Source: Caenorhabditis elegans
Lineage: Eukaryota > Nematoda > Chromadorea > Rhabditida > Rhabditidae
Assembly (NCBI RefSeq): GCF_000002985.6
Contig: NC_003283.11
Coordinates: 13,392,001 to 13,456,000 of the forward strand
DNA length: 64,000 nt
Reading direction: 5' to 3'
Shown in pieces: positions 1 through 64,000 of the stretch; position 1 is the stretch's first letter, and the number at the start of each line of letters is the position of its first letter. Under the pieces are notes generated by a model that was given only the letters and a program-made list of their open reading frames with translations, was not told where the DNA came from and made no database searches. Made by a program: the position numbers and the translations under genes.

Positions 1-3000
1 GGACGAAAAATCGTCGATCTCCGTCGTGAAAAGGTGAAACATTTCGCGCAAAGTCATGGTGTGTGTGTGGACACAACCGACTGGTCACATGAAATGTGAA
101 AAGCCATAGAAATTCAAGGTTGAAGTTAAGTTAGCGACATTGGATAGTTTTGCTGCTATTCTCACTGCTTCTACTGGTCAAACAAAAAGCAAAGAATCGC
201 CGCGCTAATCACGCAATATTTAAGACCTTGAAAAACTATATTTTTTGCGAGAAAATATCCTTGAAGCACGTAGTTTTGAAACAAAGGTTCCTACTGTACT
301 GGAATCGGATATTTTTCATTTAAATTAGGGAAAAAATTTAATGAAAAAAATATTTGGAATATTGTTGAAAATTTGTTTTTTATTAAAATTTTATAAAATA
401 AAAAAACATCTATGATTTTAGGTTTTGATTTTACTCGGGTTGGGAATTGTCATTTAATTTTTCTCTTACACTCTCTTTGAACAATATGCTCAAATTCAAT
501 TTCACGGAAGAATTTTTTTCAGTTTTTTACCGAATCATTGATATAAAACAGAACATGGCCTGAATGTGCCATATTGAAGCTCTTGCTCAACATTTTCTGG
601 GTATATCAAATGTATGGCACAAATTATTTCTGGTTTGGGTTCATCTCTATGCTTTGCGGTAATTGGAGAGGTCAGATTATAATGCGCATGTGGTGGTTCA
701 CTGTCACATTGGCTACACCTGTCTAAGTACCTTCATATTTATAAAATCAGATTTTTGATGCTCAGAGCGGTGGTTTTAATCAGAAAAAGAATTTGAAAAA
801 ATAATAGATTGGGCCAGCATTTATCCACATAACCTCGGTCAATTAAGGTTTGCAAAAAAGTTTTTAGTTCTATGATGCTTTCATTTTCACTTGAGCTATA
901 TAAGTTCACTTAAAACTAAAACGTCTACATTAATATTAAGTTATTATTAAGGTACATAATATTAAGGTACAGAAAATTTTGAATTTTCAAAACTTCGAGG
1001 AAGTTTCAAAAATTCAAGAAATTGTGAAAGCTGTTCGAACTGTGAAACATAAAGTTCAATTCGTTTGAAAAATCGCTACATCGTTTGTGGAACCGGTTTG
1101 TCCCCCTGATGTCCACCATCTTTTCCTTCTTTCTTTGAAACTAACCATAAAACCTACTCGCAATCCAATCAAAATTCGAAACACTTCAGGACATGCGTTC
1201 ACAAAGAGATAGACAATGAAAAAACAACAAATATGATGAAAAAAGATGATCATGATAGAAGGAAAGAGGAAGATATTTTGAAGAGTACGTGTTGGATACG
1301 GGGTAAATGAGGGTACGGGAAGGTGGTTGGGGGATAACCGGGGAGGAAAATTGAGGCAGTTGGCAACATTGAGAGGTCCCTATGGGAAGGGACACACACG
1401 GGAGGGAGATACAAGAGTGAGAGAGATACGAGGAAGATACGAGTCAATCGGACAGACCGACGCAACAGTTGCATTCGGAGAGGCCAACGTCGACCCGATG
1501 CGACGTCGACGGTGGTGATGGTGGCTGCGGCGGCGGCGACGACGGCGGTAGCTGTTGCTGCAGTAGCAATCGAGGGGCATGTAGTGATAGTGAGACAGAC
1601 AATCTATTCGGACGTGTTAGAATGCTAGTTGGCGAAAGAGCGGCGACGATTGGGACGAGTGTGGGGCCCGAAGGATGAACGACATGGCGAGAATCAGAGA
1701 AAACGGCCCCATGGCGTCGTTGTAACACAAACCGCACACACTCACACACTCACACACACACACACACACATACACACAGAACTACGCACGACACGGATGA
1801 TGGCGTTGGAATTGATAGGATAAGTTAAGGGTTGATGGATTCGTTACGGTAGATGGTTCTTTGATCAAGTGTTTTAGTCTGAACGAGTGTCACGTAACGT
1901 TGACCAACTTTTTTAATATTTACATCAACTGTTTCTAGATCCATCAGAATTGGTTTCAGAAGTTTCCTGAATCCAGATTTTTTCTTGCTCTTTTTAGATT
2001 TTCATCAAAATTGTAACAAACGTTTACTGCAAAGTTTTAAATTGCACAGGCTGGAAAAGAGAATGATTCAATTTGAATTTGTATTGTGTTACAAATCATT
2101 GAATCAACATTTTACCAAAAACGATTCTCTAGCAACACCAAACGATTTTATGAAGTTTGTCACTAATTCTTAAACTTTTCTGCCGTCACCATATCCTCGA
2201 TTGTTTTTTTTAAGTAGTTCATTTTTAGTTTGATACGGTATATCTAGAAACTAAAAGTTCAAGCTTCATTAAAATGTGCTTGAAACACGGAATAAAAAAA
2301 AAGGTTTAGGAAAAACTCTCAGTCCTAAAATAGTACAAAGAAAAATACTGATTTTAAATAAAAACTAATCAAATGGATTTAATAATTTTCACGCCTATAA
2401 AAACTAGAAAATTGATGTAAATTAGAACCACAAAAAAAGATTATAACTGGTAAAACGATTCCAGACCTAATTTTCTGCATTTTACCAGAAAATGACTCAA
2501 AAAGTTTACAACCGAATCAGAACTCATAAAATGTGTAAATTTCAAAAAGGAATTCAAATTTTAAACTTCTCTAAAATTTACCAAAAATCAGATAACTGAT
2601 TGAGCCAAATGACCACTCCATGAAAATTCTATCGAAAAATACGAGCGGATTAGCTAAATGCTAAGCCAATTCAGCTGTCCAGTAATTTTTTATTTTACGT
2701 TTTACAAATACTACTTGCAGGAAATTTTAGATTGCAGGTTTTCGAGAAGGACACTGCTTTGAAGATGAATTTTATAATATTGATTTTAAGAAGACCTCAC
2801 CAGCATTGAAATAATAAACACACAAAAATAAACTCACGAGACGCGTTTCTCACACTCACTCACTCGCACACCAACTCTCGTAAAAGTACAGCGCTGAAAA
2901 TTGAAACGGAAATTAGAAATTTCTGAAAATCTGAATTCCGGCGGAAGTCTGCTATAAAAAACTTGCAGATTGGAATAAAAACTATATGAAAAGTCAGAAA

Positions 3001-6000
3001 CATTCAATATTTATACATATGAGCCGCACATCTATGATTGGCTTGTTAAGGTTTTTGAGTGTAGGGGACGTAGTGGAGAGGGGACTTTGGAGAGACACGG
3101 GGCGGACCACTGATGCATAAATTGGCTTTGACTCGCGCGCCGCCGCAGGGCTCGTTTTCCAGGCGGACCTGTCACTCAACCTTCATGTTCAGGCAGGTTC
3201 TCCAAAAAAGAGCCAATGGAGTCACCTAGTAGTGCTATTTGGTAAGATGATGGATAAGCTTTAGGACCAAAGAAAGGATGAGAAGGGGGCAATGTATTGA
3301 CAGGTTGTCAAATTGTCAAAAATTGAGAATAAAAGACCTCGTGCCGCATCGATGAATTTTGTTTCGGTAACTCCATGAATTGAATTATGATGATCGATGC
3401 AATAATTTAAAGTTAATAATTTGCCTTTTGAGTCAATTTATATTACTTTCAGAGTAGTGGGAGACTTCAACGCGGAGAAGTTTTCAGGGAGAAGAGGAGC
3501 AGAAAATGCTAGGGACCCACAAAAGTTGTAAAGCATAGAACCAGGTGGCATGTCGTAAAAGCCAGCTGTGCGCATGCGAGTGTGTGTATCTCAAAGGATA
3601 CCTGCAGAAGTTTTCAAAAAAATCTTTAAAGTGAACAGGTAACACTATTAAGATGAACAAAATATGATATAAGGGGTGTGGTGTTCCAACTTCAGAAAAA
3701 TTCGGTTGTTTTCGTACAATGGACACAGTACGCACTCTTGTGACTAATCAGACAGACAACAATTCTCATTAGTCATTCACTTCCAAAAGAAGGTGAAAAA
3801 TTTCAAAACTTCAAAGTTGCGAATTGAAAATAGAAAAATGTCGTATTTTCTTAAAAATCTGAAACGGTATTTTGAAGACAAAAAATTATTTCCATTGTAG
3901 ATCTCTCGATGATTTCCGACATTTTTATAGCTAATAATTCCAAATTTCAGAGTGTTTTTGTATGACGTAAAAGCCGAAATTTTTGAAATGTCACAAACTA
4001 GACTTAATGATCGTTTTTGTAAACGATTACATTAAAAAAAAACTGATTGACAAAAAATATATTCTTCCTGTGAATTTTGATGAACTTTATAACGCTTACA
4101 GTTTACCTTTAGAATATAAATATTTTTTAAAAATAAAAAAAAATAATTTTGTTACATTTCTGAGCCATTTACAAAATTGGAATTAAATCGAATCGAATTT
4201 AATTTCTAGTTAAATATTTTACGAGATATTGAAGGTATTTTTTGCAGAAACACTGATGAGTCGTTGAGAGGCTTAGGGAGATTAGTCTTTGTAGATATTC
4301 TTATCAAGACCACAGATTACAGAATTTCTTCACATGAGCCGTCAGGTCTACACTTTTGGGGTAACTGGGTTGGCGATAAAATGGAAATTTTTCAAAATAT
4401 GTGGGACAAATTGTTAGAAAAGGGCTTGGATAGAAGGACCATTGGAGCCCCGGGGCTGCTCCATCGTAGAGCAGCCAAAACCAATTTGCGCCCATCTGCT
4501 CTAATACATACATATAGACAGCATCCCCCTCCTCTTCGTTTTGCCCAATGCCCATCCCCATACACACATACGCATACACAGAAGCGAAGAAGGGGACACA
4601 TCTTATGCGACAAGGAGGGCATCTTTCGACAAGTGCGGGAAGGGGACACGGGACGGCGGGTGCACACACTCATAGGCGGACGGACGGACAGGGGCCTCCC
4701 CTCGCGTTTAGACGCAAACACTTGCGGAAGCCTAAGAGTAGAATGAGATGTTGGAAAAAAAGCAAAAGCAAAAGAATAACGATGAAGAAAAAACACCCGA
4801 AAAATGAAGTATTCGGGAATTCGTTCCGAACGTCATCTGTTGTAGCGTGACTCGACACGGAAAACCAGAGCAGGAAATATATTGAAGGTGTTGAGATCGG
4901 GGATCTAAAAAATAAATATGAGTTGTTTAAAAATATAGAAAATGACGATATAGGTATGCGAAACCTTGATTGACCAAAATTTATAAATTCCGAAAGAAAT
5001 TGTTTACACATTTGAATTTTAAGGTGATTATTTGAGTAAATTTCAGGATACGTAGACAAACAGAGCCACTAAATTTCTTGCTCACCTTTGAACGCATATA
5101 TCTCAAATGATATTGGAGATATCGAAAAATTCAGAAATGTTAAGCATAGAAAATGATTTGACAAATATTTTCTCAGTTAAAGTGTTTTTACGCAAATCAA
5201 AGTCCTCCAAGGTATGAGCTGTCAAGTCAAGAAATTGGGTGCCGCACTAATAGAGAATATACAATAAATGAAAATAATTTGAACTGATAAAATATTTGGA
5301 GCACAAACCGAACAGGAAAATTATATATATTATTTATTCTGCAGTCACACTATGTATTAGTTTTCAAACAATGTGCCGTACTTTTTATTCATATTTACTA
5401 TTATCAAATATAGTTTAAAAAACGAAAAAAAAAAATATTTGAGGCAAAACAAAAAATTGAGATATGAGCTCAAAGAAAAGCAATGGAAAATACCTTAGCT
5501 AACTTTTGAAAAGTTGCCAAATATTCTGGATTTTATTCCAAATTTTGATCCAAATGTCTACATACAGAAAAAAAGATAAAAGGCTTCTAAACGTGTTGAC
5601 CTACTCTCTAACAACTCAATTCATCATAGACTTTGGTTTAACATTACAAAGAAAAAAGCTAAAGGAGCATGAGAGGGAAAGAAGGATCATATTCCTTCAG
5701 GCAACTTTGAGACACGACGCTCTCAATGAAAAGGGTCCCGCACATTCACCTATACACTTTTTCTCGCCTTCTCAAAAAGTGCAAGAAGAGGGGGAATGAT
5801 TAGAGATTGAAAAAAAAAAGAAAATACAAGAAGAATCTCGAAGAAATAAGTGAAAAAAGGTGTGAACAAGTGAACCACATGGATGAATCCGAAGGGTTCC
5901 CACTGCTTTTCGTTCACCACATAAAACAAAATCATATTGCCTATGGGCACTTCACCTCTTCAGAGCGTTTCTCATCGCTGAACGCAATAATTGCTGCTCG

Positions 6001-9000
6001 TCTTTTGCTGCTCTCTATAGCACACATTGCTGTTTTGTTTTTGAATTTTGATGATTCAGGTTTCAGAAAAAAATGAGTATAGCATTCGATGAAAGTGGTA
6101 TAGAAACAAGGTAATTATGTTGACGTTGTGGAAACTGTATACCTCAAAGTACAAAGAAAACCGCAATTAAATATTTTACAGGATTAATTAAGTGTCTACA
6201 TAAGAGAATAAAAACTTCAGGTAAGATGATTCAAGTCGTTTTGAAAAAGTAGCATTTCCAATTACGAAATTTGCAAAAAATGTAATGCAACTTTTTCAAA
6301 AAACAAATTCCATGAGAACCGTTGTCAGGAAACAATGCAAAAAAATTTCAGAGCAAAATGAATCAAAAACGTTTTTTGTTTCCGCAAGTTGTAGACTTAT
6401 AGTTAGGTGTGCCGCAAATCTACGAGAAAGTTAAGGGTGTGTACACCAAAGAAGAACGGGTCATTCCGCGTGGAGCGCATTCTTTGATCTGATTGCCAAT
6501 TCATTGGACAACTACCGCGAAAACGGACGGTAGAAAAGAAAACGAAACAAGTTTGATTTTGCCGTGTATTAGCATACTGTGCGAGACGAGGAAATAGTAC
6601 AGATTCTGAAACTGCGGAAAATTGTGAAAAAAAGAAAACAGAAGAGGAACGCGCGCGCGCACGTTGTACAGTTCTATTTTGATTTTGATTTCAACAAGTG
6701 CAACAAGTGTACACTCAAAATTGCGCGTCTTCCCGCCTGAAAAAGAGTATGACTAATATCTGACTTATTATTTGAAAGTTTTATGTATAAAACTGAAAGT
6801 TAGTTTAAATTTTAGAAATGGGTTTTTTTTCAAATGAAATACTAGAATTAAATATTGGAATTTTGTAAAATATTCAAAGCTCCATACTCTACTTACGGGT
6901 AAAAACAAAACGAGTTGTGTTGACTGAATGTGGCGGGGGAAAAAGGAAGAGGATGGTCCCAGGAGAGCGATACCAAAATAATTTCGAAACGAAATCCATA
7001 TGTGGCCTTCGCCAATAGTAAGTAAGGGTGGTTGGGTGTGTGGACCTATTTCCTATATGCACATGTGCGCTTCACTATAATTGGTGTACCTCGAGCGGCA
7101 TCGGGTCCGGCATCGGTCGGGCACATTGAAATTTATATCGCTTTGGATAAGAGAAAAGTGGAGCTGTGGATGGCTATAAAATAAAATGAGGTTGGCCGGA
7201 TTACTGTTGTTTTTCAAAAATGAGAAAACTTCTAGGATGAAGCTTATAGATTACTGAATTAAAGTTCTAAAACATTTCATTTATTTACAGCCATGTGGGT
7301 AGCAACAAAATTTACACTCAAAAATTGCGATTTTTAACAATGCATTGTTGTTCACTTAATTAGTATTCTAGTATGATAGACATGGCTCATGCTCCATAAT
7401 AATCCCACATTCTAACTTTAATATCCAACTGAACAAATTCTAATAATAAAAATTGTACATGAATAAACACTAGAAAAAATAAATGGATACTCTAGATCAA
7501 ATAATAAATCAATTGGATTTTTTGGAGAAAGTTTTTTTTTCGTGCACACACACATAAGTAGCATGAGGTAAAAGCTCGGGCCCATACCACATTCTAACAC
7601 CACCACACGAGAAAGAAGAGTAAACACAGTGTGAGAGTTTGCGTAACTCCTACTGATAACCTCGCACAAAATATATGAACTCTTTGGGATAGATAGAGTG
7701 AGTATAGAGAATAAGAGACTACGCAGAACAGTCAGTGGTTGAACCTACTGACAGTAGGCATACACAAACACTGTACTGATCCAAAAGCGCACGGCAGATG
7801 GGTGGTGGAAGGTAACCGTTTTGAAATTAACACACTCGAATGCCGTTCAAACATACTGAAGTACTGAAATGAAGAGGGGTTTTGAATCGATTCAGATGGC
7901 AGATATTGAATTCAATTCAGACGAATAAATTTTATTCGAAAAGCGTGTCAGGGTGTGGTCAAGTGAGATGGGTGACGATAGCAGGCGGCGGTGCCTTTCA
8001 GGTGTTTTTTCACTATTATAAGCTTGCCGCGCGCCGCATTCGCGGGGCCCAACCCATTTGATGAACGTAAAAGCCGTGCAAGAAAACGGAGAGGTTTTAG
8101 GGTCGGAATATTTATGCAATGTGTGTAGGTGCCGTTTGTCGTGGGAACCTGGCAGAGGGATTAGAACAACGCAGGCCACTTGAACTTTGAGATTGGAGTC
8201 GAATTAATATGATGGTTGAAGTATTGTAATGGTCTGGTGTAAAAGGAGTTTGTTGGCTTTTGGTAACTTTTCCGAAATAAGCGTTATGTGCAGCACTTAT
8301 TCTTATTGGAATAATTACGTTACCTAGTATAGATAATTTGCATTAATGAAGCATTGTTCTCAATCATTCGATCATTTGTAAACAATTCCTTGTAGATTTC
8401 AATATGTTAATCACAATAATGTTTTCAGAAACTTCTATTTTTGGATTTAAAAATAATTGAGCGTATTCTCTGTCAGTCGTAGTTCGATAAGTTTCAAGAA
8501 AACATTTTAGAAACAATTTTTAAACTGTGTTGATTATGACATGACATTTGTTGTTTCTTCGGCGCCGATGGGTCTTTTTAGGTAATTATATAATTAAAAA
8601 TGATGGATTTTATTGATGTTTCGGATCATTTTTGGGGCACTTTCTTGACTAGAAAATACAAAATTATGCATAAAACCTTTAAAAAAGTTCAAAATGTTTC
8701 ATATATTAAATTTGAACGATATATAGAAAGTATCAAAATCATGAAAACGATCTGACAATGAGGCTCAATAAAAAAATTTCATGAGATCTTCCTGGACGTT
8801 TTGAAATATAAAAAACATGCCGCATTTTGGAAAACTGGTTTACAAGGTTATAACAGTACTTTTCAATAGAACAACTTTGAAGTTTATTGGTACATGAACA
8901 ATGTAAGCCATCAAAGCTGAGTAATTTTGTGCACTTCAAAGTGGAAATAGACACCTTATTATATTTAAGTTCAGTTTAAAGTTTTTTAATACTTACAAAA

Positions 9001-12000
9001 ATAAATAGTTTCAACTTAAGAACTGAAATTAAATAGATTTTGTATTCAAGCTATATAAGTTGAAAAAGAGAACATATTATTATTGTTCAGCTGAATGAAA
9101 AAATGCTAGTTGTGGAAAAGTTTTGAGAAAAGCTGTAATTATTTTAAATCACAAATGACGCATCAAAGGTTTGATAAGAAGGCAATCTTGCAAAATATCG
9201 ATTTATCCTTCTTAAAATAATAAAAAAATGTTTAACGCGACATATTGAGTTCTCGTCTCTCAAACGTTGGAAATTGAAAATTGGCTGAAATTGTCTAATG
9301 CACTCTACATTCTTCATATGTCAACCGATTTTCTCTACAATTTTCACAAACGTTAAATCCAAATATATGTTTTAATGTCAGGACAAAAAATTGGATTGAT
9401 ATTTAGAGTGCAACAGAGGGAAAAATAGTTGGTCGTGACTACCAGTGGTGGGCCACGGGGGGCCATAGAGGTATATAGAGAATATTCATGAATAATCATG
9501 GTGAGGAGCATCATTTGAATAATTCATACCCACCGAGAGGACGATGAAGAGGACTGGACACTCGCAATACACCCTAAACAAACCGTTAATCTCTACATTT
9601 TACATGAATTCCGTGTTCTCAAAAAACTTTTTAAAACATTTCGAATAAATGTTTGAGAAGTAAGTGGGGAAAAGTACAAAATGGTCATGAATAAAAATAA
9701 AATTGGGTTCATGAAAATAGAAAAGTGGTGTAGAAGAGTTGGAATGTGGTGGGAAAAGGGGGAAGGGGTGCTCGGAATTCATTACGCGTGATTGATGCAG
9801 AACCAAACATGTGGGCCACAACTACGAGGACGACGACGAGAGGCAACGTCCATGAACATCCGGAGAGTTTACTACGCTAACGAGGAAGAGTCAGTAAGCG
9901 ATTAGGGAACTTTTAGAAGGAAGTTGGAAAGACGTTGATTGGAAGATGTTGAGTTGATTTGTACTTTCAATAGATAATGGAACTATAATATTACCAAATT
10001 GGATAAGTTTCAAGGAAGTTTTAGGAAAATTCAGATCTTTGTAGGAGATAGTGGGACATTTTATTTTCAGTGACACAGAGATAAAATTCAGTGAAAAGAT
10101 TTGGTTGCAGAGAATCGGTTAGAAAATATACAAAAACAAAAATTTGGTGGCACCACTTTGAAATTTGTGGACGGAAATTCTTTTCAATTAGATGTTTCAA
10201 TGCAAAAATTAATAAATGTATTATATATTTTCAATAATAAATGTATACTCTCTGGATAATGTCATGGTCGGTTTTCTACAAAAATCTAACTTGTTGCATT
10301 TTTCTTGAGATGACTCTGATGGTTTTGCTGTTTACAACTTTTTTGTAGCCTAAATCCCAGTTTTACCCAATTTTTGACAAAGTTTAGTCAACGTCTGATT
10401 CAAGTTAATACTTTTTGAGCCAAATTTGTGCAAAACACTGGAGCCAAATGCCAATCATATTTTCTCGATGTTTTATTCTGCCTACCGAATTCTACATTCA
10501 GTCTAAAAGTTGATCACATTTTTAAACTAAAAAATCAAATCAAAATCGTTCGATTGTAAACCCGGAATGAGAATTGCAAGAAGCAACAATCTGCGACGAC
10601 GTATGGTGACTGATGGCGTCACATGACTTTGATAAAGTGAAAAAGCAGACAGTGAGAGGAGGCATTGAACCACGGAGAGCATGATTGATACAAAGTCCGA
10701 ACACACGCATACTAGAGCAAAACGATGGATGTATGTGAGGGCTGTGTGTAGAGCACAAACCCTCAGGCAATGGCTCTGTGCTCTTGGTTCAAACTCTATT
10801 ACAACGCCGGAAAACTGTTTCAGTGCGTAGTTTTATCACTGCGTCTCCACGTCAAGTACTATTTCTCGAGACTCTGAGTGTGTATATGTCGAGAGGGGGG
10901 AAACATCGAAGCAGATGGTGTAGTAGTGAACCCTCCTGTCGGGTTCGAAAAAGAACTATAACTGAACGGGAGGGAAGCGGGGGGTAGTAAAGTTGATTGG
11001 TACTCTGTCAGTGTCGGTATTGTTGGGTGTTGTAAATGGTGAAAGGATGGGTGAGTTTACAACTACACCCTCAAGACCACCATCAAGGTTAGGGTAAAGT
11101 AGGTTATGTAAACGTTTGAATTTATGTTACGCAAATGTTTTGTTGTAATGCAGATTTTGATGCGTCGACACTGGGGATGTCTTATGAGAAATTCAGAAAA
11201 TCGGTTCGAGTTTTTCAAATCCTTATCACGAATTTGGAAAAAGTTGGATAAGTTGGTTTACAGCATTTTTATTTTCGATGTACGGATTTTCTGCGATTGC
11301 CAAAGTTTGGAATTTTGGTAATAAGATGTTCAACAATTTGGCTATAGAGTTCGTTTTTTTTACAAATGATAGACAGAAAGTTTGAAAAAATGTAGTTATT
11401 ATTAATAGGTAGTTATGACTGTCATTAAAAATTATAACAATCTTGATATTTTGATATTTCTTATCAGCAATTCGAAAAATGATGAATAACTTGATAGTTT
11501 GGCATTTGCGCGAGTTTTAGAATTTTTGAAAATTGAATTGCCGCCCACTCATGATACAGATATCGTTTCAATATACTAATTTCGGAAAAACTTGATATTT
11601 CCCTTCAAAGGATCACAATATTTTTCTGAGTGGGTCTCACAACGATCTCAGCAACAATGGTTGTTAGAAGCTTCAAATTTTAAAATTGTTCATTCAAAAT
11701 GAAGAATAAGAATGAAATTTCATATACTTACTTGTAGAGAGAAGGTCAGGAGTTACAATTAAACATGTATGTATAGCTTATGTAACTAATTTAAATAATT
11801 TTGTCTGAAACTCGACTTTTTACAACTTCCGCAATACGCCACGAATCGTTATCTTGATTACATGAATAGTTTGAAAATCAATCACACAGTTTAGATTGTG
11901 TGATCAATCACTTGTCATCGTCGTCTAATGACGGTGATGGATTCTGTTGAAATAGCCTACTAATTAAAAATGGTTCATTTCGAAAAAATAACAGTGGTTT

Positions 12001-12030
12001 TAAATGGGAAGGGATTATTAAAGATATGAA
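1..12030. other. Long gene-free region with GC-rich islands
   Basis: I find no reading frame with splice-compatible exons or recognisable protein similarity in these 12 kb. Most of it is AT-rich with A/T homopolymers. Against this stand several less AT-rich, high-complexity islands: about 1320-1830, 3040-3190, 4430-4860, 6900-7190, 7960-8190, 9430-9600 and 10560-11060. Open frames there are short, overlap on both strands and are low complexity, so I do not call them coding. A gene-free stretch this long is unusual for C. elegans. It could be a very large intron or upstream control region of a gene beyond the left edge, which is inference only. Confidence 0.6.
1733..1778. repeat. CA/CACACT microsatellite
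   Basis: A tract of CA dinucleotides with CACT interruptions about 46 bp long, at the right edge of the first GC-rich island. Visible directly; no function inferred. Confidence 0.9.
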
Positions 12031-13918
12031 CTATATTTTTGGAGAAATAATAACTGTAACTACTGATGTCAAAATTAGTATAAGAATGTAGAAAAGGAGA
12101 AATGGAATAGACATTGTCGACAATAAAACACAAGATTCAATAATTTCAATTGAATTTGTTTGAATATCAAAATGATAGCTAACAGAAAATCGTGTCCTAA
12201 CATCCGTAATTTGCTCATCCAGGCTAGTTTCTGATCGTTTAGCACGTTGATTAAAAGAAACTTGTGTCTTTTGAGAAAAACCTGAAAACATTTAGAAATG
12301 TGTTTATTACGTTAGAGTTCTCGAAAATTTCAATCAAAGTTTTTTGTATATTACCGAATTTTCAAAATAGAACATCAGAAAAACACTTTTTAGGACGTCG
12401 AAGTAATGACTGGTGAAAACTGGGTTTTCCCTAAAACTGCAACAAAAATGTCACAGTTTCTGAATAGCTTTATTGTGATAGTTGGTAATTCCAACAACAT
12501 ACATATAAGGAGATTTAAAAAATGTCAAAAATGAATTTTTTTGCCAAATGTTCACTAAATTTTTCGAAATCATACCATATGGAGGTGGCCCAACAACGGG
12601 TGCTCCACCGCCTTCTACATCTTCACATATTGGTCTCACGCATTCCTGGTCTGGCTCTTTGACGGTAATTGATATCTGACACTGGAAGAAAAGAGCATCT
12701 CGATCAGCAAACTTATACACATGAGCTTCTTGCCCAGCGAGTAAGTTTCCCGGATACTCAAGGTTCGACAATAGAAACTTATCAATTGAGCACCCATTCG
12801 AGTCTATGAGAAATGAGGTTTCACCTCGTCCATCGTCAACAGAACACGTGTGAACTACCATGCAGAATGAGTCTTCTGAAAACAAACTAAGAATCGTTAG
12901 TCCCATGATTTGACTGGTTGCCTTAAATTTTATATTCTGTGTTCATTCATCCACGTATGCACGTTTATGCACAACCTGCTCCCGAAACGATCAATCTTAT
13001 AAAATAATTACTTCTGCGAAAAATTGCGTGCGCATGTGAGGAGTACTGTAGTTTCCACACCTATCCTACAGTACACCTTGAAGCCGCACTTTGGTGGAAT
13101 TATTTTATTTTTAGCTTAAGCTCTCACTCTCTTAATAAATATTAATTTATTTATTTATTTTTTTTTTTTTTATTTTTTTTTAAATCATACCTTTTATAAG
13201 AATTATCATACCTTTATCATTATCACACTTCCACTGATGATAAACCTGCTGACCTATTAAACCAAATTCTACAGGTTCACCGAACGGACCACCACTAAGG
13301 ATCTTAAAGTTATACGTATACACGAAGCCAACCAGAAGAGATATTTTTAGTTTATGACGCACCTGATAAGTACAAGTTGGCATTGTCAAATTGACATTAT
13401 AGCTTATTGTAGAGATTTCATCCACGGATATGTTGTTTGCAACAGTGACTTGGCTCTCCCGGTACAAGCACAACAAATTATAAGTTCTATCCACTTTTGT
13501 GATAAAATATGGCTGAAACAGAAAGCGATAAGGAAATATGTTTTATTATAAATAACTAACGTGAAATGAAATTGTGATTGTCGTTCGAACAGCAAGTCCC
13601 TTTGGATTCAATACTCGCTGTCTCAGTGCACCACATAATCCTATTTCAATTTCCAAGAAAGCTGAAAGTCTTCCAGTTCCTCTTGATGTACACACTTCTT
13701 CCGACGCAAAATCTTTAACAAAGATAACCCCAACAAATGGTTTTTCAGTTTTAATTTGAACTGATATAGTTCTCGAGTCACATTCAACTTGGACATCTCC
13801 TGAATATTTTGAAGCAGAGATAAATTTATTACTGAAAATAGTTACCGTATAAAGAATTTTGAATAGGAACAGGATTTACAGCCAGAGTAGCTAGGAGAAG
13901 CTGTAGGACAAGATGCAT
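12031..13918 (-). CDS. ZP-domain cuticlin-like membrane protein
   Basis: Six exons on the minus strand: 13846-13918, 13561-13799, 13363-13512, 13212-13302, 12576-12875, 12031-12281, giving 367 residues. The start at 13918 was chosen because it opens a clean signal peptide (MHLVLQLLLATLAV). A full ZP module follows. The ZP-N part has VECDSRTISVQI, a LNPKGL motif and ISFHPYFITKVDR. The hinge has LTMPTCTY then ILSGGPFGEP and IGQQVYHQWKC. The ZP-C part has FCMVVHTCSVDDGRG, NLEYPGNLLAGQEAHVYKFAD and FFQCQISITVKEP. A furin-type site RAKR is at residues 297-300 and a hydrophobic membrane segment at about 339-363. This order is standard for nematode cuticlins, which are cleaved and polymerise in cuticle or apical matrix; which family member this is I cannot say. 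Intron 13303-13362 is 60 nt, in frame and without stop, so its removal rests on alignment to the usual spacing. It ends in an unusual TTTAAG. Confidence 0.92.
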
Positions 13919-14018
13919 GTCTTCCAAATGACAATCATACTTTGATGATTCTGAGATCAAGAACCCTTTAGGAAAATAGTCCTCAAGTGTTCTTCTTATT
14001 TCTTTATTGTCCATATCT

Positions 14019-14923
14019 TAAACCGAGATATTAGATTGCAGAATAGGTTGTATCCAAGAATAGAGGGGAATTAATGGAGGAGCACTGTGAATAACCAGCT
14101 TTTATATTCCATAGAATTTTGGTTTCATGTTTATTGAAACCCTTTGTTTCAATATCAAACTGCTCCTGGAGGAATAATACTTTCCAACTTTTCCAGACAT
14201 CTTTTCTTAAAAATTACCGTAATCAATTCCAACGATGCTCCGATATTTCGCAAGCGCGTGTTGTTTAGCCATTCCAAATAATCAACCAATTTTGTTTGTT
14301 TTTTGTTTTTTTTTTTAATTTATTTTATTGCTATTCGTTTTTTATTTGTTGTTTCATATATATATTAATTTTCCAAACTTGTCGTTAGTGTTTTGAATAC
14401 CACAATACAATGAGGTTTTGCTATTTCCAACATTAATTCTCTGGCAAATCTCTGCGTCTCGCCCAATCCAAATTTTCGGTATTTTTTCGATGTAAAACAG
14501 AAAAGGAACTTTTAAAGTAAAATAATTTCGAATTCAAATAATGTATAGTTTTCTTTTCAAATTTTATTTTTATAATCCTCATGCTTATTGCATAATTCCA
14601 AACATCAGTTTCTCTGGCACCAATGAAACAAAATTCACAGATTATTTTTCTTAAAGAAAACTGTCCAAAGAACACTTTTACTTCTTTAAAAGTGAGGGAA
14701 TAACTTTTGCTGTCCGCTCATTCCTGATGCGACTGACCTCGATTCAGGCCGCATCGACAAGTTGTCTCTTTCTCTAACCCCTTTGCATCTTTCTTTTTCT
14801 TGTACAATTCTTAGTCCACAGTCGGTATATGCCATTTTATCGTTCTAAATTAGAACTTCTAATCTTTCAAAACTTGCACTTTTTGCAATTTTCTCAGTGC
14901 TATATATTCAAATTCAGAGAAAA
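14019..14923. other. Divergent intergenic region between ZP gene and first aldo-keto reductase
   Basis: About 0.9 kb, AT-rich with a T-tract near 14300-14325. It would have to hold both divergent promoters. Just before the first AKR start, TTCTCAG (14891-14897) and AAATTCAG (14911-14918) could each serve as a trans-splice acceptor. No convincing gene seen. Confidence 0.5.
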
Positions 14924-16052
14924 ATGTCGGATTCGTTTGCCAATGTGCCAGGAGGATCACAAAAGCTCAACTCCGGATATAACATTCCATTCGTCGGATT
15001 CGGAACGTACAAAGTTACCGGAGAAAATGTTCCGCCAGCAATTGATGCAGCCCTCACTGCCGGTTATCGGATGTTTGACACGGCAAAGTATTATTTGAAT
15101 GAAAAGGAATTAGGAGAAGCATTAAAGGTAAATTTTTATATTTTTATTTCAAAGATAAATTATGTTTACATTCTCTTTGTAATCAAATCTTCTTTATTCA
15201 AAATTTACAGATTCTCCTGCCTAAGCATGGATTATCTCGTTCTGATGTGTTCCTGACATCCAAATTCTTCCCAGAAAGCAAAAATTGTCGAGAAGCTTGC
15301 CGTGGATTTGTCGAAGAATCTCTACAATCTCTTCAAACCGACTATATCGATATGTATCTTGTTCACTATCCAAAACCGAATGACTCTGACAATGATGATG
15401 TGAATAACGCGGAATACCGGAAAATTGCATATGAAGTGCTGGAAGAGGCTAAAGGTTTGAAAATCAGAAATCTATTGGATTTTTCATTAATTTTATTATT
15501 TTAGCTGCTGGCAAAGTTCGTTCCATTGGAGTTTCAAACTATGAAATTGTGCATTTGGAAGAGCTCAAGACATACGCCAAGGTGCCGCCATGTGCTAACC
15601 AACTGGAGTATCATCCACATTTTGCAAGAATTCCACTTCAGAAGTACTGCAAGGAAAAAAACATTTTCTTCCAGGTTAGTTTCGATATTCTGGGGAAAAC
15701 TCGTTTTATATAATCAATTTACAGGCTTTCTCCTCACTTGCAAGACACGAACCAAAGTTAATTGAAGATCCAGTCGTCGTTGAATTAGCTAAGAAGCACA
15801 ATACATCAGTTCCTGTAAGTTTAATTAATTCTCAGACTGTATTCAAACAATTATACCTTTTTTCAGCTTGTACTTCTCGCGTGGGCTCTCCGCCAGAATG
15901 TTGGTATCGTACCGAAGTCGGTGACCCCATCAAGAATCGTAGAAAACTTCAAAGTAATCGATATTGCTCTGACTCCAGAAGATATTCAATCGTTAACAGC
16001 TCTTGATCGTGGGCAGCACTACATTCGTTGCACCGGATGGCTCGTCAAGTAA
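14924..16052 (+). CDS. Aldo-keto reductase, first of tandem pair
   Basis: Five exons, 14924-15127, 15211-15454, 15505-15674, 15725-15814 and 15867-16052, encode 297 residues, slightly shorter than the 310-330 usual for the family. The (beta/alpha)8 fold is recognisable from VGFGTYK, then AALTAGYRMFDTAKYYLNE. The catalytic tetrad is visible: Asp52, Tyr57, Lys86 (FLTSK) and His120 (YLVHYP). KVRSIGVSNYEI and CANQLEYHP follow in the middle strands, and IVPKSVTPSRIVENF near the C-terminus matches the NADPH-binding segment. It should be a cytosolic NADPH-dependent carbonyl reductase; the substrate cannot be read from sequence. The ATG follows a TTCAG six bases upstream, compatible with spliced-leader addition. 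A close paralogue starts 189 bp downstream on the same strand. Confidence 0.95.
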
Positions 16053-16241
16053 ATGGCTTATCAATAATTGCAGTTTATTTCATAATCATTTTTCCCACAT
16101 TGTGATATTTCCCTCTTTCTTGTGACTCTAACATGAAATTGAAACTTTTTAATTGTATGACGTCAGTTTTCCACTCTCGCAATATTCCGCTATAATATCT
16201 TTAGTTTCGTTTAGAAAATTTTTTAAAAAAATTATTTTCAG

Positions 16242-17779
16242 ATGTCCATAAAGTTGAACACTGGTTACGATTGCCCACTGATCGGGCTCGGAACTTATAA
16301 AATTATTGGAGATCAGGTTCTCCCAGTTCTCGACGCTGCTCTTACAGCCGGATATCGACTGTTTGACACTGCAAAAGTTTATAATAATGAGAAAGAAATT
16401 GGAGACGCATTGGAAGTTTGTACTCAAGCGTGACGGAATATTTTTAAAAATTCAAGTTTAAGATCCTTCTTCCAAAGCATAATCTGAAGAGAGAAGATAT
16501 TTTTATCACTACAAAAATGCATCCCAATACCGTAGAAAATGTGAAAAAGTTGGTGGATGAATCGTTGTCATTGTTGAAAACTAGGTAAATATACTTAGCT
16601 CCTGCTCCAATTTACAGAATAATATTTTATCGATTTTCAGCTACATCGATATGTATCTCATCCATTACCCGAAGTCATTTGACTATGGAGACCAGGATCC
16701 GATGAACAAGACTCTACGAATTGCCACGTGGAATGATCTCTGGGAGTGTAAGAATGCAGGAAAGATTCGATCTGTTGGAGTTTCCAGTTTTGAAATTCGC
16801 CATCTGGAAGAGCTTAAAGATCTCGGAAAGGTATGAGTTACAGGCTCGAAATTATTTTCTAAAATCCAGCATTTTTGTAGAACTTTCCTCCATGTTGCAA
16901 TCAAGTTGAATATCATCCACACTTCACGCGTGAAGAACTCAAAAATTATTGCAAATCAGAAGGAATCTTTTTTCAAGTAATTTTTTCTTACTTTTGAAAT
17001 AAGCGAAATACAAACATTTCTCAAACGTCTGTTAAGAAGCTTTAAAAAAATGCAAAAATCAGCCTCTGAGCCAATCTTTTGAATTTCGCCTGAGAATGGC
17101 AAATAAATTGAAAAAATGTGTCTCAAAATTTTTATTTTAAACAGAAAAACAATAGAACATAATTTCTCGTTTTTTATTGCTATTTATTATGATTAAAATC
17201 GAAAAAATCGACAAAGAAAATATTAATTTAATTAACTAATTGTCCGAGAGGAGTACACGGCCGAGAATCACAAAACTCATTCACGCGCGAAATTCAAATT
17301 AGATAATTGTGGGGTCAATTTTCAGCTCTTTGAAGCCCAATAACTGAGTTTTGAGAAATATTTTTCAAGTCATAGTCACAAAGCCACAATTTAAAAACAC
17401 GTGGCAACATTTTGGTTTTTTTAATTTAAAAACATATATTATTCAGGCATTTTCCTCACTTGCCAGACACAATGAGACCTTGTTGTCCTCGGAAATTATT
17501 ACAAGATTGGCAGAGAAGTATCATGTTCCAAAAACAGTGAGTCAATCATGGAAAAACACAATTTTAAATTGGATACATAATCTAGTAATTTAATTTCAGA
17601 CGGTTCTCTTGTCTTGGGCGACGAGTCAAAAAGTTGGAATCATTCCAAAGTCCACCAATCCGGAAAGACTCGCTCAAAATTTGAAAACAGTTCTGCTGGA
17701 AGAGGAAGAAGTGAAGAAAATCTGCAACTTGAACCTAGACAAGCACTACGTTCGAACAACTGGATGGCTTGTATTGTAG
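16242..17779 (+). CDS. Aldo-keto reductase, second of tandem pair
   Basis: Six exons, 16242-16415, 16463-16584, 16641-16830, 16881-16976, 17447-17536 and 17600-17779, encode 283 residues. The tetrad is intact: Asp42, Tyr47, Lys76 and His107 (MYLIHYP). Other family signatures are PLIGLGTYK, KIRSVGVSSFEIRHLEEL, CCNQVEYHPHF and GIIPKSTNPERLAQNL. It is clearly a duplicate of the upstream gene but lacks about 10 N-terminal residues and diverges in the substrate loops (for example TTKMHPNTVENV where the neighbour has TSKFFPESKNCREAC). The ATG directly follows ATTTTCAG, a consensus trans-splice acceptor, and the 189-bp gap suggests a two-gene operon receiving an SL2-type leader; the gap is somewhat long for that. 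Intron 4 (16977-17446, 470 bp) is ten times the size of its neighbours. Confidence 0.94.
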
Positions 17780-19046
17780 TGTTAAATTCAATTCCTATTA
17801 GATTCCTTTGTTATATAAAATCGTTGTTCATGTTCAATTGTTTCTTGTCGTAATAGGGGAAAGCGTAAAGTCAAACCAAGATGAAGTTAGGAGTATATCT
17901 CTTATCACACCCCACAAAGCAATTTCCGTTTTGCAACAAATTCTTTCGATCATTCAAGGTTGAACCTATCATTTAATTGCAAAGAGGATAATGTTTATCT
18001 CTTGTGCAGATAAAACGAGACTAAAAGTTTAAATACACTTTCCCAATGGCATGGGAAAACCGTCTACAGAAACGGATATCGAGATCTTTCGATAGTGAGA
18101 ATATTTCAAAGAATAACGAACAATCTTGCATGTTTTGAATAAAATAAACTGGATAAATCATTTGAACAATTAGAAGCAACCACTGATCAGATTTCTAAGA
18201 ACTTTGGGAGGTGATAAGAGCTGAAAAGAGGTTCAAAAATACGGTTACTAGTCTCGACACGAATGAAAATTGTTATAGGAAGTGCGCTTCAAGGAGCACA
18301 GAGAAAACAACAGGGAGAAGGAAACTACCGTACCTTAGGGCGAGCACTCCTTTTTGCAGTCTTCATCAAAAAATTCCATCGTGTCGAGACGGTTTTCTAT
18401 TTTTTTAAACTTGAAGAATAATACAAGTTATTATAAAACTTTAAACTTGAAAATTTAGAATTGAAGCTTTATAAGTCTATGGAATACTTTCCCAGGTTTC
18501 TCAGAATCCAGTACATCGTAGTCTAGATTCCAAAACAATACTGCCACATTTTAAAGTTCCCATATCAATCATCTATTTTCTCATGCAGATTCCATTCTTC
18601 AACGCTTTCTTCCACATAATTTATTTCATCACACCGATCACATCATCTTCAGAAGCTTCAGACATATTATGTATTGCGCCAGAACTTGTACCATTGCACT
18701 CATCTCGCCACATTGACCACCCAACACATAACATGCACTTTTTTCGATTTAATCACTTTTGCCTTCGATTGTTCGTAAGAGTCGTCAAGGGAAACGCTTG
18801 CGTAACGAAAACGTGTCTCTGATCTGGGTGCCCGTTGGCGCGCCACACAAAGCCAGAATTTGATGAATTATCGGCGACGATAAGCTTTCGCCGAAAAAAT
18901 TACGTGTACAGGTGTCACTGACACTGTCTATGTTCTCTTCTGGAGGGCGGAGTCTTCAGAGTATTGTTTCAAAGTTTCGTGACTCTCCGTGGTATGCACA
19001 CTGTCTCAAATACGTTCAGGTTTTGCCATTGGGAAATGAGTGAGTG
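17780..19046. other. Intergenic region
   Basis: No gene supported. It contains scattered short open frames without splice logic or similarity. A GC-richer stretch at 18260-18370 and a patch at 18790-18960 stand out from the AT-rich background. The right end is the promoter region of the following small secreted protein. Confidence 0.5.
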
Positions 19047-19054
19047 TATAAAAG
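19047..19054 (+). promoter_or_regulatory. TATA box of the small Pro/Gly-rich cuticle gene
   Basis: TATAAAAG lies 56 bp upstream of the ATG at 19110, a normal spacing for a highly expressed nematode structural gene with a short 5' leader. Confidence 0.65.
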
Positions 19055-19109
19055 GTTCGAAAAAGGTTAGGAAAAGTATAGTCCTCTTTTGACTTTCAAC
19101 ATTTTCAAC

Positions 19110-19537
19110 ATGCAAAAGATTGTCATTTTCTTCGCTGCTATCGCTGTTTCCCAAGCTTTCCTTCTCCCATCCGGAGGAGGAGGAGGATGTGGATGCGCGT
19201 AAGTTAATGTTTTAAAAATGCTTCATTTCTTTAATTTTTAAAATCTCCCAGTCAAGTTTAAGAACTAATATTTTAAGCTCATTGATCTCAATATCCTTAT
19301 ATTTCCAGTCCACCACCACCACCACCACCATGCGGATGCGGAGGACCATCTCTTCCACCACTCCAACTTCCACGCTTTGAGCTCCCAAGACTCTCTCTTC
19401 CATCCTTCGGAGGAGGTGGTTGCGGAGGACCAGCTCCATGCGGAGGAGCCGCCCCAGCCTACGTTGCCCCACCACCAGCTGCCGGATACGCCGCTCCACC
19501 ACCAGCCGGAGGATACGCTACCGCTGGACGCAAGTAA
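19110..19537 (+). CDS. Secreted Pro/Gly-rich cuticle-type protein, short paralogue
   Basis: Two exons, 19110-19198 and 19309-19537, give 105 residues. There is a signal peptide (MQKIVIFFAAIAVSQA) with probable cleavage before FLLPS, then a Gly run with CGCA at the splice junction, a run of seven prolines, CGCGGPSLPPLQ, and a mid-region LPRFELPRLSLPSFGGGG. The tail is Ala/Pro/Gly-rich with Tyr in GGYA and GYAAP and ends GRK. It has the same two-exon plan and near-identical exon 1 as the gene at 23100, so the two arose by duplication. Low-complexity Tyr-bearing repeats after a secretion signal suit a structural, perhaps dityrosine-crosslinked, cuticle or matrix protein (inference). A polyadenylation signal AATAAA is at 19693. 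Confidence 0.9.
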
Positions 19538-19692
19538 ACAGTGTGAACAAGACGAATAGGAATTATTTACTGCATTTTTCGAACTTATTTTAATATTTAC
19601 GTCACTTGTGTGTTTGTACATCTATGACAATTTCACCTCTCATCATTCCAATCGTTCTCAAATTTTGTCACCTGTTCAGCAATTTCATACCA

Positions 19693-19698
19693 AATAAA
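19693..19698 (+). terminator. Polyadenylation signal AATAAA
   Basis: Canonical AATAAA 155 bp after the stop codon of the small Pro/Gly-rich gene, followed by a T-rich stretch. Confidence 0.6.
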
Positions 19699-19699
19699 T

Positions 19700-22600
19700 G
19701 GTTTTTTCTCTAAAAAAATATTATCGGTTCAAACCTTACAGCAAGAAATATCAAAGAGAATCGAGGTTGAGAACACACTGTTTAAAACACAACAGATTGT
19801 AATAAGAGATAAATTCTATCCCTCCTTTATCAGTCGAGATACCTGCGTTCTGGAAATTTAGTTCAATATGTCAGGATTATCACCGTCGAAAGCTATTCCA
19901 GATTCCTTAAACCTGCACTTTCCACTATAACAGCTTAAAATATCAGGCAATGTAATGTCTTGACAAAAGATATCAAATTGAATTTGAAGAATTGTCTTTA
20001 CACTGACATTTAGGGTTTCAATGGTATTCAAGTTATTCCGTATTTCGTCATTTTTGGAAAGCATAAGCTAACCCATATGATCTCATAGGCATCATGTGAA
20101 TGTGTGACACGCATTGTCATCATCACATGGAACACGAATTCTAAATAATCAAGGGTAAAGCTTTAATGATCAAGAGACCTTGTAAGAGATGAACTAATTC
20201 TTGGAGTATTTTTTACATTCACTAAAAGAAATAGTGATATTTTAATTATGAAGATTTAAAGATTGGCACTAAATTAAAGAAAAAAATAAACGCTATCACA
20301 TAATTGACAATTTGATGTTTTTGGACTTTCTATTATTAATTGGTATTACATTAGCGCCTATGTTATGGAGTTTCCAAATTCGTGACCTAGAATGATCCGT
20401 CCGTCACTGGCTCTATCGAGAGAAGACTGAATGCCCAGTCACACTTTCGATGTGGCAGAATATTTATTTTAACTATTCCAACAATGATTTTAAGGAAACG
20501 CAAATACATTAGAAGTGAATAACCTATGAGTTGCCAAACTAGAGTAATAGGAATAAAGGCGATGTAGGCGAATTTTTCTATTAGACTAGGATTTTTCTGA
20601 AAACACCAAATTTTTTATGAAACTTCTTGAAAACTTCTCAAAAAAAGTAATACTAGCATTTCGACTACACCACCTCTATTCCTACTACTCAACACGATTT
20701 TCGTTCAATTTAGAGCTGGAGTTGCGTCAGTTAGGAAGTAGTTAAAACTTCTAAATAATTAAATATAAAACTAAACTTCCCAAAATAAACATTCAATTTT
20801 TTGCAGCCAAAAGATTGTGATTACTCGGTTTTCGCAACTAATAATAATATTGGAAACCGACCAAAAAAAACATTAATATATTTTTTATGATTAATGAATT
20901 ACCTGCCAAACCCTAGACTGAAAATTGTAAAACAATTGCAGTGTTTTATCTGGAGTGTATTTAGTAATTTTGCATTTTTGTAAATTTCTTAAAACAACAT
21001 CCTACTGGCGGTACGTTTAATAGAATAATAATATTTTGTTCTGATTGGTACAAATTAATATTTTTTCAAAGTTTACAGTTCTGCCCAGAGAAACTTCCAC
21101 AATTTATTTTAACTAGATAAAATTTTCCAGCCTGAACCACTTCCTTGTATCTAGAATTATCCTGTTCCGAAACACACCGTAACTACTCAAAATGTGTAGT
21201 GATTGGTATTTGTAGTGATTCTTTCGTAATAATCTTTGCAAGCGAAATCACTTTTCCATCAGTTTAAATGTTCAATTACACTCACTTCATTATCCAAATA
21301 ATTTCGTCTACTCTGGATCATACAGAATGATATATATAAATCAAATATACCTAATCCCTTAAGTCCGCCTTTCATTGAATAAAAACAAAATGAGAAAGTT
21401 TATGTGTGTGGATAAGGAGGTGGATATCAAAATGCCTTTCTCTCTTGCCATACCCTTATTTCATCTTTTCAACGGAAGAAAGAGAGGAAAGATATGCCAC
21501 CGATTCTTATCGTATTTCGGCCAATCATTTCGAAAGATATGAAGAGAAATGGAGAAGCTTCTTCCATCGAGGTCACTGCGCATCAACTTAAACGCAACAA
21601 TCGTCTGGTTCGTATCGGGTACTGAAGCTTCATCACAAAGGGCATCGTGACGCATTAGTAAGGAATGGAGGAATGATGAAAGTGACAGGAAACGATTTTT
21701 TCACTAGGAATGTTATGCAACATAAGGTAACTCAGAAACGAGAAGCTGATTGTGTAAATTTTGGTGAATAATTCGCCGTTACTGGAATCTAAAGATATTA
21801 TTGAATTAAAAAAAAAAGACAACAAGAAATCTGACTCTGAAAAACTCCAATGTTATACCGAGTCATGATAAGGTCTTGTGCACATGATAACCAAATCTTT
21901 CAGTAGTATATCGCCCCGCTTAATTTTCCCAAAAAAATAGAAAAAAGAAATGGATATATTTTAAAATATGTGTGTCATCTTTTAGGCTAGCCTTGGGAAA
22001 ATGTAGCAAACTGGCATGTTTCAGCACATTCTAATTTGAATGTGCTTCCAAATTATGATAGGTTTAAAAATTTGCCTATCTGGGTTGCCGAAACTCCTGA
22101 GGTCGTAAAATACATATTGATTTGCATGATTATGTTATGATTGAAAAAAGCATTTAAGTAATTCGACTTAACTTTTGCAAAACAAATTTTCGAAATATTG
22201 AAAACTAAGTTTTCTGATCAGGCATACCTTTTTTAAATTAGCAAATTGAAAACTGGAAACTTGTGTAGATCAAGTTTTTAATGCTAAGTTTTTAATGGTA
22301 TACGTAAATCATAACCGAATCTTAATCTCTGAATCTTCCGAAAAATGTGAAACTGAATGATGATAACAAAGTGTTAGAAACTTAAATTTAAAAATTTAAA
22401 CGATCAGAGACGTAATCCGCAAAAAAACGCATCTCTATTTTGGACTTCCCAATAAAATCAATGCCTTTTAAAAAATAAAGTGCCTAAAAATCTGAAACAT
22501 TGGGTATTCGAGATAGTTTTTCATGAAACTTGTAAAAAAAATTAAGTTATGCTAATTTCAAGATAACAAAACCTTAATGCGTTTCAAATCTATCTAGCTT

Positions 22601-23099
22601 CTAGTCCTGTAAAGAACAGTTTCAAAGTTTCGTCAAACGATTTTTTGGCAAACCTTGGACTTTTGCATATGTATTATTGCATGCCTCATTTCACGCATCT
22701 ATTCCCATCGTCTCACCGTAAAATCCTGATAATCCTAATTTCGCTTTTTCGCCCCATCAATGCCGCTGGTTGTCTCACCTTCCTTATATCTATTATCCGA
22801 ATCCATGATCTGCCGTTGTCTGGCATGAGGTGAAGAGAAAGAGAGAAACACTTTTCGTTGCAGAACTCGTCATATCAATTGTCCTTTTCCGCGCGTCCCT
22901 CATGTCCCACCGTGCCGTACGTCAGATTTCCCTCAATGTCGCAATTTCTGGTTTTGACCAATACCTTCCTCTCGCCTGAAAGGCAGGCTCCTTTGGCATT
23001 TTATTCGAAAAGCCCCGCCCACATGCTTCACCCTTTTTAAGCGACGGGCCAATCGGTAAAAGTCATCCAATTCATTTGGTTCTAACACTTCTATTAAAC
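19700..23099. other. 3.4-kb intergenic region
   Basis: No gene supported on either strand. It is mostly AT-rich, with somewhat more mixed sequence around 21400-21680 and 22600-23090; the latter immediately precedes the AAP-repeat cuticle gene and is its likely promoter. Open frames here are short and lack splice signals. Confidence 0.5.
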
Positions 23100-23936
23100 A
23101 TGCAGAAGCTCATCGTTTTCTTCACAACCATCGCCGCCGCTCAGGCTTTCCTTCTTCCATCTGGAGGAGGTGGAGGATGTGGATGCGCGTAAGTTTTTGA
23201 TTTTATTGATTTATTTTATTAAATTCCAGATTTTTTTTTATATTCTTCACCTATTTTATTTTTCTGGTTCCTGAGATTTATCTTTAGTAAAAGCCATTCA
23301 TTGTCGATTCCTCTAATAGTAAAACTGCAGAAATCAAAACTTAATTTCATGATTCAACTTCAAATTTTCTTTTCCAGTCCACCACCACCACCACCACCAT
23401 GCGGATGCGGAGCACCAGCTCTTCCACCACTCCAACTCCCACGCTTTGAGCTCCCAAGACTTTCTCTTCCATCCCTCGGAGGAGGATGCGGAGGACCAGC
23501 TCCATGCGCCGCTGCCCCAATCGCTGCCCCAGCAGGAGGATATGCCACCGCCCCAGCTGCTCCAGTCGGAGGATACGCTACCGGACCAGCTTTCGGAGGA
23601 GCCGCCCCAATCGGAGGAGCTTACCAAGCCGCCCCAGCTTTCGTAGGAGCCGCCCCAGTTGGAGGAGCTTACCAATCCGGGCCAGCTTTCGGAGGAGCCG
23701 CCCCAGCCGGAGGAGCCTACCAATCTGGACCAGCTTTCGGAGGAGCCGCCCCAGCCGTCGGAGGAGCTTACCAGGCCGGACAAGCCGCTGTTGAATCTGC
23801 CCCACTCGGAGGAGCTGCCCCAGCCGGAGGATACCAAGCATCTGCCCCAGCTGCCGTTGAAGCCGCTCCAGCCGCCGGAGGATATCAGGCTGCTGCCCCA
23901 GCCGGAGGAGCCTACGCTGGACACAAGAAGAACTAG
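23100..23936 (+). CDS. AAP/GGY-repeat secreted cuticlin (cut-2 candidate)
   Basis: Two exons, 23100-23188 and 23378-23936, encode 215 residues. A signal peptide (MQKLIVFFTTIAAAQA) is followed by FLLPS, a Gly/Cys block, seven prolines, CGCG and LPRFELPRLSLPSLGGG, all matching the gene at 19110. The C-terminal two-thirds is an imperfect repeat of about 16-17 residues built on GGAYQxGPAFGGAAP, with a dozen or so AAP[A/I/V] motifs and regularly spaced tyrosines; it ends AGHKKN. The published description of C. elegans CUT-2 (a secreted, insoluble cuticle component with AAP[AVI] repeats and dityrosine crosslinks) fits well, so this is my best guess for its identity, but I recall a slightly different length and do not assign the symbol. 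The probable role is crosslinked structural protein of the cuticle. Confidence 0.92.
23651..23930 (+). repeat. Coding tandem repeat (about 50 bp unit) in cuticlin-like gene
   Basis: GGAGGAGCYTACCARKCCGG-like units recur roughly every 48-51 bp through the second exon and encode GGAYQ(S/A)GPAFGGAAP. Units in the middle are nearly identical at DNA level, suggesting recent expansion or ongoing homogenisation; those near the 3' end are degenerate. Confidence 0.75.
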
Positions 23937-24224
23937 ACGATCTAATAACGTTTAGATATATCTCCTTTTATTTATTCGTTGTTATCAATTGTTGAATCTT
24001 CCTTTACCTGTATATCAAGTCAATTGTTTTGACCCAATTCTCGAAATGAAATTTTGGTCTCAAACACTGCTCTCTGACTGCAAGAAAAGCATATGTTTTT
24101 TTCGTAAACTTTTTATTTCTGAACATTGGAATCTGGCAAGTTGAACAAAATTAAACAAAGACTTCGAAAGTCTAACTGTGAAAAATAAGTTAAGGTATTT
24201 TGAAAACAATTTTGAGTCCATTGT

Positions 24225-25604
24225 TCAATCTTTAAGTGTCTCGACATTGTTGAGATAAAATTGTTTGATTCCTTGGGCAAATATGAAGAAATTCTCTTTC
24301 AGCACTTGTACATCCACATTTAAATTGACTCCTTCCTGAAAGTTACAATTTCAAAAAGTCGATCACAACATAAGAATTCCCTATTGAAGCATTCAAACTG
24401 ACCAGGTATTCTGCGAGTAACTTGATAAAATTCGCACTTTCATTTTCATTCAATAGAGTTTCTAAGCTTTTTTTAAAGCCTCCTTCTAAATCTTTTGTGT
24501 TTATTATCCGAATGATTAAATTTTTTTCGTCCATTTTAATTTGAGTGTTACACTCTCTTAAAGCGGATCCACATTCTCTCAAGAGGAAGAAATTGTCATT
24601 GTTCTTGTCATAATTAGGGCCACCTCTCTGCAAAAAATAACTAATTGATTAAAGATTTTTAAGTTTAAAAGTGCCACATACTATTTCTGGGCTTTGACTG
24701 ACTGAAATTTTGATTTGAATCAATTTTTTTGTTTATTTTTTGTGTGGTTTACTACTTCAAAGATATAGACTAACGTGTTTAATGGATTCATCAAGGGTTT
24801 GGATCACAGTCTGCAACGGAACTAATAATCGATACAGTATGGCAATCAGAAGATTTACAAGGAGAGTCACTTCGGAATGACGGTCCCATGTTTTATTGAA
24901 ACATGAACGAAGAAGAACGCTCATTGCTTTGATATCTTCCCTGAATATTAAGAAACTACTAAATTGTTTTGAAAAATTAAAAATTCACCATAGCTTGCTG
25001 AAATGGGCAACCGATGTTTTATATTCATTTTTTATATTTTCTTTAATTTGTTCTATGTCCTCTTGTCCGTATACGGTGTATTCATTGAAGCAGAAAATTG
25101 CATCAAGCCGTTTGATATCGTTCTCTACTTCTTCGAACAAACTATCGAGTATATTTTTTACGTTGACAACGTGACTATAAAATTGTTCAGTCTGGAATAT
25201 TAATCATTTTAAGGTGGGTGGACTGATTTTCTAAAATTATAAATTGTACCTCTGCGTACTCTCTAGTCATTGTTCCATTGGAAATTGGCATGTACGTTAA
25301 TGGTAAATCACCCCAGTGTTTTTTCTCCTCGTTAATTTTTTTCTTTGTCGAATCCTTTAAGAAATGTTTTAAAAAATTAAACGTTTTTAAAAATTATATT
25401 CAAAATCTAATAAATTTGTACAACTGCTTATTAATGCTCTTTATGAAATAGACTTTCATATGGCGCCTCTGTTTACTTTCAAAACTATAAATCAATTGAA
25501 ATTTTCTAACTGTTTCTATTAATAAATTAATCAAACGAAAAGCTCACCAGTTCCTTCAATGCATTATCCTTGATCTCTTGTTTGTATTTATTTAATTCTT
25601 CCAT
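24225..25604 (-). CDS. Unrecognised 288-residue helical protein
   Basis: Six exons, 25548-25604, 25250-25354, 24989-25191, 24775-24940, 24403-24627 and 24225-24335, join in frame to 288 codons plus stop. All introns have GT..AG ends and phases agree, which supports a real gene. No family recognised. The sequence is charged and mostly helical: MEELNKYKQEIKDNALKEL, a KKKINEEKKHW segment, then long amphipathic stretches such as NVKNILDSLFEEVENDIKRL. A hydrophobic stretch at about 151-167 (LLVNLLIAILYRLLVPL) could be a buried helix or single membrane segment. Three to four Cys lie in the C-terminal half (RECGSALREC). There is no signal peptide. An acceptor-like TTCCAG lies 8 bases before the ATG. 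It could be a nematode-specific coiled-coil protein; function unknown. Confidence 0.8.
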
Positions 25605-25609
25605 TCCTT

Positions 25610-27216
25610 CACTGGAATTCAAGTTGATATTGATTACAGTTACAAGGATTTAAATTTGTTTAAAAATAGAGTACGTTTACTATAATTTTTGCCTTGTGTT
25701 TTTCAGATAAAAACAGTAATCAGTTGAAAGCACTTGAAAGAATATTATATGCGATCAGAGTTTAACACACATTAAATTTAAACTTGAACATTGAACTTGG
25801 ACAAGACTTGGAAAATGTCTTAAAACGACGATTCAGTCGACGATGTCTTTTGATATTTGATTTAGAATTTGGGGCTAACGCCTCGTAAAACTAGATGTAA
25901 TGTTAATCTTTATTCAAAACAATACAATAATCCTACAAGGGACCGTCTTTAAGTACTTAGGTTTTCAACACAAATGTACACTATGGTGGTAATAGTTTCC
26001 TCCCGAATTAAAAATAATCACTAACAAGTTTTGAAAAATCATTGCTTCAAGTGGAAAAAAAACTAATCGGAAAAAGTGAAGAGAAGTATTGATGAATGAT
26101 AAAGCGTAGAATACAACTATCACATTTTTAGCGGTTGTCGGAACAATCATTTTTGTGATAGGAAAGTTATTTAAACATTGAATTGATTTTTTTTTGATTT
26201 CTAATTGGATTGAATATACATTTTTGCAAACACCAAATAAAAATCTCTGCGAACATAGAGGCGGTTGAGAAGTTAGACACCAGTTTGTTCCCAAAGTGAT
26301 AGGCCAGCTACAATGTGTATAGTTTGCTCTCTATTGAGTTGAAGATCTTTTAAAGAATCATGGTCACTGGTCTATTTCGGGAAATGATCATCAAAAAACC
26401 ATCTGACTTGATTGCGGATGTTTTTTATCTGCGTCGTATTTGACACTTGACAGCTTCAGGGAAATCACCAAAAATATACCTAGTTTACAAAATGTTCCCT
26501 GCTTGCAAGATTTACACTTCTACATTTTCTACTATTTTTAAAGATCTATGTGTCTCTTGTATAACACACGTTGTAAATAACGGAAATTAAAAAAAAATTT
26601 AAAATGTAAAAAATCCATATCAACAATGAAAATAGTGCAAGGATACGGGATTTCAAAAGATGAAAAAACTGTGAGATCTTACGCGATAAAAATTACTCTA
26701 ATATCGAGTGAAATTTGAAAAAAAAAGTTATTCACACTGGGTTGAATCGTTATTTTTATATACGTAAAACTTTACAATCAGTTCCTAAATGGGCGGCGGG
26801 AAGCTGAATTGAGCCAGTTGAGAAAATGACTCATCGCTCGTGTTCTGTGCTCTTTCTTTACGTATCACACAGGACAGCCATCGTACGAGTAATTAATGAG
26901 GGTTTCTTCCCACTTTTTTCTCATTGACATTTGATTGAGGAAACTTATACTGATGTTTTTGAAGGTTTCATTGTACTGATAAATTTTCAAAAACACTCAT
27001 GTAACTTTTGTTGTGATATTTTGAAAAGAAAATAACTGTTGTAGAAAATAACTGTTGAAAAGAAAATAACTGTGTTTTGTAGTATCACGAAATCGAGTGT
27101 TTCTCAATTCAACTATAAGATCCCGTTCAATAATGCATGAAAAAGTTATCATTATTTCTAAAAAGATAAGAGCCGACAAGCATTCAACAAAAAAGTCAAT
27201 TGAATTTGATTTCTTT
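25610..27216. other. 1.6-kb intergenic region
   Basis: Between two minus-strand genes. AT-rich, no supportable exon. A somewhat GC-richer patch at 26780-26900 shows no gene or RNA I can identify. Confidence 0.5.
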
Positions 27217-28740
27217 TCATTTGTTGTTATTTTCCCGGCTGCCTCCTTGGACTGAAATTGAAATAGAACGAGTTGATCGTTTTGAGCTAAGCCTTCTGAA
27301 ATACATATTGTTTTTTTTTGGGAATTATAGTGTAAAGCGTACAAAAATCTCTGCTTAAACTGCACAGTTATTGGTCTTGAAAACAAAAGTAACATCCACG
27401 CTGAATAGGTTGAATAGATGACACAAAGAATATTATAGAGAAAATAGAAAACTCTCTTGTTCATCGTTTGATTTATTTGGAGAGAGTACACAACAAATGC
27501 AAAATAAATAAGTTCGAGACTACAAACTATAGCGGTCATTTTGTCCAGGCTGCTCTCTTTTTTCTGTTTTTCTCTACTGTCAAGATATTTGGATCCGGCC
27601 ACCGAAGTGCGTCTTGACAACACTTTCTGAAAGTAGCAGTCAAGATTTATACAATTTTTTTTGTTTTTTTTTTAATAGAGTACAAGTTTTGTTTTCTATG
27701 TTTTTGTAAGATCATGCCGATGTTTCACTATCCACATTTCATTTTCATGCTTCTTTCTTATATTTTGAACCCACTTTTTTGAGTTTAAATCTATACGTTA
27801 TATAAGTGACCAAATTGTTCACAACAATTGCCAAAACAAAAAGAATTTCGAGTACCGCCACAAAATTGAAAAATGGTTTCCTGAACTCGTTGTTAACAAA
27901 TGCCGAGTAATATCTGAAGTTTAAATGCAAACAAAAAATGTGTTCTGAGGTTAAACAAGTGTCACACATACCCTCCGTTCTCATTCACATACTTGTACTC
28001 GCGTGGGAGCAAGAGAAACACTGATGCAACTGCTCCTGAGAGTTGGATGGCTTGCATTGTGTACGTGTATTTTGGATAACTCAGCTGAAAACTGATAAGA
28101 CGATGAGTCATGAAGCTGACTTCAGGAATTTTCAAAACTGGGGAACTGGTTTATAAGCACTATCGGTTTATGAATCATCATGAATCTACCTTTTGATAAA
28201 ACAATGGGAAGCAAACCGCACAAACACGACAAAATGATAGTATTGAAGCGGTTGCTCCTTGGACACAACGACCTCCATACGAAATTGCATAGAAAATTGC
28301 ACCGAGCCAGCTTTCATTCGGAAAATAAAATAATGCTAACCATCTGGAAATGTGAGGGTTTTGGTTAGAAGATATGTGGAATACGGTTACTGTCTAGCTG
28401 GCAGGATTTGTAACGCAAAAAGATTTACGGCAGATATCATGTCAACAAGAATTCCAATGAACATAAGACGGTAGAATGGGCCTGAAACATTTTTTATTTC
28501 AGAGAAATTTGTGCTGTTTTGAATTAGTTCTTGGATTTTTAAACGTTTTTTGAATTCCTAAAACCAATAATATTATCTTCTCTGACCTTTGAAAGTAGAA
28601 TTCCTCGAAGTGAATAAAATTTGTATTTCTACAAAATAAACTGCAAATGAAATAACAGTAATTGCAAATAAAACAGTCAATGAAGCTGTCTCTGCAATGA
28701 GAAACCACTCAGAGAAGCTGTCGTAAACCACGTTATTCAT
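27217..28740 (-). CDS. 7TM chemoreceptor, Srg-superfamily-like (copy A)
   Basis: Seven exons, 28587-28740, 28391-28481, 28190-28343, 27972-28084, 27775-27913, 27343-27626 and 27217-27295, give 337 residues. Exon lengths 91/154/113/139/284 are identical to those of copies B and C, confirming common descent and the splice choices. TM1 is in LTVLFAITVISFAVYFVEIQ. Family-specific motifs are FKGPFYRLMFIGILVDMIS, SYGGRCVQGATASILSFCRV-CAVCFPLFY and FAFVVYSLQINQTMNKRVF. The C-tail ends with KRSTRSISISVQGGSRENNNK, a Ser-rich, probably cytoplasmic tail conserved in all three copies. The order of hydrophobic segments suits a nematode Srg-superfamily receptor (srg, srv, srx and relatives); I cannot fix the family. 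Likely site is sensory neuron cilia (family knowledge). Confidence 0.88.
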
Positions 28741-29139
28741 CTGGAAAACTGAAATTATCCTGATCTCAGGAGCTGCAAATGAGAGATCCAAAAAACTGAA
28801 ATAGTTACTTCAACAAAAAACAAAAAACCAAGAAACTATTTTCAGATTCGAAATTGTGCTGCCTGATCATAGGCCAACCTATTTCGTTTTGAAAGTTTGT
28901 AAAATCTGTGTTTGGTTTTGTTTCAAGATTATTGAAGCGAAATAAAAAATTGGAGATGCATGTTAAATGTGCAGCGGTGGGAAAATCAGAGGATTTGCGA
29001 AAATGTGAGTAAGTGGAACATGTGACAAAAACCCCCAGAATATGAAATCACATTTTTCATTCGAGTAAGTAACCAATTTTTGACCGCTGGGAACTTTGAG
29101 AACTTTGAGATCATATGTACAAATTTATTCCATAAAAAT

Positions 29140-31016
29140 TCATGATTTGTTATTATCTCGACTTCCTTGGACGGATATTGAAATTGACCGGGTCAACTTT
29201 TTACCACCGAGATTTCTGAAAATGTTGTATTAAGTATTAAATATCATTTTTCTGGGTGATATACGAGAATCGCTGACGAACTTGAGAATTAATAGGTTTT
29301 GATATGATCAGAAGCATCCAGGCTGAGAACGTTGAATATATGACACAAAGGATGTTATATAAAAAGTAAAATATTCGCTTATTCATGTATTGATTGATTT
29401 GAAGTGAATAAACTACAAATGCAAAATAGATCAGCTCAACCAGGCACACTATGAACGTCATTTTGTCCAGTCCATTTTCTCGTTTTTGTTTCTCTTGGTT
29501 CGATTGATGTTGACTTGGTGTAATAGAGTTTGATTTGATGGCAGATTTCTGGAAAATTAGGTCTGAAGTAAAAATTTGAGTTATAAAAAATACTCTACTT
29601 TTCTCTAGAACATTTCTCTAATCTCTAAAAAACTGTCTCTACTTTTGGTTGATTCGAAAATCGGGTTAATAACGTTAATTTGAGAGTTTTCCGACAGAAG
29701 TATTTTTGCAAAATACCAAAAACACGTGTGACTCCAAGGTCAAACTGGGAATTGACACTCTTGCGAACCGAGCCATGACAAATATTCTGAAGTTGTTGGT
29801 TTTTCGATAATCGATTTTTGACTTTTGGTGTTCATAGTCCTGCTATCATTTACAACTTTCTGGCATACGCTTCCCTTATCACTGTTGAACTGGAGTCCAT
29901 CCATCGATAAGTTTTCCTTTTTTTTTAAATATAACTTCCGGTTAAGCTTATTTCACTTGATAAATGTGTCACGTTTGGTCAATGAGAGCAAACATGAAAT
30001 ACAATGGAAAAGTTTTGAAATTAACTATCATAATGTGGTTTTGGTTTTACTTTTAAAATATATGAATTTTTGGTACATATTTTTAAAAAAATTTACCTAT
30101 GGCTTAAAAATTTATCCAGACACTCTAAGAAACTATTCAACAAAGAGTTCTCAATTTTATCAACTTAGAAACATAAGATACCTTGTTAAATTTCAATCTG
30201 AACATAGTATATGTAACCACATTATTCACAATTATCGCCAGAACCAAAACCACTTCCATAATTGCTACAAAATTATAGAACCAATCTGCATCAGTGTCAT
30301 CCGATCCAACCGAGTAAAAACTGGAAAATAATTGTTTGATTTTGGTTGAATTTAAAACGGCTTACCAATTGTCTTCCAAAATATATTCATAGGAGTCCGG
30401 CCACAAAATCACAAAAGCGATTACTCCACCAGCCAATTGAACTGCTTGCATTGTGTGAAGGTACCATGGTTCACCGAGCTAAAAATTATGTAGTTCTAAC
30501 AAGTTTCTAGTTTTCTATACCGACCTTGTGATAAAAAATCGGAAAGCAAACTGCACAAACTCTACAAAATGATAGAATAGCTGCCGTGGCGCCTTGAATA
30601 CATCTTCCACCATACGTTATTACAAAGAATATTGAGCCAAGCCAACTTTGATTGTAGATTAAAAATGGTTCAAACCATCTGAAATGTTTAACATTTTAGT
30701 ATTTCGTTTTTTTTTAGTTTTGGTTTACCTTCGAGCAGGAATCACTTGTCCTGTGAACATATTAATTGTTGATAACATGTCGACTATTATTCCAACAAAC
30801 ATCAAACGATAGAATGGTCCTACAAATTAAAAAATCGTTACCTCATCTGTCCATGTATTATTCACCTCGGAAAGTAGTTTTCCTATATGCAAAAATAATT
30901 TGAATTTCGATGAAATACAGTAAAAAAGAGACAATTGTAAGTAGAAGTAGGGCTAACAGAGTTATCCCTTCGAGCACGAAGAACCAAAGTGGGAAGTCGT
31001 ATAGTTCGTGATGCAT
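29140..31016 (-). CDS. 7TM chemoreceptor, Srg-superfamily-like (copy B)
   Basis: Seven exons, 30866-31016, 30729-30819, 30525-30678, 30366-30478, 30182-30320, 29265-29548 and 29140-29215, give 335 residues. It begins MHHELYDFPLWFFVLEG, then a TM1 rich in Leu. RKTTFRGPFYRLMFVGIIVD, WFEPFLIYNQSWLGSIFFVI and YGGRCIQGATAAILSFCRV mark it as a paralogue of A and especially C. Internal exons are the same length as in A and C. Before the sixth membrane segment lies a hydrophilic loop with EKQKRENGLDKM, also shared. The C-tail LTRSISISVQGSRDNNKS keeps the Ser-rich motif. It sits 891 bp head to head with copy C, so the two may share regulatory sequence. No frameshift or in-frame stop seen. Confidence 0.88.
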
Positions 31017-31907
31017 CTCCAATAAAACTGTATATATTCAGTAGTGCAATTAGATCAAATCACTAGCACGCAATGTACTCACGTATTTAGAATATTCTTT
31101 GACAACCAATAACAGAGTAAATTTCAGTCAATTCGAGCAGAAAAACTGTTAGAGCATGTCAAATATATTACACCAGTACAAACCTGGGACACGTGATTTT
31201 GCAAAGGACACAAATTATTATTAAATCTGATTGATCAGATTGTTCAATTCGAATTCAACAATCGTATATCACACACGTTGGCATTAGCCATGGGAATTTT
31301 TCCAGCATGACCGAATAGAAACCTGAAATGATAAAAGTTGCTGAAAATGAGCACGAGCTAATAACTGACTTGGAATGGATCTAACAAACAAGTTTTTTCG
31401 AGCATGTTTAAGAACTGTTGTAGAATATTGTCAACCTCGTAGTGTTTGAACAAAATTAATTTTGAAATGTTAGAACATAAAATTCATAAATTAATTTTAA
31501 TTGAACTTAAAAATTATGAGTGAAAGAATAGTGAAAATTAGTAAATTGCCACTTTTCTTTGAAAAGTTTAAAAATTCTCAAAATTGGGCGTGAAAATTGA
31601 AGAATGGGTATTGTTACTAAACTCTACGATAGAATCTTTCATTATGGTCCTTACATACAGGAGTCATTTCAACTATTATAATTATATCACCACGCATGTT
31701 TTTTTTCAAAATCATATGAGCTATGATTTTTTGATTTTATAACCGTATGGGTTGATGTATTGCACACTATTTTCAATATACATACATCAACTGATTTTAT
31801 GCTTGATTTTAACGAAAATGTTATCAGTGGTAGTGAACATAAATATATTTTAGCTTATGCGAATCTAGTTTGGCAACTTACTTTTCCCATAGGTTGTGCG
31901 ATTCGAA
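31017..31907. other. Bidirectional intergenic region between receptor copies B and C
   Basis: The 891 bp between two divergent receptor starts, AT-rich. A partly palindromic stretch around 31690-31810 contains repeated ATCATATGAGC/ACATCAACTGATTTTATG-type words. I see no gene. It presumably contains both promoters. Confidence 0.5.
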
Positions 31908-33266
31908 ATGGATAACTATCCAAAATGGTTTTGGATTCTTGATTCGTCTATTTTGATTGTACTATTTTTATTTACAATTGTAACTTTTATACTTTATTTC
32001 ATAGAAATTCAGATTGTATTTTCTTACCGAAAAACTACTTTCAAAGGTAACAAAACTTGTCGTCTCGAAAAAAAAAAAATGAAACGAAAATTTCAGGACC
32101 ATTCTATCGTTTGTTGTTCGTTGGAATTATAGTCGATATTATTTCAGTAATCAATATGTTTATGGGTCAAGTAGTCCCTGCTCAGAGGTTCAAGACACGG
32201 ATATTTAAAACTTCATTTTTTTTATTTTTCAGATGGTTTGAACCTTTCTTGATTAGAAATCAAAATTGGCTCGGTTCAGTATTCCTCGTAATAACCTACG
32301 GTGGACGGTGTATCCAAGGAGCCACAGCGGCCATTTTATCATTTTGTAGAGTTTGTGCAGTTTGCTTTCCAATATTTTATCGAAAAGTTTGTCATGGTAC
32401 CTTTTCATCACGGAATCTAAATTTGTTTTCAGTTGGGAGAGCCATGTTATTTGTTCATAATGCAAGCAATTCAATTGGGTGGAGGAGTTCTTGCATGGGT
32501 GTTACTGGGACCAGATCTCTATGAGTATATTTTGGAGGATGACGGGTGAGGTTTTCTAGTTTTGGTCCTCTATATCGATAAGTCGAATGTGGTCAAAGAA
32601 TCATTATGCGCATATTTTTGAATTCCTTCTTAAAATGTTTATTTCAGATTATTCGCAGTAGGATCTGAAGTATCGGAATCACTTTGGTTTTTTGATTTTG
32701 CAGCGGTAATGGAAGTTGTTTTAGTTATTGCAATAATTGTGAACAATGTGATAACATATGTAATGTTTCGAATGAAATTCAAAAAGGTAGAAGAACTAAT
32801 TTTTGATTCAATTCTAAATATCTAAAGTTTTACAGAAAGTTGTGTTCAATAAAAACGCTATAACTCCAAGACAAATGCAATCAAGCCAAGAAAAACAAAA
32901 ACGAGAAAGTGGACTTGATAAGATGACTTTCATAGTTTGCTTCCTCGAACTTGTCTATTTTGCATTTGTAGTCTATTCTCTTCAAATTAATCAAACGATG
33001 AACAAACGAACATTTTACTTTTACTATAATATCCTTTGCGTCATCTACTCTACAGTTTCTGCATGGACGCTTCTGATTTTTTCAAAGCCTATCAATTTGC
33101 AAGTTCGTGAGAAGTTCTCGTAAGTGTTTTCTCGTGGGAGAAGTGTTCAAGGGGTGTTCCAGTTTCATAAATTTCCAGAAAGCTGAGTTCAAAAAAGGTG
33201 ACTCGTTCAATTTCTATATCAGCTCAAGGTGTCTCTCTTTCAACTCGTGATAATAACAGATGGTGA
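31908..33266 (+). CDS. 7TM chemoreceptor, Srg-superfamily-like (copy C)
   Basis: Seven exons, 31908-32046, 32097-32187, 32233-32386, 32433-32545, 32648-32786, 32836-33119 and 33179-33266, give 335 residues. The start MDNYPKWFWILDS is the first in-frame ATG after the acceptor-like CCCATAG at 31888-31894. Motifs are FKGPFYRLLFVGIIVDIIS, YGGRCIQGATAAILSFCRV, CAVCFPIFYRK, LGEPCYLFIMQAIQLGGG and LELVYFAFVVYSLQINQTM. The tail VTRSISISAQGVSLSTRDN is longer than in A and B by a few residues. It is on the opposite strand to A and B, so an inversion accompanied duplication. Intact; ligand unknown. The B/C pair are closest in sequence. Confidence 0.9.
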
Positions 33267-33571
33267 ATAATATTCCAGGACTATAGAGACATATATTCTT
33301 CCAATTGTATTTTTTTGTTTTCTATTTCCTTCATTTTTTCGATCACATGATTTTTTCAATGAAATTTGTATTATTCGTGTTGTCATTCAATAAAGCAATG
33401 TGACTCCACTTCTTTAAAGTAAAGAAGTAGTAGTGGATTTGAAAAATTACTGAAAAGCGAATATTTAAATAATATCAATATCAAAAGAAAGCAGGAAATT
33501 GTAGTTAACAGGGTAAAAACCAACTTGAAAACGTGGAAAATATAATATATCAACAAAGAATTTATTCAAAC

Positions 33572-34752
33572 TCATCGAGATGTATTTAAAGTTGTTGCAA
33601 AATTTGACGGTCGTCCACCAGAATGGAAAACTCCAATGCTTGATCCTGTGTTTGTATTCAGTAGAATTTTGAATGGATTTGCAATAAATCTCTTCACGTT
33701 CTGACGATACGGTCGAACAAAGTATAAATACGTGATAGGAGATAATGCAGGTGCTAAAATGGCAACAGCATATATTGAATACTCAAGAATTGGTGACCTC
33801 ACAAGTCCAGATTGCGCTGAAAGTGTTCTTCAATACTTGTCATAAATAATTATTATAAGCTTACAAAGAAAGTAAAATGTCACAGCAATCCCTACAAAAA
33901 TTGGAATAAATGCTTGAATTGTAAGAGCTTTGAGCAGTTGAGAATGTGCAGCTTTTGTATCCGGAGACATTACATGTTGTTTGACATGTAGTTGGTTTAT
34001 AATTTTTTGTCGTAAAATAAAAATTGTGATGTAGACAGGGAAAAATGGCAAACATATATGACCAATTGAATATATTGCTACAAAGTTGGTAAGATCTATA
34101 ATTCCAGTCAAAACTCCAGTTTCTGCATCGAGATCATAATAGGGAAACCATTGCCTAGCGAGGGGAAGAATTTCTTCGCGCGAAGCAAATATGGTCCAAT
34201 ATGTGAGCTGAAATGTTGGAACAGCTGATAAATAAATTCTTGCATAGAACATATTTCTTTTTTCATTTTTTACTCACTGCTTGAATTAATGATGGTATAT
34301 AAAAAACTAAAATAAGTTTCAATAAAACAAGGCGGGAAAGTGAAGGATTATGTAAAATGTAAAATCGATATCCAAAAGATAGCAGCAAGGACCAAACGGA
34401 ATGGGTCAGACAGTGTAAGAAGAAGCTCAATCCAACCTTACAGGATATGGAACCAATATATTTACAAGGTCCATTGAATATGTACACGAGTTCAGCTTCA
34501 CCAGGCACCGCCAACAATCTAAATTTCTTTTATAGATCATGTCAAATTATAGATTTTAGTGTCGTACCTGGTTTGTAGAAAACTATCTAATGCACACTCC
34601 ACAAAGTCAGTTGCAGCATAATTTATAATCAATGTGGCGTATGATTTAATTGCTTTTGGTGACTTGAATATTGCCAAGTAAGCAAGAAGTAAGTTCAAAT
34701 AGCAGCCCAGAAGAGCCCATGACCAGTGCCAAATTTCAAAGAAAATTATCAT
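33572..34752 (-). CDS. srd-type 7TM chemoreceptor (copy 1)
   Basis: Four exons, 34568-34752, 34278-34518, 33865-34207 and 33572-33816, encode 337 residues, the usual size for the Srd family of the Str superfamily. TM1 is in MIIFFEIWHWSWALLGCYLN. The Srd signature is IFKSPKAIKSYATLIINY then GPCKYIGSISCKVGLSFF, HSVWSLLLSFGYRFYIL and MSPDTKAAHSQLLKALTIQ before TM6. TM7 ends LSPITYLYFVRPYRQNVKRF, followed by a short cytoplasmic tail. All four exons match those of copies 2 and 3 in phase and almost exactly in length (185/241/343/about 250). Srd receptors act in chemosensory neurons; this one's ligand is unknown. No disabling mutation seen. Confidence 0.92.
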
Positions 34753-35606
34753 TTTGGAAATGTTAATGGAGATGACTCGAATAAATGGGAACCGCAGTTC
34801 TAGGGTTTTTATTGCTCCCTTTTTTTTGATTTACGTCAAAACTGCAGACAGATATACTACAAAAAAATACTACGAATTATTTAGACGGAATGATTTTGTT
34901 CACTCTTTATATCTCACACATTGTAGGGAAGGAATAAGGAAATAATTTGTTTTCTCATTATTCGAGTAGAAGAAATACATTTTTAAATACAAGTATTTAA
35001 CGAAAAGTTCGTCTGTGTAGAGGTTACCATTAGTCAGCACTATTCAGTTATTCAAATGAAACAAAGACGTTGTTAATATGAATGAATGAATTTGTTGTAG
35101 ATCAGTGCAAATTATTTTTGGCTGAATGAAGTTTAATGCAAAACTAAATGATGAATTTCATCTTACTGAACCTTTGACAAAATCTACGAAACAATTATTT
35201 GAAATCGACAGAAGTTTTGGAACTTTCATATATAAAAATATTCTTACAATGAACATATTCCCACGTAGTATCCATTCCAGTTAACAAGTTGAATATTCAA
35301 TTTTCACATTTCGTAAGACAATTTCCCGGTAAAAATCACCTGTGAACTTTCTTGGCAATAAGTCTGCCGGTTCAGTCGAAGATCGTTTATTTCAACGTGT
35401 ATGTTCATACGGTTGAAAGAAATCTTTAGTGATGAAGCCTCTGGATCACCTGTCACTTTGCTTACTCGGTATTAAAATTCAGGCAAGACAGATTTTTCAG
35501 GAAGTTTTTTTTTCATTTGATAATCATTGATATTTTAAAGTGGTAGTGCAAATTAAAATATAGCATGGGAGAAAAATATAATTTTGAGATAATCGAAGGC
35601 AGTACT
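34753..35606. other. Intergenic region between srd copies 1 and 2
   Basis: About 0.85 kb, AT-rich, containing the 5' side of copy 1 and 3' side of copy 2. No gene or clear repeat seen. Confidence 0.5.
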
Positions 35607-36760
35607 TTAGTGAACGGCTATCACGGGCTTGGAAAAATGTGTGGGATGATCCCCTGAATAGAATACACCACTGTTCGATGTTGCACGCTCGTGTGGTCTT
35701 GATAAAAGTTTGAATGGATGTCTGATAATCCTCTTGACTTTTTGACGATACGGTCGAACAAAATATAAATAAGTGATGGGAGATAATGCAGGCATTAGAA
35801 TAGCAACTGAAAATATCGAATACTCAAGAATTGGTGATTTGAGTAGTCCTGATTGTGCTGAAATGTTCAGTTTAAAGTGAATAACTCAATTAGTCGACCT
35901 ACAAGAAAAATAAAGAAGAACAGCAATCCCTAAGAACATTGGAATAATTGCTTGTGTAGTAAGTGCTCTGAGTAATTGAGTATGAGCAGCTTTTGTGTCT
36001 TGAGACATCATTTGAGATTGACCGCCCAGGTATTTCATAATTTTCTGGCGTAAGACAAAAATTGTTATGTAAACTGGGAAAAACGGCAGGCAAATATGTG
36101 CAACTGCATAGACTGCAACGAAATTTGTGAGGTCTATTACACCCGTGAGAACCCCAGTTTCAGTTTCAAGATCATAGTAGGGAAACCATTGTTTAGCGAG
36201 CGGGAGAATTTTTTCTCGAGGAACAAATAATGTCCAATAGGTAAGCTGAAAAATTATGGAAATGTAAAATTAGTCTGTGTACAAAACTCACTGCTTGAAC
36301 CAAGGACGGTATGTAGAACATTATGGTAATCTTCAGTAAAGTTAAGCGCGATAGTGCTGGATTGTGCAAAATATAAAATCGGTATCCGAAAGATATCAGC
36401 AAAGACCAAACAGAGTGTGTAAGGCAGTGAAGTAAGAAGCTTAATCCTACTTTGCATGATAAGGAACCAGTGTATTTGCAAGGTCCATTGAAAATATACA
36501 CGAGTTTAGCTTCACCAGGCACAGCCACCAATCTGAAGTTATTATTCTAACTGTAACATGAATCTACCTGGTTACCTTGTTTGTATGAAAAGATCTAACG
36601 CGCACTCTACAAAATCAGTTGCGGCAAAGTTTATAATCAATGTTGCATATGATTTAATTGCCTTTGGGGATCTGAATATTGCCAAGTAGGTAAGAAGTAA
36701 GTTCAAATAGCAACCCAGAAGAGCCCATGACCAGTGCCAAATTTCAAAGAAAATTATCAT
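35607..36760 (-). CDS. srd-type 7TM chemoreceptor (copy 2)
   Basis: Four exons, 36576-36760, 36292-36532, 35903-36245 and 35607-35857, encode 339 residues. It is the closest relative of copy 1: first exon MIIFFEIWHWSWALLGCYLN is identical there, and LVAVPGEAKLVYIFNGPCKY, HSVWSLLISFGYRFYILHN and SPITYLYFVRPYRQKVKR are nearly so. The frame is open upstream of 36760, but TTACAG (36769-36774) only 9 bases before this ATG looks like a splice or trans-splice acceptor, and the ATG aligns with the starts of copies 1 and 3, so I take 36760. Loop differences cluster between TM5 and TM6 (GGQSQMMSQDTKAAHTQLL). Intact. Confidence 0.91.
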
Positions 36761-37942
36761 CGCGGAAACCTGTAAGTTTACAATTGGAATGTAAAAATAA
36801 AAGTGCAACAAAATTTTAAATTTTTTCCAATTCCCAAACTGGAGAATGTTTTGGAAGGAAATTTCTAGAAAGTATCAAATCTAAAGAGTTTCTCTCTTTT
36901 TAAATATTACTTCTGAAATCCATAGCAACCAATTCAAAAACATCAGTATTACCTCTGTTAACTATAAATATAGATCAACACACGATATGTCTTGGCTCTA
37001 GAAGATCCTAAAGAGCTCAGTAGAAGTGTCACAAAATTCTTATTATAATCTTATACATATACAATTTCATTCAATGTACTAACTATGCCTGATATTCTTT
37101 TCACTAAACTTGACTCCACCCAGCATACCGCTTTCAGAACTCATGTCCTTATTGTATTCTTATTAATCCTTCACTACTAAACTTTGTTAACAATTGTTTT
37201 TTGCTTTCCGTGATAACATTTATTTTATGTATAATACTTTAGCAAGTTGGAAGATGACTACGTCATTGCGATGAGTTCAACTATTCATACTTCTAATAGA
37301 AACTACCTATGTGTCATGAAATCATTATATACGACCGTGCTTTTGATCGATGAGAGTTGTGTTCGTGTATTTTTTGCATATTCTTGTATTTCCAGTATAA
37401 ATTTGAATTTATTCATTTAAATTAGATTTCAAATGTAAAAAGAAGTTTCAAAGGTTTAGAAAAACAAATGCCAAAATTAGAAAACTCCTTGAAAGTTTGA
37501 AAATTGCTCAATCTAACGTCACAGCCTAAACAAAGTGTATAATTAATATTTCTGCTATATAGTGGAATTGATAATTTGAAGGGACATTCAAGTTAAACAT
37601 TGGAAAATATTCGAAAACTTCAAATAGAACAACATATAGTTTACTTGTTTGTTCAATTAATAAAAATGTTTCAAAGAGCGGAAAGTTGCGAACCACAGAT
37701 CTCCGAGAAATCGAGAACCTAATATATGATTAAAGGAGAGTAATTATACGAGACACAGAAAGATATAAAAAGAACACATCAAACTAGACAAAGCAAGTGA
37801 CTTTGAAATTAACTACGCAATGACAATGAAAATTATAGTGGGATATAGACGGTGACTGAAATTAGAATCGGGCTCAGAGAGTAATCAGAAAGAGTGGTCA
37901 TGTATGTAATTAGACAGGTGACTCTAATCGGTGATATAGGTG
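36761..37942. other. Intergenic region between srd copy 2 and srd remnant
   Basis: About 1.2 kb, AT-rich. No exon, RNA or clear transposon end identified. Confidence 0.5.
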
Positions 37943-38320
37943 TTACAAAATGTGTCGATGTATTTTCAGTATAGAACGCTGTACAATTTGCTGTTCTTGA
38001 TATTCTGAAAAAATTGTGAAAGGCTTTCTGAATACCTTCACAGTTTGACTATATGGTCGGGCATAATAATAAAAATAAATAATAATAGGGAATAATGCAG
38101 ACATAAGTAACTTAAAAATTGAGTTTTCAAGAATTGGCGACGTAACGAGGCCCGCTTGTGCTGAAATTGTTAATAGGTTTTGATACTTCCAAGCAAAATA
38201 AAAATATATACAGTGGTATCAAAGCTTTAATTGTGAGAGACTTGAGTAACTGAAATTGCGTAGATTTTGGTTCAACAACCATTATTTGAGTCGTATCGTC
38301 TAAGTTCTTGTTAATTTATT
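37943..38320 (-). pseudogene. Truncated srd receptor remnant
   Basis: On the minus strand a decayed third exon reads KSTQFQLLKSLTIKALIPLY (compare KAAHSQLLKALTIQAFIPIF in intact copies), but carries an in-frame stop upstream (about 38310-38320) and has lost a consensus donor. After an AATTTCAG acceptor, an intact fourth exon runs QAGLVTSPILENSIFKLL to YYARPYSQTVKVF and stops at 37943. TM1-TM5 are missing. It lies between srd copies 2 and 3 in the same orientation, so it is the rest of a fourth tandem duplicate. Confidence 0.82.
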
Positions 38321-38650
38321 TGTTTTGTTCTGTGATGGACAGAATGGTTCTTTCAGACTTGTATAAATTTTTGCGTCGCCTGCAAAATAATATGTACCTC
38401 TTGTATTTGCTATAATCTATTCTTGAAAACGTTATCATCGGATGCTTTTTTCAGTTTCATATGTATGACAGGTTTTATTTATGATTTTGATATTATTTTT
38501 GAGTCTACAGTATACATAAGTCACTTGTTCAAAGTTGGTAGGTGGGCAATAGGAGTCCCCATTGCGCTTCGCCTTTGTGGAATCAATACTCTTGAAATAC
38601 AAAAAATAAATGTTAATAATTTGTTGTTTCACAAATTATTATTATTATAT

Positions 38651-40714
38651 TTAAAGAACTGTTGTTGCCTGGGTTCCAATTTGTGATGGATGTCCTCCCG
38701 ATTGAAACATTGCACTGCTTGAACCCGTACGTTGAACGTATGCTGCTGACACTTTGAATGGATTTTTGAATATTCTCTTCAAAAATTGTCGATATGGTCT
38801 AACAAAATAAAAATATGTTAACGGAGATAGTGCGGGCATTAGAATTGCAATGGAGAAGATTGCATTTTCGACAATTGGTGAGACTATTAATCCAGATTGA
38901 GCTGAAATTCGGTTTTATTGTAACCACTATTACTGCGTTGCAATGTTCTCACCAATAAGATAAAATATGACTCCAATTCCCATAAAAATAGGAATAAACG
39001 CTTGAATTGTAAGTGCTTTTAGTAGTTGAGAGTGAGCAGCTTTTGTATCTGGTGACATACTCTGTGTCTTGGCCCCCAAAAATGTGATAATCTTCTGGCG
39101 GAGTATGAATATTGCAATGTAAATTGGAAATATTGGCAGACAAATATTGAAAACTGCATAGGTGGCTGCCCAATGAGTTATGTCTACAATTCCAGTCAAC
39201 ACACCAGTTTCAGCTTCAAAGTTGTATTGTGGGAACCATTTTTTAGCAAGTGGAAGAATTATTTCCAATGGGGCAAATGATGTCCAAAAGGTGAGCTGCA
39301 ATTTTGAATTGAGAGATGTTTTATTAGTGCGGCACCCAATTAAATTTTAAATATCTCGGCATTTTGATTTTGAAGTGAAAAGATCAAATTCTCTAATTGA
39401 CAAATTTGATCTCAGAAAAGTATTTTAATTAACACATCAGTGTTACTCGTTCTTTTACTTTCATTTCCTTGTTCAGTTCTGCATCAGTAACTTTATTTTC
39501 TTCTAATTTTTTCTTAAATGAACGTAGTAATACTACAAAGTTAACAAAGGAAAGACAGTTTAATTTGAAACTTACTCCTTGGAATAGTGACGGTATCAGA
39601 ATGAGCAAAACGATTTTAACCAATTTTAGTCGTGTCAGTGCAGAATAATGAAGAATATAGTAACGATATCCAAATGATAAAAGCAAGGACCAAACGGAAT
39701 GTGTGATACACGGAAGGAATAAGCTTAATCCAATCTTGCATGCAAACTGGCTGATATATTTGCATGATCCATTGAGAATATAAATTACTGTTACATCTCC
39801 AGGTGCAGGCATAAGTCTTCAATAGCAATTATTATAGAATGTTTAATTATGGAAAAAAAGGTTTTTGATTGCACTTTTTGGAAAATGATTTCTGCGCCTC
39901 TAAATGAGTAAGTACTTAGATTTGTTTCTTTAACGGACTCAAAATAATGTCAAAAGACAGAATTTAGTAATGAGACTTAAAAAATATTCAAAAAATTAGT
40001 AATATACCGAAATATGTTAGCAATCGCATACTCAAAGGCACACGGATTTATTAGGATAGTTCTCGCCGCGATTAAAATTTTATGATAACATTTTCATTCA
40101 AGCTTTTTCGCTTTCTACGAATTTTCAATACTGAGAATGAGCAGCTTTTGTATGCGTTCAACGTCAATCACAAGAAAACAAAATACCGAAGATCGTGACG
40201 AGACCCATCGAATAAAATATGCTTGTGTCTTAAAGACACGTCCAAATTTTCGTGGTGTCAGAGTGTCCCATGTCGATTTTATTATGTACTAGATCTACAA
40301 CAATTACGGTAATTGAGACGCAGAGTTTTCAACTGACATGGTTATAAATGTGTTGACGTCACACTTTTTTGGCTAAAACTCCCTCATTTATCGTAGATCA
40401 ACTCATGATGGGACAACCTGACACCACGTGTAACTATTTAGTCGTTTCAAGACCGGCTACCGTATTTGTACATGAAAAACCGCTTTGCAACTAGTATAAC
40501 AACGAATTAACGAATAAATTGAAATTTACCGAATTTGGATGAACAAATCCAAAGCACACTCGAAAAAGTCGGTAACAGCAAAATTGATAATCAAAGTTGC
40601 ATACGAACGAATTGTCTTCGGTGATTTATAGATAGCCATGTAAATGAGCATTAAATTGAATGAGCATCCAAGTAAAGCCCATATACAGTGCCATATTTCA
40701 AAGAACGCGTGCAT
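38651..40714 (-). CDS. srd-type 7TM chemoreceptor (copy 3)
   Basis: Four exons, 40530-40714, 39576-39816, 38953-39295 and 38651-38901, encode 339 residues. Exon lengths 185/241/343/251 equal copy 2 exactly. It begins MHAFFEIWHCIWALLGCSFN. IYKSPKTIRSYATLIINF, NGSCKYISQFACKIGLSLF (GSCKY replaces GPCKY), HSVWSLLLSFGYRYYIL, MSPDTKAAHSQLLKALTIQ and SPLTYFYFVRPYRQFLKR follow. It is the most diverged of the three. Intron 1 is 713 bp, against about 50 bp in copies 1 and 2, because it holds a MITE at 40250-40429. The acceptor of exon 2 is a weak ATTGAAG, so splicing of this exon should be checked. Confidence 0.87.
40250..40429. mobile_element. MITE with CGTGGTGTCAG termini in srd copy 3 intron 1
   Basis: Terminal inverted repeats of about 20 bp: CGTGGTGTCAGAGTGTCCCA at 40251-40270 and its near-perfect complement ATGGGACAACCTGACACCACG ending at 40428 (two or three mismatches). 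The interior contains TAGATCTAC/GTAGATC words seen in many C. elegans short repeats. There is no coding capacity. Confidence 0.75.
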
Positions 40715-41441
40715 TATTGAATTGGCAAATGGTGCAAGACTGAAATTTTTAGAATTTTGTCGTATAACAAGCGAACATAAAATAATTAATGAATGAATTA
40801 TCGCTTCCGCTCAAATGGTTTCAGTCTTCTTTCAAGAAGTCTATCCGAAGATCCTTTGTTATTGTGCATAGGGAAATTAAATGACACGTGGTTTCTCAAT
40901 AATGTGCATTTTTTTACTTCCGAATCAAAATCTTTAGCAGTGATTCATCGACTCCAATGTCTTTTTTCAAAACAAGTCGTTCCATTGTGTTCTTCTTAAT
41001 CTTCTCCAGTTTCTCTTTATCGTCATAAAGCAGCGCTTAACTCTGTTTTGTAATTTGCAAAGGTATTTATTACAGATGAGAAAAAAAAGTCGTATTTATC
41101 GATATGATGGGACGCAGTAACAAGAACGAAAGAACACATAGGGAAAAAAAAATGACAAGTGAATGAAAGCAATGGTTAAAGCAATAATAAAACCCCTAGT
41201 TTAGTGTGAAAATAATTTTCAAAAAAGATGAATAGGAAAGTCTTCGTTATTCTTTGAACGTTGGTCAAATGAATTTCAGCGTTTCCAAAAATTGTGTCGA
41301 CAGTCCAGGAAAAACTCATAGTACGATTAAAAAGAATGAGGGCACTGTTGATTGAAACTAATTGAAGTAAAATCATAATTTAGTACTTGGAAGACTATTG
41401 GAAAGAGTTCAATTGGGCGAGACAGCATATTATTTCACTTT
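40715..41441. other. Intergenic region between srd copy 3 and mes-4
   Basis: About 0.7 kb, holding the srd 5' flank and the mes-4 3' untranslated region. On the minus strand an AATAAA lies at 41066-41071, about 370 bp past the mes-4 stop; nothing else identified. Confidence 0.5.
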
Positions 41442-44400
41442 TCAAATCGGTTCAAACCGTTTTGTCTCTTTTTGAACTCGTCCACGAGTAGATATTGCTC
41501 TAACTTTGACCTCCACAGTATGAGGTGATGGAACTGATTGTGTCGACAACGCTCGTGCTTTTGTGATAGCCGACTTGGTTGCAGGAAACTCTATCGCTTT
41601 TCCGGTTTCTTGAATTGTTTGCAATGATGGCGTAGCTCGTTTCACAGGTGGCGCTTCACTTTCCACATCATCTCGACGGCTCTGTGAATATAATCGAATA
41701 TAATCGATATTAATACTAATATGATTATCGTACCTTTGATTTTTGTGCCCGTGGTGTTGAAGATGAAGCTGCGCGCGATCGCGATGAAACAGGGCTCAAG
41801 AGTTCTTGCGGTTTTTCGTGGAAATTCAACTCTGTAGATGTACTCAATGTTGATCCGGTGTCGGCTACAGGTTGATTGGAATTCTTCTGAAAAACAAATT
41901 ATGTTTAATGGCTATGTACCTGAATTGAAAATTCGATTTAGACCAAGTTAACTCTAGCAACCAAGGGTGCCATCAAAAATCGAATAATTAAAATTTTCTA
42001 TTTCCGAAAAAACTCGAAAAAAATGTTTTAAAAATTAACCATAAAGTTCTTTTTTTTTAAAATCAAATTATGTTTATGTTGATGAATAAAATAAGAAAAC
42101 ATTTTTTTAAATTTCTCTCTAAAAAGAAGAACAATTACAAAATTTTTGAAAGATATTTTTCGTGAAAACGAACATTTTCGATTTTAGTGAAAAATCGAAA
42201 AACCGACATCATTGCTGGCAGCAATTGATCGATTTAATCTCCAAAAAATACCTTTAAATTTTTCTTATTCTGGGAAATTGGCCATGATGCTTGTTGGACG
42301 AAGGAAGTGCTCGACGCGGAGCTTGTGGATGGTTTCGAAGGAGAAATTTCTGATTTCTTAGATGCGGTTCCGTTCTTTCCGGCCTGAAAATAAGAAATAA
42401 AATCAAAATGTTGAAACTTAGAAAAAAAGTTGGTACCTCCTGGCTCTTTCTATTCTGATTTTTTACAGATTTCTTCTTGGACGATTTGTTCTTTTTAGCA
42501 GCTTTCTCGGAACTATCAGCCACTTCCGGTTTCTCGCGTTTCGCTTTTCCCATTGTACCCATACAGTTTTCAGCTCCACATTCACAGTCTGGTAAGTTCT
42601 CCTCATTGTTCATATTGTAACTGAACGTGATCTCGTCGCCGTCGTCAATAGTGCGAATTGCCCGAATATAACTGCGAGTATCATATAAACTGCCTTCTTT
42701 GGTTTTCTTAACGAACACTTTTGTAACGAAAGATGCAGCGTTGGGATCGCAAGAATGATTGATGTATCTGGAGATGTTACCGTATCTGGCAGCGTCCACG
42801 GTTAATCCTTTGTGCAATTCCATCATATAATGGTTCGCCTTGAAAAAAAAGAGTATTTGGAAAGTTATACGTTGATAACTTAACTCTGATATTTTGCTTC
42901 TTAGACCTAAATAGCCCAAATCTACCAAATTTCGTATTTTTTTCTGAAAATGACAATTGGCAAAATATAAAATTTTAGCTGGAAATAGGCATTTTCCCAA
43001 AACTTTGAATCGCCGTAACTTTTTTTTGAGAAAATTTCAGAACGTTTTGTTCTAAAATTCGGTTAAAAGAAAAAGTAAAAATTCGTGTTTTTATCGCAAA
43101 AAAACTTTTTCCTTACCTGGAAATCTCGCGAAATTGAAACCGAATCCAAGCGCCTCTTCTTTTCAGCTTTATCGATTATTTCTCCAACGTACTCGCATAT
43201 GTATTCGTCTTTTTCGATTTGACCTTTCGCAAAGACACCGTATCCTTTACACAAAGTGGCTGCCAGTTTGATTTTCTCGCTAACTATTCCCATGGAAACT
43301 TGACGATTATGACAAACGCCCTTTTTCGAACAACTCGGGGGACATTCATAATCATCGGCGAGATATTGACACGACAGCTTTGTACAGCGGTCAGCTCCTT
43401 CACAATTGCAAACTTCGTTGTTGTGATACTCTTCCAGTTTTGGTTCGCATTTGTAGTACACAGATGTCTGGAATTATGAAGAAATTGCTATAAATAAATC
43501 TGAATCGGTTAAAAGTAAGAAAATAATTGTTAAGTTTTTCGGCAATTTTTAGCTGAATTTTTCTGCAGCACTGTTTGCACTTTTGTCCCAAAATGGTCTA
43601 AAACTACCAAATTTCGTAATGAGACATTCTCATTTTCCTCCAAAAAGAAGTTAGACGGTTCAAAATTTTGGAAAAAAATGACATTTTTTCAGCTAAAATC
43701 TCAAATATTGCAGATCTGACAAATTTCAGAACTTTTTTGTTTTTTTAATTTTTTAAAAGTAATGTTCCGTTGGTTGAGATATTAACTTTCGTCGGTTCCG
43801 CAATTTTAGCTGAATAAAAGCCTTTTTCCAAACCGTTGAAAAATACAAAACCATAGTCCGAATTAGATATTTCCTGAAGAATCAGTAGAATACTCACTCT
43901 CAGTCTTCCAAATACAGTTTTACACACGTACGGGCATCTCTTCAACGCAGTATCTGCTTGTTCCTCATATTTCTCTTCCCACAAGTTTCTAAGCGTCGAA
44001 TTCTTTGCCAACGAAAAGTAATTCTTGGTAAGACGGGCGATATCCGAGACCGGCACAATTGACATGAGAGGTTGTTTCTCTTTATCATTTTCTTGGGGTA
44101 TCAGCCACTGGACAACAGTATATCCAAGACGTTCAAAGTTGATATTACCACGATTTCCAGTAGGGTACTTGTACCAATCGAGTGTTAATGCTAGCCAGAA
44201 TCTGAATAGAAAATACATGAATTTGATAATTCTGATATTATAAACGCACGAATTGTCCGTCCACTTCGCGAGAATCAATGTATTTTGCGGAATCGGATCT
44301 CCACAAACACACGATTCGCATTGATCGTCTGGTATCGGTTTTCCATTCAGCGTTTCCACTTCTCGACATCCAGAATGAAACGATCGGCAACAAGTCTTGC

Positions 44401-45513
44401 ACATGATTGTTTTTGAATTCGAAGATTTCTCACATCCAATTACGCAACACGCTTTGATATGGGATTTCATTGTAACATCCGCTTTCGGAACAACAGTGAC
44501 GGCGTTTTTTCTTTTTTTATGTTTATTGTAGAATTGAACATCAGCACCAGGTAGATAGTGTGCTGGACAAATTATCATTTCGAACTTCTCCACTTTCCCA
44601 CCAATTGTTATCGAAACATTCAAATCTCGGCCACCTGATGGATAACACGACGTCAAATGGAAAGCGCGGAGACAGAGAGCACATTCTGCAATATCTCCAA
44701 CATAAGCCGATTGCTTGTGATGGTCCAAATTGCAACTATTGCAGCAATGAAGAGGGCACAGAAGTCTTGCTTGGCATTCGAGTCGGGCTGCATATTGAAA
44801 GTGAAAGCCGCCACTGTTGTAATTCTAAAAGTTTACACGATATTTGATGAAGAAAAATAATCGAATAGCTTACGATCATACAACTCGCGTGAAATTTACT
44901 ACGACAAGGAAACATTGGTATATTTCCCAAGAGACGCTTGCCGTCGTCCATTTCTCCATTGATGTATCCATGACATGTGATCAAATCAGATTTTCCGGTT
45001 TTATCCTTCTCTTCGTGGCAAATCACGCATTTTGAGTCAGCATCTGGAAGAAACTCTCCTTCCGCGTCGGCTTCAATCGGGGTGAATGGCGAAACACTCA
45101 GAAACTTTCGTGGCACGTGGGTGAAGGTAGCTGGAAAATTGAAAATTTAATGGACTGCCTGGAATTAATTAATGAAAATACTTTTTGGATAATCTGTGTC
45201 AACGAACTCCTCATATTCACTAAGAAATGCCTTCGTTTCCTGTATTTGCATCGAAATAATGTCTTTGGGAGCATTCGTTAGAATCGGTGCTTCTTCTTGC
45301 TTGTCTTCTGCATTGGATGAGGTTTCGGAACCCGCGCCTTGTGGAGTAGCATTCCGTTGTTTAACGTTCTTCTTTTTAAAAGGTTTATTTGGTCCTTCTT
45401 TCTCAACGATACCGTCCTGTGGAGCACAGTTCTCTTTGCTGGAGTCACCTGGAATTCGATGCATTTTTCGACCTGATTTTCGATTATTTAAACTCACCAG
45501 AGCTCGGCAGCAT
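41442..45513 (-). CDS. mes-4: MES-4, NSD-type histone H3K36 methyltransferase
   Basis: Ten exons, 45498-45513, 45182-45448, 44874-45130, 44250-44824, 43898-44201, 43117-43467, 42437-42838, 42252-42383, 41734-41886 and 41442-41681, give exactly 898 residues, the length I know for MES-4. Layout: acidic/basic N-terminus; PHD-like zinc fingers at about 118-240 (CVICHEEKDKTG, CALCLRAFH) and 306-353 (CCVIGCEKSSNSKTIMCKTC); a PWWP-like stretch at 355-430; AWS cysteines at 493-525 (CNCEGADRCTKLSCQYL); SET at about 535-665 with GYGVFAKG, YVGEIIDKAE, RYINHSCDPNA (614-624) and EITFSYN; post-SET CECGAENCMG (675-684); and a basic, Ser/Pro-rich tail. MES-4 maintains H3K36 methylation on germline-expressed genes and represses X-linked genes in the germline (established). 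Exon 1 is only 16 nt. The 49-nt intron after it was chosen because it restores frame to MLPSSGDSSKENCAP. Confidence 0.97.
42839..43116. repeat. Diverged foldback-repeat fragment in mes-4 intron
   Basis: The 278-bp intron contains AGACCTAAATAGCCCAAATC and CCAAATTTCGTATTTTTTTC, a degenerate match to the arm of the 46912-47505 palindrome (TAGACTAAAACTGGTCC..CACCGAATTTCAT). A second copy is in the next intron near 43590-43740 (AAAATGGTCTAAAACTACC). Both introns are several times larger than others in the gene. Confidence 0.6.
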
Positions 45514-45784
45514 AATTTGGCACCAAGCGCGAGAAGTAAGCAACTCTGAAAATGAAATTAGAATATGAATCGACTTTTTGACAAGTATTAATAAAAGAAA
45601 AACAGAAAATGAGACGTTATTCAAGCTGATCGAGGACACATTCGAAAGTCGCGCCTTACAACGATACTCCAAAATGACGGAAGCGCGAATTGTTTAGTTT
45701 TTGAGAAATATATGCATTTTTAAAGGAAAACAGCGGAAAACTATCAAAACGGTGATTAATGGAGATTCTTAAGAAAAAAATTTA

Positions 45785-46078
45785 TAATTGTGCGTCCATA
45801 GGCTGCGGAAAACGGGAATTTCCCGCGGTCCGAGGCGTCTACAGTGAGAGGGGAAAACGAGGGAGTTTTTCGCTTCGCAATTGGTCAGTTTCAAAAAATT
45901 GGGCGTTTCCAACGAATCAGAGGCTGCAAAATTTCAAGCTGAGCAATGAAAAAGCGAAAAACTGCAGGCCCCACCTACTTTTGAATTTTGATAGAAAAAA
46001 GGCGAAGAAACTGCACTATGGACGCCTCAGACCGCGAGAAATTTGAATTTCCGTTTTCCGCAAACTATGAACATTCCT
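45785..46078. mobile_element. Foldback MITE with GCGTCCATAG arms
   Basis: Arms of about 55-60 bp near 45790-45850 and 46015-46076 are inverted copies of one another: GCGTCCATAGGCTGCGGAAA..CCGCGGTCCGAGGCGTC against GACGCCTCAGACCGCG..TTTCCGCAAACTATG. About 165 bp of unique sequence separates them. It sits 270 bp upstream of the mes-4 ATG and is non-coding. Confidence 0.75.
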
Positions 46079-46181
46079 TTTAAAAAATATGCCAAGAAGG
46101 TTCGAAATCACGGGAAATGCAAAGAAAATCGCTTGCAAAATCCCAAAAAATTGCTGCAAATTTGATTATGTAAATAAGGAG

Positions 46182-46466
46182 ACCCGAAGAACTCGGGGGA
46201 TGTCCAATTGGGGGGATTACCAACTCGGGGGATTGGCCCCGCCCACAGAACCGTGGCATGCAATACGCCCATTTCTGCAACTGCCGCACGGTTTTAAAAC
46301 TGTATTTTTCTCAATAGAACGAGAAATAACAAGAAAAAATAATTTTAAAACCGTGCGGCAGTTGCAGAAATGGGCGTATTGCAAGCCACGGTTCTGTGGG
46401 CGGGGCCAATCCCCCGAGTTGGTAATCCCCCCAATTGGACATCCCCCGAGTTCTTCGGGTCTCCTA
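46182..46466. mobile_element. Near-perfect foldback element
   Basis: Arms of about 110 bp: 46182-46296 (AGGAGACCCGAAGAACTCGG..CCGCACGGTTTTAAAA) and its complement 46350-46466 (TTTTAAAACCGTGCGGCAGT..GAGTTCTTCGGGTCTCCT). A spacer of about 50 bp (46297-46349) separates them. The arms differ at only a few positions, so the insertion is young. There is no coding capacity; it would form a long RNA hairpin if transcribed. Confidence 0.88.
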
Positions 46467-46489
46467 TATTCACATCATTCTCGCCATAC

Positions 46490-46672
46490 CTGTGCGGCAT
46501 TCGGCATTCGGCATATGCCGATGCCGGCATAATGCCGGTTTTTGGAGCACGGCATATGCCGTTATGCCGATTTGAAAATTCACGGCATATGCCGAAAATG
46601 CCGTTATGCCGAAAAATAAAATGACCGGCATAACGGCATAATGCCGACATTATGACGGCATTATGTCGTTTT
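46490..46672. repeat. ATGCCG/CGGCAT-rich tract
   Basis: About 180 bp built almost entirely of CGGCAT, ATGCCG and CGGCATATGCCG words on both strands, so it is a dense array of short palindromes. It lies directly between two foldback elements. Confidence 0.85.
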
Positions 46673-46911
46673 TTTCTGCATTTTTGGCTTTGTTGTTTTT
46701 TGTCAAAAACCATATTTTCATAATTTTCGTGTATCCGACGAAACATAAAGATCATGCAAATAGTAAAGTTTCTACGCAGATTGTTCCATTTTTGAGATTT
46801 CTTGAAGCTTTTTGCTCGAGCATTTGGAAAATTTCTGCAACAATTTTGGCTTGACTCGAAAATTGTCTGAAAATGCACCAATATGTTTCAAGGCGTGTAC
46901 ATTAAAGGGGG

Positions 46912-47505
46912 AGTACAGTTTGTGGGTATTTTGCTTAAATAGACTAAAACTGGTCCAAAACCACCGAATTTCATAATGAGACTTCACAAAAAATTTCCAA
47001 ACATTTTTATGGCCGGTCAAATTTTCGAAAAAAAAAGAGCCAAACTTTGCTAAAATCTAAAATTTCGCACACTTTTCTTTGTCACAGCTGCTGAATTTCT
47101 GTTTTTCTGAAATTATCACCCTTTAATCCTTATTTTAGTAATTTATCTCGCGGAAATTCGTTGATTAAGACAACTTTTGGGCCGATAGGCATCCAAAAAT
47201 GATCAAAATTGGATGCCTAGCGGCCCAGAAGTTGTCTCCATCAACGAATTTCCGGCGAGATAAATTACCAAAACAAGGATTAAATGGTGATAATTTCAGA
47301 AAAACAAAAATCCAGCAGCTGTGACAAAGAAAAGTGTGCGAAATTTTAGATTTTAGCAAAATTTGGCTCTTTTTTTTTCGAAAATTTGACCGGCCGTAAA
47401 AAATTTTTGGAAATTTTTTGTGAAGTTTCATTATGAAATTCGGTGGTTTTGGACCAGTTTTAGTCTATTTAAGCAAAATACCCACAAACTGTACTCCCCC
47501 TTTAA
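46912..47505. mobile_element. Palindromic TTAA-flanked element (PALTTAA-like)
   Basis: A 594-bp inverted repeat: the arm from TTAAAGGGGGAGTACAGTTT at 46912 is mirrored by AAACTGTACTCCCCCTTTAA ending at 47505, with the centre near 47195. Arms of roughly 280 bp are over 90% identical by eye. TTAA at both ends is the target duplication expected of piggyBac-type non-autonomous palindromes described in C. elegans. Confidence 0.88.
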
Positions 47506-47914
47506 CATACTTCAAATTTTTTTTGCACGTTTTCAGTAATTTCCATGATATAAAAACAAAAAGTACACTACCAGAGTACTCCATTAAATATTAATTTGAA
47601 CATTTTGAAATTATTTTGAAATTTAATGTTTTGCGAAAAAAATGAGAATTTTGTGTGAAATTCTCGAAAATCTCACTTATGATCCGTCAGAAGTTGCTCA
47701 TTGGACTGACATATAAGATCGACTGAAATATCATTTACTATTAATAAAGCGCTTATTCCGTTTGTCCATAGTTTGTAGTCTATGTAGTCTTTGTAGTCTG
47801 TGACGTCACACCCAAAGTCACTGAGAATTGTGGGCGGGTCTGTCATCCTTCGTGGTGAGACCCATCGTGGCGAGACCAATCGTGGTGGGACCCATCGTGG
47901 CGAGACCCAAAATT

Positions 47915-48175
47915 TTGGCGGAAAATTCAAATTTTCTGAGAAAAATATTGTGACGGGAATTTAAATTTTTAGTGAAAAATATTTTGGCGGGAAATTCAAA
48001 TTTTCTGAGAAAAATATTTTGGCGGGAAATTCAAATTTTTTGTGAAAAATATTTTGGCGAGAAATTTAAATTTTCTGAGAAAAATCTTTCGGCGGAAAAT
48101 TCAAATTTTCTGAGAAAAATATTTTGGCGGGAAATTTAAATTTTCTGAAAAAAAAATTTCGGCGGGAAATAGTTT
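47915..48175. repeat. Tandem TTTTGGCGGGAAA array (E2F-like words)
   Basis: About nine units of roughly 33-36 bp of the form AAATATTTTGGCGGGAAATTCAAATTTTCTGAG. Three keep TTTTGGCGGGAAA exactly and others vary at one or two bases. GGCGGGAAA is a classical E2F/DP binding word. Confidence 0.85.
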
Positions 48176-48189
48176 TCTGAAAATTCGAA

Positions 48190-48672
48190 AATTCTGGAAT
48201 GTTCCAGAACTTTCTAAAAAAATCGGGAAAATTCTGGAATGTTCCAGAACTGGGAAAATTCTGGAATGTTCCAGAACTTTCTAGAAAAATCGAGAAAATT
48301 CTGGAATGTTCCAGAACTTTCTAAAAAAATCGGGAAATTTCTGGAATGTTCCAGAACTTTCTAGAAAAATCGGAAAATTTCTGGAATGTTCCAGAACTTT
48401 CTAGAAAAATTGGGAAATTTCTGGAATGTTCCAGAACTTTCTAGAAAAATTGGGAAAAGTCTGGAATGTTCCAGAACTTTCTAGAAAAATCGGGAAAATT
48501 CTGGAATGTTCCAGAACTTTCTAGAAAAATCGAGAAAATTCTGGAATGTTCCAGAACTTTCTAAAAAAATCGAGAAAATTCTGGAATGTTCCAGAACTTT
48601 CTAGAAAAATCGGGAAATTTCTGGAATGTTCCAGAACTTTCTAGAAAAATCTAGAAAATTCTGGAATGTTCC
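48190..48672. repeat. Tandem 40-bp repeat with perfect heat-shock elements
   Basis: Thirteen copies of CTGGAATGTTCC, twelve within the complete 18-bp palindrome TTCTGGAATGTTCCAGAA or a one-base variant. The period is 40 bp except one shortened 28-bp unit between copies 2 and 3. The core is nTTCnnGAAnnTTCnnGAAn, i.e. four alternating HSF half-sites. The linker is ACTTTCTAGAAAAATCGG with minor variation, and its TTCTAGAA is itself a further HSE half-site pair. Confidence 0.95.
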
Positions 48673-49045
48673 GAAAAATTGAGCTTAGAGCTTTAGAAGA
48701 GGTAGTTATTTGGGAGTTGATGGGGGAGCAAGTCAAGGTACTGTAGTGGTACTATAGGGGTACTGTAGGTATACGGTAGGGTTACTGTAGTTTTGGAAAA
48801 ATTGGCATTTTGTCCTTTGAAGAGGTATTGGGTTAGGAGTCGGTGGAGGATAATGTCAAGGTACTGTAGTGGTATTGTAAGGTTACTGTCTTGGTCAAAA
48901 AGTAACAGAAAGTTTTCATACTGTCTGTGAATTTTTGAAACATGCATGTGTGCCAGTAAACCGCGTTTTAAGTGTTTCAAGTTTTTTTCATGATGAGAAA
49001 TTTTTTGTGTGATTGAATATATTCACATCATGTGCCAGTCGTTGC

Positions 49046-49062
49046 CCGCGCCGTAGGCGCGG
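49046..49062 (+). other. Helitron 3'-terminal hairpin
   Basis: Perfect 7-bp stem CCGCGCC/GGCGCGG with a 3-base GTA loop, followed by TCAGCGGCTGG and a T. It defines the probable right end of the mobile element. Confidence 0.75.
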
Positions 49063-49073
49063 TCAGCGGCTGG

Positions 49074-49966
49074 TAAAAAATAATTCTTATAACTAACTAA
49101 TAAATTGCAGCAGGAATACAATTAACAGAAACGCAACAAATTTGGAAGATAGTTCGATAATGTCTGCTCGTCATACACCGTTGTGCAACAGCAATCGTTC
49201 TATCCAACAGTATGCATGAGCCGCTTTAGTAATGATCATCATAAGCAGACATGAAACATTTCCATCTGTTGGGTTATTCTGTCTTTGCGGGAGAAGATCG
49301 GCGAGCTGTTATGTTCATCAACTATTCGTCCGGGAAAGATGGAAACAAAAACAGGCCCAGTTAATGCTCCGCCCCCGAGCAGACCCTATAATATCCTATC
49401 CCAATATCAGGTTGTTAATATCATCAAACGTCAACTTACACCGATTTATGCAAAAGAAACCTGCACCATTAAAAAGGTTTTTGAGAAATCCGACAGCCAC
49501 ACATCCCTAATTACGGTCACAGGACGTATATGTATAAATAAGTTGTGCCAACCAACGCGTTGCTCTGAAATAAGTTAACAACGAGAGACCACTTTTATGA
49601 TGAAAGACTTTTTTCATTGTTCTCATGAGGTGTTAAAAGTTTTTTCAAAGTTTTGCTTAAACGAAAAATTAATCTATGATAATTACTCTAAAACCTGAAC
49701 ATCTGAAAAAACTATGCATTTATGGTGTCTAATGCCAACTTTTCAAGTGTGACAGTGTTCTCACACAATATGCCATTCAAAAAGGCAATCACCTAGGCAC
49801 CTTCTGCTTCCTCGTTACAGCGGTTTAATGTCAGTTCTCACAATGAACTGTTTATCGGATATATCTGTGTCTCTTCCATATCATACACTGTCTCTCTTTT
49901 CAATACGTTGTACAGCGTAGTATATAAAGAGAAGTTCGATTGGCAAAATGTACACTGTCACCTAAA
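49074..49966. other. Collagen upstream region with TATA box
   Basis: About 0.9 kb without a gene. TATATAAAG (49921-49928 region) lies about 40 bp upstream of the collagen ATG, at normal promoter spacing. The stretch 49230-49560 is GC-richer but has no splice-consistent frame. Confidence 0.55.
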
Positions 49967-51371
49967 ATGTCAGCAAAGACTCTTGTATACGGCGCTAGCG
50001 TCTTGAGTGGTTTCGCTATTCTTGGATGTGTGTTCACTGTTGGATACATTTTCAATGATATCAATGAGTTCTACGATCAAACTATGGAGACTATGGACGA
50101 ATTCAAGGTAACCGCCTATTTTTGTTGATAGAGGAGATACCGTATTTCCTCTATTAGTAAGGCGTTTCTATTAGTTTTGCATCTAAAATCAATTATCGAA
50201 AATTAGTTTTGCACTCTCTATTAGTTTTGCACCTCTAATAGTTTTGCACCCCTTCATTTGTGCCCTATTTTGAGGGTTCAAAACTTTCATTATTAAGTTG
50301 TGCTACAAATTAAAAAAAAACTTCTCCTATTTAAATCTCCTATTTATGGGATCTTATTCGTGCTTGAGGGAAAACTCTTACGGTGTCAAAATCGGTAAGA
50401 TATGAGTACAACTCGGACAATTTTTGCGTATCAGTCGTAAATTTCGTCTATGCTGGTTTAATATTTGTTATTGAAATTGAAGATATTGTGTCATAACTTA
50501 ATGGAAAACATGAGAAAAAACTTGTTCGAAAATTAGTATGGCAGCCTATATTAGTTTTGCGTCTGAATAGGTGTCTGAGGGTATTGCATGCCTTACTAAA
50601 AGGGGAAATACGGTACTTAATTTAACACTTTTCCAGTTGAACGAACGTGGTGCCTGGCATGGAATGGTTGAGCGTACTCGTGCTCCATCTGAGATTCTTT
50701 TCGGACGTGCTAAGAGACAAGCCGGTCAATGCAACTGTGGAGCTCAATCATCTGGATGCCCAGCTGGACCACCAGGACCACCAGGAGCCCCAGGAGCACC
50801 AGGAGATGATGGACATGCTGGAGAAGCTGGAAAGCCAGGAACCGCCGGTGTTGCTGTTGGTATTGTTTCGGAGGGTGGACCATGCATCAAGTGCCCAGCA
50901 GGAGAGCCAGGACCAGCAGGAGAGGCAGGAGCCCCAGGACCAGCCGGACCAGACGGACAACCAGGACAAGATGGGCAAGGAGGACAACCAGGACCAGCAG
51001 GACCAGCCGGACCAGCCGGAGATGCCGGAGCCCCAGGAGCCCCAGGACAAGATGGACAGCCAGGAGCCCCAGGGCAAGATGGACACAGATCTACTGGAAC
51101 CCCAGGAGCTGCCGGAGCACCAGGACCAGCTGGACCAGCTGGACAAGATGGACAACCAGGATCTGCTGGAGGACCAGGAGAGGCTGGAGCTCCAGGAGCA
51201 CCAGGACCAGACGGACAACCAGGACAACCAGGACAAGACGGAGAAGCTGGAGCTCCAGGACAAGATGGACAACCAGGATCCGATGCTGCTTATTGTCCAT
51301 GCCCAGCAAGATCTGTTGCTGTTCAACGCAGTGTTTCTCGTAGAAGAGCATCAAAGGTCGTTGTCGCTTAA
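49967..51371 (+). CDS. Cuticle collagen (col family)
   Basis: Two exons, 49967-50107 and 50637-51371, give 291 residues. The N-terminal non-collagen domain has a hydrophobic signal/anchor ([20 protein letters not shown]). A subtilisin/furin-type processing site RAKR is at 71-74, where nematode procollagens are cut. Cysteine cluster [10 protein letters not shown] then leads into Gly-X-Y blocks: a short one ([16 protein letters not shown]), an interruption with CIKCP, a long Ala/Gln/Asp-rich block, an RST break, another block, and a YCPCP terminus. This matches the C. elegans cuticular collagen plan; chains trimerise in epidermal cells and are crosslinked into cuticle. QDGQPG units repeat at DNA level. 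AATAAA is at 51397. The start at 49967 is the first ATG in frame with the anchor; an ATG at 49948 is in another frame. Confidence 0.96.
50138..50615. mobile_element. MITE filling the collagen intron
   Basis: Terminal inverted repeats TACCGTATTTCCTCTATTAG at 50138 and, inverted, CTAAAAGGGGAAATACGGTA ending at 50615. ATTAGTTTTGC and TATTAGTTTTGCACC occur repeatedly inside. The element makes up 478 of the intron's 529 bp. It starts and ends with TA, as expected for a Tc1/mariner-type target duplication. There is no coding capacity. Confidence 0.8.
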
Positions 51372-51396
51372 ACAACCTGAATTATATTTGTATATG

Positions 51397-51402
51397 AATA
51401 AA
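51397..51402 (+). terminator. Polyadenylation signal AATAAA of the collagen gene
   Basis: Canonical AATAAA 26 bp after the stop, which implies a very short 3' untranslated region, normal for collagens. Confidence 0.7.
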
Positions 51403-51834
51403 GATTTATTCTCGAAAATATTTTCCAATAATTAACAGGCAATAACGGGCGATAGAGGTCTAAAGCAGGTTTACTCATAAAATATTCGTGAAATTGTGAT
51501 GTTTTTTCCTGACAATGAACTAGAACTCACATTTAGAAAAGCAAACGTCATTTCTCACTGAATCCCTTCATGTTTTTTGGTATGTTGCCCCTTTTTTTCA
51601 CACTCTATTCTATTGCTAACTTTAAAATTGTTGTCGTTTCATATTCTATTTCTGTTTCTCAGTTCCTCTCATTGATTTTAGACAGGAATTTGACAACTGG
51701 CATTTCTTATCAAAATTTCCTAATTCAATCAAAATTTTGGCTCAAAAGTTACCAACTGAAAGACAAACTAAAATCTCTCACTTTTTTAAAAATTACTTTC
51801 TTTAAAAACATTTCAAAATTTCTTCCATATTTTT

Positions 51835-53055
51835 ATGGAATTTTCGAAAACAATCTATATTACATTTCTGTTATTTTTACCCGTGTGTGGAACATTTGAA
51901 CACGAAAAAACATCAGAAGAACATTTTCAACTAATATCAAAAGTTGGTGAACCTCCGCTTCTCTTCCTCATCCTAATTTTTATGTTCTTTCAGAAAACTC
52001 TCAATCGTTTTGATAAGCATCCATTTTTCTTTGTCTTTCACTGCGAACCTTTAGAGCATAAATTGTGCACATTTTTTTCCAGAGACAAGTACGGATATGT
52101 TGGTTTAAATAAATTATGATATTGACTCAAAAATCTACCACTCAGGTTACATATTTCAACACTGTAATTTTACTGATTTTTGCACTTGTCATATACGCCC
52201 ATCTTCGTTTCAAATTTATAAGGAACATATATCGACCAATCTACCAACTACCAACTATTTCAATGTGTTGCATTCCAATTCAGAATGTGTTTACCTGGAT
52301 TCGGAGTATCATTTGTTGTCCATGGACCAATCCTAAAAATGTATTTACTCAGTGAGTTTAAAAACACTGAAACTGTGAGTGAAAAACGAATTCAGGTTTA
52401 GGAATTTGGAGCAAAAAACAGTAAATATAACAACAAGTGTTCGAACAAATCAAGATTATTCCGATAAACAACCAATAATATCTTCACAACCGAACGAGTT
52501 TTCTTTTCAATCCGACTTGGAAGAACTGGATAGAATGAAACCTCAATATAACATTAAATTGCATTCCGGTGAAATCGAAGAGCTGTTCGAAAAATCCCTA
52601 CAAGAATGTTTTCCAGTACCAAGTGTCTCTGAAAACATTGTGAGCTTAATATAAGTAGGTTTTTAATTGAAAATTCACATATTACAGGTGCCTGAAACAC
52701 TCGTAGAAAATGCAGAATCATCAAGTGATTTAGTAGAAAAACCCACTGATTATTCAAACGACGACGTTGTTCAAATGTGAGTATATAGTCTGAACGCTGT
52801 GGTTAACCACTGAAGCAAATTGAAACCATTTTTTTGACATTTCATATTGACAAAAATTCATTTTTATTATGCTAACCAATATGATAAAATAAATATTACA
52901 GACTCTCTAGTGATCCAGTCTATAGCGATGAAGACAGCGAGGACCAAAGAGTAAAAGAAAATCACGAAAGAAACATAGAAGAACAAACAAGGAAACACGC
53001 AGAAGAGATGATGGAAATAAAAAAGAAAAGGCATCGAACAAGTTTGAATAATTGA
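51835..53055 (+). CDS. Uncharacterised single-pass membrane protein, short paralogue
   Basis: Six exons, 51835-51942, 51994-52098, 52146-52351, 52396-52639, 52688-52776 and 52902-53055, give 301 residues. There is a signal peptide (MEFSKTIYITFLLFLPVCG) and a short lumenal part with FDKHPFFFVFHCEPLEHKLC. A membrane segment is at about 72-90 (VTYFNTVILLIFALVIYAH), then a Cys/Trp-containing basic stretch (CCIPIQ, CCPW), then a long hydrophilic tail with FSFQSDLEELDRM, acidic runs and a charged coiled-coil-like end (EEQTRKHAEEMMEIKKKRHR). A 47-bp intron (52099-52145) and exon phases support the model. It shares architecture and local similarity with the next gene. No known family recognised; function unknown. 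AATAAA at 53074. Confidence 0.84.
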
Positions 53056-53073
53056 GCATCGGCTATACTGCTT

Positions 53074-53079
53074 AATAAA
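53074..53079 (+). terminator. Polyadenylation signal AATAAA
   Basis: Canonical AATAAA 19 bp after the stop codon of the uncharacterised membrane protein gene. Confidence 0.65.
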
Positions 53080-54016
53080 GTCACCACTGTAATTTAGCAA
53101 ATCGTTTTTACAATTTTATTTACTTTTCCATATACTATTTCAACATCGACAATAAAACACTTCGTTTTTCTAACAATGAAAACCGTTTATGTTGTTTTTC
53201 TAAATAACACCTACAAAGCATCAAATGAACCAATTTATATGTAAGGACCAACACAATTGAAATCTAGATCTAAATGCATAGTTTCTTAAGTGTTTTTTAT
53301 AGTGCTGCATTTAGTTTTAACTCTCAAACGTCCTATGTACCGTAGGCACGAAGCAGGTGCAGGTCACCTGATAGTTGTCCGACATTTTTATACTAACGTG
53401 GAAATTATACTACTATCTATCCGATTTTTGTTAGGGTTGAAGATACATTTTTTTTGTCAATTATAAACTTAAGATTTAATCCGTTAATATTTTTCTTCGT
53501 TTCCTTTCCGTAATTTAAATTATTCTTTGGGTTAATACCATTTTCTGATGCCTTCTTCCAAATTCTCACCTTATCTCCACCACTCAATCTTCCTCATTCT
53601 TGCTAACACTAAAAGTGTTTACCATTTTCATTGGTCTGCGTCTCTACACTAGATGTCAGTTTCAATGCCACCGATATGAAAAATGTTTGAATTTTTCTCT
53701 CTTCTATTTCTCTCATTTTCTTGTTGTTTTGTGAACTCCGATGTATTCAGATAACTGGGAACATACGCACTTCCTTATGCTTTTTTTCTGAGTTGATAAG
53801 ATTGAACAATTGAATACATTCTCCATGTCCTTTTGTTTGCTACGCGAGCATCACAACTGTTTGATAATTTATAATTTTCACACAGCTTTAATTATAGCAT
53901 GGTTTTATTGATCATTTTCCCTCGTAAAACAATTGAGAAGTTGAAAACCTTGCTTGAACTAGTAGGTTTTCCAATTGTCCCAAATAACGGCCATTTTCTT
54001 TCAGGAGATTGCAAAA
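53080..54016. other. Intergenic region between the two uncharacterised paralogues
   Basis: About 0.9 kb, T-rich. TTTCTTTCAG (53994-54003) lies 13 bp before the downstream ATG and probably serves as a trans-splice acceptor. No other gene seen. Confidence 0.5.
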
Positions 54017-56815
54017 ATGTCCACTTTAGATTCGAATACTAATTTCGTGAGTTGTGCGTTTCGAACATTGCGTTTTATATGTGATAATTACAGTTTCCAG
54101 CGCTTGCTCAAACCATTTTGTTTACTTTTCCCTTTTTCAATCTTGTAAGAGATGACCTACCAATAGAAGAGACACAAGTGATAAGAGAGTACGATTTGAT
54201 ATTGGTAAATAGCTATTTTATAACTTTACCATTTAACTTTCGTTACTCAGAATTCTCCAAATAATTTCGAACATCATCCGCTTTTCTTCCAATTTCACAG
54301 TGAACTATTAGATTCGGATTCAATAGGCAGAAGTACGTACTTTAATAGACTTTTGCTAGAAGAGGTCAGTAGTTTTATTTATTGCGTTAAAAAAATCAAA
54401 TTTCCTTTTTTTCAGCGCCGCCTGCCATTCACGAACAGTATTGCATTGCTTCCAATGTTCTCATTCATTCCCTACTCTATAAAACATAACTTGTCCCGCC
54501 TCCCTTTTCTGTCGAATGTGACTCAGTACCTTTCCAAAATTTTCCGTTGTTGTGTAATCAAACCATTTGTTTTTTCATTCTTGGTTGTTGCTGGAGTTTT
54601 GTCGTTCTACCTATTCCTTGCGATGTCATGCTTTGGTGCCTGTAGGAGCGGATTCATCAAATTTATATGTCTTCCAATCACACTTTTCAAACTGATCTTC
54701 TACAACCAGAAAGGGTATATACCGTGAGATATTTTTTGTTGGAAAAATAATCTGATTGAAACACAAGAAAATATCATATTTTCAGTATTATTCTTGCACT
54801 CCTCTTGCTGTAAACAGTTAAACAAAAAAGATAATATAACGAGTCACTTTTTTGATAAAGTTTATGACGTTCTCTACAAGGGCAGCAATGAGGAAGATTG
54901 TTGTCACAAAACAGATAGGGACTGACCAACCAAACTTTCAAATAACTATCAATTTATATTCAAAAAGGCTAATTATATCTGAAAATTCTGTAGTTTCTGA
55001 AAAATCTTTTCACATTTGAAACTAATTTCTCAAAATTTCAAAAGTAGTTTTTGAATATATACATACATTTTTTTCCGTTCAACATCTATTTTACAGAATT
55101 CCAAGTAGTGATCCTGAGAACCCTCCAGATGGAATTTCGAACGGGCACACACATAACTTTAGTGGCTCAACTGATGGAAAACATCACGGACTGTCCCCAA
55201 AACACATATCTAGTATTAACTATGATATTGAAAAAGCAGAAAATGAAAAGATAAAGACTAACGAAAAAAATGTGCAAATTTATCCTGCCAATTCCAAATT
55301 CAAAACTTGCTCTGACGAAAAACTAGATAAAAGTCGAAGAAGGTCATTGCAAATCGGCGAAGAAAAATCCGAAACTGATGAAAATGAATTGAAAGGAGTA
55401 GATCAAGATAATCAATTGCCAAATACTTCAAGATTTTCACTGCAAAACGAATTGGATTCATTAGAAAGAACTCTGCAAAAAAACATAAAAGTTGATGTTG
55501 GAGCCCAACTACTCGAAAAGTATTCAAATGAATTGACGAATTTTGTTGCAAATATCACGATTCCGAAACAAAAAGAGGATATATTTCGAGAAACAGAAGA
55601 ACGAGAGTAAGTTTTTAAAAAATGAATATGGATACATTTGATTTTTTGCAGTAACCCTAGCAAAAAAAGTGACAGTGAGAATGAAGACAATGATAATGAT
55701 TTTAATGAAAAACTGAAGCAACAACAACTAAAAAATGAAGAAGAACTGAAAAAAAAGAGGCAAGAAAGAGAAGAGAGAAAGGTTGGTTAATTTTATTAAT
55801 GAGACGTTTTTTTCTCTTTAAAACCCTTGAATTTTCAGCGACAAGCACAAGAAGAACTAAAAAATTTGAAATCAGAATCAAGAGCAAGACTTTCTGCTTT
55901 CATGACATGCATTCGTTTAACAATTCGATTTGAGCAGAAAGAGGAAGAATGGTCAGATGTGCTCAATAGTTTCAGAAAGCCTCTTATCAAAGCTGTTCAG
56001 GCACATCATGATCTTGTAAATGAGGTGAGAGGATGTGGTTTTGTATCATACTTCTGATTCTGATTGCACTATGCAATCACACGTTTTAATTAAAAACTGA
56101 CAAATTGGGCGAAGCCTGGTTCATTCTTCTGGGCTCTGAACATTTCAGGCAAGATTTTCGATGCAATGACATTTTTGCAATTTTTTTAAAGTTTTAGTTA
56201 TTGTGTTTAATTTAAAAAAAAAACTGATCACTAGGTTTTATCTCGACATATGATGTTGTTATTTCAGTTTCAAAAATCCAGAAAAGTAAATTACGAGGAA
56301 TCAGATCTACAGGTAAGCTATTAAATTTATTTTAACAGAAAATCAATAATTCTTTAGCTGGAAGCAAAAATTTTTGGAGAAGTCCTTGAGAATGCTCAAT
56401 ACGCAATGTACGAAGCATACAAAAAGTTGGCTCAGATTACTGAAACTCATGATGATCGGATATTTTTGAAAATAATAATGGTAAATTTCTGCTGAATTTT
56501 GCATCTAAAATAGTATCCGTTTTCAGAAATCGGTGAGCTTGGCTGGACAGAAGTGCGATGAAATCGGAAACATGCTTCTTGAAGTCAAAGTTAGTTTGGT
56601 AAAGTAATTTAGCTTTTAAATTAATTTTTCAGAACATACCATTGGATTCTAAACTTCAAGAAGACCTCACAAAAATATTATCACAATTGGATCCACACTC
56701 CATTCCAACAACATCAAGTATAAAAAGTACATCAAAAACTGCAAGTACTGAAGATTATGAAAATATTAAAGCTGTGCCATATCCCGATTGGTTTTCAAAT
56801 TTTGGTATGAGCTAG
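54017..56815 (+). CDS. Uncharacterised membrane protein with long charged tail, long paralogue
   Basis: Eleven exons, 54017-54046, 54094-54204, 54251-54364, 54416-54723, 55097-55606, 55652-55781, 55839-56024, 56268-56312, 56358-56480, 56527-56589 and 56633-56815, close in frame at 600 residues. The N-terminal part has a hydrophobic stretch (ALAQTILFTFPFFNLV) that may be a signal or anchor, then FEHHPLFFQFHSELLD, matching FDKHPFFFVFHCEPLE of the neighbour. A membrane segment lies in VFSFLVVAGVLSFYLFLAM. The long hydrophilic tail has SRFSLQNELDSLERTL (cf. NEFSFQSDLEELDRM), an Asp/Asn/Glu-rich stretch, a charged coiled coil (QQQLKNEEELKKKRQEREER) and a helical C-terminal third (RLTIRFEQKEEEWSDVLNSF) not present in the short paralogue. 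Intron 4 is 373 bp; using an alternative acceptor at 54785 would stop translation after eight codons. No known family recognised. Confidence 0.82.
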
Positions 56816-58849
56816 AATTGGGTTAATTGACATTTTTTCTATTAGTATTTGACAATTCAAGCAAAAACTTCAAAGGCCAATGTGCTTCGGTGAAATTTGA
56901 AAAAAAAACCGTATTTTGTGGAATTTTTGCAAAAACCAAAAAAAAGTTAGTTTCGAGTAAAATAGGAACTGAGAAATATATATTCCGGATATTGAAGATT
57001 GAGCAATTTTGTTACAAAACGACGAAAAACTAAATGGGATCGGTTTGGGGACCATCAGGGTGTTTTTGAGATATTTTGCGAAATGTTTTACTTTCAAATT
57101 TAGGTACAAAAAAATTATCAGGTTTAGTTTAATAATCATAGTGTTTATGTGATTTATTGATTTTCTCAGAAATGGTGATTCAAAGTTAGACACAATTTTA
57201 ATTTCATGAGTAAATGTCAATATTTTAAGCCCTTAACTATATCTAGATAGTTTTCATTTTTGAATCTAAAGTTTAGCAATAGTGTTTTGTAAGATTTTTA
57301 AACAATTAACTATTTTATTAAATTAATTAATTAATTTATAATTAATAAACTACAGTTTATTTTTAATGGTACACAAAAGTAGTTCGTAACTGAATGAGGC
57401 ATGAAAAAAAATTTGAAAATTTTTTAATAGCTTTTCTGTATTTTTAAATGGTTAGAAATAAGCTTGCTACCTAGGTCAGAAGTTGAGAGATCAGATGAAC
57501 AAATTGATAAACCACATATTCTATGATCTGAAAATGTACAATTTTCTGAGAGTTCATATCCAATGTCACAAAGCATAGAGATTTAAAAAAAATAACCTAA
57601 CAACCTGGAGAGTTTTTATTTTTCTTTTTGAAAGTATTTCAACTAGGCGTTTATGCTGTTCTAACTAACTATCTATCTAACTTTCTCGCGCGACTTCTGG
57701 AATTCTTGGCTTCAATTATTTATTATTTCCCAATTCGTTTTTGTTTCTAAATACTTTTCGATGTGAATTCAAATCAATTTATAGATGATCGATTCTGTGG
57801 CAATGGAAATACTTACTTTTGAAATGATTTCCAAAACCTAGTGAATTTGCTTTTTTGATTTACGTTCTTTAGAAACTCGAAACTACATTAGTGTGGAAAA
57901 TGCAATTTGAGGTATTGCTTGGACTATAATTATAACCATATTGTTTTTAAAATGAAGATTTATTATTATCATGTTTCAACAATTCACGATGTTTAGATCT
58001 AGAAAATATTGGATATGAAATTCTCATAAAATAGTATGTGGAACTGATCTGAACTATTCTTTGCTCTTAAAATTGAAAGTAAATAATTTCCCAAAGTATT
58101 TCAAATCTCTTGAGGGTTTGAAAACCTATCACGTATTTTTTTCAAAGTTTTGAAAGTAAATTTGTGATTTTGGAAATATGTGAAATACATTCTTCGGATA
58201 CTATAGAATTTCAAATCGGAATCAAAGTTTGGTTTTTGCGAAAAAAAAACTACGAATCGATACATTTTCGAATCAAATTGATACATATCAAACTCTTGAG
58301 TGTAGTTATGAATTTGATGCAAAACTATAAGAAACTATGTCTTTTATGTGTGTCTTCTGTACAAATAATTTAAATTTATTGTTTTCTACTGTTGATTTTT
58401 GTGATTTCCTGTGATTTCTGTAAATATGTGTGTTACATTGTACTTTATCGTTAAATGATTAAATTGCCCCACTGCCAATGAAAAACATATTTCTTAAAAA
58501 TAAAATCCTTATTTCCTCATTCAACAGTTCAGTGACCATTATTCAAACTTCCAAGTTATTGGCAAGTTCCCAGCTATTTTTATTTTGATCTTTTCGTTTA
58601 GACAGAAACTCGGAAAATTTCAATTGTCTACCTTTGCAAAATGAATATCCAATCAAGAAATAATGTTATTATGATATTCGACAGCTGATAAAAGAAGGTA
58701 AGACTTCCAAGTAAGCCTCTACCTGCTGCCAATTAATTTTTGTACATTTTTTGACAGACACCATAAAATATTTAAAAAATGAAAGATAATTTGTTTAATT
58801 GAAGACATCCAAGAATGTGGCAAATTTTTAGATATTTCAGCATTCTACT
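56816..58849. other. 2-kb intergenic region
   Basis: Strongly AT-rich, no supportable exon on either strand. Nothing identified beyond A/T tracts and an ATTAATTAATTAATTTATAA stretch near 57320. Confidence 0.5.
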
Positions 58850-60889
58850 CATCGAGTTCCAAGGTTCAGCTACTTCTTCGTGAGCTCTGTGATTTACGGT
58901 GTACCCTTATTTCAAATTCTCCAACTAATCATGTGGGGCGTATTCAGTTTCAGCTGCTTTTTTCATTTCATCATTCACTTTCGAGAGGCACAACCAGAAG
59001 TGTGGTCTTTGTTATTTCTGGCGTCAATATTTTCAATCGTTCACCAAGTCTATAACTTTTCAGTCGACTTATAGTTGTAAACTTAATATATAAGTTTTGA
59101 TGGTCCTAAAGGAAATATAGATGAGATAGGTTTTCCCGTATTGTGTGCTTCGACTGTTCAGATTTTTGCATTAAAAAAAACTATTAGATTGTTACCATGA
59201 AAAAAGTTTTTTTCAACATTACAAGAGATGAAAGCATCGGTAAAATAAGTTTCATTGACCATATGCTCTAATGCCGTCAGAGTATATTGAATTTTTTGTT
59301 AGAAAAGAAATTTCAGAAAAAAGTTTTAACACTTTAAAGTTGTCTTTAAAAAAAAATTTCGGAAAACTAAAATAAAAAACAACATTTTTTTATAGCAGAA
59401 ACAGTTTAAAGAAAAATGATGTGTCGTAGTGTTTAGATTTTGAAAGAACGCAATTATTTTTTCTAGGTTTTCGGTGATATTCCTCATTCGGAAAAAGGCG
59501 GTGCCTACTATTTCATAGTAATGTTTTTTTTTAACAACTATTGCGGCGACACTACTTTCAGCCGGATTTTTCGTTTTATCAATTATTCTGTGGGGACATT
59601 TCAAGCCAGTAGGTCCAAATTTAAATAACTTATTCGTCTCAACACGTCTTCTTTAAGATAAACTTTTTCCTATTTCTCACTCAATTAACATCATCTGCTT
59701 TCTTCATTCTGCGTTGAACTTGCTCATTAACGTCCCTGCAGCTTTAAATCTCATTTCTAGTGAATCTTCTCAATCGGGTATGTCTACAAACAACTTTGGA
59801 AACTATGTCAATACCCTGAAAAGGAGCATCGGCGCTTGAATATAAATGTGTCAATTGTGTGTGATGCCAGAGCAAGATTTAAAATTTTTACAGATTAAAT
59901 ATAAATTCAGAAACACTATCAATTTCAAAGTTCATGTCTCTAAAGCGAAGGTGCTCACAATAACGTTCAAAAAAATTGTTTTAACGAAAATATAGCCACA
60001 CCATATTAATAGCAAGTGAAATTTGAAAAATGTTGGATTTTGATGAAAACCCTTGAAATGTTCTCAAAAAAATGGTATTTCAGCAATTTTCGGAGTTGTT
60101 TCTTATACAATCGACTTTTTCCATTACTCTATTATGTTTTCAAATTTAATAATTGCTATTCAACGTGCTTTTGTTTTCTTCTTCCGACATCGCAGCGACA
60201 AAGTTTTTGATACGTATGACGATCTGATTGATTCAGGTTTCCAATATAATTTCAGACCAATCATCTACGCTTGGCTCATGTCCGTTTGGATTTTCCCATT
60301 TTTAATCGAGTATGCTTTTGCATCGAATAAATGTAAATACGCTATGAACTACAGGAAAACGTATAATACTAAATTGTGAAGAGATTCTTGCAATGAAACC
60401 ATTCTACAGAGCTCCACATACGGGAATTGCTGTGGTACTTTTTCATCGTAGGCTTCTAGAAAAATTCTCAAACTTTCAGATAGAAAGCATTGTTCAAATA
60501 GGTATCCCCATCATTGTTTTCGTGATTTATTGTGCTATAATAATCAAAATATTTTCCATGAAAAGAACTGCGTTGAACCAAAATGAGCTCGGTATACTGA
60601 AACAAGCAGTTTTTGTTTTTATAGTTTTCCATATAAACGATTTTCTTTAAATCTAAAACATGGTTGAGAAAAATTGAGGCTTCATCATTGGTGTTCTTAT
60701 GTTCTCAAATCTTTGAAATTAGCAACGTGACCGCATTTTTGGTCAAACGATTCGTGAATACGATAATCAAAAATTGTAAAAGATGGAATAAAACTTTGCA
60801 AAAAAATTCCAGATGGAAATTTTTGAATGAGCTGCAACGCCATGCTTCTTTTTCTTCAAGTCAAAAGAAATGCGTAAATTGGTTTCAAT
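58850..60889 (+). pseudogene. Degenerate 7TM chemoreceptor gene
   Basis: Several hydrophobic pieces appear in order. TM1/2-like IYGVPLFQILQLIMWGVFSF and VWSLLFLASIFSIVHQVYNF (58880-59073) end in stops without a donor. IAATLLSAGFFVLSIILWGH is at 59540-59607, then FFLFLTQLTSSAFFILR ended by a stop. TM3-5-like YTIDFFHYSIMFSNLIIAIQ, RPIIYAWLMSVWIFPFLIEY (60088-60378) are followed by a frameshift at about 60378 before CEEILAMKPFYR. Then come IVQIGIPIIVFVIYCAIIIK, ELGILKQAVFVFIVF, more stops at 60649-60680, and a TM7-like VFLCSQIFEISNVTAFLV. With multiple disruptions I call it a pseudogene; the pieces resemble Srg-superfamily receptors but the family is unclear. Two overlapping remnants cannot be excluded. 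Confidence 0.6.
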
Positions 60890-61633
60890 AAGAGTTTCAG
60901 CATCAAGTTCGCAAGGAGGCTCTAACGTTCGAGTTCTGCGGAGTTCTGAGGAACAAACTGCGGAATAATTAATTTGATTAAATTAAAAATATATAACAAT
61001 AAACATTTAGCCATTTTTAAGCACTTTATTGAAATTGCATTGCTAATTTCAAAATTAGATGAAATAAAGCTTATTGGAAAATCTGGTACTTGTGTATTAC
61101 ATGCCCTCATTTTCAAATTAAATTTAATGTTCATTAATTTCTTCCTTTAAATTAAACGTGATATACATTTTCTCTTTTTAGGCTTAGAAATTGCTATTTC
61201 CTAAGCCTAAAAATGCAAAAGTGTGGTTCACGTTTTTATTTCGCATAACTTAAAAAATTACTATTAAAATGAGGGCATGTAATACACAAGTACCGAAAAT
61301 CTTTATGGGAGCATTTTTTAGGCTTCGAATTCCGTGAAAAGTGCACTTTAAAAAGAAATTTCAGATAGAATTTTCAGAGACTAGGAGATGCGCTTCGAGA
61401 TGCCAATTTTATTTTCTGAACATTAACTTTTAAATTAAAAATGCTTCGTTTTCCAATCAGGGCTAAGCTGACGTTGTTAAATGGTAGTTTCGAAAAAGAA
61501 AAAAAAACATAAACTCCTACGCACAACTTTATTCAATTTAAAAGTAAATGCAAGAAAATAAGAAAGAAAATTGACAGGTGGAATGTAATAATTTTGGTAC
61601 TCAAAAATTGATTTCTCAGTGTTCTTAACAAAT
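60890..61633. other. Intergenic region containing a dispersed inverted repeat
   Basis: About 0.75 kb without a gene. It contains an inverted repeat (61085-61294) and an inner TAGGCTTAG/CTAAGCCTA hairpin (about 61181-61210). Confidence 0.5.
61085..61294. repeat. 29-bp inverted repeat pair
   Basis: GGTACTTGTGTATTACATGC..CTCATTTT at 61085-61113 has an exact inverted partner AAAATGAGGGCATGTAATAC..GTACC at 61266-61294. Flanking bases continue the match partly (GGAAAATCT against CGAAAATCT is direct rather than inverted). It is probably a small MITE or foldback. Confidence 0.75.
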
Positions 61634-63447
61634 ATGACTATGTTTTCAAAATTTGAACTCATTGTATTATTTTATGGGTTATCCAGTCTTACCGTATTGA
61701 TCGCCGTCAAATGTCATTTAAAAAATTGGTCGATACAATCGAACGATGAGTGAGTTAAATAACTATGTTTTAGTTTTAAAAAAAGTGCATTTCAGATCCT
61801 GCGAAGGAGACTTTTGTATTGTAAAACGGGGGACTAGCACTTCTCCAACCGCTATAACACAAGTAATGAAACTTTGCGAACTTTTCAAATTCTCATAGCC
61901 ATTTTTTATTGATACTTGTCATAAATGAACAAATTCCTGCCAACTTGCCAACTGAAGGCTTCTGGTGGAAGCAAAAAAGTTGTTAAAAAGTTGCAAGTTA
62001 GCATACATACATCTATTAGATTAATGATTTTTACTTTTCTTTTATATGCATACTAATAGATCGGCTACGGCAAAAATTATAGGAACAACAAACTAAATTC
62101 AAGTTTTCAGACTTGCATTATTGGTGCAAAAATGCCATCTTACAACTGTTCATTGGATGTTGCCGATGCATTGCAATGCTATTGCGGGTACGTACGGGAT
62201 GATTCGCATTTGATTCTCTAAAGTCTTTCAGCACTGACTTCTGTAACGATGTAAATTTGCTGAAATCTAACTTTACTATTTTACCAACTATTGAATGCAA
62301 AAAAGTATTGTCGGAAGAGTATAAACCAGCCGCATGTAATAAATGCAAATGGACTATCGATTATGTATGTTTCCTATTTTGAATCTAATGAGGATGCTCA
62401 GAAAAAGCTGCCTTTTTGAAAATCACAAGTTGAATGAAAAAAATTAACTAAATCTTAAAGTTTTGAGTTTTGACAATCTCCACTCACCACACATAAGCTG
62501 AAAACGCGTTTTCAGATAAAATACGATGGCAGTTTGAGCGACAAATTTACAGACGAAACTGTGAATTGTGGTGATTCTGGGGAGTCAGCAGATATCATTT
62601 TCGATACCGACAATGTCATTTTTGATCGAATTGGTCCAAACTTCTTTTCTGACGCTTGTTATAATGTAACAATGAATCCCCAACAATACACTGTGTATTG
62701 CAGATGTTCATATGTAAGTTGTTAATTTTGATTTTGTTATCTCAATTTTTTAGCCAAATTGTAACGACCCAGAGAAAGGGCTACCCTATCCGTTCTCTCC
62801 GCCTACCATTACATGTTACACAAGTGGATACGATGGAAGAGTTAATAATGCAAAATATGATACTCCGAAACTTGATTATTTCACAAATTATGAAAATCTA
62901 ATTAAAAATGAGAGCTACTACGATGAAGGAAGTGGGCGAAAAAATTTGTATTCGTTTCTAAAATATACTTACTTTCAGTACAATGTCGAGGGCACTTCTG
63001 TTTCATAACTATAGTGGACCATACTTCTTCAAATAATTCATACTACAAAGGATGTATTACAGCAAATGAACAAGGAGAACATCGGATTCAGGTAGTTCAA
63101 ATCTGATGGGAAAAATTGATAATATGGACCAAAAAACTAACGCAAAATAAAATTCGACCATCATTGTATGACATTTTTGCATTTGGAGGTTTTGCTAGTT
63201 TTGTAAAGAATATATTTCTATTCAAACCCTAAATTTCTTCTCATTTCAGCTGGGACATTCATACCTGAATGATGTTCCATATTACATTTGTGACACGGAT
63301 TTTTGCAATCTGAACATTGAAACTACTCTGAAAGTGGCTACAAACTCTACAGAAGCCAGAGATAATTCATCAAAATCAATAGAAAATTTAAATTCATGTC
63401 TCTTGATTTATATTCTGCAATTTGTATTTTCAGCAATGGTCGTTTAA
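61634..63447 (+). CDS. Secreted or GPI-anchored cysteine-rich protein with ET-module-like repeats
   Basis: Eight exons, 61634-61749, 61796-61862, 62111-62187, 62232-62364, 62516-62713, 62754-62931, 62979-63091 and 63250-63447, give 359 residues. A signal peptide (ELIVLFYGLSSLTVLIAVKC) is followed by two to three cysteine modules in which CxGxFC pairs with a later CxCxxxFCN or CDTDFCN: CEGDFCIV..CYCGTDFCND, then CNKCKW..CRCSYPNCND, then CRGHFCFI..YICDTDFCNL. This spacing is that of the nematode ET module / Ly6-like small folds. N-glycosylation sites (NCS, NES, NNS, NST) are present, and the C-terminus is a hydrophobic tail (CLLIYILQFVFSAMVV) preceded by Ser/Asn-rich sequence, typical of GPI attachment. 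The donor at 62931 was chosen because it gives a 47-bp intron and keeps the CRGHFC frame. Molecular role unknown. AATAAA at 63469. Confidence 0.85.
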
Positions 63448-63468
63448 ATTGTGAAAGTTTCCAATATA

Positions 63469-63474
63469 AATAAA
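63469..63474 (+). terminator. Polyadenylation signal AATAAA
   Basis: AATAAA 22 bp after the stop of the first ET-module-like gene; shows that this gene has its own 3' end before the tandem copy. Confidence 0.6.
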
Positions 63475-63747
63475 AAATTATTTTTTGATTTGTTTCAACT
63501 TTCAGTGAGTGTTTTCTTAAAGATTCAAGAAAAATGGAAATGTTTCCAAATGTTTTTTGTGAAGATATTTTGTAATTCTGAAGTATTTGTCACATTTTAA
63601 CCGCTAAATCCTTATTCCAGATTATGTTGATTTTTTAGTTCGCATAATATGTGGAAATTGAGAAATTGATTAAACACGGACAGGTGGAACTGGAGTGACT
63701 TGGATACAGCTTATAATCTGGCATGTTCACAGAATTGTATTAAAAGT

Positions 63748-64000
63748 ATGACACAACGTTTTCATACTCTTTTGCCTATCTTCATTAACTATTTCACTCA
63801 ATTTACGAATTTGGAGGCCGTCAAATGTCACCGTTATGTTCTTCATTCTCAGGATGAGTTAGAATAGGTTCTGAAATGAATCGATTTAGCATCTTATTTC
63901 AGTTCTTGTGAGGGAGATTTTTGTGTCATTCAACGGAAAGCATTCAGTGCAAATTATCAAGTAAATATTAAAAAGATATCGAACATTTCAATAAGCGTCT
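63748..64000 (+). CDS. ET-module-like cysteine-rich protein, tandem copy (cut by window end)
   Basis: Exon 63748-63857 encodes MTQRFHTLLPIFINYFTQF then EAVKCHRYVLHSQD; exon 63903-63960 encodes SCEGDFCVIQRKAFSANYQ, with a GTAAAT donor after it. The intron phases, the VKCH start of the mature region and the SCEGDFC motif copy those of the gene ending at 63447, so this is a tandem duplicate 300 bp downstream. The rest lies outside the window. Confidence 0.82.

Follow-up and report, generated by a model that had tools for sequence, protein, structure and literature searches.

A probable HelitronY4_CE copy with a ladder of heat-shock elements upstream of a collagen gene in Caenorhabditis elegans

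Helitrons with heat-shock elements and the element in the window

Tandem repeats of 15 bp and 40 bp have been assigned to the Helitron family HelitronY4_CE (Glauser 2014, text available in part). According to the available text of Garrigues 2019, heat shock raises HSF-1 binding on five Helitron types including HelitronY4_CE, of which eight copies carry more than 100 heat-shock elements (HSEs). The same text counts, over all Helitron types, 60 heat-induced genes downstream of bound Helitron HSEs at distances of up to 2.5 kb, compared to 13 in the background, and reports that collagens are enriched among the Helitron-driven heat-shock genes. It further describes that heat shock raises both HSF-1 and Pol II at Helitron HSEs and that genes beside these HSEs have a lower output and more repressive marks. 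In another source, Helitron families are strongly associated with heterochromatin factors and H3K9me2. The DNA-binding domain of C. elegans HSF-1 binds cooperatively to most tested HSEs in vitro (PMC9148306, accessible part). The view of the initial annotation that Helitron HSEs rewire the heat-shock response is thus borne out in print, by HSF-1 binding and by induced genes. Since the repeats, the HSF-1 binding, the rewiring and the collagen enrichment are all published, the locus described here is known in kind; the phenomenon is already known, and the additions are a regular decamer ladder and a paired E2F-like array.

The window is a stretch of 64,000 nucleotides (C5:13392001-13456000) of the searched genome, which comprises 100,286,401 bp in 7 contigs. 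Its features are listed in Table 1. The element starts with TC inserted after A (47730/47731), and its CTRR-type 3′ end, CTGG, is followed by T (49073/49074). The left border was set by the TC and by the point where homology ends; within the window copy itself the first ~25 bp are diverged, and in three of the nine left ends recognised elsewhere (L040, L041, L042) the similarity to the window extends a few bases further left. These nine left ends (A before TC in eight, T before TC in one) and 18 right ends (CTGG followed by T in 17, CTTG followed by T in one) were found in 20 other fetched loci, which were hand-picked from the best-scoring, array-rich matches and are not a random sample. Folded as DNA, the 3′ hairpin with the core CCGCGCC-GTA-GGCGCGG reaches −16.8 kcal/mol (z −4.63), a stability equalled in 0 of 200 shuffles. 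Ends and hairpin agree with those of the other copies.

Table 1 Features of the locus (positions in the window)
Feature	Position	Strand	Remarks
SET-domain gene (called mes-4 in the initial annotation), divergent neighbour	42254..45497	-	
Probable non-autonomous Helitron copy, HelitronY4_CE type	47731..49073	+	1,343 bp, between A (47730) and T (49074)
15-bp tandem repeat TCGTGGCGAGACCCA, 4 copies	47850..47909	+	Tandem Repeats Finder
35-bp tandem repeat with E2F-like TTTGGCGGGAAA, 7.4 copies	47912..48170	+	Tandem Repeats Finder
Heat-shock-element ladder, 40-bp repeat of four TTCnnGAAnn decamers	48187..48676	+	
11-bp TACTGTAG-bearing repeat	48737..48790	+	Tandem Repeats Finder
3′ terminal hairpin and CTGG end	49035..49073	+	last 39 bases, DNA folding
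Cuticle collagen gene, 291 aa	49967..51371; exons 49967-50107, 50637-51371	+	exons hand-placed from splice sites and translation

When one mismatch was tolerated, GCGCGGTCAGCGGCTGG was found at 146 genome places, 75 on the forward and 71 on the reverse strand (control 0); the end of the window element is thus part of a large family. A genome search with 47600-49120 gave at least 460 matches, a lower bound because 40 of 1,327 candidates were scored, and query position 1475 is the end of many among the matches listed. Judged by length, the 1,343-bp element has no frame for a Rep/helicase: the two open reading frames of at least 60 aa overlapping it have 85 and 95 aa (bacterial start rules). Such a protein is expected in autonomous Helitron copies only and is not required of a non-autonomous copy. 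The assignment as a Helitron-like element is upheld by the ends, the 3′ hairpin and the two published HelitronY4_CE tandem repeats (15-bp and 40-bp), which are present together in this one element. Most probably it represents one HelitronY4_CE copy with the usual internal tandem-repeat cassette of the family, a confidence that we extend to the explanation as a whole, including the supposed HSF-1 binding and collagen effect discussed below.

The ladder of heat-shock elements and its companion arrays

At 48187-48672 Tandem Repeats Finder placed 12.5 copies of a repeat with period 40, interrupted locally by a step of 27 bp. On the + strand of the window TTCTGGAATGTTCCAGAA is present at 13 places with up to two mismatches (starts 48192 to 48659), 11 of them exact; one near-exact unit has G instead of T at its first position (48459-48476), and the 13th unit is truncated (48659-48676, two mismatches). 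All steps between units are 40 bp save one of 27 bp (48232 to 48259), which interrupts the half-site register once between these positions. The motif had 0 matches in 100 dinucleotide shuffles of the window, while 509 exact copies were found genome-wide (243 forward, 266 reverse; reversed-pattern control 0). The array is real and lies where the initial annotation had placed it. Its 13 units were counted correctly, with one exception to the 40-bp period; the supposed twelve perfect HSEs are 11 perfect ones and one near-perfect one in addition to the truncated unit, and the 18-mer, described as a palindrome, is not a perfect one, its reverse complement differing at two central bases. A motif had also been noticed in most linkers, and indeed eight of the 11 complete 40-bp units that were recognised in the window retain the GAA of TTCTAGAA. 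The suggested comparison of copies across the genome was carried out with these exact 18-mers and the element matches given above.

The 40-bp unit reads TTCTGGAATG TTCCAGAACT TTCTAGAAAA ATCGGGAAAA, four TTCnnGAAnn decamers with ATC or ATT replacing TTC in the fourth. Thus, the array is an in-register ladder, and the 40-bp unit is a higher-order repeat of the HSE decamer, so that the apparent linker is a further HSE. This refines the earlier reading: the linkers are in-phase HSE decamers too. Over 48259-48676, 69 of 84 alternating nGAAn half-sites are exact in the 5-bp register, compared to 0-2 half-sites in the other nine phase/parity settings, and the longest in-phase run elsewhere in the window is three half-sites, at five places. 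Ladders of six in-register half-sites were found at 1,554 genome places (control 0); since the pattern equals its own reverse complement, every place is listed on both strands. Tandem Repeats Finder also reported an internal 10-bp period for the arrays of 8 of 10 further loci (L059-L068), all on C1 and chosen by the six-half-site pattern.

The motif of the 35-bp repeat, putatively of the E2F/CHR type, has TTCAAA after TTTGGCGGGAAA in some units. The full motif GGCGGGAAATTYRAA, in which TTYRAA stands 4 nt beyond the E2F-like core, is complete in 147 of 233 units and in three of the six units recognised in the window. Letters of the E2F/CHR type were not found in the available text of three DREAM papers. 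Scored with a window-like, hand-typed 35-mer, position 17 has a mean mismatch of 0.90 and the E2F-like core one of 0.03; the CHR half is therefore insecure and the core secure. The reading as a clean E2F-CHR (DREAM) module was set aside, as the loci mostly differ from the 35-mer at position 17.

Of the 21 loci, 19 carry the E2F-like GGCGGGAA, the exceptions being L052 and L055, and in all 19 the HSE array follows directly. Among the ten other loci, the order is reversed in L062 and L066, with HSE before E2F, and no E2F-like run was found in the short stretches fetched for L063, L064, L067 and L068. According to this, the modules can be reordered or lost. Genome-wide, TTTGGCGGGAAA, a 12-mer, has 2,704 matches (control 7) and TTGGCGGGAAATTCAAA 1,735 (control 0). 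The paired E2F-like array is a refinement of the published picture.

Downstream of the ladder, TACTGTAG is located at 48739, 48761 and 48783 and a fourth time at 48862, the repeats spanning 48737-48900. Runs of TACTGTAG adjoin the HSE arrays in 18 of the 20 other HelitronY4-type loci and are missing in L054 and L057. In L043 (C4:14474000-14481900) the series of 15-bp, E2F-like and HSE repeats occurs seven times in succession, which indicates amplification of the whole cassette.

Neighbouring genes and the proposed action of the array

The collagen gene has the Pfam domains Col_cuticle_N and Collagen, and the distances from its ATG (49967) to the 3′ end of the element and to the array are 0.9 kb and 1.29 kb. 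On the other side, a SET domain was found in two reading frames of the putative mes-4, whose first ORF starts near 45497, 2.7 kb from the array; an NSD-type variant PHD remained below the cut-off (20.9 vs 27 bits), and the family search gave none for the two ORFs nearest the start. The initial distances of 1.3 kb and 2.7 kb agree with these values. By the 2.5-kb rule of Garrigues 2019 the collagen gene qualifies on distance, while mes-4, measured to its ORF start, falls just outside. Neither gene is named in the available text of the Helitron-HSE papers.

Several further repeats surround these genes. Just left of the Helitron, 46897-47510 forms a long inverted repeat, apparently another transposon-like element, with arms at 46988-47156/47250-47418 (92% complementary) and 46897-47036/47371-47510 (89%). 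A second inverted repeat (46177-46465) has 132-nt arms, 97% complementary and 25 nt apart, and contains facing AACTCGGGGGATTACC-type tandem repeats. The collagen intron holds a 17-bp ATTAGTTTTGCACCTCT repeat (50202-50250).

Upon heat shock, activated HSF-1 trimers would bind cooperatively along the TTC/GAA ladder in 5-bp steps. Binding at the window array is likely, judging from published family-level ChIP, and a bound copy could confer modest heat inducibility on the collagen gene, probably damped by repeat silencing. The collagen gene is the neighbour likeliest to respond and its control by the array is possible; control of mes-4 appears less so, and mes-4 as main target is disfavoured, on distance only. 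Taken together, a HelitronY4_CE copy that is bound by HSF-1 and makes the collagen gene somewhat heat-inducible, with mes-4 less probably affected, is the explanation that we hold with high confidence. The locus clearly exemplifies a published phenomenon, in which a Helitron places HSF-1 sites next to a collagen gene.

Half-site conservation, alternative explanations and known systems

Conservation of the half-sites was compared in two samples with opposite outcomes. In 12 arrays from ten other loci the half-site columns are more uniform than the spacer columns (0.81 vs 0.52, difference 0.28), in arrays picked by pattern and with the phase picked to favour TTC/GAA; 232 decamers were used, those touching exact six-half-site matches being set aside. 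When the single letters of the same arrays were shuffled 200 times and the phase was picked afresh, the largest difference was 0.033. Two of the 12 arrays, that of L059 and the second one of L064, show a weak contrast; the commonest letter in their TTC column 3 is T. No contrast between half-sites and spacers was found in 564 HelitronY4 40-bp units from 21 loci (mismatch lower in 10, higher in 11; p=0.64), scored with a 40-mer that tolerates at most 10 mismatches and overlooks units of greater divergence. Among the five 3-of-5 position sets, that of the HSF register (mismatch 0.0466) is not the best kept, a neighbouring set having 0.0343. Selection on HSF contacts within HelitronY4 is not supported. 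As had been claimed, the palindrome is less varied than the linker when loci are counted, with the lower mismatch in 19 of 21 (p=0.0004). This depends on linker positions 33, 35 and 40, without which the linker mismatch is 0.034 compared to 0.040 in the palindrome (21 loci). We infer that the decamer ladder was once built and kept as HSF sites, and that today's 40-bp units are young and homogenised.

These data bear on a reading in which the array is an inert passenger, homogenised by slippage and rolling-circle copying, which HSF-1 may touch while the neighbours stay unresponsive. This is quite plausible, if short of an even chance: the missing half-site-specific constraint in the HelitronY4 units, the near-uniform 40-bp spacing, as expected from tandem duplication alone, and the published heterochromatin factors on Helitrons all fit, whereas the better-kept half-sites in arrays of other loci and the published surplus of induced genes beside bound Helitron HSEs do not. 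Somewhat more doubtfully, the HSE, E2F-like and TACTGTAG arrays could act as a selfish promoter/enhancer cassette that opens the Helitron in stressed or dividing germ cells and so allows nicking or the expression of an autonomous partner. The constant order of the E2F-like and HSE arrays in the 19 HelitronY4-type loci and the genome-wide excess of TTTGGCGGGAAA are consistent with this, as are published statements, available in part, that transposable elements contain at least 20% of the EFL-1 binding sites and that Helitron1_CE RNA is heat-induced and sensitive to HSF-1 levels. Nevertheless, the available text on those EFL-1 sites names no element behind them; the word HelitronY4 is absent from it, and Helitron from that of a second paper. 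The incomplete GGCGGGAAATTYRAA units and the loci with reversed order or without an E2F-like run also argue against such a cassette.

Array size bears on a further proposal. Recognised HSE units range from 9 to 201 per locus in the 21 loci compared (12-13 in the window copy), in counts that leave out the search-derived loci L001-L038, some of which overlap fetched stretches and others, such as L001, L031, L034 and L035, do not. The largest array, L054 (within C5:7915400-7925300), has 201 units with 199 of 200 spacings exactly 40 bp, 22 exact 18-mers and 183 exact cores TGGAATGTTCC. Jointly, such ladders might titrate HSF-1 as decoys and seed its nuclear stress bodies. The decoy part is already in print, second-hand via the review PMC9737000. 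The accessible part of this review reports that HSF-1 in heat-stressed germ cells prefers Helitrons, and that worm HSF-1 granules of largely unknown composition re-form in similar places, implying a scaffold. Because of this and of the ladder anatomy, we suggest as an unlikely but specific idea that the Helitron HSE ladders, above all the multi-kilobase one at C5:7915400-7925300, are the missing DNA scaffold of the C. elegans stress bodies. The exact half-sites of L054 (1,170 of 1,608) fit this idea, but its first half-site is exact in just 39 of 201 units, and the window copy is small on its own. Furthermore, the same part of the review describes worms as being without satellite repeats and reports dsRNA foci which partly overlap the HSF-1 granules, a different candidate partner (PMC9737000). 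A limited search of partly available literature found no stress-body role for HSE Helitrons. If the idea were true, a transposon family would have supplied the worm counterpart of human satellite III, and the paired E2F-like and HSE arrays would tie the scaffold to germline HSF-1/E2F control. Kilobase-long, largely in-register ladders make a location of worm HSF-1 foci on transposon DNA directly testable.

Human satellite III of the nuclear stress bodies is, like the ladders, tandem DNA with closely spaced HSF1 sites; repeats in the human granules are also mentioned in PMC9737000. Satellite III is pericentromeric, whereas the worm ladders are dispersed transposon minisatellites with alternating half-sites. 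Returning to the HSF-1-bound HelitronY4_CE copy as preferred explanation, the HelitronY1_CE upstream of col-88 (Garrigues 2019) is likewise a many-HSE Helitron upstream of a collagen gene, but belongs to another Helitron family and has 10 HSEs. The closest system is HelitronY4_CE itself, an HSF-1-bound family whose published 15-bp CCATCGTGGYGAGAC and 40-bp AAAATTCTGGAATGTTCCAGAACTTTCTAGAAAAATTGGG repeats are common to the window copy; on these repeats, no difference in kind was seen between the two.
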